Assembly (NCBI GenBank): GCA_018065895.1
Contig: JAGHSK010000030.1
Coordinates: forward strand, 1 to 57,760
Length of the DNA stretch: 57,760 bases
Direction of reading: 5' to 3'
Source: Candidatus Cacconaster equi
GTDB lineage: Bacteria; Bacteroidota; Bacteroidia; Bacteroidales; UBA932
Shown: piece by piece, positions 1 to 57,760 of the stretch
Numbering within the stretch: the stretch's first letter is position 1
Layout: each line of letters begins with the position of its first letter
Program-made: the position numbers and the translations under genes
The notes under the pieces: model-generated
Seen by the model: only the letters and a program-made list of their open reading frames with translations
Told to the model about the DNA's origin: nothing
Databases searched by the model: none

Positions 1-1748
1 GGATTGCATTTTGTTCCTTTTCCTTCGTATCCGCTATTCTTGAAATATTCCACGAACGTAAGACGCAAAGGGTGGACGAATGCGCCAAGACAGCTCATGG
101 CAAAGTTGAGCCCATGGCCTGCTACAAGAATCAATACAAAAGGAATCCATTGCCATGTGGGATTATCTCCCAGCAGTTTTACTCCCAAATCGTTGAAGGC
201 TCCTCCGAGCATTCCGCCGGCAAGTCCGAGTGCATAGAGTCGGATATAGCTCAATACGTCGCCGAGAATTCCGGTAGCCATATTGTAAGTGGCCCACAGA
301 CCGGCTCCGACGTTGACAAGCGGGTTGCGTCCCGGGGTGTTGAAAATATATATGCCAAGTCCTGACAATATGCCTACGACAATAATGGCCCACTTTGTGA
401 CCTCTTTGTCAAGAACGCTTGTCAATGCTCCGGCAGCTATGACAATTCCTCCTACAATGAGAAGCAGCCACGCCCAGGTGCTGATCGCATTCTTGAATCC
501 TTGCCGTTTCGTGATGCCTATTGCCTTGATTGTCATTGCCAGGCAGATATGGAAGATACCGATGACAAGTGCCGCAAGCATTGCAACGTCGTAACTTGAA
601 CCGCCTACGGAGATTTTTCCCGAGATCATGCAGTTCTTGAGTCCCTGCGGTATCCATGAAACCTCCGTCAGGTTGACACCGCAGAACGTTCCAAGCAGAA
701 GGCCTATGAATGTTGCGCCTACGCCCAGTGTAACTACAAGTCTCCAATGTGGTTTCAAACCGAGTATGTTCACTTTTCTCAGAAGCAAACCGACCCCTAT
801 GAGAATCAACCCGTATGCGGCATCTCCCATACAGAAGGACCAGAACAACAGGAAGAATGGGGCAAGTACCGGTGTCGGGTCAAACTCGTCGTAAACAGGC
901 ATTCCGTACATTCCGGTAAGTGTTTCGAAATTACGGGCGAACCAGTTGTTCTTCAACTTGATTGGTGGATTATCCTCTTTTGTTGCCGGCTCGGCGATAT
1001 AGAAAACTCCAATCTCGTCAAGAGCACTCTGTACCTTCTGGTCGTCGTCCGTAGGTGCGAAGCCTGTCAGAATATCAAGAGCATCCTCTGCGGCCGATGT
1101 CTTGGATCTTTTGGCCAGCTGTTTCTGTAGTTCGTCAATGCAGGACGCTCTCTCTGCCTTCAATGCAGGAATGTCGTTCTTCTCTTCCGAAAGTTTTTTC
1201 TTGACATCAGAAATCTGACTGTCCAAAGCCTTGAGCTCCGCATCTGTCTTGGAAAACGAATCTTCCGGAGCTGCAATCTCCTTTATCGGGAAATTCGCAC
1301 TTTCTCCAGAGCAATCAGCCAGGACGAAATAGACGTTGCCCGCCATTTCGCTTATAACGGCAATTGGATATTCTTTTTCCCAGGCAGGGTTGAATTTCTT
1401 CCTGGAAATTGTGTAGAAGTGCAGTTCGCAACCCTCTTTGCTGAGACGTTCGATACTTTCTTTTTCGAATGCTCCCCATGGGAAGCTGTAGTTGTGGCGG
1501 ACCTGTACCTTGTCCCGTTCAGAAAGCAGTGACACATATTCGCTGCTTCTGGTATAGTCGTCATTTTCAATATGTTCGATGAGCCTCTGTATCTCATTCG
1601 CCCGATTGTATATGGCGGCAGTCTCCTTGTCAACAGGTTTCTGGCTTCTGGAAATGTCGATCAGTCCCACTTCCTGAAGTTGAGTCAGGAAATTGTCAGT
1701 TTCTCCGCTTAGAAGCAGGAACGAGTATTTTGTCATTTTCCTGATCAT
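1..1748 (-). CDS. ntpI: V-type ATP synthase subunit I (partial, C-terminal end beyond window)
   Basis: Membrane stator subunit of the V-type ATPase, equivalent to eukaryotic subunit a; it forms the ion half-channels beside the K ring. The frame stays open from an ATG at 1748 to the window edge, giving 582 codons without a stop. The N-terminal half is soluble and charged, with a coiled-coil-like stretch; the second half is a series of hydrophobic helices. Near the end lies GDVLSYIRLYALGLAGG, which holds the conserved arginine of the ion path, followed by FVHPLRLTFVEYFKNSG, the signature that sits close to the C-terminus in this family, so only a few dozen residues should be missing. The ATG overlaps the subunit D stop (ATGA), so the two are translationally coupled. 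Subunit K is expected next, outside the window. Confidence 0.93.
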   Translation of the reverse strand, partial: MIRKMTKYSFLLLSGETDNFLTQLQEVGLIDISRSQKPVDKETAAIYNRANEIQRLIEHIENDDYTRSSEYVSLLSERDKVQVRHNYSFPWGAFEKESIERLSKEGCELHFYTISRKKFNPAWEKEYPIAVISEMAGNVYFVLADCSGESANFPIKEIAAPEDSFSKTDAELKALDSQISDVKKKLSEEKNDIPALKAERASCIDELQKQLAKRSKTSAAEDALDILTGFAPTDDDQKVQSALDEIGVFYIAEPATKEDNPPIKLKNNWFARNFETLTGMYGMPVYDEFDPTPVLAPFFLLFWSFCMGDAAYGLILIGVGLLLRKVNILGLKPHWRLVVTLGVGATFIGLLLGTFCGVNLTEVSWIPQGLKNCMISGKISVGGSSYDVAMLAALVIGIFHICLAMTIKAIGITKRQGFKNAISTWAWLLLIVGGIVIAAGALTSVLDKEVTKWAIIVVGILSGLGIYIFNTPGRNPLVNVGAGLWATYNMATGILGDVLSYIRLYALGLAGGMLGGAFNDLGVKLLGDNPTWQWIPFVLILVAGHGLNFAMSCLGAFVHPLRLTFVEYFKNSGYEGKGTKCN

Positions 1749-2350
1749 AATTCTTCCTCCTCTTCTATTGCGTGACGTGTTTTGACGATTTTTTGGGAGG
1801 CCTTGGATAGATTCTCCTCATCCTCCATAAATCGTTTAATCTTACGGATAGCCTCCTGATAGCCTGGAATCTGCACCTTCTCGTACAGGTTCACCTTCTG
1901 AGTCGTCTTTTTCCTCTGGAATTCCAGAATCCGGCTCTTTTCATTGTAAACTTCGGATTCGATACCCAGTTGGGCCAGATTCTGCAATATTTTTACACCG
2001 TCGGTGTACCACATGGGCTTGGCGAAGGCATTGAACGGCTTAACATCGTAGTCTACCCGCACCAGCTCCGGGGTCCGTACGCCGGCTACTTTGACGGTAG
2101 TGAGTTCAACGTCCTTTACTGCAATCAGACCCGGTTCGAATTCGTTCCAAAGGCGGGACAGGTAATCATATTCCTTCATGGCTGATTCCAGCTCTTCCAT
2201 AAGACGTTGCGATTCTGCCTTGGCTGATTGTACACTTGCGCGAAGCGCAGACTCCTTGCTCTTGAGGGTAGGGAGGGCCTTCTGCCGTACTTTCAGCTGT
2301 TTGCCGAGGTTCGTCAGTGATGTCTTGTTGTATTGGAATTTGATTGCCAT
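1745..2350 (-). CDS. ntpD: V-type ATP synthase subunit D
   Basis: Central rotor stalk subunit, which transmits rotation between the A3B3 head and the membrane ring. The product has 201 residues, the usual size. It starts MAIKFQYNKTSLTNLGKQL, and has long heptad-rich helices at both ends (about 10-65 and 145-195), as expected for the antiparallel coiled coil that inserts into the catalytic head. It begins two bases after the subunit B stop and overlaps the subunit I start by four bases. The C-terminus is acidic (EEEEEL). Its position between B and I matches Bacteroidota V-ATPase operons as I know them. Confidence 0.92.
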   Translation of the reverse strand: MAIKFQYNKTSLTNLGKQLKVRQKALPTLKSKESALRASVQSAKAESQRLMEELESAMKEYDYLSRLWNEFEPGLIAVKDVELTTVKVAGVRTPELVRVDYDVKPFNAFAKPMWYTDGVKILQNLAQLGIESEVYNEKSRILEFQRKKTTQKVNLYEKVQIPGYQEAIRKIKRFMEDEENLSKASQKIVKTRHAIEEEEEL

Positions 2351-2352
2351 TG

Positions 2353-3678
2353 TCAGTTAGCTTTCTTCGGCCAGTATTTGTCGATAAGTGCTTGTTTGAT
2401 GCCTGTTTCTGCCTGGCTGAAATATTCTGCGAACAGAGACCAGGCCGTATCGAGCATCTCTTCAATCGAAATGTTGACGTCGATTGAAAGAAGTCTGATG
2501 GCGTAGGCCTTTGCATACTCCAGACAGCGCATGTCATAATCGCTCAGGTCAAATCCGTTTTCGAGCTTGGTCTTTGCATTTTGAGCGTCAGCATACAGAC
2601 GTACAGATGCGTTCATCACCTGTGAATGGTCCTCACGTGTCTTTTTTCCTTGGACAAGTTGTTTCAGTCGGGAAAGTGAGCGGAATGGATCGATGATGAC
2701 CTTTCCCGTATCGGTATCCATTCTGAGGAAAAGCTGTCCTTCCGTGATATATCCGGTATTGTCAGGGATGGCGTGAGTGATGTCTCCGTCATTCAAGGTT
2801 GTCACTGCTATGATTGTAATAGAACCTCCGTCCGGCAACTGTACCGCTTTCTCATAGATCTTTGCAAGGTCAGAATAGAGTGAGCCTGGCATTGAGTCCT
2901 TTGACGGAATCTGATCCATACGGTTTGAAACGATGCTCAATGCATCTGCATAAAGCGTCATGTCCGTAAGCAGAACCAAAACTTTCTCATTTTTGTCAAC
3001 TGCAAAATATTCCGCTGCTGCAAGAGCCATATCCGGGATGAGCAGACGCTCTACAGGCGGCTGGTCAGTAGTATTGACGAAGCTGATGATTTTGTCCAGT
3101 GCACCGGCGCTTTCGAATTCATGGCGGAAATAGAGATAATCATCATTGCTCAATCCCATTCCGCCAAGGATAATCTTGTCCACATCGGCACGAAGCGCAA
3201 CTTGGGCCATTACCTGGTTGTATGGCTGGTCAGGGTCTGCAAAGAAAGGAATTTTCTGACCTGAAACGAGTGTGTTGTTAAGGTCAATTCCTGCAATGCC
3301 GGTAGGGATCAACTCTGAAGGCTGCTTGCGTTTGTATGGGTTTACGGAAGGTCCGCCAATCTGCCTGTGCTCACCTTCTACTTCAGGACCGCCATCGATA
3401 GGCTTTCCATATGCATTGAAGAAGCGTCCTGAGAGTTCTTCGCTGACATTCAGTGCAGGGGCCTCTCCGAAAAACATCACTTCGGCATTTGTTGGGATTC
3501 CCTCTGTTCCGGAAAAAATCTGGAGAGTGACTACATCGCCTTTGATCTTTACAACCTGTGCAAGACGACCTGCAACCGTTGCAAGTTCGTCATTGCTGAC
3601 TCCTTGAGCCTTAAGCGAAACAGTGGCTTTTGTGATTGACTCAAGTTGAGTGTATATTCTTTGGAATGCTTTAGTCAT
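2353..3678 (-). CDS. ntpB: V-type ATP synthase subunit B
   Basis: Non-catalytic nucleotide-binding subunit of the A3B3 head, 441 residues from the chosen start. It contains SGRFFNAYGKPIDGGP and, where the catalytic subunit has its P-loop, GQKIPFFADPDQP at about residues 140-152. The lack of a Walker A lysine there is normal for B and separates it from A. The longer reading from 3705 adds nine residues that overlap the A gene; I prefer the internal ATG at 3678, which begins MTKAFQRIYTQ like family members and overlaps the A stop by eight bases. Subunit D follows after two bases. Confidence 0.93.
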   Translation of the reverse strand: MTKAFQRIYTQLESITKATVSLKAQGVSNDELATVAGRLAQVVKIKGDVVTLQIFSGTEGIPTNAEVMFFGEAPALNVSEELSGRFFNAYGKPIDGGPEVEGEHRQIGGPSVNPYKRKQPSELIPTGIAGIDLNNTLVSGQKIPFFADPDQPYNQVMAQVALRADVDKIILGGMGLSNDDYLYFRHEFESAGALDKIISFVNTTDQPPVERLLIPDMALAAAEYFAVDKNEKVLVLLTDMTLYADALSIVSNRMDQIPSKDSMPGSLYSDLAKIYEKAVQLPDGGSITIIAVTTLNDGDITHAIPDNTGYITEGQLFLRMDTDTGKVIIDPFRSLSRLKQLVQGKKTREDHSQVMNASVRLYADAQNAKTKLENGFDLSDYDMRCLEYAKAYAIRLLSIDVNISIEEMLDTAWSLFAEYFSQAETGIKQALIDKYWPKKAN

Positions 3679-5431
3679 TGTTCGATACTTTATTAAGTTG
3701 CTCAAGATATTGGTTGAATTTTTCGCTCTTGAACTCGGAGTAGTTCATCTGACGGAGCAGGTTGATGAGCTCCTTGTATTTTTCGCGGCATTTGTCGAAA
3801 TTTTCGAATTTGAATTCGTGGTCACAAATTCCAAGAACCAGTTCAAGCATGAATTTCTGGCGCTCAAGCGGACAGAGAGCATCGATTGAGTCGAAGGCAT
3901 CCTGCTGCAGAATGACGAAATCAATCAATTCGCTCTTCCAGTATTGTTCGTGGTAACTTACCGGAACGCCATCATCGCCGAGAATGTTGATCTGATCTGC
4001 CACCTCTTTGCCTCTGCGGACGATGTTCTTGGCGCGGTTTACGTTATCAACCCAATTCTTGTCGATACGTTCTTTCAGATACTCGACAACCTCAGGATAT
4101 TCCAGGTATTTGGAATATGAGTCAATCGGATTCACCGCCGGATACCTCTTCTGGTCGGCACGGCTCTGTTCGAGAGCATAGAAGCATCTCGCAGCCTTCT
4201 TTGTGGATTCTGTTACAGGCTCCTTAAGGTTACCGCCGGCAGGGGATACAGTTCCGATGAAGGTTACGGATCCGGTTTTTCCGTTGCGCAGTTTTACGAT
4301 TCCTGCTCTTGAATAGAAGTTGGATATGATGGCTGACAAATCGACAGGGAAGGCATCTGCTCCAGGGAGCTCTTCCATACGGTTGCTCATTTCACGGAGA
4401 GCCTGTGCCCAACGTGAAGTGGAATCGGCAAGAAGAAGAGCTTTCATACCCATTGCGCGGTAATATTCGCATATTGTCATCGCCGTATAAACGGAAGCTT
4501 CACGCGCTGCCACAGGCATATTGGAAGTGTTGCAGATGATGGTTGTCCTTTCCATCAGTTTTCGACCAGTGTGAGGGTCCACAAGCTCTGGGAATTCAGT
4601 GAAAATCTCAACTACCTCGTTTGCTCGCTCTCCACAGGCGGCCATCACGATGACCTCGGCGTCACCCTGCTTTGCAATTGCATGCTGAAGCACTGTCTTG
4701 CCACAGCCGAACGGTCCTGGAATAAATCCTGTACCTCCTTCTGCGATAGGGTTGAGCGTGTCGATACAGCGGACACCGGTCTCCATAATGCGGTATGGAC
4801 GAGGTTTTTCGGCATACCCTCCGACGGCTATCTTGACAGGCCATTTCTGTACCATAGTCACAATGTGGCTCTCGCCATCTTCATCTGTGAGAACAGCCAT
4901 CTGATCGTCAATCCTGTAATCTCCCTCGTCAGATATGCTCGTGATGGTGTATTCTCCCTTGAATGAGAATGGTACCATGATTTTGTGAGGCAGCCACCCT
5001 TCCTTCACCTCTCCGAGCCAATCGGCAGCCTGGACTTTGTCACCCACTTTGGCGATAGGGGTGAAATGCCATGCCTTTTCATGGTCAAGAGGGTCCGTAT
5101 ATTCACCTCGTTTGAGAAAAACGCCCTCCATTGTCTCCAGATTGTTCTGAAGTCCGTCATAACTGCTTGACAATAGACCAGGTCCGAGAGAGACTTCAAG
5201 CATGTGCCCGTCGAACTCCACAGTATCACCCTGCTTGAGCCCGCGTGTGCTTTCATAAACTTGTACAAAGGCATTCTTCCCGGATACCTTGATGACTTCA
5301 GCCATGAGCTTGGTTCCGCCAAGATTGATGTAGCAGATCTCATTTTGTGAGACGTGCCCTGAAATCTTGACTGTCACAAGATTGGAGATAATGCCAGTAA
5401 CTACGCCAGTACTTTTTTCCATATGGTTCAT
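3671..5431 (-). CDS. ntpA: V-type ATP synthase catalytic subunit A
   Basis: Catalytic ATP-hydrolysing or ATP-synthesising subunit, 586 residues, full length. The Walker A motif GPFGCGKT is at 239-246. The segment after about residue 110 contains the bulge domain typical of V-type A subunits (WHFTPIAKVGDKV and DWLGEV), which F-type beta subunits lack. LLADSTSRWAQALREMSNR is the conserved catalytic-domain stretch. The ATG overlaps the stop of the preceding DUF2764 gene (ATGA), and the 3' end overlaps subunit B, so A and B are made in coupled amounts. Another methionine at residue 4 could also serve as start. Confidence 0.95.
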   Translation of the reverse strand: MNHMEKSTGVVTGIISNLVTVKISGHVSQNEICYINLGGTKLMAEVIKVSGKNAFVQVYESTRGLKQGDTVEFDGHMLEVSLGPGLLSSSYDGLQNNLETMEGVFLKRGEYTDPLDHEKAWHFTPIAKVGDKVQAADWLGEVKEGWLPHKIMVPFSFKGEYTITSISDEGDYRIDDQMAVLTDEDGESHIVTMVQKWPVKIAVGGYAEKPRPYRIMETGVRCIDTLNPIAEGGTGFIPGPFGCGKTVLQHAIAKQGDAEVIVMAACGERANEVVEIFTEFPELVDPHTGRKLMERTTIICNTSNMPVAAREASVYTAMTICEYYRAMGMKALLLADSTSRWAQALREMSNRMEELPGADAFPVDLSAIISNFYSRAGIVKLRNGKTGSVTFIGTVSPAGGNLKEPVTESTKKAARCFYALEQSRADQKRYPAVNPIDSYSKYLEYPEVVEYLKERIDKNWVDNVNRAKNIVRRGKEVADQINILGDDGVPVSYHEQYWKSELIDFVILQQDAFDSIDALCPLERQKFMLELVLGICDHEFKFENFDKCREKYKELINLLRQMNYSEFKSEKFNQYLEQLNKVSNND

Positions 5432-6003
5432 TTATTATTTTCGTTCGGGTCATAACTTACACCCTTGAAAGTGCCTCGCACTTCTCCGACAAGGGTGCGG
5501 AAGAATTCTTCTCCCGTTTTCTGATCGAGTCTGCTCCAACGTGAAACAATGGCCGCCTTCGCGATGAATGCGAGAATTACATTCATATTGAAAAGTTCGA
5601 ACAAGACGATGTTGTCGATTTTGTCCCACATTATCCTGTCAATAAGTTTCTCGCGCTCAATCAGATCTGTAACGGCGAATGCCTTGCTGAGCTTTGCATA
5701 GTCGTCGGAATCGTCCTCGATGCTGTTTCCCTCAAGCCATGCCACCTTGGCATTGCGTACATATAGGTCGAAATTGAAGAATTCTTTCAGAAACTTGCTG
5801 CCTGTCTTCTCTACAGCCGTGTAGAAATAGCGTGATCGGCTATCCTGATTCAGACCGGATTCCAACCAGGCAATAAGGCGGTTGTCTTTTTCGGAACATT
5901 TCTCCTTGATGCTCTGAACTAGCGCCGTATAGTTGAACGGACGCGATTCGTAATCAAGGACGAGTCCCGGAAGTCCCGCGATGATGTATGGATAATTGCC
6001 CAT
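5428..6003 (-). CDS. DUF2764 family protein, presumed V-ATPase subunit C equivalent
   Basis: A protein of 191 residues lying between the E and A subunit genes, where other bacterial V-ATPase operons carry subunit C (and often F). It begins MGNYPYIIAGLPGLVLDY, which resembles the DUF2764 family start (a Y-Y-x-x-AGLP pattern), and is rich in helices and acidic residues, with no signal peptide or membrane segment. A longer reading from 6153 only adds residues that lie inside the subunit E gene; the ATG at 6003 falls one base after the E stop and is preferred. A structural role as the neck or C-like subunit is inferred from position and size; no catalytic motif is visible. Confidence 0.82.
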   Translation of the reverse strand: MGNYPYIIAGLPGLVLDYESRPFNYTALVQSIKEKCSEKDNRLIAWLESGLNQDSRSRYFYTAVEKTGSKFLKEFFNFDLYVRNAKVAWLEGNSIEDDSDDYAKLSKAFAVTDLIEREKLIDRIMWDKIDNIVLFELFNMNVILAFIAKAAIVSRWSRLDQKTGEEFFRTLVGEVRGTFKGVSYDPNENNK

Positions 6004-6004
6004 A

Positions 6005-6616
6005 TCAGCCAAAAAGGATTTTCTTGGTAGCAGGGCGGAGATATTCTCCGATAAGAGAGCTGAAAGCTTCGTCTGTGAAACAAATCCGATATCCTCCATC
6101 CTTTGGCCCCACCTTGAAGCCCTGAGCCATTCCTTTTTCGAATTTGACATCAATTCCTGATGAAAGAATTGATGATATTTCAGCTTCGAATCTTTCTCCG
6201 AGTTCGGATTTTGCCGAGGCTGGAAGAATCACGTCAAGGCTTTCACCCTCTGCCATGGAAGGCTGGAAGGCCTTGATGACGGAGGTGATAAGGGATTTCA
6301 AATATTCCTTGTCAGAGAACAGAGCTTTTACGGGAGCGTTGACCGCTGATGCGGTGATTGCATTTTCAACCTGCTGTTTGACAGCCGATATAGCCTGAAC
6401 TGACGCCATTTTGACATCGCTTTCGGTCTTGGAGCCAAGTTCGGCAGCATTTTTTTCAGCCTGATCAATTATCTGAGCAGCCTGTTCCTTTGCTTTTGAA
6501 ATAATAAAATCGGCTTCTTTCTTTGCTTTTGCAACCAGTTCTTCACCTTCTTGCTTTCCTTTTGACAGGCCTTCATTGTAGAGCTTGTCCGTCAGTTCTT
6601 GCAACTTGTTCTGCAT
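6005..6616 (-). CDS. ntpE: V-type ATP synthase subunit E
   Basis: Peripheral stalk subunit linking the A3B3 head to subunit I. It has 203 residues. The first 110 are a long alanine-, lysine- and glutamate-rich helix (KAKKEADFIISKAKEQ and similar), the rest a mixed globular domain that binds the head, as in the family. It is the first gene of the operon, 97 bases after metF, with a good promoter match in that gap. No separate subunit G/H partner gene is visible upstream. Confidence 0.88.
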   Translation of the reverse strand: MQNKLQELTDKLYNEGLSKGKQEGEELVAKAKKEADFIISKAKEQAAQIIDQAEKNAAELGSKTESDVKMASVQAISAVKQQVENAITASAVNAPVKALFSDKEYLKSLITSVIKAFQPSMAEGESLDVILPASAKSELGERFEAEISSILSSGIDVKFEKGMAQGFKVGPKDGGYRICFTDEAFSSLIGEYLRPATKKILFG

Positions 6617-6655
6617 ATGCTTGATTATTGTTTGTTATGCTTGAGTTTATCAAGG

Positions 6656-6686
6656 CAAAAATAAATAATAATCGGGCAAAATCCAA
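6656..6686 (-). promoter_or_regulatory. Promoter of V-ATPase operon
   Basis: Minus-strand TATTTTTG (6656-6663) matches the Bacteroidota -7 consensus TAnnTTTG, and TTGG (6683-6686) lies 19 bases upstream, at the right distance for the -33 box. It is 39 bases before the subunit E start codon. This is a visual match only. Confidence 0.6.
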
Positions 6687-6713
6687 GATAGCAATGGCTT
6701 TGAAGTAGAAAAA

Positions 6714-7601
6714 TCAGAATACTTCCCGAAGAATTTCAACAATGTTGCGTCCGCGGCTCATTGTGTAGTAGTGAATGGCGGGGACACCTGATGAGATGAG
6801 CTCCCGGCTTTGGGTAATACACCACTCAATGCCGATTTGGCGGACCTGATCATCGGTCGTGCATTTCTGTATTTCCTTTATGAGTTCCTTCGGCATATGA
6901 AGTGAAAATACTTCCGGAAGTTTGGCCAGATGGCCGAAGTTGGCGACAGGCTTGAGGCCGGGGATTATTGGAACGGATATGCCGGCTTGGCGACATTTCT
7001 TTTCAAAATTGAAGAAGACCTTGTTGTCGAAAAACATTTGTGTGATGATGTAATTCGCTCCGGCATCGACCTTCTCTTTGAGGTGCATAATGTCGCAGTC
7101 GAGATTTTCAGCTTCGAAATGTTTTTCCGGGTAGCCTGCCACACCTATGCAGAATTTGTCAGGGAAGGTATTGTGAATCTGTTCCACAAGCTCGCGGCAG
7201 TATGTGTGTCCGTCCTTGACCGCTGTAAATGCCGCTTCTCCTTTCGCCGCCTCTCCACGAAGTGCCATTACATTTTCTATACCGATGAAATTCAAGTCGA
7301 ACAATACGTTCTCAATCTGATATCTGCTCGCTCCTCCGCATATGATGTGAGGCACCACCTCTGTTCTGTAGCGGCGGAGCAGTGCGGCTGTGATTGCGAT
7401 GGTACCTGGATGCTTTGTCACCACACGACCGTTTTCAATCTCATCACGGTGGCAGGTGATGTTGACATAAGGCGGACGGAACTCCATCAGTGGGTCCATT
7501 GTCCGATATAGTATGTCAAGGTCACTGCCTTTGAGCGGTGGCACGAATTCGAGAGATGGAAACGCCTTTCTCCCGGCAGTCAGGATATCACTTACTTTCA
7601 T
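6714..7601 (-). CDS. metF: Methylenetetrahydrofolate reductase
   Basis: Flavoprotein that reduces 5,10-methylenetetrahydrofolate to 5-methyltetrahydrofolate, the methyl donor for methionine synthase. It has 295 residues, the normal size for bacterial MetF. SLEFVPP near the N-terminus corresponds to the family FEFFPP motif with the catalytic glutamate; NVMALRGE and FCIGVAGYPEKH are the folate- and FAD-binding segments; ITQMFFDN is the conserved TQ-FFD motif. The start codon lies inside the end of metH (14-base overlap), so the two are coupled and serve the same methyl transfer. It probably shares the metH promoter. Confidence 0.95.
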   Translation of the reverse strand: MKVSDILTAGRKAFPSLEFVPPLKGSDLDILYRTMDPLMEFRPPYVNITCHRDEIENGRVVTKHPGTIAITAALLRRYRTEVVPHIICGGASRYQIENVLFDLNFIGIENVMALRGEAAKGEAAFTAVKDGHTYCRELVEQIHNTFPDKFCIGVAGYPEKHFEAENLDCDIMHLKEKVDAGANYIITQMFFDNKVFFNFEKKCRQAGISVPIIPGLKPVANFGHLAKLPEVFSLHMPKELIKEIQKCTTDDQVRQIGIEWCITQSRELISSGVPAIHYYTMSRGRNIVEILREVF

Positions 7602-10600
7602 TTTGTTCTCTCAGATTTACGTATTTTGCGTTCGGATGAGATATGAGCATTCCGCATACGGAGCTTTCCGGCAGCATGGCATAGTTTCCGGTAAGCCGGA
7701 TGCCGAGCTCTTCGGTTGCGTTGAGTAGAAAAAATGCCTTTTCTTTCAAAGAGTGGTCAGGACAGGAAGAATAGCCGAAAGCCGGCCTGATGACATTTCC
7801 ATCCGGAGCCGTTTCAAGTTGCAGCCATTGTGCCGCACCCTCCGCAAGTCTGGCGCAGAGACTTTCCCGCATCAGATGGTCATAATCGCGGCAGTCGCAG
7901 CAGCATTTGTGATGGTCTTCCACCTTCACGGCGAATAACCCCACTCTGGTGGATTTATCTTCTGAAAAGAAATCAGCCAGTGATTCGAATTCAGTCAGAG
8001 TTGAGGTTGACCTATGCATTCCCAGACGGACTTCCGGCAGCACGATATCGTCACCGGATCTGTGTGCGTCAAAGAATTTTGCAATGCAGGATATCTCAAT
8101 CTGCCTCTCCTCAATCATTTGTCTGAGCATAGACTTTCCGGCTTCAAGTGTTTTTACCGCCTCCTCAGATGAACTCTCTCTGAACCCCCAGAATGCGAGA
8201 AACATTCTCCAATCTATATGATCGGATATCAGTGCCGGATCAATCCATTTCTCGATGAAGTCGGATTTGCCGAATGAGGCACTTTGGCGGAAATCATCGT
8301 AGTGAGGCGCACGTTTGCGAGCTTCTTCAACGGAAATGAATTCTTCTCCGTTTGAAAGATGCAGGTGCTTCAACTTCTCCTGTTCCTGCTTGATTCCGGC
8401 TTTGCATTCCTCAGGATTCCGTATCATTTTAGCCAACATATTGGCACAGTCAGACGCGCTGTTTGTATATACCACTCCTCCGGAATATGCGGGCGCCAGC
8501 TTGAGCGCGGTATGCAGGGCTGTTGTAGTGGCTCCTCCCACGAAAAGTGGAATATTGCATCCCGCTTTCTCCATATCGTGGCACAGGTTTTCCATCTCTT
8601 TGAGTGACGGGGTGATGAGTCCGCTGACACCGACAAAGTCAGCGTCCTCGGTTGAAATCGCCTCTATTATGGCTTGATTCTCAACCATAACCCCGAGGTC
8701 AATGATGTCAATATCATTGCACGACAACACTATTCCGAGAATGTTTTTTCCAATGTCGTGTACGTCTCCCTTGACTGTGGCAAGAATCATCTTCTTTCTG
8801 CGTCTGCAGCTGGCCCCTTTTTCCTTTTCTATTTCTGGCTGGAGGATCTCCACTGCCGCGCGCATTGTCTTTGCAGCTTTTACGACTTGAGGCAGAAACA
8901 TCTTGCCCTCAGAGAACAGCTCTCCTACATTTTCCATTCCATTGAGAAGAGGCCCGTCTATGATTCTCAATGCGGACATATGTTCAAGAGCTTCGTTCAG
9001 ATCTTCCACAAGATATTCTTCCGTGCCGTTGCGCAACGCATATTCCAGCCTTTTTTCGAACGGCAAGGCGCGCCATGGCTTCTCTTTCTCCTTCGTCTGA
9101 CCGTCTGAAGCGCGGGCCTTGATTTCCCCGGCAATCTGTACGAGTCTTGCAGTGGCCTCTTCGTCAGAGTTGAAGATGACATCTTCCACCGCTTTCAGAA
9201 GTTCCGGCTCTATTTCGGTGTATGGAAGCAGCATGGAAGGATTGACGATAGCCATATCCAGGCCGGCTGCAATGGCGTGGTACAAAAATGCCGAATGCAT
9301 GGCTTCCCGAACGGCATTGTTCCCACGGAAAGCAAACGAGAGATTGGAAACTCCTCCGGAAGTGTGGCTGCCCGGAAGATTTTCCTTTATCCATTTTACC
9401 GCTTTGATGAAATCCACGGCATAGTCTCTGTCAGAAGCCATTCCGGTTCCGATGGTCAGAACATTGACGTCAAATATGATGTCACACGGACGATATCCCG
9501 CCTTCTTTGTGAGAAGGTCATATGCGCGGCGGCAGATATTTATCTTTCTATCATAGTCTGTCGCCTGACCCTCTTCGTCAAAGGCCATCACTATGGCGGC
9601 GGCTCCGAATCTGCGTATTTCACCGGCTTTCTGCAGAAACTCCTCTTCACCGTTTTTCAATGATATGGAGTTTACTATGCATCTTCCCGGAGCGGCTTTC
9701 AATCCTGCGACAACTGTGTTCCAGTCGGAAGAGTCTATCATTACGGCAGCTTTCGCTATCGCCGGATCATTTTGTATGAATCGGATGAAATTGTCCATTT
9801 CGTGCGGGGCATCGAGCAGGGGATCATCCATATTTATGTCAATGATATTGGCTCCATCCTCCACCTGTTTGCGGGCAATCGAAGAAGCTTCCTCGTAATT
9901 TTTTTCGCTTATAAGCCTTGCGAATTTCTTTGATCCGGCCACATTGGTCCTTTCTCCCACATTCACAAAGTTCTGTGTAGCCAGATCGATCGTGACGGTT
10001 TCAAGACCGGACACTGTCAGTACGTCATCTTCCTTGCCGACTATCCTTCGCGGTGGTATCTTTTTCAGTGCTGATGCTATGGCTTTGATATGATCAGGTG
10101 TCGTTCCGCAGCAGCCTCCGGCGATATTCAGCATCCCGCGTGACGCAGCCTGCCGGATTATTTCTGCCATCGTTTCCGGAGATTGATCGTATTCTCCGAG
10201 ATGGTTCGGCAACCCGGCGTTCGGGTGCATGCTTACCGCACACGAAACCTTTTCGGAAATCTGTTCAATGAAAGGGACCATTTCCGCAGCTCCGAATGAA
10301 CAGTTCAACCCGAAACTTATGATAGGAAAATGGCTGATGGCATTGTACAAGGCGTCGATCGCGGTGCCTGTAAGAAGTCGTCCGCTCTTGTCATTTATTG
10401 TGGCGGAGACCATAACGGGAAGGGACTTTCCTCTTTCAGAGAATATTTTGTCAAGGGTGTATAACGCAATTTTCAGATTGATGGGATAGAATACCGTCTC
10501 AATCATTATCAGGTCGCAGCCACCGTCAATCAGGGCACGGGCATTCTCTTCGTAAGCCTTGAAGATATCCCCCTCGCTGTGGGGACCGAGAACCCCTGCC

Positions 10601-10869
10601 ACATACACTTTCCTTCCAGCCATATCCGCTGCCTTTCGGGCAATCTGTGCACCGGCACGGGTGGCTTCATATCCACATAGGTTGAAAGTGTTTGTTTCCA
10701 GGATGTCTGCTCCGGCAGAAATGTATTGACTATGAATGTCTTCAATCACTTCTGGATGTGACAGGTTGAGCATGTCGGCACACTCTGACTTTATGCCGGA
10801 TGCCTGAAGCATCGTGCCCATTGCACCATCAAGGATCAGTATCCTCCTTTCCAGATCTTTCTCTATCAT
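7588..10869 (-). CDS. metH: Cobalamin-dependent methionine synthase
   Basis: Transfers the methyl group of 5-methyltetrahydrofolate to homocysteine through cobalamin. The 1093-residue protein has all four modules: homocysteine domain (about 1-310) with the zinc cysteines in GLNCSFG and GGCCGTTP; pterin domain (about 325-600) with FVNVGERTNVAGS; cap and B12 domain (about 610-830) with GDVHDIGKN, whose histidine (about 703) ligates cobalt; and an activation domain with RPAFGYSSCPDH. About 390 residues follow the cobalt histidine, against about 470 in E. coli MetH, so the activation domain is compact. The start at 10869 (MIEKDLERRILILDGAMG) is preferred to a longer reading from 10986, which would run through a terminator. 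The end overlaps metF. Confidence 0.95.
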   Translation of the reverse strand: MIEKDLERRILILDGAMGTMLQASGIKSECADMLNLSHPEVIEDIHSQYISAGADILETNTFNLCGYEATRAGAQIARKAADMAGRKVYVAGVLGPHSEGDIFKAYEENARALIDGGCDLIMIETVFYPINLKIALYTLDKIFSERGKSLPVMVSATINDKSGRLLTGTAIDALYNAISHFPIISFGLNCSFGAAEMVPFIEQISEKVSCAVSMHPNAGLPNHLGEYDQSPETMAEIIRQAASRGMLNIAGGCCGTTPDHIKAIASALKKIPPRRIVGKEDDVLTVSGLETVTIDLATQNFVNVGERTNVAGSKKFARLISEKNYEEASSIARKQVEDGANIIDINMDDPLLDAPHEMDNFIRFIQNDPAIAKAAVMIDSSDWNTVVAGLKAAPGRCIVNSISLKNGEEEFLQKAGEIRRFGAAAIVMAFDEEGQATDYDRKINICRRAYDLLTKKAGYRPCDIIFDVNVLTIGTGMASDRDYAVDFIKAVKWIKENLPGSHTSGGVSNLSFAFRGNNAVREAMHSAFLYHAIAAGLDMAIVNPSMLLPYTEIEPELLKAVEDVIFNSDEEATARLVQIAGEIKARASDGQTKEKEKPWRALPFEKRLEYALRNGTEEYLVEDLNEALEHMSALRIIDGPLLNGMENVGELFSEGKMFLPQVVKAAKTMRAAVEILQPEIEKEKGASCRRRKKMILATVKGDVHDIGKNILGIVLSCNDIDIIDLGVMVENQAIIEAISTEDADFVGVSGLITPSLKEMENLCHDMEKAGCNIPLFVGGATTTALHTALKLAPAYSGGVVYTNSASDCANMLAKMIRNPEECKAGIKQEQEKLKHLHLSNGEEFISVEEARKRAPHYDDFRQSASFGKSDFIEKWIDPALISDHIDWRMFLAFWGFRESSSEEAVKTLEAGKSMLRQMIEERQIEISCIAKFFDAHRSGDDIVLPEVRLGMHRSTSTLTEFESLADFFSEDKSTRVGLFAVKVEDHHKCCCDCRDYDHLMRESLCARLAEGAAQWLQLETAPDGNVIRPAFGYSSCPDHSLKEKAFFLLNATEELGIRLTGNYAMLPESSVCGMLISHPNAKYVNLREQNESK

Positions 10870-10873
10870 TCTG

Positions 10874-10881
10874 CAAAGATA
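10874..10881 (-). promoter_or_regulatory. metH promoter -7 box
   Basis: Minus-strand TATCTTTG fits TAnnTTTG exactly and ends only four bases before the metH ATG, so transcription would start at or very near the start codon. The -33 region falls inside the preceding terminator hairpin and has no clear TTTG. Confidence 0.55.
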
Positions 10882-10885
10882 ATTT

Positions 10886-10924
10886 AAAAAAAGAAGGCTG
10901 CCGAAAATCCGGCAGCCTTTTTTT
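10886..10924 (-). terminator. Intrinsic terminator after oadB
   Basis: Perfect ten-pair stem AAGGCTGCCG/CGGCAGCCTT (10894-10903 and 10910-10919) with a six-base loop. On the minus strand it is followed by C and seven T residues. It lies 22-60 bases past the oadB stop and closes the decarboxylase operon. Confidence 0.88.
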
Positions 10925-10945
10925 ATCGATTGATGTATCTGACAG

Positions 10946-12088
10946 CTAGCCGAGGAATCCGAGAAGAATACCGGCTGCAACGGCACTGCCGATAACTCCT
11001 GCTACGTTAGGTCCCATAGCATGCATCATCAAATAATTCGTAGGATCATATTCACGGCCCACATTGTTGGAAACGCGGGCTGCATCAGGCACAGCTGAAA
11101 CACCGGCATTGCCGATGAGCGGGTTGATCTTGTTGCCTTCCTTGAGGAAAAGATTGAAGATCTTCACGAAAAGCACACCTGCAAATGTGGCAATGAGGAA
11201 CGAACATGCTCCAATGACGAATATCCAGATTGAGCGTGTCTGGAGGAACTGGTCTGCTTGAGTGGAGGCACCTACGGTAACTCCGATGAGGATGGTCACG
11301 ATATCGATGAGCGGACCGCTTGCAGTGTTTGCGAGACGTTTTGTAACACCGCTTTCCTTAAGAAGGTTACCGAAGAAGAGCATACCGAGCAAAGGAATGC
11401 CTGAAGGCACGATGAATGCAGTCAGGAGGAATCCGATGATAGGGAAAAGCACTTTTTCAGTGTGCGATACCTGACGTGGAGTCTTCATTCTGATCAGACG
11501 TTCCTTCTTGGTGGTGAGCAATCTCATGATAGGCGGCTGGATGACAGGCACAAGAGCCATGTATGAATAGGCTGAAACCGCAATGGCACCCATCATGTCA
11601 GGAGCAAGTCTTGACGAAAGGAAGATTGCGGTAGGGCCATCCGCTCCACCGATGATGCCGATTGCACCCGCCTGAGCCGGGTCGAATCCGAATGCCAGGG
11701 ATATGGCATAGGCCCCAAAGATACCGAACTGCGCCGCTGCTCCGATAAGGAACAGTTTAGGATTCGATATGAGGGCGGAAAAGTCTGTCATCGCCCCGAT
11801 ACCAAGGAAGATGAGAGGCGGGTAGAATCCTCTTTGTACACCTTGATAAAGGATATTCAAAACGGAACCTTCTTCATATACTCCTACATTGAGTCCCTGG
11901 AAAAGAGGTATGTTTCCTATCAGGATTCCGAATCCGATAGGAACCAGAAGCATCGGTTCCCAGTCTTTCTTGATGCCGAGATACAGGAAGATCAGACCAA
12001 AGCAGATCATTATCAGGTAGTCCGTCGTGAAATTGGCGAAACCTGTGAATGACCAGAATGTCTGAAGATTTTCTAATATCTTGTCCAT
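10946..12088 (-). CDS. oadB: Sodium-translocating decarboxylase beta subunit
   Basis: Integral membrane subunit (380 residues, roughly ten hydrophobic helices) that decarboxylates carboxybiotin and uses the energy to move Na+ out of the cell. GAIGIIGGADGPTAIF (about 141-156) holds the essential aspartate (D150 here) of the OadB/MmdB/GcdB family, and GNAGVSAVPDAARVSN near the C-terminus is the second conserved loop. It follows the biotin carrier gene by four bases and is the last gene before the terminator. With an MmdA-type carboxyltransferase and an epimerase in the operon, the complex most likely acts on methylmalonyl-CoA rather than oxaloacetate. Confidence 0.94.
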   Translation of the reverse strand: MDKILENLQTFWSFTGFANFTTDYLIMICFGLIFLYLGIKKDWEPMLLVPIGFGILIGNIPLFQGLNVGVYEEGSVLNILYQGVQRGFYPPLIFLGIGAMTDFSALISNPKLFLIGAAAQFGIFGAYAISLAFGFDPAQAGAIGIIGGADGPTAIFLSSRLAPDMMGAIAVSAYSYMALVPVIQPPIMRLLTTKKERLIRMKTPRQVSHTEKVLFPIIGFLLTAFIVPSGIPLLGMLFFGNLLKESGVTKRLANTASGPLIDIVTILIGVTVGASTQADQFLQTRSIWIFVIGACSFLIATFAGVLFVKIFNLFLKEGNKINPLIGNAGVSAVPDAARVSNNVGREYDPTNYLMMHAMGPNVAGVIGSAVAAGILLGFLG

Positions 12089-12092
12089 AAGA

Positions 12093-12524
12093 CTAGCCGA
12101 TAACTACGAGAGCAGCGCCTTCGAGAACTGAATCACCTTTCTGAACCTTGATGCTCTGAACTGTTCCGTTGCAAGGGGCTTCAATGGAGTTCTCCATTTT
12201 CATTGCTTCAAGAACGATGAGGCATTCGCCTTTGCTTACTGCCTGACCTTCCTTGCAGTTTACGTTGAGAACAACGCCTGGAAGAGGTGAGTTGACGGTT
12301 GTTCCGCCTGCAGGGGCGGCTGCTTTAGGAGCGGCAGCAGGAGCCGGAGCAGCTGCAGGGGCAGGAGCGGCGGCTGGCTTTGGAGCTGCTTTAGGAGCAG
12401 CGCTCTGACCAAGTTCTACATTGTAAGGATTGCCATTGACAGACACCTTTGCGTTTGATTCAGCAACTTCTTCAACAACTACGTCGTATGTGTTGCCATT
12501 GATTTTGATTTTGTATTCTTTCAT
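12093..12524 (-). CDS. mmdC: Biotin carrier subunit of decarboxylase
   Basis: Small protein (143 residues) that carries the carboxyl group on biotin between the carboxyltransferase and the membrane beta subunit. The C-terminal biotinyl domain (about 78-143) contains EAMKMEN, so K109 should be biotinylated. It is preceded by a flexible alanine/proline linker (about 42-72) and an N-terminal beta-rich segment (MKEYKIKINGNTYDVVVEEV) typical of decarboxylase gamma/biotin subunits. It lies between the small OadG-tail-like gene and oadB. Confidence 0.93.
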   Translation of the reverse strand: MKEYKIKINGNTYDVVVEEVAESNAKVSVNGNPYNVELGQSAAPKAAPKPAAAPAPAAAPAPAAAPKAAAPAGGTTVNSPLPGVVLNVNCKEGQAVSKGECLIVLEAMKMENSIEAPCNGTVQSIKVQKGDSVLEGAALVVIG

Positions 12525-12550
12525 TTTGTTGATCGTTTAAAGTTGGTTGG

Positions 12551-12907
12551 TTATTTGAATCGGAATGCTGGCTTGAAAATCATCGGGGCCATGTTGAGCG
12601 GATAGAACTTGTCTACCGGTGCTGGGGCCTGACGCATTGTCATAGCCTTGAGACTCCAAGGAGAAGAGCATCTGCCGTATGGCAGAATCGTGAGCTTGAA
12701 ACTCTCCTTGTCGTGAGGCATCTCTTCGACACAAGGGACGTCTTCGGCGGTGTACTCTTCAAGAGCTGCCGCGATGGCGGCTGCAATCTCTTCCGCATTG
12801 TCCTTGCGCGAAGGATTGCCTGCAGATGCAGCATCAACACCATTTATCACAATGTTGATTGTAATGTTGCTTTTACCGCTATCAAGTGTTACTGATTGTT
12901 CGTTCAT
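12551..12907 (-). CDS. Small cytosolic protein resembling the OadG C-terminal tail
   Basis: A 118-residue protein with no signal peptide or membrane helix, between the OadG-like gene and the biotin carrier. Residues 38-94 align by eye with the C-terminal tail of the neighbouring OadG-like protein: EEIAAAIAAALEEY against DEVYAAIVAALEMW, and HDKESFKLTILP against HDEESFVLTIVP, followed in both by a tryptophan and basic residues. It looks like a duplicated or detached copy of that tail. The tail of OadG is where the soluble carboxyltransferase docks in known pumps, so this protein may help assembly (inference). The biochemical role is unknown. Confidence 0.8.
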   Translation of the reverse strand: MNEQSVTLDSGKSNITINIVINGVDAASAGNPSRKDNAEEIAAAIAAALEEYTAEDVPCVEEMPHDKESFKLTILPYGRCSSPWSLKAMTMRQAPAPVDKFYPLNMAPMIFKPAFRFK

Positions 12908-12924
12908 TGTTGTCAGATTTGATT

Positions 12925-13869
12925 TTATTTCTTCATCAGAGGAAGCTTGGTGAGCAGTTCGTGCTTGTCATTCCAGGCGCTGTGCGTTGGAACGATGGTA
13001 AGAACGAAACTCTCCTCGTCGTGAAGCTGGTTGCTTTCCTTCCACATCTCAAGAGCGGCAACTATTGCAGCATAAACCTCATCCTCCGAAGCTTTTCCTC
13101 CTTTGGCGGCAGGAACGGCTTTGGCTGATGGAGTTGCGACAACTTCTTTACTGTCACCTTTCTCCTTGTCTGGGCGGGTATAGATTTTTGATATCTGCTT
13201 GAAGAGGAAGTAAAGAATGATCAGGGCAATGAATACGACTGACATAGCCAGTGCGGCCATCATCCAGCCATATGGGTCCATCTCTTTCATCCTCTGAGGC
13301 TTCGCCGTCTTGTCAATCATCGAGTTGTTGGTGCTTGCGCTTGTTCTGTCAAGCACTGCCCAACCTTCCCCGTCACCTGTGATTGAACCGATTCCGTCTT
13401 CAACTCGTCCATATGAAATGTTGGCCATAGTCGAATCCTTGAGTGCCGGATCAATCTTGATGCGGTCGATGATGCTCTTGCCATCGCCCTTGGTGAAGAT
13501 TATCTCTTTCGCCCCGAGAAGATCGAAATTCACATGGAAAGTTCCTCTGAACGGCTGATTGTCCGCCCAGAAGATGACATGCTGGCGAGGTTTGATCTTC
13601 GTCAGTATATCACCGCCGGGAATCTGATATTTCTTGAGGTTTGCCGGGTCGTCTGACAGATAGCAGCCTCCGATGTCGACTGTCCCGTACGAGGCATTGA
13701 AAATCTCAATCCAGGAACTCTGCTGTCCGTAGTCATCCTGAAAATCATTGGTGTTGATGACCAGGAATTCGTTCAGACGCATCTGTCCCTGACTTTGAGC
13801 TCCTGCCGAAAGGGCAGCCGTCAAACAGATAATAGTTAATATGAATCTTCTTAAATTTTTCACTTTCAA
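12925..13869 (-). CDS. Lamin-tail domain / OadG-like gamma subunit
   Basis: A 314-residue protein. The order is: signal peptide (about 1-24, ending SAGAQ); a periplasmic lamin-tail-type beta domain (about 31-174, with LNEFLVINTNDF and SSWIEIFNAS); one membrane helix (about 202-222); a low-complexity linker; and a cytoplasmic tail with DEVYAAIVAALEMW and HDEESFVLTIVP. The helix plus charged tail is what normal OadG/MmdD subunits (under about 120 residues) consist of; they anchor the carboxyltransferase to the beta subunit. Here an extracytoplasmic domain has been added in front. It lies ten bases after mmdA. Confidence 0.82.
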   Translation of the reverse strand: MKVKNLRRFILTIICLTAALSAGAQSQGQMRLNEFLVINTNDFQDDYGQQSSWIEIFNASYGTVDIGGCYLSDDPANLKKYQIPGGDILTKIKPRQHVIFWADNQPFRGTFHVNFDLLGAKEIIFTKGDGKSIIDRIKIDPALKDSTMANISYGRVEDGIGSITGDGEGWAVLDRTSASTNNSMIDKTAKPQRMKEMDPYGWMMAALAMSVVFIALIILYFLFKQISKIYTRPDKEKGDSKEVVATPSAKAVPAAKGGKASEDEVYAAIVAALEMWKESNQLHDEESFVLTIVPTHSAWNDKHELLTKLPLMKK

Positions 13870-13878
13870 TGCAAATGG

Positions 13879-15441
13879 TTAGAGTGGGAGGTTATCGTGC
13901 TTCTTTGCCGGGTTGGTAACCTTCTTGTTCTGAAGTTGTGCCAAAGCGCGAATAATGCGGAAACGGGTGTTCCTTGGCTCGATAACGTCATCGATGTAAC
14001 CATATTTGGCCGCATTGTAAGGGTTGCAGAAGAGGTCGTTGTACTCTTTCTTCTTGGCTTCTGCCAATGCAGCTCTCTTCTCAGGATCCTCTTCAGCCTT
14101 GATTTCCTTTGCATAGAGGACTGCAACTGCGCCGTCAGCTCCCATAACTGCAATGTTCGCGGTAGGCCATGCGTAGTTGATGTCACCACGGAGCTGCTTG
14201 CAGCTCATTACGATGTGTGATCCACCATAAGATTTGCGGAGTGTTACGGTTACCTTTGGAATCGTAGCCTCACCGTATGCATAGAGAAGCTTTGCACCGT
14301 GAACGATGATTCCGCCGTACTCCTGCTGAGTTCCAGGGAGGAATCCCGGTACGTCGACGAGAGTCACTACAGGAATGTTGAATGCGTCACAGAAACGAAC
14401 GAAACGGGCGCCTTTGCGTGAAGAGTTGATATCGAGAACACCGGCGAGGTATTTAGGCTGGTTTGCAACAATACCTACTGAAACGCCGCCGAAACGTGCG
14501 AAGCCTACGATGATGTTCTTTGCATAGTCTTTGTGGACTTCAAGGAATTTGCCGTCATCGACAATGGCTCCGATAACCTTATACATATCGTATGGGGCGT
14601 TAGGGCTGTCTGGAATGATCTCATTGAGAGAATCTTCAACTCTGTCGATAGGGTCGTTCGTCGGAACGAAAGGCGGCTCCTCCATATTGTTTGAAGGAAT
14701 ATAGCTGAGGAGTTCACGGATTACAGCGATTGCATCTTCTTCAGTTGATGACTTGAAGTGAGCCACACCGCTCTTGCTTGCGTGTACTGAAGCCCCGCCG
14801 AGAGTCTCCTGTGTAACGTCTTCACCGAGAACCTGCTTTACTACTGCAGGACCTGTGAGGAACATATATGATGTGCCTTCTGACATGATGATGAAGTCAG
14901 TGAGGGCAGGAGAGTAAACTGCACCACCGGCGCAAGGACCGAGAATTGCGGAAATCTGAGGAACTACACCTGAAGAAAGGATGTTGCGTTCGAAAATCTC
15001 AGAGTAGCCTGCAAGTGCGTTCACGCCTTCCTGAATACGGGCTCCGCCTGAATCGTTGAGGCCGATGCAAGGTGCACCGTTCTTGAGCGCCATATCCATA
15101 ACCTTGCAGATCTTCTGTGCGAGGGTCTCTGAAAGGGATCCGCCGATTACGGTGAAATCCTGAGCGAATACATATACGAGTCTGCCGGCTACTGTACCGT
15201 AACCGGTTACGACACCGTCACCGAGGTATGTCTTCTTTTCCATACCGAAGTTATGGCAGCGGTGCTGCATGAACATATCGAATTCTTCGATGCTGCCTTC
15301 ATCGAGAAGCATGTTGATTCTCTCACGGGCAGTGTACTTTCCTTTTGCATGCTGGCTGTCTATGCCTTTCTGGCCGCCACCGATGCGAGCTTTCTCTCTA
15401 AGTTCTATAAGCTCCTTAACTTTCTCAAGTTGCTGACTCAT
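13879..15441 (-). CDS. mmdA: Methylmalonyl-CoA decarboxylase carboxyltransferase subunit alpha
   Basis: Carboxyltransferase of 520 residues that moves the carboxyl group of methylmalonyl-CoA to biotin, giving propionyl-CoA. It has the two crotonase-like halves of acyl-CoA carboxyltransferases: the N-terminal half with [10 protein letters not shown] and [16 protein letters not shown], the C-terminal half with [18 protein letters not shown] and [16 protein letters not shown]. The same fold serves propionyl-CoA carboxylase beta subunits, but the membrane beta subunit and biotin carrier downstream and the epimerase upstream argue for the sodium-pumping decarboxylase. The enzyme probably takes part in propionate formation from succinate. 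Confidence 0.93.
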
Positions 15442-15497
15442 TATAAAAATAGATTTAAAGTTTATTTTGTTTGATTTGTTTCCGTTTCAGTGAATGA

Positions 15498-15905
15498 TTA
15501 TTCTCCTTTCATGCAAAGTTCGGTGAGAACACCTTTGGTTGACTTCGGGTGAAGGAACGCAATCTTAAGACCTTCCGCACCTTTACGAGGGGCTTTGTCA
15601 ATCAGGCGTACACCTTTCTCCTCAGCTTCAGCAAGGCAGGCTGCAACGTCATCCGTTGCAAATGCTATATGATGAATGCCTTCGCCTCTTTTCTCAATGA
15701 AACCTGCGATTGTGCTTTCCGGGCAGGTAGGTTCGAGAAGTTCAAGTTTTGTCTGTCCGATCTTGAAGAAAGCTGTTTTTACTTTCTGGTCAGCTACTTC
15801 TTCGATTGAATAGCATTTGAGACCGAGAACTTGTTCGTAATAAGGGATGGCTTCTTCCAATGACTTGACTGCTATGCCAAGGTGTTCGATGTGAGTAAGA
15901 TTCAT
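15498..15905 (-). CDS. mce: Methylmalonyl-CoA epimerase
   Basis: Interconverts (R)- and (S)-methylmalonyl-CoA so that the mutase product can enter the decarboxylase. It has 135 residues and belongs to the vicinal oxygen chelate fold, with two repeats: HIEHLGIAVKSLEEAIPYYE at the start and GIHHIAFATDDVAACLAEA in the middle. The metal ligands expected are the N-terminal histidine, the histidine of HHIAF and a C-terminal glutamate in TELC. It lies 56 bases before mmdA, fitting its metabolic role. Confidence 0.94.
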   Translation of the reverse strand: MNLTHIEHLGIAVKSLEEAIPYYEQVLGLKCYSIEEVADQKVKTAFFKIGQTKLELLEPTCPESTIAGFIEKRGEGIHHIAFATDDVAACLAEAEEKGVRLIDKAPRKGAEGLKIAFLHPKSTKGVLTELCMKGE

Positions 15906-15925
15906 GATATGATAAATTTTAAGAT

Positions 15926-16669
15926 TTATTCTTCGATATTGTGGAATACATTCTGTACGTCCTCGTCGTCTTCGAGCTTCTCGAGAAGCTTGTCGATTTC
16001 AGCGCGCTGCTCGGCGCTCAGATGCTTCATCTCCCCGTTAGGGAAGCGGTCGAAGCCTGCGGATACAAGCTCGTATCCCTTGTCTTCAATGTATTTCTGA
16101 ATTGAGTTGAAGGCGGTGAAGTCGCCATATATTACAATTACGTCTTCGAATTCGTCTTCAGACTTTTCAATCTGATCTGCGAATACTTCGTCAGCTCCGA
16201 AATCGATGAGCTCGAGCTCGAGTTCCTCAATGTCGATTGAAGGGTTGCTCTTGATTTTGAAAACGCATTTGTGATCAAACATGAAAGCCACGCTTCCGGA
16301 TGTTCCGAGGTTGCCTCCGAATTTGGTGAAGTAACTGCGGACATTGGCGACGGTGCGGTTGGTGTTGTCGGTAGCTGTCTCGACGAGAATCGCTACGCCG
16401 TAAGGTCCGTAACCCTCGTAAACTATCTCCTTGTAATCGGCCTGATCCTTGTCAGTCGCCTTCTTTATGGCTCTTTCGATATTCTCCTTAGGCATATTCT
16501 CGCTTCTTGCCGTCTGGAGAAGTGCGCGGAGACGTGGGTTGCCGGTTACGTCAGGACCGCCCTGCTTTACTGCAATCGTGATTTCCTTTCCAATCTTTGT
16601 GAAAGTTCTGGCCATATGGCCCCAGCGTTTGAACTTTCTTTCCTTTCTGAATTCAAAAGCTCTTCCCAT
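15926..16669 (-). CDS. yebC: YebC/PmpR family protein (TACO1-like)
   Basis: A 247-residue cytoplasmic protein of the YebC/PmpR/TACO1 family. The start MGRAFEFRKERKFKRWGHMA and the following FTKIGKEI match the conserved N-terminal region, and NLGTSGSVAFMF marks the central domain. Family members have been described as transcription regulators and more recently as factors that relieve ribosome stalling; which applies here cannot be told. It begins two bases after the TPR protein stop and precedes mce by 20 bases, so it may be cotranscribed with the decarboxylase genes. Confidence 0.95.
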   Translation of the reverse strand: MGRAFEFRKERKFKRWGHMARTFTKIGKEITIAVKQGGPDVTGNPRLRALLQTARSENMPKENIERAIKKATDKDQADYKEIVYEGYGPYGVAILVETATDNTNRTVANVRSYFTKFGGNLGTSGSVAFMFDHKCVFKIKSNPSIDIEELELELIDFGADEVFADQIEKSEDEFEDVIVIYGDFTAFNSIQKYIEDKGYELVSAGFDRFPNGEMKHLSAEQRAEIDKLLEKLEDDEDVQNVFHNIEE

Positions 16670-16671
16670 AA

Positions 16672-17349
16672 CTATTCGGTTTCTTTGATTCGAGAAATGT
16701 ATTTGTCAATTTCGTAGCCTTCAAAAGTCTGAGGATAGAAATCCTTGATCTGCTGATAAAGGTCGAGAGCTTCTTTGTTGTTGCCGAGCTCTTCTGCCAT
16801 GATGGCTGCTTTGAACAGATAGGTTGCAGTGTATGCGTTGTCCTCGGTTGCGGCTGCCTTCTTGAAATATGAGAAAGCCTGATTGTTGTCGCCGAGGTTG
16901 GCGTATGCGTCACCGATTGCGCAGAGTGCGCGTGCCGTCATGATCTTGTCGGAAGATTTGTACTTCTTGAGCAGTTCGATAGCCTCCTCGTTGTTGCCGA
17001 GTTGGAGGTTGCAGATACCGGCATAAAGCAGAACGCTCTTACCGGCTTTTTTGCCGTACTGCTGGGCGATTTGTGTGAAGCCGAGAATGTTTCCGTCACC
17101 GTTGAGGGCCGTTTCAAAGTCTCCGGCCGCAAATTTCTGCTCTGCAGGGAACATCTGTGCCTGAGCTTCCTGTTTCGCAGGAGTAACGTACCATTTGTTT
17201 ACAGCAAGGATGGCGCAGACGATTACGACTGCAGCGATCAGTATCCACTCGATAGATTTCTGATTGTCCTTGAAGAACGCTTCGATTTTTGAGACTGTTG
17301 TAGCAACCTGAGGTCCTTCCTGAACTGGTTGTTGATTGTTATTTGCCAT
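16672..17349 (-). CDS. Membrane-anchored TPR protein (YfgM-like)
   Basis: A 225-residue protein with a cytoplasmic N-terminus rich in Q and N, one membrane helix (about 34-50, SIEWILIAAVVIVCAILAV) and an extracytoplasmic set of TPR-like helices (about 60-220). The length and layout resemble YfgM/anchored TPR proteins linked to periplasmic chaperone networks; the exact role is not visible. The repeats contain typical motifs such as ALCAIGDAYANLGDNNQAFSY. It is the first gene of the minus-strand run that leads into yebC and mce. No TAnnTTTG box was found in the 139 bases between it and recF on this strand. Confidence 0.75.
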   Translation of the reverse strand: MANNNQQPVQEGPQVATTVSKIEAFFKDNQKSIEWILIAAVVIVCAILAVNKWYVTPAKQEAQAQMFPAEQKFAAGDFETALNGDGNILGFTQIAQQYGKKAGKSVLLYAGICNLQLGNNEEAIELLKKYKSSDKIMTARALCAIGDAYANLGDNNQAFSYFKKAAATEDNAYTATYLFKAAIMAEELGNNKEALDLYQQIKDFYPQTFEGYEIDKYISRIKETE

Positions 17350-17463
17350 TGTATTTGTTATTTGTTTTTATTTCTTGTCTGGCCCGGAAAACCCTTTACT
17401 TTCAAGGCGAATTTTGCAATCCGCAAAAATAGTTAGAAAAATGGGAATAACCAATATATTTTG

Positions 17464-17471
17464 TACATTTG
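17464..17471 (+). promoter_or_regulatory. recF promoter -7 box
   Basis: TACATTTG fits TAnnTTTG and ends 17 bases before the recF ATG. No convincing TTTG lies 19-21 bases upstream, so this is a partial match. It sits in the 139-base gap between the divergent TPR gene and recF. Confidence 0.5.
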
Positions 17472-17488
17472 TACCATAAGATTTGAAC

Positions 17489-18586
17489 ATGTTTTTAACT
17501 GGGATAACACTTCACAATTTCAAGAACATCGCTCACGCCCAGCTTGATTTTTCAGATAAGATCAACTGCATTTCAGGCAGGAACGGAGCCGGCAAGACAA
17601 ACTTGCTTGATGCGGTTTATTACCTCTCCATGACCAAGAGCTTTTTCTCGGTTTCAGACAGGTATGTCTATGGATATGACGCCGACGAGATGACACTTTG
17701 CGGCAATTATAAAATGGAAAACGGAGAAGTGGAAAAAATATCCTGTTCCGTAAAACGCAGCGGAGAGAAGACTTTCCGTCGGGGAGCGAAGGTTTATTCC
17801 AGATTTTCAGAACATGTGGGGATGATTCCGATTGTGATGGTCTCGCCTTTGGACAGTGCCCTTATCAACGATTCGGGTGAAGAGCGGCGCAAGTATATGA
17901 ATTTCATCCTTGCGCAGACAGACAGGGAATACCTCCGTCACGTTCAGGCATACAATCAGCTTCTGGTTCAGCGTAACAAGTTGCTCAAAAGCGAATCCTG
18001 CCAGGACATGCTGCTCGATACGCTTTCAGATATGCTGTCGCCTCACGCGAGCTATATCCACCAGGCCAGAAAAGAGTTGTGCGAGCGTCTTCAGCCGTTG
18101 ATACAGGATTTTTATTCCAAGTTATCCGCCTGTGACGAGAGCGTTTCAATGACTTATCAGTCCGATTTGGAGGAGGCTCCTCTTGTGGAACTTCTCCGGA
18201 GGGATGCCGCAAAGGATAGAATTCTGCGATATACTACATCCGGGGTCCAGCGTGATGAAATCCTGTTCATGCTCGATGACCATCCGATTCGCAAATGCGG
18301 TTCCCAAGGTCAGCAGAAATGTTTCCTTCTGGCGATGAAGCTCGCCCAATTCGTTTTTATGAAGGAAATCTACCGCAGGACTCCGATTCTGCTGCTGGAC
18401 GATGTGTTTGACAAGCTGGATATGACAAGGGTGGAGGCTTTGCTCAAGATCGTGTCAACTCTTGATTTCGGACAGATATTCATAACCGACTGCAACAAGG
18501 TCAGACTCAAGGAGATTTCGCTTCGTCTCGGCGCACCGTGCCGTAGTTTCGAGGTGGAGAAGGGAGAAATCACGCAATTATGCTGA
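17489..18586 (+). CDS. recF: DNA replication and repair protein RecF
   Basis: SMC-like ATPase (365 residues) that helps load RecA at single-strand gaps. Walker A GRNGAGKT is at residues 30-37; the ABC-type signature region is QGQQKCFLLAMKLAQF and Walker B ILLLDDVFDKLD. A reading from a TTG at 17483 adds only two residues; the ATG at 17489 (MFLTGITLHNFKNI) is preferred. The next gene, DciA-like, overlaps the stop by seven bases, a common pairing of replication genes in bacteria. Confidence 0.94.
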   Translation: MFLTGITLHNFKNIAHAQLDFSDKINCISGRNGAGKTNLLDAVYYLSMTKSFFSVSDRYVYGYDADEMTLCGNYKMENGEVEKISCSVKRSGEKTFRRGAKVYSRFSEHVGMIPIVMVSPLDSALINDSGEERRKYMNFILAQTDREYLRHVQAYNQLLVQRNKLLKSESCQDMLLDTLSDMLSPHASYIHQARKELCERLQPLIQDFYSKLSACDESVSMTYQSDLEEAPLVELLRRDAAKDRILRYTTSGVQRDEILFMLDDHPIRKCGSQGQQKCFLLAMKLAQFVFMKEIYRRTPILLLDDVFDKLDMTRVEALLKIVSTLDFGQIFITDCNKVRLKEISLRLGAPCRSFEVEKGEITQLC

Positions 18587-18897
18587 GAGAAAACTCAAAA
18601 CTGATAGCATCCGTAATAGAGGAGTATATCGAGGAGAACGACCTTCAGGACGGCCTTCTCAAAGCACGCATATTCGAAGCGTGGGATTTGCTGATGATTG
18701 AGGCCGCGACACCACATTTCACACCTCAGGAGGCAAAGAAACTTACATCCGCAAGATATTTCAAGGATGGAATACTGACCTGCAGAATGACCTCGTCGGT
18801 TGTACGTACCCAGTTGCGATTTGAATTGGAGCCGCTCAGATGCAAGTTGAACACGCTTCTCCAAGGGGAATATGTGAAGCAGATAAGGCTATCTTAG
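18580..18897 (+). CDS. DUF721/DciA-like protein
   Basis: A 105-residue protein of the DUF721 family, overlapping recF by seven bases. DciA proteins recruit the replicative helicase in many bacteria that lack DnaC. The KH-like core, about residues 35-100, contains TARYFKDGILTC-like strands (SARYFKDGILTCRM) and VRTQLRFELEPLRCKLN near the end. The Bacteroidota form is short and lacks the C-terminal extension seen in other phyla. The helicase-loading role is inferred from the family, not visible directly. Confidence 0.82.
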   Translation: MLRENSKLIASVIEEYIEENDLQDGLLKARIFEAWDLLMIEAATPHFTPQEAKKLTSARYFKDGILTCRMTSSVVRTQLRFELEPLRCKLNTLLQGEYVKQIRLS

Positions 18898-18904
18898 GAT
18901 TGAT

Positions 18905-19861
18905 ATGGAAAAGATATTGATAGACAAAGATATCCCTTTCATTGAAGGAGTTCCCGACTCATATTTCGAAGTTGTGCGTAAAAAGGGCTCTGAAATATGC
19001 AGGGAGGATGTCAGGGATGCCGTCGCACTTATAGTCAGGACTCGTACGAATTGCGGAAGGGAGTTGCTTGAAGGCTCCGCTGTCCGTCTGGTGGCGACGG
19101 CTACGATTGGTACGGACCATATCGACACGCGATGGTGCACTGCCAATGGAATTAAGGTTGAAAGTGCTCCGGGATGCAACAGCGGAGGCGTATGCCAGTA
19201 TGTTTTTGCCGCACTTTCCGCATTGAATCTTTCTCCCGTCAATGAAAATGGACAGCAGAGAATCCTGGGAGTGGTGGGCGTGGGGCACGTGGGCTCGAAA
19301 GTGGCTGAAAAGGGCAGATCTCTCGGTTACGAGGTGCTCGAAAACGATCCTCCGCGCGGAATTCCTCTCCCTCTGGAGGATTTGCTTGAAAAATCTGACA
19401 TAGTTACAGTCCATATTCCGCTTGAAGGGAACCGCGATTTTGTCGGAGCGGATTTTTTCAGAAAAATGAAGAATGGCGCTTCATTCATAAATGCCTCACG
19501 TGGTGAGGTATTGGTGGACAAGGCCTTTCTCGATGCAAGGGCCCGCCTCGGCAAAGTTGTTTTGGACGTGTGGCGCAATGAACCTCACATCGACTCCCGG
19601 ATGCTGGAGACGGCTGATATCGCGACTCCCCATATCGCCGGATATTCCATTCAGGGAAAGGCAAACGGAACGATTGCGGTTGTGCGTGCACTCGGCAGGA
19701 CTTTCGGAATCAGCGAACTTGAAAACTTCTCCGTGGATCTTTCTCTGCCGGAGTCGTCATCTTACGACATAATGAAAGATGACCGCGCCTTGCGGTTGTC
19801 ACCGGATTCTTTCGAAGAGCTGCGCAGCAACTACACATATCGCGACGAAACTGCATTGTAG
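18905..19861 (+). CDS. pdxB: 4-phosphoerythronate dehydrogenase
   Basis: Oxidises 4-phospho-D-erythronate in the DXP-dependent route to pyridoxal phosphate. It has 318 residues. The NAD-binding motif is GVVGVGHVGSK, and the D-hydroxyacid dehydrogenase signatures NASRGEVLVD and TPHIAGYSIQGKANGT are present; ATATIGTDHIDTRWC is typical of PdxB. E. coli PdxB is about 378 residues, so the C-terminal dimerisation part is shorter here. It follows the DciA-like gene by seven bases and ends 35 bases before the convergent radical SAM gene; no terminator hairpin is visible in that gap. Confidence 0.9.
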   Translation: MEKILIDKDIPFIEGVPDSYFEVVRKKGSEICREDVRDAVALIVRTRTNCGRELLEGSAVRLVATATIGTDHIDTRWCTANGIKVESAPGCNSGGVCQYVFAALSALNLSPVNENGQQRILGVVGVGHVGSKVAEKGRSLGYEVLENDPPRGIPLPLEDLLEKSDIVTVHIPLEGNRDFVGADFFRKMKNGASFINASRGEVLVDKAFLDARARLGKVVLDVWRNEPHIDSRMLETADIATPHIAGYSIQGKANGTIAVVRALGRTFGISELENFSVDLSLPESSSYDIMKDDRALRLSPDSFEELRSNYTYRDETAL

Positions 19862-19896
19862 CGAGGTCATTCTGCTTCGATGCAAGGATTCGAAAA

Positions 19897-20970
19897 CTAT
19901 CTTGTCAGACGTTTGTAGTGGCAGAGAATAAGGTCACCATTTTCATCGTGGAGATGCATTCCGTTACCCCTGCAGTACTTGAACATCTTGCAGTCGGCAC
20001 AGACGCCTTTTCTTGCCCATTCACGGTTGCGATAAGGCTTGAAGCCGTTCTGCCATGCTGACCAGAAGTCATCGTGGTAAATGTTGCCTTGGTGAAAATC
20101 AGAACGTATGCTCGGGCATGCGGAAATCGATCCGTCGGACAGAATGGACGCTACCGACAGACCGGCCTGACAGATATAGAAATTGTCACGCACTTTTCCT
20201 TCGTATCCTCCGAGAAATCCTTCACAGCCATAAGAAACTGAGATTCTGCCCTCCTCGCGTGTCTTGACAATGAATTCCATCAGTTCGGTAAACTGTTCAC
20301 CGGAAAGTTGCAGCATTGGGTCCCGGGCCGCTCTGCCCAAAGGAAATACGGTGAATATCCGCCATTGTCTGACTCCTGATGAAATAAGAAATTCCTTCAA
20401 CTGAGGCAGACTGGAGAAGTTCCTGCTGTTTGCACAAGTTACGACATCAAAGATGAACCCCGGTTCCTGAACCATCAAACTGATTGCATTTACTGCATTC
20501 TTGAAGGCAAGAGGATTGCCTCTCATCCAGATGTGATCCTCTTCGAATCCGTCAAGGCTGACCGTGGCGCTGTGCATTCCGCAGGATCTCAGACTGGCGA
20601 AGCGTTTTTTGTCGAGAAGGATTCCGTTTGTGACGATTCCCCAGGGAAATTCCCTTTTGCATAATTCCATTCCAACGGCGTCGAGATCATTCCTGACCAG
20701 CGGTTCTCCTCCTGTGAAGATGACAAAGGTCTTGTGAGGATCGACGTGAGGCCTGACGCTGTCAATAACTTTTAGAAAATCGGATGAAGGCATGTCCTTG
20801 ATTGAGGAACTGACATGACAGTCACTGCCGCAATGTCGGCATGCAGCGTTACAGCGAAGGGTACATTCCCAAAAGATGGTACGCAAAACATGTTCGCGTG
20901 CCATCTTGTCGGTAAGCCTGGCATAAAGGTCAAGCTTCAGTTTCTGAGTGAAGCTCAATTCTTTAGCCAT
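19897..20970 (-). CDS. Radical SAM/SPASM protein paired with small lipoprotein
   Basis: A 357-residue radical SAM enzyme. The 4Fe-4S site that binds S-adenosylmethionine is C40-x3-C44-x2-C47 (CNAACRHC); the next core motif is IFTGGEPL. The C-terminal SPASM part has C285, C324, C327, C333 and C350, enough for an auxiliary cluster. SPASM enzymes usually modify peptides or proteins. Its ATG overlaps the stop of the upstream lipoprotein gene (ATGA). I recall a Bacteroidota family pair of this kind, a radical SAM protein always next to a short lipoprotein (TIGR04133/TIGR04134), for which no reaction is known to me; the match to that pair is from memory and inferred. Confidence 0.87.
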   Translation of the reverse strand: MAKELSFTQKLKLDLYARLTDKMAREHVLRTIFWECTLRCNAACRHCGSDCHVSSSIKDMPSSDFLKVIDSVRPHVDPHKTFVIFTGGEPLVRNDLDAVGMELCKREFPWGIVTNGILLDKKRFASLRSCGMHSATVSLDGFEEDHIWMRGNPLAFKNAVNAISLMVQEPGFIFDVVTCANSRNFSSLPQLKEFLISSGVRQWRIFTVFPLGRAARDPMLQLSGEQFTELMEFIVKTREEGRISVSYGCEGFLGGYEGKVRDNFYICQAGLSVASILSDGSISACPSIRSDFHQGNIYHDDFWSAWQNGFKPYRNREWARKGVCADCKMFKYCRGNGMHLHDENGDLILCHYKRLTR

Positions 20971-21245
20971 CAGTTCTTCATTGTGGATTTCGTGTCCGTA
21001 GCGGAAATGCCGGCTGATTCGGAATTCTCGATGTCCCCGGATACGAGTTGATATGTCTCGTCGTGGAAGCAGTCGTCGGACACCGTTTCAAAAGTGCCGT
21101 TTTCATCTGTCACCTTCCCCTTGAAATCGTAGTCTGGTTCAGGACATCCATACTCCAACCATCCTCCACAGGAAGATACCGTAAGGCCAAGCAGAGATAG
21201 CAGGATGGAGAAAAATCCGGTTTTCGAAGTGGAAATCTTTTTCAT
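20970..21245 (-). CDS. Small lipoprotein of radical SAM/lipoprotein pair
   Basis: A 91-residue protein with a lipoprotein signal (MKKISTSKTGFFSILLSLLG) ending in VSSC, so C26 should be lipidated. The mature part has a short YGCPEPDYDFKGKVTDENG segment, the stretch I associate with radical SAM-associated lipoproteins, then an acidic, serine/threonine-rich tail. The second cysteine (in YGCPEP) and another in DDCFHD are possible modification sites, an inference. It is shorter than I would expect for the family (about 140-150 residues). An upstream reading from 21272 is less likely because it precedes the signal peptide and overlaps the promoter box. The gene overlaps the radical SAM gene by one base. 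Confidence 0.75.
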   Translation of the reverse strand: MKKISTSKTGFFSILLSLLGLTVSSCGGWLEYGCPEPDYDFKGKVTDENGTFETVSDDCFHDETYQLVSGDIENSESAGISATDTKSTMKN

Positions 21246-21261
21246 ATGACGGAATTTTACG

Positions 21262-21269
21262 CAAATGTA
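21262..21269 (-). promoter_or_regulatory. Promoter -7 box of lipoprotein/radical SAM pair
   Basis: Minus-strand TACATTTG fits TAnnTTTG and ends 16 bases before the lipoprotein ATG. The -33 region falls in the end of the BatD-BatE gene and shows no clear TTTG. It suggests the pair can be transcribed separately from the bat operon. Confidence 0.5.
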
Positions 21270-21283
21270 CAAAAAAATCTTTA

Positions 21284-23890
21284 TCAGATGCCTTCGACAG
21301 TGGATTTCTTAAGCCATCCTTGCCGGCCGTCGGAAAGTTCTATCTTTGACCATTCTCCAACTTCGTCGAGGAGTTTCACCTTTGTGCCTTCGTGCAGCAC
21401 GAATATGGCATTGCCGGCATCGGAAGGGGAGCTTTTGACTGAACTTACAGGCGACATTACGATTGCATGGTCAACCCGCATGACGGCATTCTTTCCGGAA
21501 ATCGAGAAGATGAAAGTTGCAATCGCGACAGCGAAAATCACACACGCCGTAATGAATGAAATTTTCCGTATTTTCCCCGAATATGAGTGCTTGAAAAGAA
21601 GCATCAGTGCCACAATGACAATACCGAGAAGCAAAGTGATCCAAGCCCAGTTGTCAGCGGAAAGCGATTGTCTTAGTCTTTTGGTCCAGGTGAGAAGTAC
21701 GAATTCCGGCACCTTGTCAATCTTGTCCAAAGTGAATTGGGAAGCAATTTCGAGGTTGTTGCGGGCATCCTTGTGCGAAGGATTCAACTTTATCGCACGC
21801 TCGAAATAGAGAATGGCGTGAGGAGTATCGCCCAACTTGAAATAGGCGTTTCCCATATTGTAATACAGGTCTGCACTCTGCAATCCCTGATCTTCTATGG
21901 ATTTGTAGGAATTGAGCGCATCCTGCCACTGTTCTTGAGCAAAGGCTTCGTTCCCGTTCTTCCACAAATCAGCGGGTTCCTGTGCGTCGGCCAGAACGAA
22001 TGACATCGTCAGCATCGTCGCAATCATCAGCGATTTCGCGCCCTTGCCAGGTTTCTTTGATTTTTTCACTTCACTTTCTATTTGAGATATTATGCGGATT
22101 GCTTCATTGTATTCATTTTCCATCTGAACCTGTTCGCTTTCCGGTGAATATCTTGCGAATTCACATTTGTCCACAAGCTTGATCAGGGATTCCACTGCAG
22201 CATGGGATACCCCTTTTGCAAGCAGCGCTTGAGAAATGCTCTCCTTTGAGATTTCAGCTGCCTGAATTGCCAGTTTGTCTGAGACATAGCCGAGGAGTGC
22301 CTTATGAAGTTCCTCATAGTAGGCCCCTCCAAGGTTCTGCTTCATATAGTCTTCGGCAGCCTTGAGCCTGCTTCTGGCCATCTTGTTGGCCCGTCTGTTC
22401 TTGTTACCTACGATGTCCGCTCTGCGGTCTTCCGTCATCTTGAGGACTTTGTCAAGGATAAAGAACAGTACGACCAGAACGGCCAGCAGAATGAAGAACA
22501 GCGGGGATCCTGCAAAGAATCTGTCTTTGGCGCGGAACCCTCCGTCGCCCAATGCTATATACCGTATGTCTTCCGAGAGATTCTTGACTCCCTGGCGGTT
22601 TATGCCAGGCGTGACCAGGCCACCGTCAGCAACATCTTCACCCTTCGCAATCGTCAGGTTGATGGCATCAGTCGAGACCGTTACATACCGCCCTTTGGCA
22701 ATATCATAATAGCTATATGTGACAGGCTCAATCGTGAAATCACCGTGGCTTCGCGGAATGAACGGGTACTCGAATGTCTTTGTGCCGGAGGTGCCGTCGG
22801 CAGAGATGCTTTCGGAACTCTTTATGTCATATATTTCAAAATCCCCGGGGAATTTGACGGTGGGCGCCTCTATCATCGAAATGTTGCCGCGTCCGCTGAC
22901 AGTTACGATCAGGGAGGCAGCTTCATTTGACTTTATATCATTTTTGCTGAGGGATGCGCTGATCTTGAAGTCACCGACTCCTCCTCCGAAAGAGGCTGGC
23001 GCGCCTGCCGGCAAATCTTTGACGTGAATTGTAACCTTGTCGCTGTACAGACGCTTGCGGATTGTCTGGTAGGTATCGAAAAAGTCATCGAAGATGGACC
23101 GTCCGCCACCTGCCGTACGGACTCTCAGCTGGCAGACCATTTCTGCCGGTTCGATGGCAATATTTCCGCTCTGCTGCGGAATGAGCATATATTTCCTGAT
23201 CAGCGCCGCGTTATATATCTGACCGTTCACGTTCTCCCTCTTGAACTCGAGATTCTGCACAGATACTGTTTCCTTGCTCCAGAATCCGTTGAAAGTAGGA
23301 AATTTGATATCCTCGAATCCGGCGATTTCCTCCCGGGTATATATTTTCAATGTGGCGGTGATCGGCTCTCCTTTGACTGCGCTTGTCTTGCTTACGGAAA
23401 GCTTCAGGAAGATGTTTTCACCTGATACCGTTCCTGTAGTCTGAGGCGAATTCTGCTGCTGGTTGCGTTGCTGGTCTGGCTGCTGGTTCTGCTGGTATGA
23501 TTGAGGATCAGATGTCTGGGAATCCACCACTTCGATGGTAAAAGACCTCGAAGAACACTCTTTCTTGTCTATTTTGGCAGTTGCCCCTGACAGGGCGAAT
23601 TTGCCTTTGGCCTTAGGCTGAAGCAGGTAGGTGACAGTCTCCTGATGCGTGGACGTTCTTTTACCGTTCACGATACTCGTGCTTGACATAGAGCCTTGCT
23701 GCGGTCCCCAGACGATGTCGAAGTCGGTGGTTCCGGGCCAATTGAAGTCACTCATTCTTCCATCAGCCGTAAAGACGATACGGAATGTTTCGTCCATCGC
23801 CACAACCGACGGGGCTTCAACTACGAGTGAATTCTGAGCTGCACAAGTCAGTGCAAACAGTAATGAAATGAAAGTTGACAGGCGTTTCAT
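21284..23890 (-). CDS. batD: BatD-BatE fusion protein
   Basis: An 868-residue envelope protein joining two Bat proteins that are normally separate. The BatD part has a signal peptide (about 1-18), a large periplasmic beta-rich region with a Q/N-rich linker (about 124-150), a membrane helix (about 462-479) and a cytoplasmic helical part. The BatE part starts near 617 with a hydrophobic stretch that looks like its old signal peptide (MIATMLTMSFVLADAQ, 622-637), then TPR helices (about 640-715, DLYYNMGNAYFKLGDTPHA), two membrane helices (about 747-767 and 776-797) and an SH3-like domain (about 802-865). Topology is consistent: the retained signal acts as a second crossing back to the periplasm. 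It is the last gene of the bat operon. Confidence 0.88.
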   Translation of the reverse strand: MKRLSTFISLLFALTCAAQNSLVVEAPSVVAMDETFRIVFTADGRMSDFNWPGTTDFDIVWGPQQGSMSSTSIVNGKRTSTHQETVTYLLQPKAKGKFALSGATAKIDKKECSSRSFTIEVVDSQTSDPQSYQQNQQPDQQRNQQQNSPQTTGTVSGENIFLKLSVSKTSAVKGEPITATLKIYTREEIAGFEDIKFPTFNGFWSKETVSVQNLEFKRENVNGQIYNAALIRKYMLIPQQSGNIAIEPAEMVCQLRVRTAGGGRSIFDDFFDTYQTIRKRLYSDKVTIHVKDLPAGAPASFGGGVGDFKISASLSKNDIKSNEAASLIVTVSGRGNISMIEAPTVKFPGDFEIYDIKSSESISADGTSGTKTFEYPFIPRSHGDFTIEPVTYSYYDIAKGRYVTVSTDAINLTIAKGEDVADGGLVTPGINRQGVKNLSEDIRYIALGDGGFRAKDRFFAGSPLFFILLAVLVVLFFILDKVLKMTEDRRADIVGNKNRRANKMARSRLKAAEDYMKQNLGGAYYEELHKALLGYVSDKLAIQAAEISKESISQALLAKGVSHAAVESLIKLVDKCEFARYSPESEQVQMENEYNEAIRIISQIESEVKKSKKPGKGAKSLMIATMLTMSFVLADAQEPADLWKNGNEAFAQEQWQDALNSYKSIEDQGLQSADLYYNMGNAYFKLGDTPHAILYFERAIKLNPSHKDARNNLEIASQFTLDKIDKVPEFVLLTWTKRLRQSLSADNWAWITLLLGIVIVALMLLFKHSYSGKIRKISFITACVIFAVAIATFIFSISGKNAVMRVDHAIVMSPVSSVKSSPSDAGNAIFVLHEGTKVKLLDEVGEWSKIELSDGRQGWLKKSTVEGI

Positions 23891-23897
23891 AGTTCTT

Positions 23898-24713
23898 CTA
23901 CCAATTCTTCTCCTTTTGTTTTGACTTCATCCTCAGGGCCTTCTCTTTCTTGACCTTGTCCTGGGTATCTTTTTCCTGGGCCTGCATTGCCTGAAGCATC
24001 TGCTGGGCAGCCTGCGGACTTATTTTAGGCTGTTGTCCCTGCTGGTTCTGCTGATCCTGCTGGTCCTGGTTATTATCGTTGTTCTGATCGTTGTTCTGAT
24101 TCTTATTCTGGTTTTTATTCTGGTCTTTGTTCTGATCCTGATTCTGCTGCTGGTACTGGTTCTGGTTTTGGTTTTGATCCTGATCCTGATCCTGATTCTG
24201 CTGCTGGTCCTGATTCTGGTTTTGGTTCTGATCCTGATTCTGCTGCTGGTCCTGGTTCTGGTTTTGATTTTGGTTTTGTTGCTGGTCCTTCAGCATTTTT
24301 TTCGCATAGGTGAGGTTTTCCTTTGCCTTCATATCGGAAGGATTGAGCCGCAGTGATTTTTTGTACGCCTCAATTGCGCCCTGGTAATTTTCCTGCTTGA
24401 CAAGAGAATTGCCCATATTGAAAAACAGGTCTGCTCCGTATTTTCCTTTTGACAGAGAATCTTCGGCTGCCTGAAAACATTTGTCCGCCTCCGTGAAATT
24501 TTCCATCCGGTAGTATGTGTTGCCGAGATTATAGTCTGCCGCAACGGAGGTGGAGTCAGCGACAAGGGCTTTCTTGTAGGATATTTCAGCTTCAGCGAAA
24601 TTTTCTTTCCTGAAATTGCGGTTTCCCTGACGTACGCTTTTGCGCTCATTCTGGGCACTGCACACGTTGACTGCGATGACCGCAAGCAATATTGTTAACA
24701 GAATCTTCTTCAT
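23898..24713 (-). CDS. batC: BatC-like TPR protein with Q/N-rich tract
   Basis: A 271-residue exported protein: signal peptide (about 1-20), TPR helices (about 21-140, with AADYNLGNTYYRMENFTEA and ADLFFNMGNSLVKQENY), a low-complexity stretch made almost only of Q, N, D and K (143-228), and a basic helical tail ending KSKQKEKNW. In B. fragilis the TPR protein between the VWA proteins and BatD is BatC. It lies five bases after the second VWA gene and seven before batD. The Q/N tract is coded by tandemly repeated short units and could vary in length between strains. Confidence 0.87.
   Translation of the reverse strand: MKKILLTILLAVIAVNVCSAQNERKSVRQGNRNFRKENFAEAEISYKKALVADSTSVAADYNLGNTYYRMENFTEADKCFQAAEDSLSKGKYGADLFFNMGNSLVKQENYQGAIEAYKKSLRLNPSDMKAKENLTYAKKMLKDQQQNQNQNQNQDQQQNQDQNQNQNQDQQQNQDQDQDQNQNQNQYQQQNQDQNKDQNKNQNKNQNNDQNNDNNQDQQDQQNQQGQQPKISPQAAQQMLQAMQAQEKDTQDKVKKEKALRMKSKQKEKNW
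24030..24287 (-). repeat. Low-complexity repeat coding for Q/N/D tract in BatC
   Basis: About 258 bases of imperfect tandem repeats of six- and nine-base units that code NQ, DQ and QQ pairs (for example QNQNQNQDQQQ). The reading frame is kept throughout. It is coding sequence of the BatC-like gene, not a CRISPR or an intergenic repeat. Confidence 0.85.
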
Positions 24714-24718
24714 AAAAT

Positions 24719-25723
24719 TTAATCATTGAACAATTGTTTCCTTGCTTTCCTCTGAGGAACTGCGAACTCCAGCAGGAGGAAGAACAATGCGATGGCGAAG
24801 AAATACATATATTGCTCATTGAAGTCTTCAAAAACCACAGAATTGAAACGCTGCTTGTCTATCTGGCGGATGTCGTCGATAATAGGATTGAGACCGAACT
24901 CGCTTGCTCCGGCTCTGACGTATTTCCCGTCAGAAATCGCAGCAATCTGCTGAAGGGTATTTTCGTCAAGTTTGCTGACGACAATCTCCCCATTGGAGTC
25001 CTTCATCAACTCTCCATTGACGGGGATTGGCTTTCCCTGAGGTGATCCCACGCCGATAGTGTAGATTCGGATACCTTCCTGAGCTACGTTTTTCGCTGCT
25101 TCAAGCACATCGCCTTCGTGATCTTCACCGTCAGTTATCAGTACGATTGCACGGGACCTGTCGCTCTGGGAACTGAAACTGCGAGCCGCAGAGGTTATCG
25201 CATCCGCAAGCGCCGTGCCCTGAATAGGGACGGATTCAGTGGAAATGCTGTTCAGGAATATCTTTGCGGAAACATAGTCGGCTGTGATTGGAAGCTGCGT
25301 GAATGCCTGGCCTGCAAAAATAATCAGGCCGATACGGTCACCCTGAAGTTTGTCGACAAGCCTTGATATTGCAAGTTTTGAGCGTTCCAACCTGTTTGGC
25401 GAATAGTCTTCCGCCAGCATTGAATTGGAAACGTCAAGTGCTATCATCACCTCAACCCCATTGGTTTCGTGCTCTTTCACCCTTGCTCCAAGTTGGGGTT
25501 TGCATAGTCCTATCACAAAGAAGAACCAGGCTGCGGCCAGAAGACTCACTTTGAGCCATCCTTTCGCGGTGGATGCCTTGGGCATCAGTTGCAGCACCGT
25601 TTTCTCATCGCCGAAACGCGCGATGTTGCGCCGTCTCCTGCGCAGATAAATGCCGTAAAAGACAAAGAGCAGGGGCACTATCAGCAGCAGTAACAGCCAG
25701 TCAGGTTGTGCTATGTTTATCAT
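24719..25723 (-). CDS. batB: VWA-domain protein BatB
   Basis: A 334-residue inner-membrane protein with hydrophobic helices at the N-terminus (about 10-27 and 56-74) and at the C-terminus (about 305-320) flanking a von Willebrand factor A domain. The metal site motif is DVSNSM at about residues 94-99, with the later TDGEDHEGD completing the MIDAS site. It is paired with a second VWA gene immediately upstream (one base apart). In the Bat system the two VWA proteins are thought to interact in the periplasm; B. fragilis mutants lose aerotolerance. Partners and substrates are not shown by the sequence. Confidence 0.88.
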   Translation of the reverse strand: MINIAQPDWLLLLLIVPLLFVFYGIYLRRRRRNIARFGDEKTVLQLMPKASTAKGWLKVSLLAAAWFFFVIGLCKPQLGARVKEHETNGVEVMIALDVSNSMLAEDYSPNRLERSKLAISRLVDKLQGDRIGLIIFAGQAFTQLPITADYVSAKIFLNSISTESVPIQGTALADAITSAARSFSSQSDRSRAIVLITDGEDHEGDVLEAAKNVAQEGIRIYTIGVGSPQGKPIPVNGELMKDSNGEIVVSKLDENTLQQIAAISDGKYVRAGASEFGLNPIIDDIRQIDKQRFNSVVFEDFNEQYMYFFAIALFFLLLEFAVPQRKARKQLFND

Positions 25724-25724
25724 A

Positions 25725-26711
25725 TTAAGGTAACCTCCTGATAATAAAAAATCTGAAAATCACTTCCAGAATAAGGGCGACAAGTGCTATCAGGGCATAT
25801 CTCATAAACAGTTCGGAATAAACCGGGAAACTGTCAACAGTCGTCCTTGTCTTCTCCATCTCGTTGATCTCAGAATAAATCTCCATAAGCTTTGTGTTGT
25901 CTGTGGCACGGAAATACTTCCCGTCGGTCAGATCGGCAATCTGCTTGAGCAGCTGCTCGTCGATTTCGACCCTGACATTCTGCATCTGCACGCCCCACGG
26001 AGTCATCATAGGGTAGGGAGCTTCTCCCATTGCACCTACTCCAATCGTATATACGCGAACTCCGTATGTCTTTGCGATTTCAGCCGCCATCAGCGGGGAT
26101 ACCTCTCCGCAGTTGTTCACACCGTCGGTAAGCAGAATCACCACTTTGCTTTTGGCGTCTGAATCCTTGAGCCTCGCCACGGAAGTCGCCAGACCGTTGC
26201 CGATGGCGGTTCCATCGTCAATCAAGCCGGTTTCAACCTCTTTCATCAAATTGATGACAGTCACACGGTCGGTAGTGAGCGGGCACTGTGTGAAGCTTTC
26301 CCCCGCAAACACTACGATTCCTATCCTGTCGCTCGGCCTGCTGGAAACAAACTCGATTGCAATTTCCTTTGCTGCGCCTATTCTGTCCGGGACAAAGTCG
26401 CGTGCAAGCATTGAAGTTGATACGTCCATTGCCAAAACGATGTCGATGCCTTCGGTGTCAGTTTTCTCAAATTTCTCCGAACTGCGGGGACGGGCTATCG
26501 CCAGAATGATTGCCGCTACAGCTATGATTCTGAGGATGAATGGTATATGCCTCCCTGCCTTCGCTGCGAATCCTCCTTTTGACTGCCAAGGAGTTATGCT
26601 TGACACCCGCAGATATGGACTTTTCCCGCGGATTTCGCGGTAAACGTACCACGCAATCAGCGGAATCAGCAGAAATTCAAGATATAATAGATTCGGATAT
26701 TCAAAAAACAC
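25725..26711 (-). CDS. batA: VWA-domain protein BatA
   Basis: A 328-residue membrane protein with the same layout as BatB: N-terminal helices (about 8-24 and 55-70), a VWA domain with DVSTSM at about 95-100 and LTDGVNNCGE later, and a C-terminal helix (about 305-322). It is the first of the two VWA genes. It follows the BatD-like 316-residue protein by three bases and precedes batB by one. The first helices contain the hydrophobic stretch FILRIIAVAAIILAIA. Confidence 0.88.
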   Translation of the reverse strand: MFFEYPNLLYLEFLLIPLIAWYVYREIRGKSPYLRVSSITPWQSKGGFAAKAGRHIPFILRIIAVAAIILAIARPRSSEKFEKTDTEGIDIVLAMDVSTSMLARDFVPDRIGAAKEIAIEFVSSRPSDRIGIVVFAGESFTQCPLTTDRVTVINLMKEVETGLIDDGTAIGNGLATSVARLKDSDAKSKVVILLTDGVNNCGEVSPLMAAEIAKTYGVRVYTIGVGAMGEAPYPMMTPWGVQMQNVRVEIDEQLLKQIADLTDGKYFRATDNTKLMEIYSEINEMEKTRTTVDSFPVYSELFMRYALIALVALILEVIFRFFIIRRLP

Positions 26712-26714
26712 AGT

Positions 26715-27665
26715 TTATGCCTCCTCCTTCTTTTCTGTTTCTATCTGTTGCATATATGTTTCGTTCACGAACCTGATGGCTGTCGGTATGGCATTTTCGT
26801 TTTCTTCAGCCGAAGCCATATGTTTGGCGAACTTCACGTAATCTGCGGTGGTGAACAGATCCTTGACCTTGCCGAGCAGAGCTTCGTTGATGTCGCGTCC
26901 CTCGAGCTCGTCAAAAATCTCTCCGGTTGTCTCTTCCATTGCACTTATGCCGTATCTGTCGGAGATGTACTGGCGCAAGGTGTCCGTGACGGAGGTGTAG
27001 AACTGCTTCTGCTTTCCGTTCTGCCATAGTTTCTGTGCGCGGGTCTTCTCAAGATTCCTTAGCGCGACGATATGTGGCGGGTCCTGAATGACAGGTTTTC
27101 CGAAGAACGAAACGTTTTCCTTCCGCATCTTTATGAATCTGAAGACGGCCCATATGAGGGCGGCAAGCAGCAGAGCCAATCCGATCCATGGAAGAGTTTC
27201 CTTGAAAGTGAGAGGATAACGGATCTGCTCCTTGATGTCGTTCAGCTCGAAGCTGGCGGTGTCCACAGGTGGAAGAGTCACTTCCAGAGTGGGACCATCG
27301 ATGAAGAGAGTGTCCACCTTTCCATCGGGACGCTGAATCATTGCAATGAGCTGCGGCAGGAAAAAACTTCCGCTGTCAAAACTTGTGATAACGGATCGTC
27401 CCTCTATTTTTGCGACACCTTTCTTGACTGAAAGAGTATCGAATTTCAACTTTTCAATAGTCTCCACACCGGCTACAGGTTCGTCTTCAGGTGTCTGGAG
27501 AAAGAACTCCTCTCCTTCGGCCAAGTTGATGTCAAATATCCAGTTGACATGGTCACCGATTAGGATTGTGTCGCGGCTGAGCCGGGATGAATATTCGCCC
27601 TTTTCCTGGGCAAAGCCCTGGAAACAAAGGCAGACAAACAATATCCCGATAAAAACTCTTTTCAT
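26715..27665 (-). CDS. BatD-like/DUF4381-type membrane protein of the bat operon
   Basis: A 316-residue protein between the DUF58 gene and batA. It has a signal peptide (about 1-19, ending GFAQ), a periplasmic beta-rich domain (about 20-155), one membrane helix (about 161-179, IGLALLLAALIWAVF) and a cytoplasmic helical domain with LRNLEKTRAQKLWQNGKQK and a later VRFVNETYMQQ-like end (AIRFVNETYMQQI). The same order occurs in BatD and in DUF4381 proteins. It is shorter than BatD proper. The role is probably to join MoxR/DUF58 to the VWA proteins (inference). Confidence 0.75.
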   Translation of the reverse strand: MKRVFIGILFVCLCFQGFAQEKGEYSSRLSRDTILIGDHVNWIFDINLAEGEEFFLQTPEDEPVAGVETIEKLKFDTLSVKKGVAKIEGRSVITSFDSGSFFLPQLIAMIQRPDGKVDTLFIDGPTLEVTLPPVDTASFELNDIKEQIRYPLTFKETLPWIGLALLLAALIWAVFRFIKMRKENVSFFGKPVIQDPPHIVALRNLEKTRAQKLWQNGKQKQFYTSVTDTLRQYISDRYGISAMEETTGEIFDELEGRDINEALLGKVKDLFTTADYVKFAKHMASAEENENAIPTAIRFVNETYMQQIETEKKEEA

Positions 27666-27666
27666 A

Positions 27667-28548
27667 TTAGGATTTTTGTTTGAACAGGGAAATCAATTGT
27701 TTGACGTAATCCTGCTGCGTACTTATGCTGACACTGTCAACTCTGTATCGTCGCAGGACATCAGTGGTACGTTCAATCGCTTTTCTGCTCCACTCGCTGT
27801 AACTTCTTCTGACAGCGGAGGATGATGTGTCAACCCACAGGCCTTCTCCGCTTTCGGCGTCCTGAACCCTTACAAGACCTATGTCCGGTATTGACCGTTC
27901 CCGTTGGTCATAAACGTTGATGACAGAGATGTCGTGCCGGTTTACGGCAACCTTGAGCGCATCTTCATAGAGTGGACGGCCGTTCCGGTCCACGTCCATC
28001 ATATCGGAAAGCAGAAATGCCGTGCAACGGCGTTTGATGGCATTGGTCAGATAGCGGAGGGCCACTCCGATATCCGTGCCTTGATTCTCGGGCTGGAATT
28101 CCACAAGTTCCCTGATGATATGGAGAAGGTGGCTCCTGCCTTTCTTCGGTGGAATGAATTTCTCCACCTTTGAACTGAAGAAGAGAGCGCCCACCTTGTC
28201 GTTGTTAATAGATGCCGAAAACGAAAGCACTGCCCCTATTTCAGACAGAAGGTCGCGTTTCATCTTTCCGCTTGTGCCGAAAAAACGTGATCCGCTGACA
28301 TCCACAAGCAGCATGACGGTAAGTTCACGCTCCTCTTCGAATACCTTGATGTACGGCGCACGCAGACGTGCCGTGACGTTCCAGTCCATTGAGCGTACGT
28401 CATCGCCATACTGGTATTCCCGCACTTCGCTGAAGGCCATTCCACGCCCTTTGAAGGCGGAATGATACTCCCCGGCGAATATCTGGTGCGACAACGCCTT
28501 GGTCTTTATTTCAATCTTTCTGACTTTCTTGAGTAAATCGTTATCCAT
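27667..28548 (-). CDS. DUF58 domain protein of the moxR-bat operon
   Basis: A 293-residue cytoplasmic protein. The family motif is in YQYGDDVRSMDWNVTAR, and a degenerate VWA-like fold follows, with VMLLVDVSGSRFFG giving DVSGS in the MIDAS position. DUF58 proteins nearly always neighbour MoxR ATPases and are likely their targets. It lies one base after moxR and one before the 316-residue membrane protein, so it is strictly in operon. Confidence 0.9.
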   Translation of the reverse strand: MDNDLLKKVRKIEIKTKALSHQIFAGEYHSAFKGRGMAFSEVREYQYGDDVRSMDWNVTARLRAPYIKVFEEERELTVMLLVDVSGSRFFGTSGKMKRDLLSEIGAVLSFSASINNDKVGALFFSSKVEKFIPPKKGRSHLLHIIRELVEFQPENQGTDIGVALRYLTNAIKRRCTAFLLSDMMDVDRNGRPLYEDALKVAVNRHDISVINVYDQRERSIPDIGLVRVQDAESGEGLWVDTSSSAVRRSYSEWSRKAIERTTDVLRRYRVDSVSISTQQDYVKQLISLFKQKS

Positions 28549-28549
28549 C

Positions 28550-29542
28550 CTATGGAACTTCTACTGCGTTGAGTACCTCTGTAATGATGTCTTCCGCCGA
28601 CACATTTTCGGCTTCAGCCTCATATGTCAGGCCGATGCGGTGACGGAGCACGTCGTAGCTGACAGCCCTGACATCCTCCGGAATCACATATCCGCGCCTC
28701 TTGATGAAAGCGTAAGCCTTTGCCGCCATTGCAAGAGAGATGCTGGCACGCGGTGAGCCGCCGAATGAAATCATATCCTTCAGCTTGCCAAGTCCGTAAT
28801 CTTCACTCTGGCGTGTGGCGAATACTATGTCTACGATATATTTTTCAATCTTCTCATCCATATAGACATCACGGACAACCTGACGGGCGCGTACTATGTC
28901 TTCGGTCTTGAGAGATGTTGTAGGCTTTGGAAACTCTCCCTGATTGTTCATCCTGATTATGAGCTTCTCTTCCTCCTTCTTAGGATAGGTGACCTTCACC
29001 TTGAGCATGAAACGGTCAACCTGGGCTTCCGGAAGAGGATAGGTACCTTCCTGTTCAATCGGGTTCTGTGTGGCGAGAACGAGGAACGGGTCAGGGAGCT
29101 TGAACGTTGCGTCTCCGATGGTCACCTGTCTCTCCTGCATCGCCTCAAGAAGCGCTGACTGTACTTTTGCCGGGCTTCTGTTGATTTCATCGGCAAGTAC
29201 GAAATTGGCGAAAACAGGACCTTTCTTGATTTGGAACTGCTCGCTTTTCTGACTATATATCATTGTTCCGATAACATCTGCCGGCAGGAGGTCCGGAGTG
29301 AACTGGATTCTGCTGAACGATGCATCGACAATTTTTGCCAAAGTGTTGATTGCCAATGTTTTTGCTAATCCAGGCATACCTTCGAGGAGGATGTGTCCGT
29401 TAGCCAGCAGGCCAATCAGCAGGTTGTCCACCAGCTGCTTCTGGCCTACGATGACTTTGTTCATCTCCATCTGGATGATGTCAACGAATGCGCTTTCCTG
29501 TTGGATACGGTCGTTAAGCTCTTTGATATTTACGCTATCCAT
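28550..29542 (-). CDS. MoxR family AAA+ ATPase
   Basis: A 330-residue AAA+ ATPase, first gene of the operon. Walker A is GMPGLAKT (about 55-62) and Walker B VLADEINRSPAKVQSALLEA; ATQNPIEQEGTYPLPEAQ is the sensor region that marks MoxR proteins. MoxR ATPases act as chaperones for VWA-containing complexes, here probably BatA, BatB and the DUF58 protein. It is divergent from truA, with a promoter match in the 66-base gap. Confidence 0.93.
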   Translation of the reverse strand: MDSVNIKELNDRIQQESAFVDIIQMEMNKVIVGQKQLVDNLLIGLLANGHILLEGMPGLAKTLAINTLAKIVDASFSRIQFTPDLLPADVIGTMIYSQKSEQFQIKKGPVFANFVLADEINRSPAKVQSALLEAMQERQVTIGDATFKLPDPFLVLATQNPIEQEGTYPLPEAQVDRFMLKVKVTYPKKEEEKLIIRMNNQGEFPKPTTSLKTEDIVRARQVVRDVYMDEKIEKYIVDIVFATRQSEDYGLGKLKDMISFGGSPRASISLAMAAKAYAFIKRRGYVIPEDVRAVSYDVLRHRIGLTYEAEAENVSAEDIITEVLNAVEVP

Positions 29543-29564
29543 AATTTATTATTAAAATGTTTTG

Positions 29565-29572
29565 TATTTTTG
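29565..29572 (+). promoter_or_regulatory. truA promoter -7 box
   Basis: TATTTTTG fits TAnnTTTG, 36 bases before the truA start, in the gap shared with moxR. No clear -33 TTTG at the expected spacing. Confidence 0.45.
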
Positions 29573-29589
29573 CCTGTTGTTTAAATATG

Positions 29590-29597
29590 CAAAGGTA
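29590..29597 (-). promoter_or_regulatory. moxR-bat promoter -7 box
   Basis: Minus-strand TACCTTTG fits TAnnTTTG, 47 bases before the moxR start. With the truA box on the other strand, the two -7 boxes lie between the divergent genes and the promoters would overlap. No clear -33 TTTG. Confidence 0.45.
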
Positions 29598-29608
29598 ATA
29601 TTTTTTCA

Positions 29609-30364
29609 ATGCGTTTGTTTGTTTCTCTTTCCTACAATGGCGCACCTTTCTGCGGGTGGCAGAGCCAGCCTGATTCACCGTCTGTGCAGGCGACTCTGGA
29701 ACGGGCTCTTTCAATAGCCTTTGGCGAGGAAATCGCTGTAGTGGGTGCTGGCCGTACGGATACAGGCGTGAACGCCAAGGAGTACATCGCCCATTTCGAC
29801 CTGGAAGGAGAACGGCCCTTTTCCGCGAAGGAGATTGTCCGCAAAATAAATGCCATACTTCCTCGAGAAGTGGTGGTAAATGCATTTTTCAGAGTAAATG
29901 ATGACGCGCATGCCAGATATGACGCTTTGTCGCGAACATATCGCTACTATATCCACACCTCGAAGGACCCTTTTGCCGTGAACTCGTATTTTTTCAGATT
30001 TCCTCTTGATGTTGAAAAGATGAATGAGGCCGCGAAATTTATGCTGGGGGAGCAGGACTTTTCAAGTTTCGAGAAGGTGGGTGGCGCGAATGGCACTTCA
30101 ATATGCAACGTAACCCAGGCGCAGTGGAATGCCCTGGACCCGACGCATTACGTTTTTACTGTCACCGCGAACAGATTTCTCCGCAATATGGTCAGAGCGA
30201 TGGTGGGGACGTTGCTGGAAGTGGGCGGTGGAAAACATTCTCCACAATGGGTTGGCGAGGTTATTGCAGCGAAAGACCGCGGATGCGCGGGACAGAGTGT
30301 CCCGGGAGAAGCCCTCTTCTTTTGCGGAGCGCAGTACCCCTATGATTTGGAAATATTAAATTAA
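29609..30364 (+). CDS. truA: tRNA pseudouridine synthase A
   Basis: Makes pseudouridine at positions 38-40 of the tRNA anticodon arm. It has 251 residues, the usual size. The catalytic aspartate is D51 in GRTDTGVNA, and FLRNMVRAMVGTLLEVG is the conserved C-terminal RNA-binding motif; SRTYRYYI is also typical. It is followed after 12 bases by an exbB-like gene, probably in the same transcript. Confidence 0.95.
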   Translation: MRLFVSLSYNGAPFCGWQSQPDSPSVQATLERALSIAFGEEIAVVGAGRTDTGVNAKEYIAHFDLEGERPFSAKEIVRKINAILPREVVVNAFFRVNDDAHARYDALSRTYRYYIHTSKDPFAVNSYFFRFPLDVEKMNEAAKFMLGEQDFSSFEKVGGANGTSICNVTQAQWNALDPTHYVFTVTANRFLRNMVRAMVGTLLEVGGGKHSPQWVGEVIAAKDRGCAGQSVPGEALFFCGAQYPYDLEILN

Positions 30365-30376
30365 AATATTGATATT

Positions 30377-31051
30377 ATGGTGTTTACAGTTCTTCAGGAG
30401 CAATCGTATTCGCTGATTGGAATGGCTGCAAAAGGTGGCTGGCTGATGATTGTCCTGGCTTTGCTTTCTATTCTGGCAATCTACATTTTCGCTTCAAAAC
30501 TATGGGCTGTCAACAAAGCCTCCAAGGTTGACAAGAATTTCATCAAGGACATAAGGGATTATATCCTCAGCGGCAAGATCCGCAGCGCAAGGGCTCTCTG
30601 CCGTCAGAATGATGTTCCTGTCGCAAAAATGCTGGAGAAGGGTATTATGAACATCGACAAACCTCTCTCCGAAATACAGTCGTCAATGGAGAACGTGGCA
30701 AGCCTTCAGGTGGCCCGGCTCGAGAAGAATATTCCGGCTCTCTCCTCCATTGCCGGAGGTGCACCTATGATAGGATTCCTCGGTACTGTGATGGGAATGA
30801 TACAGGCATTCTTCAATATGGCAAATGCTGGAAACAACGTTGACATATCCCTGCTTTCAAACGGAATATACACCGCTATGGTGACCACCGTAGGTGGCCT
30901 TATCGTCGGTATTCTTGCATATTTCGCCAACAATTACCTCTCTTCACGCATCACTTCGATGGTGTCGGAGATGGAAGCCACTATGGTGTATTTCCTGGAT
31001 ATGGTCCATTACCTTCGGGATAAAGGCGTACAACAGCAGTCTGAAAATTAG
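30377..31051 (+). CDS. exbB: MotA/TolQ/ExbB proton channel family protein
   Basis: A 224-residue inner-membrane protein with three helices (about 20-37, 125-150 and 168-190), the layout of ExbB/TolQ. IAGGAPMIGFLGTVMGMIQAF is close to the family motif that lines the proton path; TAMVTTVGGLIVGILAYF follows. With ExbD it energises an outer-membrane process by proton motive force. The exbD-like gene begins two bases after the stop. No TonB gene accompanies the pair here. Confidence 0.9.
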   Translation: MVFTVLQEQSYSLIGMAAKGGWLMIVLALLSILAIYIFASKLWAVNKASKVDKNFIKDIRDYILSGKIRSARALCRQNDVPVAKMLEKGIMNIDKPLSEIQSSMENVASLQVARLEKNIPALSSIAGGAPMIGFLGTVMGMIQAFFNMANAGNNVDISLLSNGIYTAMVTTVGGLIVGILAYFANNYLSSRITSMVSEMEATMVYFLDMVHYLRDKGVQQQSEN

Positions 31052-31053
31052 AT

Positions 31054-31473
31054 ATGGCAATCAACATCAAAAGAAATACAAAGGTGGATTCGTCCTTCTC
31101 GATGTCGTCAATGACTGACATCGTATTCCTGTTGCTGATATTCTTCCTTATTACATCAACTCTGGTCAATCCGAATGCGCTGAAGTTGATGCTGCCAAAA
31201 AGTACGGGGCAGGTCGCCGCAAAGGCTACGGCGAGCGTCTCCATAAAGCACTATCCCGAGCAGGGCAGGGTGTCATACCACATCAATGGAAATCAGGCGC
31301 CCGTTTCTTTCGACGAAATAGAGCCTGCGCTCAATGACCTTTTAAAGGACGAGGATGACCCTACTTTCTCCATATACGCAGATGAGACTGTTCCTGTCAA
31401 GGAGGTCGTCGCTCTGATGAACATAGCCAAGAGAGAGCATTACAAGGTGATTATGGCAACTTCACCGGAATAG
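31054..31473 (+). CDS. exbD: ExbD/TolR family biopolymer transport protein
   Basis: A 139-residue protein with one membrane helix near the N-terminus (about 22-40, MTDIVFLLLIFFLITSTL), which begins with the conserved aspartate D24 that carries protons in ExbD/TolR. The rest is a periplasmic alpha/beta domain, with FSIYADETVPVKEVVALMN typical of the family. It works with the upstream ExbB-like channel. The next gene, for an exported protein, starts three bases later. Confidence 0.9.
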   Translation: MAINIKRNTKVDSSFSMSSMTDIVFLLLIFFLITSTLVNPNALKLMLPKSTGQVAAKATASVSIKHYPEQGRVSYHINGNQAPVSFDEIEPALNDLLKDEDDPTFSIYADETVPVKEVVALMNIAKREHYKVIMATSPE

Positions 31474-31476
31474 TCT

Positions 31477-32064
31477 ATGAAAAAATTATTGCTGGTTGTT
31501 TCTCTGGCGTTGTGCTCTTTTGCCGCCAATGCACAGATTCAGGATGTCTTCTATAAGATAGAAGGTGGCGCCGCCTTCGGCAGGCTGAATTCGGATGCTG
31601 TCGAGTCCAGAATGGGGGTCGGATGGATGGGCCGTTTCTACGTGCAGCTTTTCGAGACGGACTATCTTGGTCTGGAAGCCGGTCTGGGCGTTCAGCAGAT
31701 GGTCTCCACCAATGATGCCCTCGGCCAATTGCAAGACAGCCGATGGAAAGTCATGTCAATCGACATGCCGCTCAGATCCGTCAGCAGAGTGGATTTTGAA
31801 ACGGTGTCGGTGGAACCTCAGCTCGGTCTCTATTTCAGTTATGGCATAAAAGCCTCCGAGAATCATTCCGGCAATCTTTATTCTTCAGGTCTTGACGTGT
31901 TGAGGCACTTCAATTTCGGAATCGACGGCACCATCGACGTCATCATTGCCGATATAGTCAAATTCGGTGTGGGATACCAGCATGGTTGGCTCAATATGTC
32001 AAAGGTCGCAGGCAAGAAGCTGCGACCTTCGATTATATCAGTTACTGCAGGCGTTGTTTTCTAA
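31477..32064 (+). CDS. Exported protein, probable outer-membrane beta-barrel
   Basis: A 195-residue protein with a clear signal peptide (MKKLLLVVSLALCSFAANA, cleavage near residue 19) and alternating polar/hydrophobic strands with many glycines and aromatics, for example VQLFETDYLGLEAGLGVQQM and VGYQHGWLNMS. The last residues GVVF end in an aromatic, as expected for an assembled barrel. I do not recognise a named family. Three bases separate it from exbD, so it may be the outer-membrane partner of that energising pair (inference). A perfect hairpin is coded within its 3' end. Confidence 0.7.
   Translation: MKKLLLVVSLALCSFAANAQIQDVFYKIEGGAAFGRLNSDAVESRMGVGWMGRFYVQLFETDYLGLEAGLGVQQMVSTNDALGQLQDSRWKVMSIDMPLRSVSRVDFETVSVEPQLGLYFSYGIKASENHSGNLYSSGLDVLRHFNFGIDGTIDVIIADIVKFGVGYQHGWLNMSKVAGKKLRPSIISVTAGVVF
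32002..32029 (+). other. Perfect inverted repeat inside the 3' end of the barrel gene
   Basis: Ten-base arms AAGGTCGCAG (32002-32011) and CTGCGACCTT (32020-32029) with an eight-base spacer, within the last 20 codons of the gene. No T-run follows, so it is not a typical terminator; it may be an RNA hairpin that protects the 3' end or a chance coding palindrome. Confidence 0.5.
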
Positions 32065-32127
32065 AACGCCTCACTGATCCAACGGCGCTATAAAGGAATC
32101 GTGGGCCGCGCAACTTTTTGTGGAGGC

Positions 32128-34026
32128 TTAGTAGCGAAGTCTTGTCACGACACCGTCCATCGTGCAGAGCAGAAGCTCTCTGTCAGGGAGAACTACAATC
32201 GAGTTGATCAGAGCGACGCTGACCTTATGTATCCATATCGTTGAGCCGTCAGCGGCATCGAGGCAGAACAGGTTGCCCTTGTCGGTAGGCATGAATATCA
32301 ATTCACGACCATCGACAACCGTGCTTGCGCAAGGGGTTGGGGCTATTTCGTAGCCCTGACCCTCAACGAACCTGCGCCAGATTTCATTGGCGGTGTCGCC
32401 TTCGGTGGAGAAGGCGTGCATACGGCTGAACATATTCTTCACGAAGATTCTGCTGCCGTCGGCGCTGAGCGCTATCGATTCGCGGCCTCCAGGAGCCGAC
32501 CATACCTGCCTGCCTGTTGCAGCATCGATGGCATAGGTCTTGCGCTCCGGTGTGACGACGAATATCTTTCCATTTGCCTTTACCGGATACACCGCTGCCG
32601 GAGAAAGCATCCTTGAACCTTTTGTCGACCATTTCCACTGAAGTTCGCCTGTGGCCGGGTCAAGGGAGTATAGTGTGTTGCCCCAGTCTCCGAACACGAG
32701 TTGTTCGCGGTCGATGTAAGGCTTGCTTTCAACGAAGCCCTTCACGTCGGCATATTGCCATACCAATTTGCCCGTTTTAACGTCAAGCGCCCTGAAAATG
32801 TGATCAGATGATCCGCAGTAGGCGATGCCGTCCTGTATTACAGGAGTGGCGAGAACGGATTTGTCGCATTTGTACTTCCACAAGAGCTTTCCTTTTTTCA
32901 GGTTGAGGCAGTATATGCAGCCGTCGGATGAACCGATGACCACGCGGTTGCCGTCGATGGCAGGAGTTGAGAAGACCTTCCCTTCGGTGGTGTAGCTCCA
33001 CAATTGACGCCCGCTCTTAGCTTCGAGAGCCTTTACGGTACCTGATGCGTTTGCATAAACTACATATCTGCCGCTTATTACAGCGCCGTCTCCGATGTCA
33101 CCTTCGTCCTGATGACGCCATATTGTCTTTACGTTGCCGTATTTTTCGTTAACACTGAAGTTTATGAAAGGGTAGTCCTCCGGAAGACCATAAGGATTCC
33201 GGTCGTCAGCAACGGCCGGTTTGTATTTCGGCTTGTCTGTGAGTTTCAGTGAAAACCAAGGTTCCCCTTCAACTGCGACCTTCTTACCGTTTTTGTCCAT
33301 GACAATTTTTTCACGGACAGAGAACACTCCGTTTTCGATGGTGATGATGTTATATCCAATCTCTTTCCCTTTATCCGGAGCACGTCCCAGAATACCCGGG
33401 ACACCTTCGTAGTCAAGAATTCTGTTCTGATGCCAGTGTCCCCCGATGAGCATCTGGATGTTGCATTGCTTCAGGGTATTGATTACCTGGAAATAGTTCA
33501 GAATGGAGGTGTCCTGAGGGAAGTGGTTGACAAATATGACAGGCTGGTCGGCAGGGGTGGCCTTTGCAATTGAATCGAGCCATACCAGACTTTCATGAGG
33601 CAGGAGGGCTGGCGCCATTCTCATATTTGGACCACAGTTGCTACCGAGGAATTTGATACCTCCGGCTTCGATTTCGAACTGCTCATAGCCGAATACCTTC
33701 TTGAAGGTGTTGCATCCGCTTTCCGACCATTTTGCGTCGTGGTTGCCGGCAACAAGATAGTATGGCATCCTGAATTTGTCAAGGATACTCTTTGCCAGAG
33801 CTATCTCATGGTCTGCGCCGAATTCCGTAATGTCGCCTCCGAGCATTGTGAACTGAATGTCCTCCTGGCTGTTGATATCCTCAATGCAGAGTTCCAGATT
33901 GCCGATTTTCGGGCTGTCGACGCTAAGGTGGACATCTGACAGATAGGCGAATTTTACCGGTGATGTCTGTGCTGCCAGAGCTGTTATTCCAAGCAGCATG
34001 ACCGTGGAGAGAATGATTTTTTTCAT
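32128..34026 (-). CDS. Exported metallophosphoesterase fused to PQQ-like beta-propeller
   Basis: A 632-residue exported protein (signal peptide about 1-20, ending ALAAQ). The N-terminal calcineurin-type phosphoesterase has the metal-binding motifs SDVHLS, GGDITEFG, AGNHDAK, NHFPQD and GGHWHQN. From about residue 300 it continues into repeats of a PQQ-like beta-propeller (for example IGSSDGCIYCLNLKKGKLLW and CGSSDHIFRALDVKTGKLVW). The start at 34026 gives an ATGA overlap with ubiX and puts the signal peptide at the N-terminus, so it is preferred to 34038. The substrate is unknown; the propeller may be a binding platform (inference). Confidence 0.87.
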   Translation of the reverse strand: MKKIILSTVMLLGITALAAQTSPVKFAYLSDVHLSVDSPKIGNLELCIEDINSQEDIQFTMLGGDITEFGADHEIALAKSILDKFRMPYYLVAGNHDAKWSESGCNTFKKVFGYEQFEIEAGGIKFLGSNCGPNMRMAPALLPHESLVWLDSIAKATPADQPVIFVNHFPQDTSILNYFQVINTLKQCNIQMLIGGHWHQNRILDYEGVPGILGRAPDKGKEIGYNIITIENGVFSVREKIVMDKNGKKVAVEGEPWFSLKLTDKPKYKPAVADDRNPYGLPEDYPFINFSVNEKYGNVKTIWRHQDEGDIGDGAVISGRYVVYANASGTVKALEAKSGRQLWSYTTEGKVFSTPAIDGNRVVIGSSDGCIYCLNLKKGKLLWKYKCDKSVLATPVIQDGIAYCGSSDHIFRALDVKTGKLVWQYADVKGFVESKPYIDREQLVFGDWGNTLYSLDPATGELQWKWSTKGSRMLSPAAVYPVKANGKIFVVTPERKTYAIDAATGRQVWSAPGGRESIALSADGSRIFVKNMFSRMHAFSTEGDTANEIWRRFVEGQGYEIAPTPCASTVVDGRELIFMPTDKGNLFCLDAADGSTIWIHKVSVALINSIVVLPDRELLLCTMDGVVTRLRY

Positions 34027-34580
34027 ATTCGGTTCCATTTGAATTTGTCATCGAGTTCGCACAGGCCGGCTGTCTGCAACACTCTGGCAACGAAAGAATC
34101 GGTGAGGTCGGACAGTGTGGCTGGCCTTGAATAAAAAGAGGGTGAGGCCGGGCAGATTATGGCCCCTGCCTCTGTGAGAGCTGTCATATTTCTCAGGTGA
34201 ATGAGGCTGTAGGGCGTTTCACGCGGTACAATCACGATTTTCCTGCGTTCCTTCATCTGTACATCCGCCACCCGCGAAATCACGTCATTCGCAGTGCCTG
34301 CCGCTATTCTGGCGAGGGTCCCCATCGTACAGGGGAGGATTATCACTGCATCAGCAACTGCCGACCCTGAACAGAACTTGAAATTGAAATCGTGGTTGCT
34401 GACCAGATTTTCGGGCAGGGGCATACCTGTCTCATACGTCCATACTTCCTTTGCCGTATCACTGAAAATGACATTCAGGTTCAGATCGGGAAGAGCTGAA
34501 GCCATTTCAATGAATCTTCTTGCATATATGGATCCACTTGCGCCTGTTACGGCAAGGATTATCTCTTTATATTTGCTCAT
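34023..34580 (-). CDS. ubiX: Flavin prenyltransferase UbiX
   Basis: Makes prenylated FMN, the cofactor of UbiD-type decarboxylases. It has 185 residues. The N-terminal AVTGASGSIYARRFIE is the FMN phosphate-binding segment; CTMGTLARIAAGTANDVISR and RRKIVIVPRETPYSLIHLRN are the conserved middle motifs; PASPSFYSRPATLSDL completes the site. No ubiD gene lies in this window. It overlaps the sirtuin gene by 14 bases and the phosphoesterase gene by four. Confidence 0.94.
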   Translation of the reverse strand: MSKYKEIILAVTGASGSIYARRFIEMASALPDLNLNVIFSDTAKEVWTYETGMPLPENLVSNHDFNFKFCSGSAVADAVIILPCTMGTLARIAAGTANDVISRVADVQMKERRKIVIVPRETPYSLIHLRNMTALTEAGAIICPASPSFYSRPATLSDLTDSFVARVLQTAGLCELDDKFKWNRI

Positions 34581-35259
34581 TTACCAGAATGTCCATCAAT
34601 TTTTCCATTCCCGTGGTGGCCGGTTCCTGTATCTGGCGGAAATTTTTGTAGTCCAGATCAATTCTTTGCGGATCAATCAGATATATCGGAATTCCGTACT
34701 TGGCATACCGGAACAGACCGGCTGCAGGGTAAACGTTCAGTGATGTTCCGATTATCAGGAGAATGTCGGCTTGTGATACCGCTTTTGCTGCCGGCTCTAT
34801 CATCGGCACCGCTTCACCGAACCAAACGATATGCGGTCTGAGCTGCACGCCGCGATGGTCAGTGTCTCCGATATTGATGTCGCGATAGCCAATGTCAATC
34901 ACACCTTTGTCAGTCTGGTCTTCAGGACGAACTTTTGTCAATTCTCCGTGAAGGTGGATGACATTCGTGGAACCGGCACGTTCGTGGAGATTGTCCACAT
35001 TCTGTGTGACAACGGTCACTTCAAAGTACCGTTCGAGCTCCGCTATTATTTTATGGGCCTTGTTAGGCTGTGCCTTTTCAAGTTGTCTGCGCCGCTGATT
35101 GTAGAAGTCGAGCATAAGCTTCTTGTTACGGTACCATCCTTCGATGTCCGCCACGTCGCGTACATTATAGTTTTCCCATAGCCCGTCGCTGTCGCGGAAT
35201 GTCCTGATGCCGCTTTCTGCACTGACTCCTGCACCTGATAGAATGACAAATTTTTTCAT
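34567..35259 (-). CDS. cobB: Sir2 family NAD-dependent deacylase without zinc cysteines
   Basis: A 230-residue sirtuin that would remove acyl groups from lysines using NAD+. The NAD-binding motif is SGAGVSAESGIRTFRD, with TQNVDNLHERAG and HLHGEL around the catalytic histidine, and GTSLNVYPAA later. Y53-x-x-R56 (FYNQRR) is the pair that favours succinyl- or malonyl-lysine in CobB/SIRT5 enzymes. The protein contains no cysteine at all, so the usual four-cysteine zinc site is absent; the zinc-module region is short (about 108-140). It overlaps the AAA gene by one base (TAATG). Confidence 0.92.
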   Translation of the reverse strand: MKKFVILSGAGVSAESGIRTFRDSDGLWENYNVRDVADIEGWYRNKKLMLDFYNQRRRQLEKAQPNKAHKIIAELERYFEVTVVTQNVDNLHERAGSTNVIHLHGELTKVRPEDQTDKGVIDIGYRDINIGDTDHRGVQLRPHIVWFGEAVPMIEPAAKAVSQADILLIIGTSLNVYPAAGLFRYAKYGIPIYLIDPQRIDLDYKNFRQIQEPATTGMEKLMDILVNEQI

Positions 35260-36317
35260 TATGCGAAATAGTAGTATCTCAACCAGTATTCGAACAGAGG
35301 GTCAAGAATTATGGCTTTATCCTCCCTGTCGAAGGTCATCACCTCTTTTTTCTTGAGCGCATCCTTGATTCTGAAAACGTTTGCGGAGGAGTTGAGACGG
35401 TATGCCTCCATTATGTCCGCACTGCTGAATTTTTCGACGCCGTCAATGACAGCCTTGATAAAGCTTATCTGGTTGGCAGTCAGATCGAGCATTGTCTGTT
35501 TGAATCGCGGGGTATGCGTTGAAATGAGAGTTTCGGCAGCCATGTTCACATTCTTCCGGTTCACATAGCCTATCGGCATTCCGTGGCAGATGGCACACAA
35601 CTGCTTGACATACCACATGTTACCGGAGGTAATCTCCCATATCTTCATTGCCTCCTCTATCTCTATGATTCTGCCCAACCTCATGAAATTGGACGTTATG
35701 AACTGACAGACAAGCTTCTTGTCGATGGGTTGCAAATCAATCTGGGCGGCTGAATAGTAGAAAAGTTTCCTCTCTTCCGTGAGAGTTTTCATCATATTCA
35801 CGCACGACCCCGTAAGGATGTATTTCACATGCTTCTGCTTGCTCCAGGTCTTGTCCACCTTGTCCAGCTGGAACTCTTCGCTTTCGGCGAACGCTATGTT
35901 CTGGAACTCCTTGAAATAGATTACCAGTTCGGTCTGAGCCTCTCCGGCGATGATCTCCGGAAGATCGATGAGTTTCTTGTCCGGAATGGCATTTATGTCA
36001 ATTTCAAACGGAAGAACAGACCCGGCATTCACCTGGTTGAAGCACTCCTTCATTTTCTTTCTGAAAACGTCTGCGAAGTCAGAATAGGACCTGGTGTTGA
36101 AAAGGTCAATCTCGCACAGGTGGAATTTGTGCCTGTGCTGACGGAATCTTTCGACAGACTCTCTGACAACGGTCTCCTTGCCGCTTCTTGGCGGACCTAT
36201 CATCGTGACGTGGCGCCCGTCTTTCTCCAAAGCGCTTGTCATCTGGTCGATTTCAGCGGATCTGCCGATGATATTCTGTCCGGCGGATATCGTGTCATAT
36301 GAAAAAGGAGTGTCCAT
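35259..36317 (-). CDS. AAA-family ATPase (archaeal-type ATPase-like)
   Basis: A 352-residue cytoplasmic ATPase with Walker A GPPRSGKET after GRSAEIDQM, a Walker B-like ELVIYFKEFQN, and a C-terminal winged-helix-like part (about 265-345). Such proteins are common in Bacteroidota and archaea, often as toxin or DNA-repair neighbours, but the function is rarely known. I choose the ATG at 36317 (MDTPFSYDTISAGQN): a strong promoter match lies between it and the upstream ATG at 36374. It is the first gene of an operon with the sirtuin. Confidence 0.8.
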   Translation of the reverse strand: MDTPFSYDTISAGQNIIGRSAEIDQMTSALEKDGRHVTMIGPPRSGKETVVRESVERFRQHRHKFHLCEIDLFNTRSYSDFADVFRKKMKECFNQVNAGSVLPFEIDINAIPDKKLIDLPEIIAGEAQTELVIYFKEFQNIAFAESEEFQLDKVDKTWSKQKHVKYILTGSCVNMMKTLTEERKLFYYSAAQIDLQPIDKKLVCQFITSNFMRLGRIIEIEEAMKIWEITSGNMWYVKQLCAICHGMPIGYVNRKNVNMAAETLISTHTPRFKQTMLDLTANQISFIKAVIDGVEKFSSADIMEAYRLNSSANVFRIKDALKKKEVMTFDREDKAIILDPLFEYWLRYYYFA

Positions 36318-36342
36318 CCAATGCGTTTTAACAAAATTGTTA

Positions 36343-36375
36343 CAAATGTAGCAATAATTTTCAAACAGATTCAAA
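36343..36375 (-). promoter_or_regulatory. Promoter of AAA-sirtuin-ubiX operon
   Basis: Minus-strand TACATTTG (36343-36350) fits TAnnTTTG and TTTG (36372-36375) lies 21 bases upstream, the best promoter match in the window. It is 25 bases before the AAA start and just after the DUF3276 terminator. Confidence 0.68.
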
Positions 36376-36383
36376 CATCACAT

Positions 36384-36410
36384 AAAAAAGCCGGCTTTCC
36401 GGCCGGCTTT
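36384..36410 (-). terminator. Intrinsic terminator after DUF3276 gene
   Basis: Nine-pair stem AAAGCCGGC/GCCGGCTTT (36387-36395 and 36402-36410), loop of six, followed on the minus strand by a run of six T residues. It is 21 bases past the DUF3276 stop. Confidence 0.85.
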
Positions 36411-36431
36411 GTCACTTTTCATATTTTTGAA

Positions 36432-36803
36432 TTACAACTCTTCAAAGTTGACGTTGGAAAACGAAGGTCCTTCTTCATTCGGAAAATCCTGTTCCGGTGC
36501 ATCCTGTACCGGGGCTTCTGTCACTGGGCAGCGCTCCTTGATGTAATTGACCACTTCCTGAAGACCGTCGGCAAATTTGTCGAAATCCTCCTTGTAGAGG
36601 AAAATCTTGTGTTTGTCATATACGTAGCGGCCGTCTCTCTCGACTCTGCGCTTGCTCTCGGTGATGGTAAGATAGTAGTCATTGCCCTTCGTGGCCTTGA
36701 CGTCAAAGAAATAGGTTCTTTTTCCAGCTCTGACAGGCTTTGAAAAAACATCATCTCCTGAACGTTCCTGAGCGCCTGCGTTGTCGTAATCCTCGAAATA
36801 CAT
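36432..36803 (-). CDS. DUF3276 (PUR-alpha-like) nucleic acid-binding protein
   Basis: A 123-residue protein of the DUF3276/PUR family, whose members, for example Borrelia BpuR, bind single-stranded nucleic acid. The PUR repeat is about residues 15-85: SKPVRAGKRTYFFDVKATK, DYYLTITESKRR and HKIFLYKEDFDKFADGLQ. The C-terminal 35 residues are acidic and proline-rich. The ATG at 36803 (MYFEDYDN) is preferred to 36854 because the -7 box of its promoter lies between the two. It has its own terminator and is divergent from nusB. Confidence 0.88.
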   Translation of the reverse strand: MYFEDYDNAGAQERSGDDVFSKPVRAGKRTYFFDVKATKGNDYYLTITESKRRVERDGRYVYDKHKIFLYKEDFDKFADGLQEVVNYIKERCPVTEAPVQDAPEQDFPNEEGPSFSNVNFEEL

Positions 36804-36830
36804 AGTCTGTGTTTGTTGTTGATTTCCATA

Positions 36831-36838
36831 CAAAGATA
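36831..36838 (-). promoter_or_regulatory. DUF3276 promoter -7 box
   Basis: Minus-strand TATCTTTG, an exact TAnnTTTG match, 27 bases before the DUF3276 ATG. It mirrors the nusB box across a centre near 36851. Confidence 0.62.
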
Positions 36839-36863
36839 AATATTTTATTTTCAAATAAAGGAT

Positions 36864-36871
36864 TATCTTTG
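36864..36871 (+). promoter_or_regulatory. nusB operon promoter -7 box
   Basis: TATCTTTG, an exact TAnnTTTG match, 30 bases before the nusB ATG. The -33 region is AT-rich and shared with the divergent DUF3276 promoter. Confidence 0.62.
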
Positions 36872-36901
36872 TAAATTATTTGAAAAGTTTGACAGTTCAT
36901 T

Positions 36902-37843
36902 ATGATATCAAGAAGGCTTATCCGCATCAAGGCGTTCAAGACATTGTTCGCATATGAGAATTCCGGCTGTGAAAGTGTCGGTATAGCGGAACAAAATCTG
37001 ATTGAGTCCTGTGACAAGGTCAAGGACTTGTATTATTTCATGCTGAACATCTCTTCATCTCTCGTGGACGTTGCGTCGGAGAGAATTTCGGTCGGCATGA
37101 AGAAATTCCACCCGACTCAACAGGAAGCAAATCCAAATTTGAAATTCGTGAACAACAAATTCGCCGGGCTGCTTGCTTCCGATCCGGAGTTCGGACGTTA
37201 CTGCCAGAAGCACGGACTCGGATGGGGGGAGTATGACGCTTTCGTCAGAAGGGTGTTCAGCTCGATGATCACCAAGGATTACTACAAAAATTACATGGCT
37301 TCAGGGACAAGTTCCTTCGAAGAGGACTGCAATCTTTTCTCCTGTGTGTTCCAGGATGAGTTTGAAGACAATGAAGAGCTCGCTTCAATTCTGGAGGATA
37401 TGTCGATTCTCTGGATTGATGACCTGGCCTATGTGCTGAACGTCATAATTGCAAATATGGACATTACCATCAGGCGCAAGAAGATAGTCCATCCTGCAAC
37501 TTTCCTCAAGGAAGAGGACAAGGACTTCGCCATCCGCCTTCTGGATGAGTCCATAATGAGATACGATGAATACATTGATCTTGTCTCCGCAAACCTTCCG
37601 AACTGGAAATCGGAGCGCCTTGTCCCGGCGGATGCGGCCCTCATTGTCCTCGGGCTGGCCGAAGCGGTGACTTTCCCTACGATACCCGTGAAGGCAACGA
37701 TCAACGAGTATGTCGAGATCTCCAAATATTACAGTACTCCTAACAGCCGCATATTTGTCAACGGCGTCCTTGACAAACTCATTCAGGAGAAGGTGGCAAG
37801 TGGAGAGATCCGCAAGCAGGGTCGCGGATTGCTTGAAAATTGA
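36902..37843 (+). CDS. nusB: Transcription antitermination protein NusB (long form)
   Basis: A 313-residue protein. The N-terminal part (MISRRLIRIKAFKTLFAYE) matches the arginine-rich start of NusB, and the C-terminal third carries the classic NusB helices (SERLVPADAALIVLGLAEAV, KATINEYVEISKYYSTP and FVNGVLDKL). NusB binds boxA RNA with S10 during rRNA transcription. Bacteroidota NusB is about twice the length of the E. coli protein because of an inserted helical middle, as here. It is first in a plus-strand run with yajC 21 bases later. Confidence 0.92.
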   Translation: MISRRLIRIKAFKTLFAYENSGCESVGIAEQNLIESCDKVKDLYYFMLNISSSLVDVASERISVGMKKFHPTQQEANPNLKFVNNKFAGLLASDPEFGRYCQKHGLGWGEYDAFVRRVFSSMITKDYYKNYMASGTSSFEEDCNLFSCVFQDEFEDNEELASILEDMSILWIDDLAYVLNVIIANMDITIRRKKIVHPATFLKEEDKDFAIRLLDESIMRYDEYIDLVSANLPNWKSERLVPADAALIVLGLAEAVTFPTIPVKATINEYVEISKYYSTPNSRIFVNGVLDKLIQEKVASGEIRKQGRGLLEN

Positions 37844-37864
37844 AATCAATAAACACAAACGAAT

Positions 37865-38185
37865 ATGAATATCCTTACATTTCTTCAGGCCCCTCAGGGC
37901 GCAGGTTCCGGCAGCTGGTCACTTCTTCTGATGCTTGCCCTTATTTTTGTTGTAATGTGGCTCTTCATGATCCGCCCGCAGCAGAAAAAACAGAAAGAGT
38001 TGAATGCATTCCGCAATTCCCTCAAGAAAGGAGACAAAGTCGTGACTATCGGCGGAATTTACGGAACTGTAGTGGAAATCAAGGAGGGTTCGAACCAGGT
38101 TTTCATTGAAATCGACAAAGATGTGAAAATCAAGGTTGACAAGGCATCCCTTGTAAAAGATTTTTCAGACGCGGCTCAAGCATAA
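37865..38185 (+). CDS. yajC: Preprotein translocase accessory protein YajC
   Basis: A 106-residue single-helix membrane protein associated with SecDF. The helix is about residues 20-40 (LLLMLALIFVVMWLFM), followed by the typical IRPQQKKQKEL and a small soluble domain with LKKGDKVVTIGGIYGTV. The length and motifs are standard. It lies between nusB and the YbbR-like gene. Confidence 0.94.
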   Translation: MNILTFLQAPQGAGSGSWSLLLMLALIFVVMWLFMIRPQQKKQKELNAFRNSLKKGDKVVTIGGIYGTVVEIKEGSNQVFIEIDKDVKIKVDKASLVKDFSDAAQA

Positions 38186-38198
38186 ACCCGCAGGGGAG

Positions 38199-39155
38199 AT
38201 GCTTCATTCCGGCAAAATAAGGCAATTGCTGCTGGCTCTGGTGGCGACTCTTTTCGTGTGGCTTGTGCATACGCTCTCGCTCGAATATACGTCGTCGATG
38301 CAGTTCAGCGTGAAATTATCCACCGATCTGGATGGGTACGAGGAGTCTGCGGTGTCCAATGAGCCATTGATGCTCCACGGTACCGCAACGGGCTACCGCA
38401 TTATGCGCAACCGTGGCTTCGGGGGGAAACTGACGCAACTTGAAATTTTTGTCGAAAGAAAATACCTGACAAAAATTGCCGGGCACGAAAATATGTTCCG
38501 GGTCAACGTCTCCGACATAGGGGATAAGGTGATATCCGCACTCGGAGATATGGCTTCAGTCGATTTTTTTGAATCGGAGTACCTTACCTTCACTCTCCAT
38601 AAACAGGATTTCCGTAAGGTGCCTGTGATTGCCACCTCCTCCATCTCCTACAGATCGCAGTATATGCCTGTCCGGGATATGGTGCTGACACCCGATTCCG
38701 TGCTGGTGTATGGAAGCAGGTCCGAATTGGAAGGAGTAAATGAAATCCATACCGCAGTGATCTACCATCGTGGTGTGAGGAAGAATATCCAGGGATATGT
38801 GGCGTTGGAGAAAGGCAATGGCAATCTGCGTCTTTCCCAGGACAAGGTCCTTTATTCGATAAATGTGAGCCGTTACGTCGAGGCAACTGAGCAGAAGGAG
38901 ATAAAGGTGAAAAACCTCCCTCCGGACAAGTCACTGGTTCTTTTCCCTCCGAAGGTTGAGGTTACGTACAGGTTTCCTTTCGACAGAAGCGCACGAAGCA
39001 ATCCCGAATTGGAATTTTATGTCGATTATGAGGATTGCACCGCATCTGCCGGGACCAGGGTCATCCCAAAGATGGAGGAATCCGATGCCGTCATATATTC
39101 ATACAGGCTCAAGCCTGTGACAGTTGAGTTCATTGTCAGGGATGAAGAGGAGTAA
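38199..39155 (+). CDS. YbbR-like domain protein
   Basis: A 318-residue protein with an N-terminal membrane anchor (about 8-25, QLLLALVATLFVWLVHTL) followed by extracytoplasmic YbbR-like beta domains (about 30-315). In Firmicutes the YbbR protein CdaR regulates the c-di-AMP cyclase CdaA; no cyclase gene is next to it here, so the role is open. It begins 13 bases after yajC and its end overlaps coaE by 14 bases. Confidence 0.8.
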   Translation: MLHSGKIRQLLLALVATLFVWLVHTLSLEYTSSMQFSVKLSTDLDGYEESAVSNEPLMLHGTATGYRIMRNRGFGGKLTQLEIFVERKYLTKIAGHENMFRVNVSDIGDKVISALGDMASVDFFESEYLTFTLHKQDFRKVPVIATSSISYRSQYMPVRDMVLTPDSVLVYGSRSELEGVNEIHTAVIYHRGVRKNIQGYVALEKGNGNLRLSQDKVLYSINVSRYVEATEQKEIKVKNLPPDKSLVLFPPKVEVTYRFPFDRSARSNPELEFYVDYEDCTASAGTRVIPKMEESDAVIYSYRLKPVTVEFIVRDEEE

Positions 39156-39747
39156 GGTGATATTGTGCACAGGCGGTATCGGCAGCGGGAAGTCGTATGT
39201 CATACGGGCATTCAATGCAGCCGGCATACCGTCATATGATACAGATGCAGCTGCGAAACGCCTTTACGACACTGACCGGGAGTTACTTGATGCGGTCTCA
39301 GAAATAGCCGGAAAGGATGTGTCGGTTGACGGACACCTTGACAGAGGACTGCTTGCCTCCAGAATTTTTGCTGACAGTTCCCTCCTCGGAAAGATAGAGG
39401 ATGTCGTTCATCCTGCGGTAATAAGGGATTTCCGCAGATGGGAGGAAGAGCAGAGCGTAGAGGTTGTCATAATAGAATCGGCAATAATGCTTGAAAAGCC
39501 ATCGCTCCGGGGTGTGGCCGATTATGTGCTGGTTGTCAGCGCTCCCGAGGAACTGCGCATAAAGCGCGTGATGGAACGCGACGGCATCTCAAGAGAAGCG
39601 GTGCTTTCGAGAATGGCCAGACAGTGGAATGACAGGCAGCGTGAGGAATATGCTGACTTTATAATTGTAACAGATGAAAGGCACCAGATAGTGCCGGAGA
39701 TAGTGAAAATAATAGAAACAGTAAAAAATGGAAAAGACAGATCTTAA
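39142..39747 (+). CDS. coaE: Dephospho-CoA kinase
   Basis: Last step of coenzyme A synthesis: phosphorylation of dephospho-CoA. The P-loop is GGIGSGKS (residues 11-18). YDTDAAAKRLYD and VVIIESAIMLEK are conserved substrate and Walker B segments, and LSRMARQWNDRQREEYADFII is the C-terminal motif region. The chosen ATG at 39142 gives 201 residues; a reading from 39124 would extend further into the YbbR-like gene. The gene overlaps YbbR by 14 bases and the DUF5606 gene by 20. Confidence 0.93.
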   Translation: MKRSKVILCTGGIGSGKSYVIRAFNAAGIPSYDTDAAAKRLYDTDRELLDAVSEIAGKDVSVDGHLDRGLLASRIFADSSLLGKIEDVVHPAVIRDFRRWEEEQSVEVVIIESAIMLEKPSLRGVADYVLVVSAPEELRIKRVMERDGISREAVLSRMARQWNDRQREEYADFIIVTDERHQIVPEIVKIIETVKNGKDRS

Positions 39748-40156
39748 AAAAATTCTCTCAGTAAGTGGAGAACACGGATTGTATGAATATATCGCCCAGG
39801 CCCGCAATGGAATGATTGCCGAGTCACTGATTACAAAGCAGAGAAAATCATTCGGCCCGAGTGCAAGGGTGAGCTCGCTTTCTGATATATCAATATATAC
39901 GGCTGATGCGGAAATGCCACTCAAGGATGTCCTGACGGCAATTGCGAAGAAACTTGACAACAAGCCCGCACTTTCTTCGAAGGAGAGCGAAAAAGCAATC
40001 AAGGCTTTCTTCGGTGAGGTCATCCCGGAATATGATGCAGACCGTTTCTACTTTTCTCACATGAAGAAGGTTCTTGACTGGTACAACTGCCTGCAGCAGT
40101 ATGCAAGTTTGGAATTTGCTGAAGAAGAACAGGAAAATACAGAGAAGGAAGCATAG
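39728..40156 (+). CDS. DUF5606 family protein
   Basis: A 142-residue cytoplasmic protein that matches my memory of the DUF5606 family, found mainly in Bacteroidota: start MEKTDLKKILSVSGEHGLYE, a small beta-rich domain (about 10-65) and a helical part with PEYDADRFYFSHMKKVLDWY. The C-terminus is acidic. Function unknown. It lies between coaE (20-base overlap) and rimO (one-base overlap). Confidence 0.82.
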   Translation: MEKTDLKKILSVSGEHGLYEYIAQARNGMIAESLITKQRKSFGPSARVSSLSDISIYTADAEMPLKDVLTAIAKKLDNKPALSSKESEKAIKAFFGEVIPEYDADRFYFSHMKKVLDWYNCLQQYASLEFAEEEQENTEKEA

Positions 40157-41433
40157 TGAAAAAGGTTCAGGTCATCACGATGGGCTGCTCCAAGAATCGC
40201 GTGGATTCGGAGCATCTGCTGAAGCAGCTTGAGAGGCAGGGGTATATAATATCTCCTGAAGGGGAGGATCTTGCCACTGCCGGGGTGGATGAGGTGATAA
40301 TCAACACCTGCGGCTTCATAAAGGATGCGAAGGAAGAATCGATAGAGGCTATACTCCAGGCAGTTGAGGCCAAGAATCTCGGATATATCAATTCAATCAG
40401 AGTGTTCGGGTGCCTGTCGCAGCGCTATCGTGAGGAACTGATACAGGAGATTCCCGAGGTTGACCGTTTTGACGGTGTTCTGGACTTCAACAATACGGAC
40501 AGGATTCTTACAACCCCGAAGCATTATGCCTATCTGAAGATTTCCGAAGGGTGTGACCGCCGCTGTTCATATTGTGCAATCCCGCATATCCGTGGCAGAC
40601 ACAGGTCCGTGCCGATGGAAACTTTACTGGAAGAGGCGCGTGGACTGGCCGCACAGGGTGTCAGGGAGTTGATCGTCATTGCCCAGGATACAACCTACTA
40701 TGGTCTTGACCTCTATGGAAAACGTCGTTTGGGCGAACTGCTTGAAAAATTGTCCCTTATCGACGGAATAGAGTGGATAAGGCTTCATTACAGTTATCCT
40801 GACGGTTTTCCTGAAGATGTGCTCCACATAATGGCGGAGAACCCGAAAGTTTGCAAATATATTGATATCCCGCTTCAGCACTCATCATCACGCGTGCTCG
40901 AATACATGCACCGCTCGGTTGACGGTCCGCAGACGAGGTCTCTTGTGGAAAAGATGCGCAGGATGGTCCCGGGGGTGGTTCTCCGCACTACTATGATGGT
41001 CGGTCACCCCGGTGAGGAGGAGTCCGATTTCGAGGATCTGCTGCAATTTGTAAAGGACTACAGGTTCGAGAGGCTGGGAGCCTTCACATACTCCGAGGAG
41101 GAGGGGACATATGGGGCGCAGCACTTCAAGGATGCGGTTCCGGAGGAGGTGAAGCAGGAACGATATGACCGTCTGATGGAGATTCAAAGCTCCATATCGG
41201 AAGCATACAATCTGTCCCGTGTTGGTTCGGTTGAACGTGTGCTTGTCGATTCCTTCACCGACGGGGTGCTTGTGGCACGCTCGGAGAAAGAGTCTCCTGA
41301 GGTTGACGGTGAAATCCTCATAGGAGATGAACGGTCACTTGGCGGTTTTGTTCCTGCCGGTATCATAGGGAACTTCATTGATGTGAATATAAAGGGAGCC
41401 GGTGAGTATGACTTGCTGGCTGAAATATTATAA
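40156..41433 (+). CDS. rimO: Ribosomal protein S12 methylthiotransferase RimO
   Basis: Radical SAM methylthiotransferase that adds a methylthio group to an aspartate of ribosomal protein S12. It has 425 residues. The N-terminal UPF0004 domain starts KKVQVITMGCSKNRVDSEHL with cluster cysteines; the radical SAM motif is CDRRCSYC; the C-terminal TRAM domain is about residues 360-425. The start is a GTG at 40156: the next in-frame ATG falls inside the conserved TMGCSKN motif and is too late. The GTG shares a base with the DUF5606 stop. Confidence 0.94.
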   Translation: MKKVQVITMGCSKNRVDSEHLLKQLERQGYIISPEGEDLATAGVDEVIINTCGFIKDAKEESIEAILQAVEAKNLGYINSIRVFGCLSQRYREELIQEIPEVDRFDGVLDFNNTDRILTTPKHYAYLKISEGCDRRCSYCAIPHIRGRHRSVPMETLLEEARGLAAQGVRELIVIAQDTTYYGLDLYGKRRLGELLEKLSLIDGIEWIRLHYSYPDGFPEDVLHIMAENPKVCKYIDIPLQHSSSRVLEYMHRSVDGPQTRSLVEKMRRMVPGVVLRTTMMVGHPGEEESDFEDLLQFVKDYRFERLGAFTYSEEEGTYGAQHFKDAVPEEVKQERYDRLMEIQSSISEAYNLSRVGSVERVLVDSFTDGVLVARSEKESPEVDGEILIGDERSLGGFVPAGIIGNFIDVNIKGAGEYDLLAEIL

Positions 41434-41437
41434 CACT

Positions 41438-41453
41438 GAAGCCTGACGGCTTC
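41438..41453 (+). other. Small hairpin between rimO and fabG
   Basis: Stem GAAGCC/GGCTTC with a TGAC loop in the 36-base gap. No T-run follows on the plus strand, so it is at most a weak processing or pause site. Confidence 0.35.
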
Positions 41454-41469
41454 CAAAAAACGAAACATT

Positions 41470-42216
41470 ATGGGACTATTGGATGGAAAGGTCGCCCTGA
41501 TCACTGGCGCCGCTCGTGGAATAGGCAAACAGATTGCTTTGAAATTTGCGTCGGAAGGCGCTGACATAGCGTTTACCGACCTGGTTGTCGACGATGTTGC
41601 AAACGAAACAAAAAAGGAACTTGAAGCGTTGGGATCGCATACCCTTGCAGTCGCTTCCAATGCCGCTGACTTTGAACAGACGCATTCCGTTGTGGAGCAG
41701 GTGCTCTCTGAATTCGGAAAGATCGACATCCTTGTGAACAATGCCGGAATCACGAAGGACGGACTGATGCTTCGAATGTCCGAAGCCCAGTGGGATGCCG
41801 TTCTTAACGTGAATTTGAAGAGTGCATTCAATTTCATTCATGCAGTCAGTCCGGTGATGCTGCGCCAGAAAAACGGTTCCATCATAAATATCAGTTCTGT
41901 TGTCGGGGTTCACGGGAATGCCGGACAATGCAACTACTCCGCCTCGAAGGCCGGAATGATAGGACTTGCGAAATCCATCGCCTGGGAACTCGGTTCCCGC
42001 GGTATCCGTGCCAATGTGGTTGCTCCCGGCTTCATTTTGACCGATATGACAAGACAACTGCCGGAAGAGACGCTGAAGCAGTGGGAGAGCAAGATTCCCC
42101 TCCGCCGCGGAGGTACTCCCGAAGAGGTGGCCAAAGTTTGCTGTTTCCTGGCTTCTGACCTTGCTTCATACGTTACTGGCCAGGTTATCCAAATTGACGG
42201 CGGAATGGCCATGTGA
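41470..42216 (+). CDS. fabG: 3-oxoacyl-ACP reductase FabG
   Basis: Short-chain dehydrogenase (248 residues) that reduces 3-oxoacyl-ACP in fatty acid synthesis. NADPH motif TGAARGIG (about 13-20), NNAGITKDG, catalytic serine in NISSVVG and YSASK with the catalytic tyrosine and lysine; the C-terminal VTGQVIQIDGGMAM is the classic FabG ending. SDR proteins are broad, but these motifs fit FabG well. It is followed by an exported phosphoesterase after 11 bases. Confidence 0.92.
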   Translation: MGLLDGKVALITGAARGIGKQIALKFASEGADIAFTDLVVDDVANETKKELEALGSHTLAVASNAADFEQTHSVVEQVLSEFGKIDILVNNAGITKDGLMLRMSEAQWDAVLNVNLKSAFNFIHAVSPVMLRQKNGSIINISSVVGVHGNAGQCNYSASKAGMIGLAKSIAWELGSRGIRANVVAPGFILTDMTRQLPEETLKQWESKIPLRRGGTPEEVAKVCCFLASDLASYVTGQVIQIDGGMAM

Positions 42217-42227
42217 CGGGTGACAAC

Positions 42228-43874
42228 ATGAAAATGGAAAGAAATCTTATCTTTACGGCCGGCATTATGCTGGCCTCTTTCTTTGCCTGCCTTGCGGGCC
42301 GGACCGATGATTTGCACTACTTTGCGGAAGGGTATGTCACCTACGACGACGGAATCGCCGCGGAAGGTGTGGCCGTGAGCGACGGGTTCAGGGTGGCCGT
42401 GACTGACGGGGAGGGGAAATACAGGCTTGCTACCTCTCCCGATACAAGGTATATCTATTTCTCATATCCGGAAGACGCCCGCATTACCTTCAATGAAAAC
42501 GGACTTCCCGATTTTTTCATCAGGTACGTCCCATCCGTGACGAGGTATGATTTTATGATGGAAAGAGGGGAGTATGAGGAAGAATTCTCCCTCTTCGCTC
42601 TTGCGGACCCTCAGGCTCACAGTCGGGTGGTGAAGGGCCAGAACACCCTGCAGGTGGATCGGTTCCACAACGAATCGGTGCAGGCCGTCAATGCTCATAT
42701 AGCAACGAAGAAAATTCCCTGCTATGCCGTCACCTTGGGCGACATTGTCTATTCTGAGGGGACCAGGAATACCGTCGGCGACATGCCTCTTATGAGAAAG
42801 TATATGAGTGAGATGGATATGCCGGTTTTCCAGACCATGGGCAATCACGATTTTACCTATTTCCACTCATCCTGCCCGATTTCCGCAGATCCCCTCAGCA
42901 GCACCGCCAACCTGCATGCCCAGCGCGCCTTCGAAGATGCATTCGGCCCTGTCAATTACTCCTTCAACCGTGGAGACGTACATATCGTCTGCATGCGCGA
43001 CATAGTGTACGATAGCAATGTGAATGCCGGGAAATATCACGGAGGCTTCTCTCCGGCACAGATAATGTGGCTCAAAAGTGATCTGGATGCTGTTCCCAAG
43101 GACAAGACGGTGATATTGTGCCTTCATATCCCGCTTGTGGGCACCTTCTCCCGTGAAGGATCCAACACTGATGTCGTGGTGGCGCTTCTTCGCCAGTTCA
43201 AGGATGCGCACATATTCTCCGGCCATACCCACTATATGAGGAATCTGACCAGTGAGGAGACTCCTATGGGCGTTTACGAGCATATTCACGCAGCTGTCAG
43301 CGGCGCATGGTGGTGGTCGGACTACAACGGGGACGGCAGCCCCAATGGCTTCGGTGTATATGATTTCCGCGGAAGTTCCATGGTGAACGGCTATTTCGTG
43401 GGCGTGAATGGCGGAAACGATTACCGTTCAAATCAGATGAGGCTGTACCGTGGCGACGAGGTGACGGGAGGGGAATATGAATATTTCCAATGGAATGAAG
43501 GGGCGGACGTGCTTTTGGCCAATGTCTTCAATTCTGATTCGAACTGGAAGCTGGAGGTCTATGAGGATGGGGTTCTTTCAGGAGAAATGACCCGTATGCC
43601 CGCTTCAAATGCCCGTCCTGAATACGTTGAGGGAGTTGTCACGACGGTTCCTTCGGGAAGTACTAAGGACTGGTGGGTGATCGGCTACCACGTGGGAGTG
43701 GTTGGACGCGGTCATGGCTCCGGAGGACGCAACAACTATCTGAATTCCGGTTTCCATATGTATTCCTACAGGTTGAAAAGCCCTGCCTCCTCCGTCAGGG
43801 TGGTTGCAACGGACACCTTCGGCAACACTTATGAGTGTTCCGAAATCACTCCGGGCAGGGAATACGGAAGATAA
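42228..43874 (+). CDS. Exported calcineurin-like phosphoesterase with N- and C-terminal accessory domains
   Basis: A 548-residue exported protein: signal peptide (about 1-23), an N-terminal beta domain (about 28-105, with GYVTYDDGIAAEGVAVSDG, the MetallophosN type), the catalytic domain (about 115-360, with LADPQAH, LGDIVY, GNHDFT, LHIPL and SGHTHYMRN), and a C-terminal domain (about 370-548, MetallophosC type). The first ATG at 42228 is used; a reading from a GTG at 42213 adds five residues. The substrate is unknown. It lies 11 bases after fabG and converges with the nitroreductase lipoprotein seven bases later. Confidence 0.88.
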   Translation: MKMERNLIFTAGIMLASFFACLAGRTDDLHYFAEGYVTYDDGIAAEGVAVSDGFRVAVTDGEGKYRLATSPDTRYIYFSYPEDARITFNENGLPDFFIRYVPSVTRYDFMMERGEYEEEFSLFALADPQAHSRVVKGQNTLQVDRFHNESVQAVNAHIATKKIPCYAVTLGDIVYSEGTRNTVGDMPLMRKYMSEMDMPVFQTMGNHDFTYFHSSCPISADPLSSTANLHAQRAFEDAFGPVNYSFNRGDVHIVCMRDIVYDSNVNAGKYHGGFSPAQIMWLKSDLDAVPKDKTVILCLHIPLVGTFSREGSNTDVVVALLRQFKDAHIFSGHTHYMRNLTSEETPMGVYEHIHAAVSGAWWWSDYNGDGSPNGFGVYDFRGSSMVNGYFVGVNGGNDYRSNQMRLYRGDEVTGGEYEYFQWNEGADVLLANVFNSDSNWKLEVYEDGVLSGEMTRMPASNARPEYVEGVVTTVPSGSTKDWWVIGYHVGVVGRGHGSGGRNNYLNSGFHMYSYRLKSPASSVRVVATDTFGNTYECSEITPGREYGR

Positions 43875-43881
43875 CCCTGAT

Positions 43882-44487
43882 TTATCTGTATTCGATGACC
43901 TCTTCCAGGTCGCGGAACGTAGTGTGCTTTTCAGAAGGAACGGAATCCTCTGACGGATAACCGAACGGAAGAAGAAGTACGGGGTGGATATTTGCCGGAA
44001 GGCTGAACTCCTTGTGCAGTTCCACCGGGTCGAAATATCCGACAAGGCAGGTGCCGATGCCGAGGTTGGCGGCTTCCAGAGTCATATGTGTCAGGACGAT
44101 GGATACGTCGATATCACCGTAGTTGCCATATTCCCCTCTTTTGCATACGTTGCGGTCATCGTAGCAGGCGATGAAGCAGTGAGGCGCACCGTACATGCAA
44201 GGCGAGACTCTGCGCAGCTTCTCCATACCTTCGGCGGATTTGACAACGTAGATTTTCTGTGGCTGGGAGTTGACGGCTGTCGGTGCAAGATGCCCGGCTT
44301 CAATGATCTTGTCGATGAGCTTCTGCTCAACGGCAGTCGAATCAAAGCTTCTTACGGAATATCTCTCCGATGCCAGCTGAAGGAAATCCTTGCTTGCATT
44401 CTCCCGGTTCACATTCTGTGGCTTCTGGCTGCATCCTGCCATCATCAGCAGTGCGGCTGAAAAAAGTATCAATGCTGTTCGTTTCAT
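43882..44487 (-). CDS. Nitroreductase family protein with lipoprotein signal
   Basis: A 201-residue flavoprotein of the nitroreductase family. The signal MKRTALILFSAALLMMAGC ends in a lipobox with C19, so it should be a lipoprotein outside the cytoplasm, which is unusual for a flavin reductase. The FMN motifs are ERYSVRSFDS and PTAVNSQPQKIYVV; LTHMTLEAANLGIGTCLVGY is the dimer-interface segment; PFGYPSE is near the end. A reading from 44523 would put 12 residues before the signal. It is divergent from the enoate reductase at 44601. Confidence 0.85.
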   Translation of the reverse strand: MKRTALILFSAALLMMAGCSQKPQNVNRENASKDFLQLASERYSVRSFDSTAVEQKLIDKIIEAGHLAPTAVNSQPQKIYVVKSAEGMEKLRRVSPCMYGAPHCFIACYDDRNVCKRGEYGNYGDIDVSIVLTHMTLEAANLGIGTCLVGYFDPVELHKEFSLPANIHPVLLLPFGYPSEDSVPSEKHTTFRDLEEVIEYR

Positions 44488-44520
44488 GGTTGGCTGTATG
44501 ATAATGGGGTTTGTGTTTTG

Positions 44521-44528
44521 CAAATTTA
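44521..44528 (-). promoter_or_regulatory. Nitroreductase promoter -7 box
   Basis: Minus-strand TAAATTTG fits TAnnTTTG, 33 bases before the nitroreductase ATG. No clear -33 TTTG. Confidence 0.5.
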
Positions 44529-44551
44529 CTCAAATCGACAGAAATTTCTCT

Positions 44552-44579
44552 TTTGAATTGCGTTTTTTTTGTATCTTTA
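44552..44579 (+). promoter_or_regulatory. Possible promoter of enoate reductase/aconitase X operon
   Basis: TATCTTTA (44572-44579) differs from TAnnTTTG by the last base. A TTTG at 44552-44555 is 16 bases upstream, closer than normal. Weak match, 21 bases before the start codon. Confidence 0.35.
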
Positions 44580-44600
44580 TGGAAACTAATCTATTAAAAT

Positions 44601-46655
44601 ATGGACAAGAAATACGAAGCCCTGTTCACACCTTGGAAAATAGGCAATGTGGAGATAAAAAACCGCATTGTAATGACTTCTATGGGTGGTACATCCATTT
44701 TTGGATGGTTGGAACCCAATCATTTTGACAAGGAAGCGGCAAACTTCCTTCTGGAAAGAGCAAAGAACAACGTAGGTCTTATTTTGCCGGGGATCGCCCC
44801 TATAAAAGACATCATCCTCGGCAAATGGCTATATCAAGGGAAAGGAAAATTCAAGGAGCTCAAGGAATTCATGGAAGAGTTCCATAAGACCGGCGCCAAA
44901 CTTTTCATTCAGATGACAGCTGGCTTCGGAAGGAGTATGGCCATAAATGACATTATGGTGAAAGCTTGCAAGAACAAGGCGCTTGGCTTTGTCATGAAGC
45001 CCATACTTGATATGGATTACCTCACGGCTTCCGCTTCAGCTACTCCGAACAGATGGGAGGAAAGCTGTATGTCCCGTCCGTTGACTAAGAAGGAGATTGA
45101 CAAGATGGTTGAGGCCTTCGCCAAAACCGCCAAGCTTTGTATGGATGCAGGTGTGGACGGCGTTGAGATACATGCTGTGCACGAAGGCTATCTTCTGGAC
45201 CAATTCACGATGAAATATACCAATCTGCGTACGGACGAGTACGGCGGCAGTTTTGAGAACAGGTACAGATTCCCTGTCGAAATAGTGAAGGCAATCAAGA
45301 AGGTGTGCGGAAAGGATTTCCCGGTATCCCTGCGTTATTCGGTGGTTTCCAAGACCAAGGATTTCGGTAAAGGAGCAATGCCTGGCGAAGACTACGTGGA
45401 GGTGGGCCGCGATATGGAGGAGAGCGAGAGAGCTGCCAGATATCTGCAGGATGCGGGATATGATATGCTTAACTGCGACAACGGCACGTATGATGCCTGG
45501 TATTGGGCTCATCCGCCTATGTATATGCCTCAGAACTGTAATCTTGAGGATGTCAGCCATATAAAGAAATTTGTGGACATTCCTGTAGTGTGCGCCGGAC
45601 GAATGACTCCGGAGACAGCCGCCGAAGCCGTTGCTGCCGGCGGGATTGACGCAATGGGAGTCGCCCGCCAATTCCTCGCGGATCCACAGTGGGTGACAAA
45701 GCTCATGAATGACGACATTCCGTCAATACGCCCTTGTATCTGCTGTCACAATGCCTGCTTCAATATGGCTTCATATAAAGGTGTGGGCAACGATCAGAGC
45801 CTTTCCGACAATATGGGAATGGCACGTTGCGCCATCAACCCAACCACAATGCAGTCACGCAAATACAAAATTGTTCCTGCAAAAAAACAAAAGAAGGTGG
45901 CTGTCATCGGTGCCGGCATCGGTGGAATGGAGACGGCCAGAATACTTGCACTCAGAGGCCATAAACCTGTCATCTTTGAAAAATCAGACAGACTTGGCGG
46001 TGTGTTCAATTTCGCTGCGGCCCCATCGTTCAAGGAAAAAGACAGGGAACTGCTGAAATGGTATGCAAAGGAAATGGCTGATCTCAACATTGAGATTCAT
46101 TTCAATACGACGGTGCAGTCGATGGATGAACTTGCCGGATTCGACAATGTGGTAGTCGCTACCGGAGCAAAGGCCAACCGTCCTCCTATACCTGGTATTG
46201 AAAAGTCTATCGAGGCTTGTGAATACCTTGGCGGCGCCCCTACAGGGCAGAAAGTCATCATCGTCGGTGGAGGTCTATCCGGCTGTGAGATAGCTTATGA
46301 CCTCTATCTCCAGGGGAAAACCCCGGTCATTGTGGAGATGAAGAACGACCTTATCGCCGTCAAGGGAGTATGTCTGGCCAACAGCTCATATCTCAGGGAT
46401 TTCTTCGAACTCAACAAAGTGGAGGTGCATCTCGATACGAAACTCAAGGAATTCACGGACAAGGGAGTGTCAGTGGTTGACAAGGACGGGAAGGTATTCG
46501 AAATCGAAGGGGACACCGTAATCACCTCCATGGGATACAAACCTAAGCCTCTCTTCGACGGGAAGTGCAAGGTTCAGCTTGTCGGTGACTGCAATTCCGT
46601 TGGCAACTTGCGTACTGCCATCTGGCGTGCATGGGACGTTGCCATGAAAATATAA
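44601..46655 (+). CDS. Old-yellow-enzyme family iron-sulfur flavoprotein reductase (enoate reductase-like)
   Basis: A 684-residue enzyme of the 2-enoate reductase / 2,4-dienoyl-CoA reductase / BaiCD-BaiH type. The N-terminal TIM barrel (about 1-370) binds FMN; VEIHAVHEGYLLDQF and DEYGGSFENR are the active-site motifs. A 4Fe-4S cluster is expected at C379, C382, C386 and C410 (in CICCHNAC and MARCAINP). The C-terminal part has an FAD motif (GAGIGGMETAR, about 437-447) and an NAD(P)H motif (VGGGLSGCEIA). Such enzymes reduce activated C=C bonds in anaerobes. The bile-acid BaiCD family is only one possibility; the aconitase X genes starting 17 bases later suggest another substrate. Confidence 0.9.
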   Translation: MDKKYEALFTPWKIGNVEIKNRIVMTSMGGTSIFGWLEPNHFDKEAANFLLERAKNNVGLILPGIAPIKDIILGKWLYQGKGKFKELKEFMEEFHKTGAKLFIQMTAGFGRSMAINDIMVKACKNKALGFVMKPILDMDYLTASASATPNRWEESCMSRPLTKKEIDKMVEAFAKTAKLCMDAGVDGVEIHAVHEGYLLDQFTMKYTNLRTDEYGGSFENRYRFPVEIVKAIKKVCGKDFPVSLRYSVVSKTKDFGKGAMPGEDYVEVGRDMEESERAARYLQDAGYDMLNCDNGTYDAWYWAHPPMYMPQNCNLEDVSHIKKFVDIPVVCAGRMTPETAAEAVAAGGIDAMGVARQFLADPQWVTKLMNDDIPSIRPCICCHNACFNMASYKGVGNDQSLSDNMGMARCAINPTTMQSRKYKIVPAKKQKKVAVIGAGIGGMETARILALRGHKPVIFEKSDRLGGVFNFAAAPSFKEKDRELLKWYAKEMADLNIEIHFNTTVQSMDELAGFDNVVVATGAKANRPPIPGIEKSIEACEYLGGAPTGQKVIIVGGGLSGCEIAYDLYLQGKTPVIVEMKNDLIAVKGVCLANSSYLRDFFELNKVEVHLDTKLKEFTDKGVSVVDKDGKVFEIEGDTVITSMGYKPKPLFDGKCKVQLVGDCNSVGNLRTAIWRAWDVAMKI

Positions 46656-46672
46656 CGTTAAAAATTCTGATT

Positions 46673-47968
46673 ATGGCATATCAATATAAAATGAAGCTCA
46701 CGCCTGAACAGATAGATATTCTGGAAGGCAGACAAGGCGCCGTCAAGGCGAAGGTGATGGAGACTATTGTCAGATACGGCGATATGTTCGAAGCAACCGA
46801 ACTTGTTCCCGTAACCCACGGAGAAGGACATCTTGTTACATCCTTCGGCCTCTCACTTCTGAAGCCGGTTTACAGGATAATGGACGAATTGATCGATGCC
46901 GGGCTGAAGGTTGAGGCGGGTTTTACCGCCGATCCGCGTCCGCACGATATGAAGAACGTACATTACAATCCAATAGATAAACTTATCAATAAAAAGATAC
47001 TCTATGGCAAGCAGGATGCATACGAAGAACAACTCCGGAAACTAGGACTTAAAAACGATGATTCCTTCACCTGCACATGCTATTATCCTGAAATAGGCAA
47101 CGTTCCCGGAAAGGGTGATATACTCTCCTGGGCCGAGTCAAGTGCCGTGAATTATGCAAATTCAGTGCTTGGGGCCCGTTGCAACCGCAATTCCGGGATG
47201 ATTGAACTCTTCGGGTCCATTGTCGGGTTTGTTCCTAAGTTCGGTCTTCTGACTGACGAAGGGCGCAAGGCGAAGTGGAAAGTCACCGTAAATACAACCA
47301 AGAAACCGATTCCTCAAATCCTTGGATCGGCCATCGGCATCAAGGTGATGGAAGATGTTCCATATGTCGTGGGCCTTGACAAATGGATAGGAAATGAACT
47401 CACTGATCAGTGCAAGTCTTATCTCAAGGATTTCGGAGCTGCCACTGCATCCAACGGCGCGGTCGGACTATACCATATCGAGAATGTGACCCCTGAGGCA
47501 AAAGAACTTGGAGAGGCTCTTCTTGAAGCGGACTACAAGGAATACGTGATTGACGATGCCGAACTCGAGCGTGTTTACAAGTCATACCCTGTGATGTGGA
47601 AACAACCCCAGAAGGAGGGTACCATAGCATTCATAGGCTGTCCGCATTTGTCAAAAACCCAACTTGAAGAGTGGGCTGACAGGATAATATCCGGGCTCAA
47701 GTCTGCCGGAAAGACAAAGGTCGCGTGTCAGACTGTTCTTTGCACGCCGTCGCCTATAAGGAAAGAGTTTGAGAAAACCGCCAGATATGCCGAGCTCAGG
47801 AAGGCCGGTGTCGGTGTTACCTCAATCTGCCCGCTTATGTACACTTCAAATCCTCTTACGAAATCAAGAAGGATTATGACCTGTTCAAACAAACTTCGCA
47901 CATATTCACTGGCAAGGTATTACAAGGATGACGAACTTCTTGCCATCATAACCGGAAAGGAGGATTAG
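46673..47968 (+). CDS. Aconitase X large (catalytic) subunit
   Basis: A 431-residue member of the aconitase X family (DUF521). It has the family segments WAESSAVNYANSVLGARCNR (about 153-172), GCPHLS (C323) and ICPLMY (C386); with C136 in SFTCTCYYP these give the cysteines that usually bind an iron-sulfur cluster. Two positions are unusual: cysteine C170 where most relatives I recall have threonine (GARTNR), and C404 in TCSNK. Known aconitase X enzymes are cis-3-hydroxyproline dehydratase and the archaeal mevalonate 5-phosphate dehydratase. The start ATG at 46673 follows the reductase stop by 17 bases; a longer reading from 46631 lies inside that gene. The small subunit follows after three bases. 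Confidence 0.9.
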   Translation: MAYQYKMKLTPEQIDILEGRQGAVKAKVMETIVRYGDMFEATELVPVTHGEGHLVTSFGLSLLKPVYRIMDELIDAGLKVEAGFTADPRPHDMKNVHYNPIDKLINKKILYGKQDAYEEQLRKLGLKNDDSFTCTCYYPEIGNVPGKGDILSWAESSAVNYANSVLGARCNRNSGMIELFGSIVGFVPKFGLLTDEGRKAKWKVTVNTTKKPIPQILGSAIGIKVMEDVPYVVGLDKWIGNELTDQCKSYLKDFGAATASNGAVGLYHIENVTPEAKELGEALLEADYKEYVIDDAELERVYKSYPVMWKQPQKEGTIAFIGCPHLSKTQLEEWADRIISGLKSAGKTKVACQTVLCTPSPIRKEFEKTARYAELRKAGVGVTSICPLMYTSNPLTKSRRIMTCSNKLRTYSLARYYKDDELLAIITGKED

Positions 47969-47971
47969 ATT

Positions 47972-48412
47972 ATGAAAGAATTCAAAGGACGAGTACTCAA
48001 CGGCGGATATTTCAAGGGAGAAGCGGTGGTATCGCACCAGGGTGTGAACACTCTTGCAAGTTTTCAGAGTTCCGCTATCATGCATTCAAGCAAACTTGTA
48101 ATCGCGGATCAGAACAATCCGGACATATACAAGCATAACATCACCGGAAAGGCTCTCTGCCTTCCACAGACCATAGGCTCGACTACTGGCGGAATGGTCC
48201 TTCAGGTGATATGCTCGATGGGAATCAATCCTGCCTGCATGCTGTTCTCAGAGCATATCGACTCTCTGGCGGGTGCCGGAGTCATTCTCTCCGTAGTATG
48301 GGAGAACAGCAAGCTCATTGCAATAGACCAGCTTGGAGAGGAGTTCCTGGATACAGTCAAGACCGGAGACACCATCGAAGTGACAGAAGACGGAACAGTA
48401 AGGATTTTGTAA
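47972..48412 (+). CDS. Aconitase X small (swivel) subunit
   Basis: A 146-residue protein of the DUF126 type, the swivel domain of aconitase X. Motifs: GRVLNGGYFKGEAVVS at the start, NITGKALCLPQTIGSTTGGM with the probable catalytic serine (S70), and GDTIEVTEDGTVRIL at the end. In some organisms both domains are one protein; here they are separate genes three bases apart, as in archaea. It completes the dehydratase. The M28 peptidase gene follows 14 bases later. Confidence 0.9.
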   Translation: MKEFKGRVLNGGYFKGEAVVSHQGVNTLASFQSSAIMHSSKLVIADQNNPDIYKHNITGKALCLPQTIGSTTGGMVLQVICSMGINPACMLFSEHIDSLAGAGVILSVVWENSKLIAIDQLGEEFLDTVKTGDTIEVTEDGTVRIL

Positions 48413-48426
48413 TTCATTGTTATGCT

Positions 48427-49983
48427 ATGTCCAAGGCTTTCAGAATCATACTCCTCGCTCAAATGCTGATTCTTGCCTCGTTTCAGCTGCAGGCACAGAC
48501 GACGTCAGACACATTCTCTTCGGATTTCAGAAATTGGGTGAAGGTCATCGGTTCGGATGAATTCGGAGGCCGCAAACCGATGACGCCATATGAAACGAAG
48601 ACAATCGGATATCTCGCAGGGGAATTCCGGTCCCTCGGCCTGGAGCCTGCCTTCGAAGGAAGTTATTTCCAGACTGTAAAGGAGATCTCGACAGTCGTGT
48701 CGATGCCGGAAAAGGGAATACCTGTGAAGACTTCCGGCGGCCTTGTCAGGCTGTCTTCTCCTGATGACATTATGGTTTGGACTACAAGAGGTACGGACAA
48801 AGTCGTGTTCGACAAAGCGGAGTATGTTTTCTGCGGATTCGGTATTGATGCCCCGCAGTATGGATGGAATGATTTTGACGGCGTGGACGTGAAGGGAAAG
48901 ATTGTGATAGCTATGGTCAATGATCCAGGTTTCTATGACAGCACTCTTTTCCGTGGCAGGAATATGACCTATTTCGGGCGGTGGATATACAAGCTGGAAC
49001 AGGCGCAGAAACTCGGGGCTGCAGGCTGCCTGATACTCCATAATGAGGCTGCTGCAGGGTACGGGTGGCACGTATGTGTCAACGGACATCTGGAGAGCAA
49101 TCTCGCCCTTTACGATGAAGCTACCGGGAATCTTGATGAGCTGGGTCTCAGGGGATGGCTGAACGAAAATGCTTGCAGACGTCTTTTTGAAAAGGCGGGA
49201 GTTGACTACGATCAGGCCCTCGCTTCAGCGAAAAAGCCGGGATTCAAGGCTGTTCCGTTGAATGCAAGGAGCAGTTTTACGATGAAGGTCAGATATGAGG
49301 TGGGGGAAACCTGCAATGTGGGTGCGGTTCTTCCCGGCACGGATCTTAAGGACGAATGTTTGGTTTTCAGCGCACATTGGGATCATTTCGGATATGGCAA
49401 ACCCGATGAATCGGATGACTGTATCTATAACGGCGCGGCGGACAACGGCTCGGGGCTTGCAGCGATTCTGATGATTGCCAAGAAGCTGCAGGATCTTCCG
49501 GCTCCCCGGCGTTCTATCCTGTTCCTGGCGTCAACTTCCGAAGAAAGCGGATTGTTCGGATCTCAATATTATTGCGAACATCCGGTGTTTCCGATGGAAA
49601 AAACGGCAACCTGCATTAATTTCGACTGTATTGCTCCTGCTCCTCTGGCACACGATGTGGTTATCCTCGGTGGAGGGGAGAGCGATCTGGACCGTCATAT
49701 TCTGTCAGCGGCTGCCGCTCAAGGCAGATACGTCGTTTTTGACGATGACAACACTGACGGGTGGTTCTTCCGTTCAGATCACTGGAATTTTGTCAGGAAG
49801 GGCGTGCCGGCCGTAGTGATAAAGGCAGGAAAGAATCTTGTCAATCCTGACAAGCCGAACAAGTACCCGCAGTCATCGTGGTACCATAAGCCGAATGACG
49901 AATACAGGGATGACTGGGATATTGAAGGCGCAATTGCCAATGTCAACCTGATGTTCTCAGTAGGGTTGAATCTCGTCTATTGA
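48427..49983 (+). CDS. Exported M28 family metallopeptidase
   Basis: A 518-residue exported protein: signal peptide (about 1-24, ending LQAQ), a PA-like insert (about 120-220), and an M28 aminopeptidase domain with zinc ligands in SAHWDHFG, NGAADNGSG and STSEESGLFG, plus FRSDHWNF near the end. The start at 48427 is fixed by the signal peptide; a longer open frame upstream only reads through the aconitase X small-subunit gene in another frame. It may be cotranscribed with the aconitase X genes but has no evident metabolic link to them. Confidence 0.9.
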   Translation: MSKAFRIILLAQMLILASFQLQAQTTSDTFSSDFRNWVKVIGSDEFGGRKPMTPYETKTIGYLAGEFRSLGLEPAFEGSYFQTVKEISTVVSMPEKGIPVKTSGGLVRLSSPDDIMVWTTRGTDKVVFDKAEYVFCGFGIDAPQYGWNDFDGVDVKGKIVIAMVNDPGFYDSTLFRGRNMTYFGRWIYKLEQAQKLGAAGCLILHNEAAAGYGWHVCVNGHLESNLALYDEATGNLDELGLRGWLNENACRRLFEKAGVDYDQALASAKKPGFKAVPLNARSSFTMKVRYEVGETCNVGAVLPGTDLKDECLVFSAHWDHFGYGKPDESDDCIYNGAADNGSGLAAILMIAKKLQDLPAPRRSILFLASTSEESGLFGSQYYCEHPVFPMEKTATCINFDCIAPAPLAHDVVILGGGESDLDRHILSAAAAQGRYVVFDDDNTDGWFFRSDHWNFVRKGVPAVVIKAGKNLVNPDKPNKYPQSSWYHKPNDEYRDDWDIEGAIANVNLMFSVGLNLVY

Positions 49984-50010
49984 CCCCGCGTAAGGTCGTT
50001 GATTGAAAAA

Positions 50011-50042
50011 TTGTGATTTTTGGCTTGGATTTCGTATATTTG
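50011..50042 (+). promoter_or_regulatory. glnS promoter
   Basis: TATATTTG (50035-50042) fits TAnnTTTG, with TTG (50011-50013) 21 bases upstream. It is 29 bases before the glnS ATG, in the 88-base gap after the M28 gene. Confidence 0.58.
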
Positions 50043-50071
50043 TTGGTTAATAAGAGTAACCAGCAAAACAC

Positions 50072-51724
50072 ATGGAAGAAGAGAAAAAAGCCAATTTCCT
50101 GGAAGAAATCATTGAGGCGGATCTCGCCTCCGGAAAAGTTGAATCGATTCTGACGAGATTTCCGCCGGAGCCGAACGGGTATCTCCATCTGGGACACGCA
50201 AAAAGCCTCTGCCTTAACTTCGGACTTGCTCAGAAATACGGCGGCAAGACCAATCTCCGCTATGATGACACCAATCCTACAAAAGAGGATACAGAGTATG
50301 TCGATGCGATAAAAGAGGATATCAAATGGCTCGGTTTCAAATGGGAAAAGGAACTGTATGCTTCCGATTATTTTGAACAGCTCTACGAATGGGCTGAAGA
50401 TTTGATAAAGAGAGGCCTCGCATATGTGGATGATCAGACTCAGGAGGAGATGCGTGCAAATCGTGGTACGGTTGAGACTCCAGGTAAAAACAGCCCTTGG
50501 CGCGACCGCTCCGTAGAGGAGAATCTTAATCTTTTCCGCGAGATGCGTGACGGTAAATTCGCTGACGGAGAGAAGGTGCTCCGCGCGAAGATAGATATGG
50601 CCCACCCGAACATGATGTTCCGCGACCCTATCCTGTATCGCATCAAACACGCGCATCATCACAGAACAGGCGACAAATGGTGCATCTACCCGATGTATGA
50701 TTACACCCACGGGCAGTGCGACAGCATAGAGAACATCACTCATTCCATCTGCACACTTGAATTTGACGTTCACCGTCCTCTATATGACTGGTTCATCAAG
50801 ACACTTGGGATATATCCTTCACATCAATATGAATTTGCAAGACTTAATCTGACCTACACACTGATGAGCAAGCGCAAGCTGCTCGAACTCGTTCAGAAAG
50901 GTCTTGTGGCAGGATGGGATGATCCGAGAATGCCAACCTTGTGCGGAGTGCGTCGTCGCGGTTATACACCTGAGGCTCTCAAGATGTTCTGTGAAAAGAT
51001 TGGCGTAAGCAAGCGTGACCAGCTTATGGATATCGGGCTGCTCGAATGGTGCGTCCGTCAGGATCTGAACGAACGAAGCAACCGCTATATGGTTGTAAGT
51101 GACGACCCTATAAAGGTTACGCTCACCAACTGGGAAACGGGTAAGGTCGAGTGGTTCGATGCTCCGTTGAACCCGGCTGACCCTGAGGGGGCGAAACGTC
51201 GTGTTCCTTTCACCGGAGAACTTCTCATAGACCGCGCCGACTTTATGGAGGATGCTCCAAAGAAATATTTCCGCCTGCGTCCTGATGGTGAAGTACGGCT
51301 CAAGTACACCTACATCATCAAATGCAACGAAATTGTGAAGGATGAAAACGGCAAGGTCGTTGAATTGAAATGTACCTACGATCCTATGACACACCCTCAG
51401 TCAGGGCAGTGGCGCTCTGTCAAGGGCACCATCCATTGGGTCAGCACGGCATATGCCAAAGAGGTGGAATGCCGTATATATGACAGACTCTTCACGGAGG
51501 CGGATATGGGAGGCATACCTGAAGACCGTGACTATAAGGAGTATCTCAATCCCGAAAGCCTCGTGATAAAGACAGGCTTCGCTGAACCTGCCCTTCTTGA
51601 CGACAACAGCGGAATCGCCGTACAGTTCGAGAGAGTCGGCTATTTCAAAAAAGATCCGGATTCAACCTCTGAAAGACTGGTGATGAACAAGACCGTCAGC
51701 CTCAAGGACAGCTTCAAGATTTGA
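50072..51724 (+). CDS. glnS: Glutaminyl-tRNA synthetase
   Basis: Charges tRNA-Gln directly with glutamine. It has 550 residues. The HIGH motif is in PPEPNGYLHLGHAKS (a GlnRS-type spelling) and the KMSKS equivalent is MSKRKL; LRYDDTNPTKEDTEYVDAI is typical of GlnRS rather than bacterial GluRS. The C-terminal beta-barrel anticodon domain (about 340-545) is present. Its presence suggests the organism does not rely only on GatCAB for Gln-tRNA. Confidence 0.95.
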   Translation: MEEEKKANFLEEIIEADLASGKVESILTRFPPEPNGYLHLGHAKSLCLNFGLAQKYGGKTNLRYDDTNPTKEDTEYVDAIKEDIKWLGFKWEKELYASDYFEQLYEWAEDLIKRGLAYVDDQTQEEMRANRGTVETPGKNSPWRDRSVEENLNLFREMRDGKFADGEKVLRAKIDMAHPNMMFRDPILYRIKHAHHHRTGDKWCIYPMYDYTHGQCDSIENITHSICTLEFDVHRPLYDWFIKTLGIYPSHQYEFARLNLTYTLMSKRKLLELVQKGLVAGWDDPRMPTLCGVRRRGYTPEALKMFCEKIGVSKRDQLMDIGLLEWCVRQDLNERSNRYMVVSDDPIKVTLTNWETGKVEWFDAPLNPADPEGAKRRVPFTGELLIDRADFMEDAPKKYFRLRPDGEVRLKYTYIIKCNEIVKDENGKVVELKCTYDPMTHPQSGQWRSVKGTIHWVSTAYAKEVECRIYDRLFTEADMGGIPEDRDYKEYLNPESLVIKTGFAEPALLDDNSGIAVQFERVGYFKKDPDSTSERLVMNKTVSLKDSFKI

Positions 51725-51725
51725 T

Positions 51726-53039
51726 ATGCGTCAGAAAAGATACTTTCTACCAGAAAGCGAGATACCAACTCAGTGGTACAATATCCAGGCTGATATGCCC
51801 AACAAGCCGCAGCCTATGCTCAATCCTGCGACTCGTGAGCCCGTAACGGAGGATGAATTGTCGGAACTGTTTAGCAGGGAGTGCAGCAGGCAGGAGCTCA
51901 ATACGACCGACCGTTGGATTGACATCCCGCAGGAAGTTCTGGAGAAATACACCTATTATCGTTCCACTCCGCTTGTCCGTGCGTATGGACTTGAGGAGGC
52001 TCTCGGAACCCCCGCTCACATATTCTTCAAAAATGAGAGCGTAAGTCCGGTGGGTTCCCACAAATTGAATTCCGCACTTCCTCAGGCATATTACTGCAAG
52101 ATGGAAGGTGTTACGAACGTCACCACCGAGACAGGTGCCGGACAATGGGGCGCCGCGCTATCATATGCATCCAAGCTTTTCGGGTTGGAGTGCGCCGTAT
52201 ATCAGGTGAAAGTAAGTTATAACCAGAAGCCGTACCGTCGCAACATAATGCAGCTCTTCGGAGCTCAGGTGACAGCTTCTCCATCGATGTCAACCCGTGC
52301 CGGAAAGAATATCCTCACGGTTGACCCGAATCACCAGGGGTCGCTCGGCACTGCGATTTCGGAAGCTGTGGAGCTTGCGCGGATGACACCGGGATGCAAG
52401 TATGCCCTCGGCTCCACGATGAGCCACGTATCTTTGCACCAGACGATTATCGGCCTTGAGGCAGAGAAACAGATGGAGATGGCAGGTGAGTATCCCGATA
52501 TAGTCATAGCATGCTTCGGCGGTGGTTCGAATTTCAGTGGAATTTCATTTCCTTTCATGCGGCACAACATGCTCGAAGGCAGGACAACCCGATTCATTGC
52601 GGCCGAGCCTGCAGCCTGCCCGAAGATGACGAAGGGCACATTCGAATATGATTTCGGTGATGAAGCCGGATACACGCCGTTGATACCGATGTTCTCTCTC
52701 GGGCACAATTTCAAACCTGCGAACATACATGCAGGAGGCCTCCGTTACCACGGAGCGGGCGCCATCGTATCGCAGTTGATGAAGGATGGATTGATGGAGG
52801 CTGCCGATGTATTACAGCTTGAGTGCTTCGATGCGGGCATTCTTTTCGCAAAGTCGGAGGGAATCATTCCTGCACCGGAAAGTTGCCACGCAATCGCCGC
52901 AGTTGTAAAGGAGGCGCTCAAATGCAAGGAGACAGGCGAAAGGAAGACCATCCTGTTCAATCTCTCCGGTCACGGTCTGGTGGATATGGCGGCATATGAC
53001 CAGTATCTGACAGGAAACCTCGTAAATCTCAACGTATAG
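51726..53039 (+). CDS. TrpB2-type tryptophan synthase beta-like protein
   Basis: A 437-residue PLP enzyme of the TrpB2 group, starting one base after glnS. The PLP lysine is K113 in GSHKLNSA, the glycine phosphate loop is CFGGGSNF and TTETGAGQWG covers the active site. TrpB2 proteins are longer than the usual TrpB and often stand alone without TrpA, acting as serine-dependent tryptophan synthases or on other indole-type reactions; no trpA gene is nearby. It precedes the yicC-like gene by two bases. Confidence 0.92.
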   Translation: MRQKRYFLPESEIPTQWYNIQADMPNKPQPMLNPATREPVTEDELSELFSRECSRQELNTTDRWIDIPQEVLEKYTYYRSTPLVRAYGLEEALGTPAHIFFKNESVSPVGSHKLNSALPQAYYCKMEGVTNVTTETGAGQWGAALSYASKLFGLECAVYQVKVSYNQKPYRRNIMQLFGAQVTASPSMSTRAGKNILTVDPNHQGSLGTAISEAVELARMTPGCKYALGSTMSHVSLHQTIIGLEAEKQMEMAGEYPDIVIACFGGGSNFSGISFPFMRHNMLEGRTTRFIAAEPAACPKMTKGTFEYDFGDEAGYTPLIPMFSLGHNFKPANIHAGGLRYHGAGAIVSQLMKDGLMEAADVLQLECFDAGILFAKSEGIIPAPESCHAIAAVVKEALKCKETGERKTILFNLSGHGLVDMAAYDQYLTGNLVNLNV

Positions 53040-53041
53040 AT

Positions 53042-53917
53042 ATGTTAAAGTCAATGACCGGTTACGGCAAGGCTGAATGTGTGATTGCCGGTGACAAATA
53101 CCTTTTCGAAATACGTTCCGTCAACGGAAAGAACGCAGATATCACTTTGAAGACTTCTGTCATTCCTCGTGAGAAGGAGATGGAGGTGCGCCAATACATC
53201 ACGTCTGTTCTCAACAGAGGAAACATAGACCTGTTCGCAAATGTGGAGCATACGGATGCTGCGGTTGCCAGACCTATCAACAAGGAGGTTGTCGCGAACT
53301 ATGTACGTCAGATAAGACAGGTGGCGGAAGCTGCCGGAGCGCTCCTTGACGAGACCTCCGTCCTCCCTATGGCTCTGCGTATGCCGGATGTTTTTGAGTG
53401 CAACAAAATGCAGGAGCTGTCTGAGGATGAGTGGAGCCTGATGTTCGACGCCATAAAGAGAGCCGTTGCCGGACTGGATGAATTCCGCGTAAAGGAGGGG
53501 GCCAGCCTGAAGAAGGATATTCTCTCTCAGGTCGATAAGATCGAATCTTATGTGACCGAGGTTGAAAAATATGAGGAAGAACGCATAGATGCGGTCAGGG
53601 AGAGGATAAAAGCCCGTATGGCGGAAATAAGCGCTGCCCCTGACCACGACCGTCTCGAGCAGGAGATGATATTCTATATCGAGAAGCTTGACATCAACGA
53701 GGAGAAGGTCCGTCTTCGTCAGCATTGCAAGTATTTCCGCGAGACGATGGAGAATGAAGAATTTCCGGGCCGTAAGCTGGGCTTCATCGCTCAGGAGATG
53801 GGACGCGAAATCAACACTACCGGCTCGAAAGCCAATCACGCCCAGATTCAGAAGTGGGTGGTGAAGATGAAAGATGAGCTTGAAAAAATCAAGGAGCAAT
53901 CACTCAATGTCTTATAG
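53042..53917 (+). CDS. yicC: YicC/YloC family endoribonuclease
   Basis: A 291-residue protein of the YicC family, described as RNase-like proteins that act on RNA in stress and stationary phase. The start MLKSMTGYGKAE is the family signature, and NEEKVRLRQHCKYFRE and RKLGFIAQEMGREINTTGSK with the C-terminal helix are the conserved second domain. Full length. It follows the TrpB2 gene by two bases and precedes the LD-carboxypeptidase gene by 16 bases. Confidence 0.93.
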   Translation: MLKSMTGYGKAECVIAGDKYLFEIRSVNGKNADITLKTSVIPREKEMEVRQYITSVLNRGNIDLFANVEHTDAAVARPINKEVVANYVRQIRQVAEAAGALLDETSVLPMALRMPDVFECNKMQELSEDEWSLMFDAIKRAVAGLDEFRVKEGASLKKDILSQVDKIESYVTEVEKYEEERIDAVRERIKARMAEISAAPDHDRLEQEMIFYIEKLDINEEKVRLRQHCKYFRETMENEEFPGRKLGFIAQEMGREINTTGSKANHAQIQKWVVKMKDELEKIKEQSLNVL

Positions 53918-53933
53918 TAAAAATTTTATAGAG

Positions 53934-54851
53934 ATGAAACAGTATATACGTCCGCAGTTTTTGAAGAAGGGAGACACCGTTACAGTCCTTGCAATGGCTT
54001 CCAATCCGCCTGAGTCAGCCAAAGAGGAGAGATGGGTGAAGGTTATCGAATCGTGGGGACTGAAGGTCAAGAAAGGCAAGCACCTTTATGATGCAATTCC
54101 GGGAGAATTCGCAGGAACGGATGCAGACAGGGCCGCAGATATAGAGGAAGCCCTCCGTGATCCGGAAGTCAAGGCAATCATTTCCTGGAGAGGGGGATAC
54201 GGCTCCATCCGTACCGTCGCTACCCTCGACACCTCTCTCTTTGTCAAATATCCCAAGTGGATTGTCGGCTTCAGTGACATCACCGTTTTCCACGCCCTTT
54301 TCGGAACTCTCGGCCTTGAATCAATACACGGCAACATGCCTTGCAATTTCTTTGACGGCCCGGATTCAGAAAAAAGCAATGAAATCCTTCGCTCTGCACT
54401 GTTTGGCGAAATAAAGAGCTATACGACCGCTCCCCATCCTTACAGCCGCTTCGGCAAGGCCCGCGGACGTCTTATCGGTGGAAACCTGAGCCTTTGGAGC
54501 AGCACTATCGGTACACCTTGGGAGAATCATATCGACGAGGACTGCATTCTGTTCATAGAGGATATCGATGAGCGTATGTTGAGTGTCGACCGTATGCTCT
54601 GGACTATGAAATGCGGTGGCTATCTCGACCGTGCAAAAGCTATCATCATCGGACAGTTCACCGATACGAATGGCGAGGATGAATGGAAGCGGGACGTCTA
54701 TTCTCTGATAAAGGAGCATATGGACAGGCTCGATTGCCCTGTACTTTTCGGTTGTGATTGCGGACACGAACAGCCGAACATCAGCCTCTATCTCGGTCGT
54801 GAAGTGGAACTTACGGTAGCACCTGACGGTGGAACGATAGAGTTCCTGTAA
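53934..54851 (+). CDS. LD-carboxypeptidase (S66 family)
   Basis: A 305-residue serine peptidase of the S66 type that removes the terminal D-alanine from muropeptide tetrapeptides in wall recycling. SWRGGYGSIR and the serine of VGFSDITVF form the nucleophile region; GGNLSLWSSTIGTPW and FIEDIDERMLSVDRML are later motifs. The start at 53934 (MKQYIRPQFLKKGDTV) is preferred to 53874, which lies inside yicC. No signal peptide is visible, so the protein should be cytoplasmic. A bidirectional terminator follows. Confidence 0.9.
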   Translation: MKQYIRPQFLKKGDTVTVLAMASNPPESAKEERWVKVIESWGLKVKKGKHLYDAIPGEFAGTDADRAADIEEALRDPEVKAIISWRGGYGSIRTVATLDTSLFVKYPKWIVGFSDITVFHALFGTLGLESIHGNMPCNFFDGPDSEKSNEILRSALFGEIKSYTTAPHPYSRFGKARGRLIGGNLSLWSSTIGTPWENHIDEDCILFIEDIDERMLSVDRMLWTMKCGGYLDRAKAIIIGQFTDTNGEDEWKRDVYSLIKEHMDRLDCPVLFGCDCGHEQPNISLYLGREVELTVAPDGGTIEFL

Positions 54852-54871
54852 TAAACATCTGCAGATTGCCT

Positions 54872-54908
54872 AAAAAAATCGTCACCCTTTCGAGGTGACG
54901 ATTTTTTT
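54872..54908. terminator. Bidirectional terminator between convergent genes
   Basis: Perfect 15-pair stem AAAAAAATCGTCACC/GGTGACGATTTTTTT with a seven-base loop (54887-54893). It gives a T-run on both strands and serves the LD-carboxypeptidase gene and the M16 peptidase gene. Confidence 0.93.
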
Positions 54909-54925
54909 GTTGTAAGGTAGCGGGA

Positions 54926-57736
54926 TTATTTCTTTCCTACCATTATGGTTTCTGCGTGGTTGCCCTGTTTGAGCATTCCGGCGAATATGTCGCGTACGTC
55001 TTCAACTGTGATTCTCTTGAGCGTAGCTTCATAACCGCTTGTCATATCAACTCCGGTTTCAACCAGCTTTTCAAGGTTGTTCGCCCAGAAATAATTCTCG
55101 CGGATATTCTCGTTGAATTCCTTGAGCATATACTCTTTTCCTTTTGCAAGATTCTCTTCAGACGGTCCGTTCTTTGCGAAGTCTGCCACGATGGCCTGAA
55201 TCTTTCCGTTAAGATCTTCGTATCTGTCAGGGTTGGTCTGATATATAATCTGCATATATTCTTCCACACGCGGATACGGATTGCAATACAGTGTACCGTA
55301 TGCTCCGATGCTGTATGTGCCGCCCTCTTTTTCGCGGATCTCTTCGAGAAGAACCACGCTCAGGGCATTGAGAGCAAGGTCAAATGAGAGTTTGTTCTTC
55401 AGGTTGTATTGCCCTTTTGCGTAATCGAAGAACAGGATAGTAGCCATAGGCACTTCCATCTGACGGTCGAATACCTTGATGTTCTGTCCCTTTGCAAAAT
55501 CAATCACGTTCGTATCGGCCTTCTCTCTCTTCTTTGTGGCAGGGAGTGATGCAATGTACTGCTCTATGAGCGGACGGATTGTCTGCTGGTCAACGGCGCC
55601 TGTAATGAAGAATGTGAAATCTCCGGCATTTGAGAATCTTTCCTTTGCTATATCAAGTACACGGTTGTAGTCAACTGCGTCAATGTCGGCACTGCTCAGG
55701 CTTTCAAGCCTCTTTGCTCCATTTGAATAGATAGTGAGCTTCAGGCTGTCCTGGAATGCATTCATAGGGTCGCTTTCCCTGTTGGCGACTGCTGCCTTTT
55801 CACGTACTTTCCACGATTCGAATGCATCGTTGTCCGTGCGGATAGCCGTAAAGTAAAGATAATTGAGCTGGAACATTGTCTCAATGTCCTTTGGCGTTGA
55901 CCTTGCAGACATATCTTCAGAGAACATTCCAACGCTTGTGGATACGTAAACGTTCTTTCCTGCAAGGACCTTGCGCAATTCGCTTGTATTGAAGCTGCCC
56001 ACTCCTCCGAGGCTCATCACGTTATTGATAACCTTCAGGCTGACGTTTTCAGATTCCGGATAGAGGGATTTTCCGCCCTTGCTGGTAGCGCTCATGATTA
56101 CCTCGTCAGGATTGAAGTCCGTTTGTTTGTAATATACCTGCGCACCGTTTGAGAGTTTGAACAGGGTGTAGCCGAGCGGGGCTTCCTGTGTCTTGACAAT
56201 CTTGCCGGCAGCTGGCAACTGGGCCATCAGCGGCTCGTTCGATACGGCATCAACGTAAGGAGCTATATCTTCTGCTGCCACAGCTTTGAGCATTGCGGTC
56301 ATCTCCTCTTCCGTAGGGTAGGTGACGCCTTCCTTGTCAGGAAGCATTGAGAACATAACAAGGTTGCCATCCTGTACAAGGCTCTTCACAATCTGGTTGA
56401 CTGCCTCGACAGGAATGAGAGATGTGAACTGCTGAACGAATGCAAGTGTGTTCTGTTCGCCGGCTATCGGCTCGTTGTCAATGAAGTGGCGTACATATTC
56501 CCTGCAATATGTAGAACTCTTCTTCTTGTCGCGTGAATTGAATTCGGATTCGGCAGATGAAATCAATTCGGCTTTAGCTCTTTCATATTCCGAAGCGGTG
56601 AATCCGCAACGGGCAGCGCGAAGCATTTCGCGGTACAAGGCGGTCACTGCCTTGCTGAGGTCTGTCTCTGAGGATACTACCTGTCCGCCCCATCCATATT
56701 TTGTCTTGGCGATAAGGAACTCCTCGTCGCCTATTGTAGCCTGGATGAAAGGAGGTTCAGGACTCTGGAGCATCTCCTGGATTCGTGCGTTCACCATCAG
56801 TTGAGCGGCCCACAGGGCGTATTTGTAAACTGCATAACTCATCTCGCCTCTCATTTCTACCGGATATGGATCGTGCTTGCAGAAGATGTAACTCAAGGCA
56901 TACGGCTGCTCTTTGTCTTTTGCAAGGCATACGATAGGCTCTGCATTGTCTTCAATTTGAACATAGAAGCGTTCAGCAGGATTTTCCGGTTTGGCGATTG
57001 TTCCGAATATGTCACGGATTTTAGCTTCAACTGCATCCACGTCAATGTCGCCGACGACAACGATGCCCTGCTGGTCGGGACGATACCATTTCTCATAATA
57101 GTCGCGGAGTACCTTGTATGGGAAATTGTCAACGACTTCCATCAGTCCGATAGGCATTCTCTCACCATAACGGTTGTTCGGGTATATAACCGGGAGAATC
57201 TTTTCGAGCAGCCTGATCTGGGCGTTTGAACGAGTCCTCCATTCTTCATGGATGACACCTCTCTCGTGGTCGATGTCCTCATCCGTGAGCAGAAGACCGT
57301 CTGCCCAGTCGTGAAGTATCCACAGGCAGGAATCAATTGCTGAAGGAACCTTTTCAACAGGAACGTTGTCAATATTGTAGACGGTTTCGTCAATGCTCGT
57401 ATATGCGTTGAGGTTTGCTCCGAATTTTACTCCGATACTCTCGCAATATCTTATAACGCTGTTACCTGGGAAATGCTCGGTGCCATTGAAGCACATATGC
57501 TCCAGGAAGTGCGCCAGACCGCGCTGGTCCTCGTTCTCAAGGATTGAGCCCACCTTCTGCGCAATGTAGAAATTGGCTTGTCCTGCGGGCTCCTGATGAT
57601 GCCTGATGTAATAGGTGATGCCGTTGTCGAGATGTCCGATACGGACGTTCTCGTCAACAGGAATCGGCTGACTCTGCTGAGCAGAGGCCATAGCGGTGAT
57701 TAAAATGGCCGCAATGGCAAATAATGTTTTCTTCAT
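54926..57736 (-). CDS. Exported M16 family zinc peptidase
   Basis: A 936-residue exported protease of the pitrilysin/M16 family, found in many Bacteroidota. It has a signal peptide (about 1-19, ending AMASA) and two pairs of M16 domains. The zinc site is the inverted motif H76-F-L-E-H80, in the first domain, with a downstream glutamate about 75 residues later (ERGVIHEEW). The second half (about 500-930) is non-catalytic, as usual. It is alone, with the start 24 bases from the right edge; the upstream promoter lies outside the window. Confidence 0.93.
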   Translation of the reverse strand: MKKTLFAIAAILITAMASAQQSQPIPVDENVRIGHLDNGITYYIRHHQEPAGQANFYIAQKVGSILENEDQRGLAHFLEHMCFNGTEHFPGNSVIRYCESIGVKFGANLNAYTSIDETVYNIDNVPVEKVPSAIDSCLWILHDWADGLLLTDEDIDHERGVIHEEWRTRSNAQIRLLEKILPVIYPNNRYGERMPIGLMEVVDNFPYKVLRDYYEKWYRPDQQGIVVVGDIDVDAVEAKIRDIFGTIAKPENPAERFYVQIEDNAEPIVCLAKDKEQPYALSYIFCKHDPYPVEMRGEMSYAVYKYALWAAQLMVNARIQEMLQSPEPPFIQATIGDEEFLIAKTKYGWGGQVVSSETDLSKAVTALYREMLRAARCGFTASEYERAKAELISSAESEFNSRDKKKSSTYCREYVRHFIDNEPIAGEQNTLAFVQQFTSLIPVEAVNQIVKSLVQDGNLVMFSMLPDKEGVTYPTEEEMTAMLKAVAAEDIAPYVDAVSNEPLMAQLPAAGKIVKTQEAPLGYTLFKLSNGAQVYYKQTDFNPDEVIMSATSKGGKSLYPESENVSLKVINNVMSLGGVGSFNTSELRKVLAGKNVYVSTSVGMFSEDMSARSTPKDIETMFQLNYLYFTAIRTDNDAFESWKVREKAAVANRESDPMNAFQDSLKLTIYSNGAKRLESLSSADIDAVDYNRVLDIAKERFSNAGDFTFFITGAVDQQTIRPLIEQYIASLPATKKREKADTNVIDFAKGQNIKVFDRQMEVPMATILFFDYAKGQYNLKNKLSFDLALNALSVVLLEEIREKEGGTYSIGAYGTLYCNPYPRVEEYMQIIYQTNPDRYEDLNGKIQAIVADFAKNGPSEENLAKGKEYMLKEFNENIRENYFWANNLEKLVETGVDMTSGYEATLKRITVEDVRDIFAGMLKQGNHAETIMVGKK

Positions 57737-57760
57737 TTTGATTATATAGAGTTTCTATTC

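Follow-up and report, generated by a model that had tools for sequence, protein, structure and literature searches.

Aconitase X paired with OYE-type flavoenzymes: a candidate dehydrate-then-reduce cassette in Bacteroidales and other bacteria

Members of a distinct clade of aconitase X (AcnX) enzymes are paired with OYE-type flavoenzyme genes more than by chance, and in the gut bacterium Candidatus Cacconaster equi (Bacteroidales) such a pairing takes the form of a compact three-gene cassette. The cassette lies on the forward strand of the window, i.e. the whole stretch of 57,760 nucleotides analysed here (contig JAGHSK010000030.1), and comprises a reductase gene followed, after 17 bases, by the gene for the large AcnX subunit and, after a further 3 bases, by that for the small subunit. 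A sequence-only reading of this DNA had named the same identities and gaps, and both coordinates and Pfam domains bear them out. We consider it probable that the three genes constitute one two-step module on a horizontally transferred cassette, in which a free 3-hydroxy acid is dehydrated and NAD(P)H then drives a reduction. As similar pairs, some of them with another kind of reductase, recur across many unrelated bacteria, they point to a step in metabolism that has not yet been assigned.

The first gene (44601..46655, + strand) encodes a protein of 684 aa, here termed OYE-A, of the enoate reductase, BaiCD or long-form bilirubin reductase type (Pfam: Oxidored_FMN, 2.2e-58; Pyr_redox_2, 2e-31). 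Its FMN-binding barrel (aa 8-369 by Pfam limits; 44622..45707, + strand) holds the invariant stretch H191-A-V-H-E-G-Y197. Four cysteines (C379, C382, C386 and C410; 45735..45830, + strand), invariant in 27 aligned sequences, are presumably the 4Fe-4S motif, their probable role as ligands being assigned from knowledge of the family. The combination of FMN barrel, cysteine cluster and FAD/NAD(P) domain places the protein, by architecture, with the three-cofactor OYE-type 2-enoate reductases, and NADH-dependent reduction of free 2-enoates is the predicted activity. The best NCBIfam models were BaiCD (330 bits, cut-off 825) and bilirubin reductase long form (347 bits, cut-off 750); as both scores fall below the cut-offs, the reductase is the equivalog of neither, and the NCBIfam matches listed included no model for enoate reductase. 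For a relative on an Enterococcus raffinosus plasmid (42%), none of the annotated neighbours is an AcnX.

The PDB relatives of the reductase include trimethylamine dehydrogenase and histamine dehydrogenase, and AcnX enzymes are reversible, phosphomevalonate dehydratase having been assayed as hydration (passages of PMC10040528). The pair might thus run in the opposite direction, the flavoenzyme generating the enoate by oxidation of a saturated acid, and AcnX hydrating this enoate to a 3-hydroxy acid, as a CoA-free start of oxidation. We regard this as improbable. Two matches in the PDB profile search reached 1e-60 or better, and both are reductases (2-naphthoyl-CoA reductase, 6qkg; 2,4-dienoyl-CoA reductase, 1ps9). 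Enoate/saturated couples lie well above NAD+/NADH, so that oxidation with NAD+ would run uphill, and many hosts were, by title, sampled from gut or rumen and hence are probably anaerobic.

The AcnX genes encode a large, catalytic subunit of 431 aa (46673..47968, + strand; PF04412, 2e-91, 307 bits, cut-off 31.5) and a small, swivel subunit of 146 aa (47972..48412, + strand; PF01989, 3.1e-9, 37 bits, cut-off 27), which belong to the aconitase X family by both domains; the large subunit is the single PF04412 match in the window genome, which is 84% complete. Mapped on solved members, C134, C323 and C386 of the large subunit are the probable Fe-S cluster ligands, a three-cysteine set from whose sequence the [4Fe-4S] type is predicted, while E155, S156, K407 and Y411 correspond to kept catalytic residues. 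In the small subunit the proposed catalytic base S70 is followed by T71 and T72. The columns of the small-subunit Ser, the Glu, Lys and Tyr, and the Fe-S cysteines are invariant or nearly so in the alignments (residue roles according to passages of PMC8184944 and PMC10040528).

By contrast, the residues that mark the known substrates have not been kept. In a mapping with PMC8184944, the hydroxyproline specificity residues Asp203, Trp35 and Ile206 are replaced by Val55, small-subunit Leu28 and Phe58, and the mevalonate 5-phosphate residues Asn79 and Ser50 by Asp87 and Phe58. Asp87 opens a stretch typical of the window clade, D87-P-R89-P-x-D92 (46931..46948, + strand), which starts at the Asn79/Asn233 position of solved members. 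In a quick tree the window clade is separate from both the cis-3-hydroxyproline and the mevalonate-5-phosphate references (SH-aLRT 100, long stem), so that residues and placement alike speak against a mevalonate 5-phosphate dehydratase. A tight grouping with a characterised cis-3-hydroxyproline dehydratase, which the sequence-only reading had named beforehand, together with an unrelated proven role of the reductase, as refuting its proposal, is therefore not what we observe. It is accordingly hardly credible that the enzyme acts on cis-3-hydroxyproline or mevalonate 5-phosphate and lies beside the reductase by accident: there is family-level similarity, and the NCBIfam model for cis-3-hydroxyproline dehydratase does match, but with 133 bits against a cut-off of 700, and linkage and genome co-occurrence (see below) show that the neighbour is not incidental. 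The substrate is thus probably neither of these two compounds. The earlier statement that known AcnX substrates lack this reductase partner agrees with two annotated hydroxyproline clusters (S. meliloti, Sulfitobacter), where AcnX adjoins epimerase or racemase-family and FAD oxidoreductase genes.

The same three-gene order recurs at five further Bacteroidales loci as well as in MAGs of Treponema, Lachnospiraceae and Christensenellaceae; the large subunits of the Treponema and Cryptobacteroides relatives are 76-85% identical to that of the window. Among the best 80 of at least 586 large-subunit relatives, 38 have a reductase of type A (31) or type B (7) on the same stretch, where it may precede or follow the AcnX genes or face them from the opposite strand. 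The remaining 42 stretches carry no linked reductase, 11 of them having less than 1 kb on one side; OYE-A is encoded elsewhere in 33 of these 42 genomes (30 long and 3 partial matches) and was not found in the other nine, which are incomplete. As a control, AcnX occurs in 2 of 199 genomes of the window family, and OYE-A in the same two. Within one order (that of G229, 248 genomes), OYE-A is present in 25 of 28 AcnX genomes compared to 20 of 220 without AcnX (Fisher p 6e-19, which overstates independence as the genomes are kin); type B is found in four of the 248, two of which are among the three AcnX genomes devoid of OYE-A. The neighbourhood check proposed by the sequence-only reading is in the main passed, linkage or genome co-occurrence being widespread, though more than half of the best loci are unlinked.

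Co-occurrence as such would also follow if the enzymes shared a pathway or regulon without catalysing successive steps, e.g. if the reductase cleared a toxic enoate or reduced another intermediate. The 20 AcnX-free genomes with OYE-A, which imply other enoate sources or another job for it, fit this explanation, as do the 33 genomes with both genes unlinked and the outlying clade members without an OYE-type gene on their stretches (Rhodococcus L084, G550 and G513, 41-47% identity). We nevertheless hold it to be rather unlikely in view of how the reductases are exchanged. Twenty further AcnX stretches comprised 5 with type A, 8 with type B-like, 2 with type C (40%) and 1 with a FrdA/FrdB-like (fumarate-reductase-like) operon adjoining AcnX (L242, with no second case among the fetched loci), besides 3 with none and 1 that ended too soon. 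In the reductase tree, types A, B and C are split apart by reductases that do not adjoin AcnX. The window AcnX clade thus adjoins at least three separate reductase lineages and once a FrdA-like operon, a pattern that is difficult to account for if the product of AcnX is not what becomes reduced.

The FrdA/FrdB-like operon also suggests another route, with AcnX as substitute fumarase and the reductase as soluble fumarate reductase, together converting malate to succinate. Malate has the right 3-hydroxy-acid geometry, but a class I fumarase match (PF05683) is already present in the window genome, as in 11 of the 16 genomes tested with it included (a search of class I only), and we judge a replacement of fumarase to be very unlikely.

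Returning to the two-step module, its distribution is best read as that of a cassette which moves between phyla by horizontal transfer, as implied by the tree, and in which the reductase can be replaced by others. With states assigned by hand, the AcnX tree calls for at least 7 changes in the arrangement of type A and for at least 7 in the type of the adjacent reductase. The best 80 loci are mostly from Bacillota, with, by title, 5 from Bacteroidota, 4 from Spirochaetota and one without phylum. In keeping with a linkage beyond chance, none of five genes flanking the window cassette was found on the stretches of L003, L004, L005, L006 and L009. No clean empty site was found: the M28 neighbour matched in 34 of 40 genomes of the genus (27 at 59% identity or more), and on 14 short stretches from other genomes none of the other window flanks lay beside it. 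In genome L287, which has no AcnX match, a run of genes begins with a type B reductase and includes two HGD-D proteins and an activase, the HGD-D domain also covering reductases and not dehydratases alone.

Gene context offers few clues to the substrate. Of 72 operon-like neighbours, the 30 run through Pfam were varied (one MFS transporter) and included no recurrent enzyme; in the neighbourhoods examined, neither a transporter nor a regulator nor an upstream enzyme stood out as specific to the AcnX-reductase pair. An ABC-transporter ATPase cluster, read by eye, recurs in 16 of 123 loci and adjoins the cassette in L075, L179, L181 and L183; it is taken as the background of a common family. In L004 and L005 a PanE/ApbA-type gene directly abuts that of the small subunit, with a convergent cluster mate in L006; not being general, it was dismissed as a module partner; an apparent fusion of the two subunits in L016 is an artefact of extension past a stop. 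The AcnX plasmid loci of Rhodococcus opacus (47%), Paroceanicella and Sporomusa settled no substrate, and we would guess, tentatively, at a small acid bearing a further polar or acidic group.

Under the two-step module, the AcnX heterodimer, with its three-cysteine-bound [4Fe-4S] cluster, would act on a free 3-hydroxy carboxylic acid: small-subunit Ser70 would take the alpha proton, and Glu155 and Lys407 would assist the loss of the beta hydroxyl, held by the free iron, yielding a 2-enoate without CoA activation. In the reductase, electrons would pass from NAD(P)H via FAD and 4Fe-4S to FMN and on to the enoate, giving the saturated acid, in sum 3-hydroxy acid + NAD(P)H -> saturated acid + NAD(P)+ + water. 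The overall conversion would draw the dehydration onward and offer a fermenter an outlet for electrons. The sequence-only reading is upheld in part, in linkage and co-occurrence and in an AcnX of neither characterised type; that the enzymes act in turn, towards reduction, on electrons from NADH and as an electron sink, is what we infer.

A broader picture is more tentative. The cassette may represent a CoA-free fermentative electron sink spread horizontally in anaerobic Bacillota, Spirochaetota and a few horse-gut Bacteroidota, the AcnX clade dehydrating an unrecognised 3-hydroxy (possibly dicarboxylic) acid and three OYE lineages, or once a fumarate-reductase-like complex, finishing the conversion; in one genome the dehydratase would apparently be replaced by a 2-hydroxyacyl-CoA-dehydratase-like system. 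The two-step module, if true, would add an unassigned product to anaerobic fermentation. The uncharacterised clade gains testable chemistry, since its product should be an enoate accepted by a specific, cloneable reductase, and with a coupled pair, whose activity would show as loss of NADH, a search for the substrate becomes practical.

Among characterised relatives, phosphomevalonate dehydratase (aconitase X type IIb; Thermococcus 7cnr/7cns, Aeropyrum) shares with the window AcnX the two subunits, the three-cysteine set, the Glu, Ser, Lys and Tyr, and the small-subunit Ser-Thr; the window enzyme differs in its own clade, its substitutions for Asn79 and Ser50, the DPRPxD stretch and its reductase partner. 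Hydroxyproline-type AcnX belongs to the same family and has the general acid/base residues in common, whereas the window enzyme sits outside any hydroxyproline cluster such as those mentioned above and has, besides the three replacements listed, Leu388 for Cys510 (passages of PMC8184944). Types IIc-IIf are bacterial two-subunit enzymes without the markers of either known substrate and without known function (PMC8184944; PMC10040528), among which the window clade most likely falls. The passages of PMC8184944 on these types contain no mention of a reductase partnership, and no description of an AcnX/OYE-type pairing was found in the titles, abstract starts and passages searched. The reductase, in turn, has domain order and cofactor set in common with BaiCD, bilirubin reductase long form and enoate reductase, although its scores against the first two are far under the model cut-offs. 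Routes combining 2-hydroxyacyl-CoA dehydratase with enoate reductase constitute the Stickland-type reductive branch. The dehydrate-then-reduce logic is common to these routes and to the proposed module, but the former employ radical chemistry on a 2-hydroxyacyl-CoA, while the latter would employ aconitase-type chemistry on the free acid.

In the window, the genes for a 684-aa FMN/Fe-S/FAD reductase (44601-46655), the aconitase X (AcnX) large subunit (46673-47968) and the AcnX small subunit (47972-48412), each recognised by Pfam, lie on the + strand, and their coordinates agree with the gaps of 17 and 3 bases given in the sequence-only reading. The large subunit is the sole PF04412 match of the source genome (1.65 Mb, 84% complete). 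The cassette is flanked downstream by an M28 peptidase gene and upstream by a divergent nitroreductase-family gene (43882-44523, - strand; Pfam), whose product begins with a sequence resembling a lipoprotein signal.

This AcnX type is present in 2 of 199 genomes of the window's family and 2 of 40 of its genus. A scan of species genomes yielded at least 586 confirmed AcnX relatives, of which the best 80 were examined. By title, all 80 derive from MAGs or uncultured organisms: five Bacteroidota, four Spirochaetota, one without phylum and the rest Bacillota. Many of these titles name a gut or rumen sample, others no source, and all five Bacteroidota bear horse-derived isolate names or species epithets. 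The AcnX tree, a quick search over 151 rows (129 of them different) with SH-aLRT support only, shows at least three changes of phylum; the program warned of long branches and of a non-monophyletic outgroup. The window falls inside sets of 16 and 17 rows (SH-aLRT 97 and 100), both also containing Christensenellaceae, Treponema and Lachnospiraceae, which suggests that the cassette has probably crossed phyla. The trio is kept in loci L003, L004, L005, L006 and L009, while none of five genes flanking the window cassette was found on these stretches. Having identical AcnX rows, L003 and L009 appear to represent a single genome; in the genome of L003 the best M28 match and the cassette lie on different contigs. 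In two horse-gut Bacteroidales a PanE/ApbA-family gene, assigned by Pfam from the L004 protein, overlaps the AcnX small-subunit gene (L004:9736-10740, +) or, as its counterpart, lies one base past it (L005:5926-6930, +).

The expectation that AcnX and a reductase stay together in relatives is borne out in 38 of the best 80 of the at least 586 loci; the other 42 carry neither of two reductase types on their stretch, and 11 of these have less than 1 kb of sequence on one side. The window's reductase type (type A, 56-94% identity) is on 31 of these 80 stretches; a second lineage, type B, 29-30% identical to the window reductase and 61-88% to the first type B member, is on seven. Type A precedes AcnX, follows it or lies on the opposite strand, and two of the 31 linked copies are 1.6-2.2 kb away from it. 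Among the 42 AcnX genomes without a linked reductase, 33 encode type A elsewhere (30 long, three partial matches) and nine lack it.

Within the window's family, type A occurs in exactly the two AcnX genomes and in none of 197 others. Across 248 genomes of the order of genome G229, AcnX of this clade is present in 28 (leaving out G267 at 30% identity and G350 with a 36-residue match), type A (at least 61% identity) in 45 and both in 25. The count of 45 leaves out five genomes with relatives at 50-51% and two at 43-44%, none of the seven having AcnX; the search cut-off of 1e-120 can miss short fragments, and scoring was limited to four candidates in each genome. Type A thus accompanies 25 of 28 AcnX genomes against 20 of 220 others (Fisher p 6e-19, uncorrected for kinship among the genomes). 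Type B occurs in four of the 248. Of the three AcnX genomes that lack type A, G366 and G448 carry type B beside AcnX, so that 27 of 28 have A or B; in G350 and G469 AcnX is absent save for the short G350 match. Isolated stretches of about 35 codons resembling the large-subunit N-terminus (L286:1587-1688; G289:C1:304454-304558) are possible remnants or chance.

Several points stand against a dehydration followed by a reduction: type A without AcnX in those 20 genomes, AcnX without type A in nine of the 42 searched, frequent loss of linkage, and outlying clade members without a reductase neighbour. The main argument for consecutive steps is that different C=C reductases have repeatedly been recruited beside one dehydratase clade. 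In 20 further AcnX stretches from 19 genomes, the neighbour is type A in five, B-like in eight, a third lineage (type C, 40% identical) in two, an FrdA/FrdB-like run in one and nothing in three, while one stretch ends too soon; among five more, two have type B, two are cut by the contig end and one has none. In the FrdA/FrdB-like case (L242:3977-7350, -), one run leads directly from the AcnX small-subunit gene to a small protein that matches no Pfam family, an FrdA/SdhA-like flavoprotein (FAD_binding_2 and Succ_DH_flav_C) and an FrdB-like iron-sulfur subunit, likewise supported by Pfam, which take the place of the OYE-type reductase; succinate dehydrogenase, fumarate reductase and aspartate oxidase models of NCBIfam match the flavoprotein below their cut-offs. 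A quick-search tree of 68 reductase rows, in which type A was thinned by script, separates A, B and C by reductases that do not adjoin AcnX; no AcnX match exists in the genomes that supply the sister of C (L276) and the nearest sisters of A (L277-L280). With states assigned by hand on the AcnX tree, the adjacent reductase type and the arrangement of type A each change at least seven times. The stretches of the outlying members Rhodococcus L084 (47%) and G550 and G513 (41-42%) carry no OYE-type gene, so the partnership may have begun inside the clade rather than at its base.

Away from AcnX, the type B gene of G469 heads a same-strand run (L287:891-8597, -) with a ParA-like ATPase, two HGD-D proteins and an acyl-CoA dehydratase activase above cut-off. 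As HGD-D includes both dehydratases and reductases, this is only suggestive of another dehydratase paired with type B. At L285:1778-6102, type B and a gene that matches aldehyde ferredoxin oxidoreductase below the cut-off are divergently oriented, and neighbouring genes look MoaD/MoeB-like by eye.

The subunit profiles match solved AcnX structures with E 4e-51 and 5e-29 (large) and 3e-10 (small). Kept are the cluster cysteines C134, C323 and C386 with E155, S156, S157, K407 and Y411 in the large subunit, and S70 and T71 in the small one, their roles being those given in PMC8184944. Large-subunit numbers are those of the window protein, which run one above the profile positions, an offset verified on the cysteines. 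Where Agrobacterium AcnX has the second cysteine of its CxC pair the window protein has Leu388, whereas it shares a cysteine site with type IIb AcnX; both features make a [4Fe-4S] cluster, as described for Aeropyrum AcnX in PMC10040528, likelier than [2Fe-2S]. Not kept are Asp203 (Val55), Ile206 (Phe58), Trp35 (small-subunit Leu28) and Asn79/Asn233 (Asp87). For the Val55-Phe58 loop the Thermococcus alignment is two columns off that of Agrobacterium, and the latter was used with the structural equivalences in PMC8184944. R89 and D92 directly follow Asp87 in a DPRPxD stretch and, with the one FrdA-like case, weakly suggest a second acidic or polar group on the substrate. Malate is unlikely in the window genome, given its class I fumarase match.

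From the sequences we commit to a scheme in which AcnX would dehydrate a free 3-hydroxy acid to an enoate, which the reductase would then reduce with NAD(P)H; the reducing direction is based on general redox knowledge and a likely anaerobic lifestyle. The neighbouring genes revealed neither a transporter nor an upstream enzyme that belongs to this pair in particular, which counts against the scheme but would also fit a substrate made internally.

Different AcnX proteins have other neighbours. On Sporomusa termitida plasmid pSPTER (L259), where the small subunit comes first, AcnX adjoins genes for electron-transfer flavoprotein and for two acyl-CoA dehydrogenases and has an FAD oxidoreductase gene close by, possibly another dehydratase/flavoenzyme partnership. 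On Paroceanicella profunda plasmid pD4M1B (L085), an AcnX pair directly follows annotated dihydroxy-acid dehydratase and FAD-dependent oxidoreductase genes; a TRAP transporter with a C4-dicarboxylate annotation is in the vicinity. AcnX types IIc-IIf are of unknown function according to PMC8184944 and PMC10040528, and the portions of the literature consulted held no description of the AcnX-reductase pairing. Neither AcnX nor the reductase class is new as a family; what we rate as new is a two-enzyme module built on an AcnX clade that has yet to be characterised.
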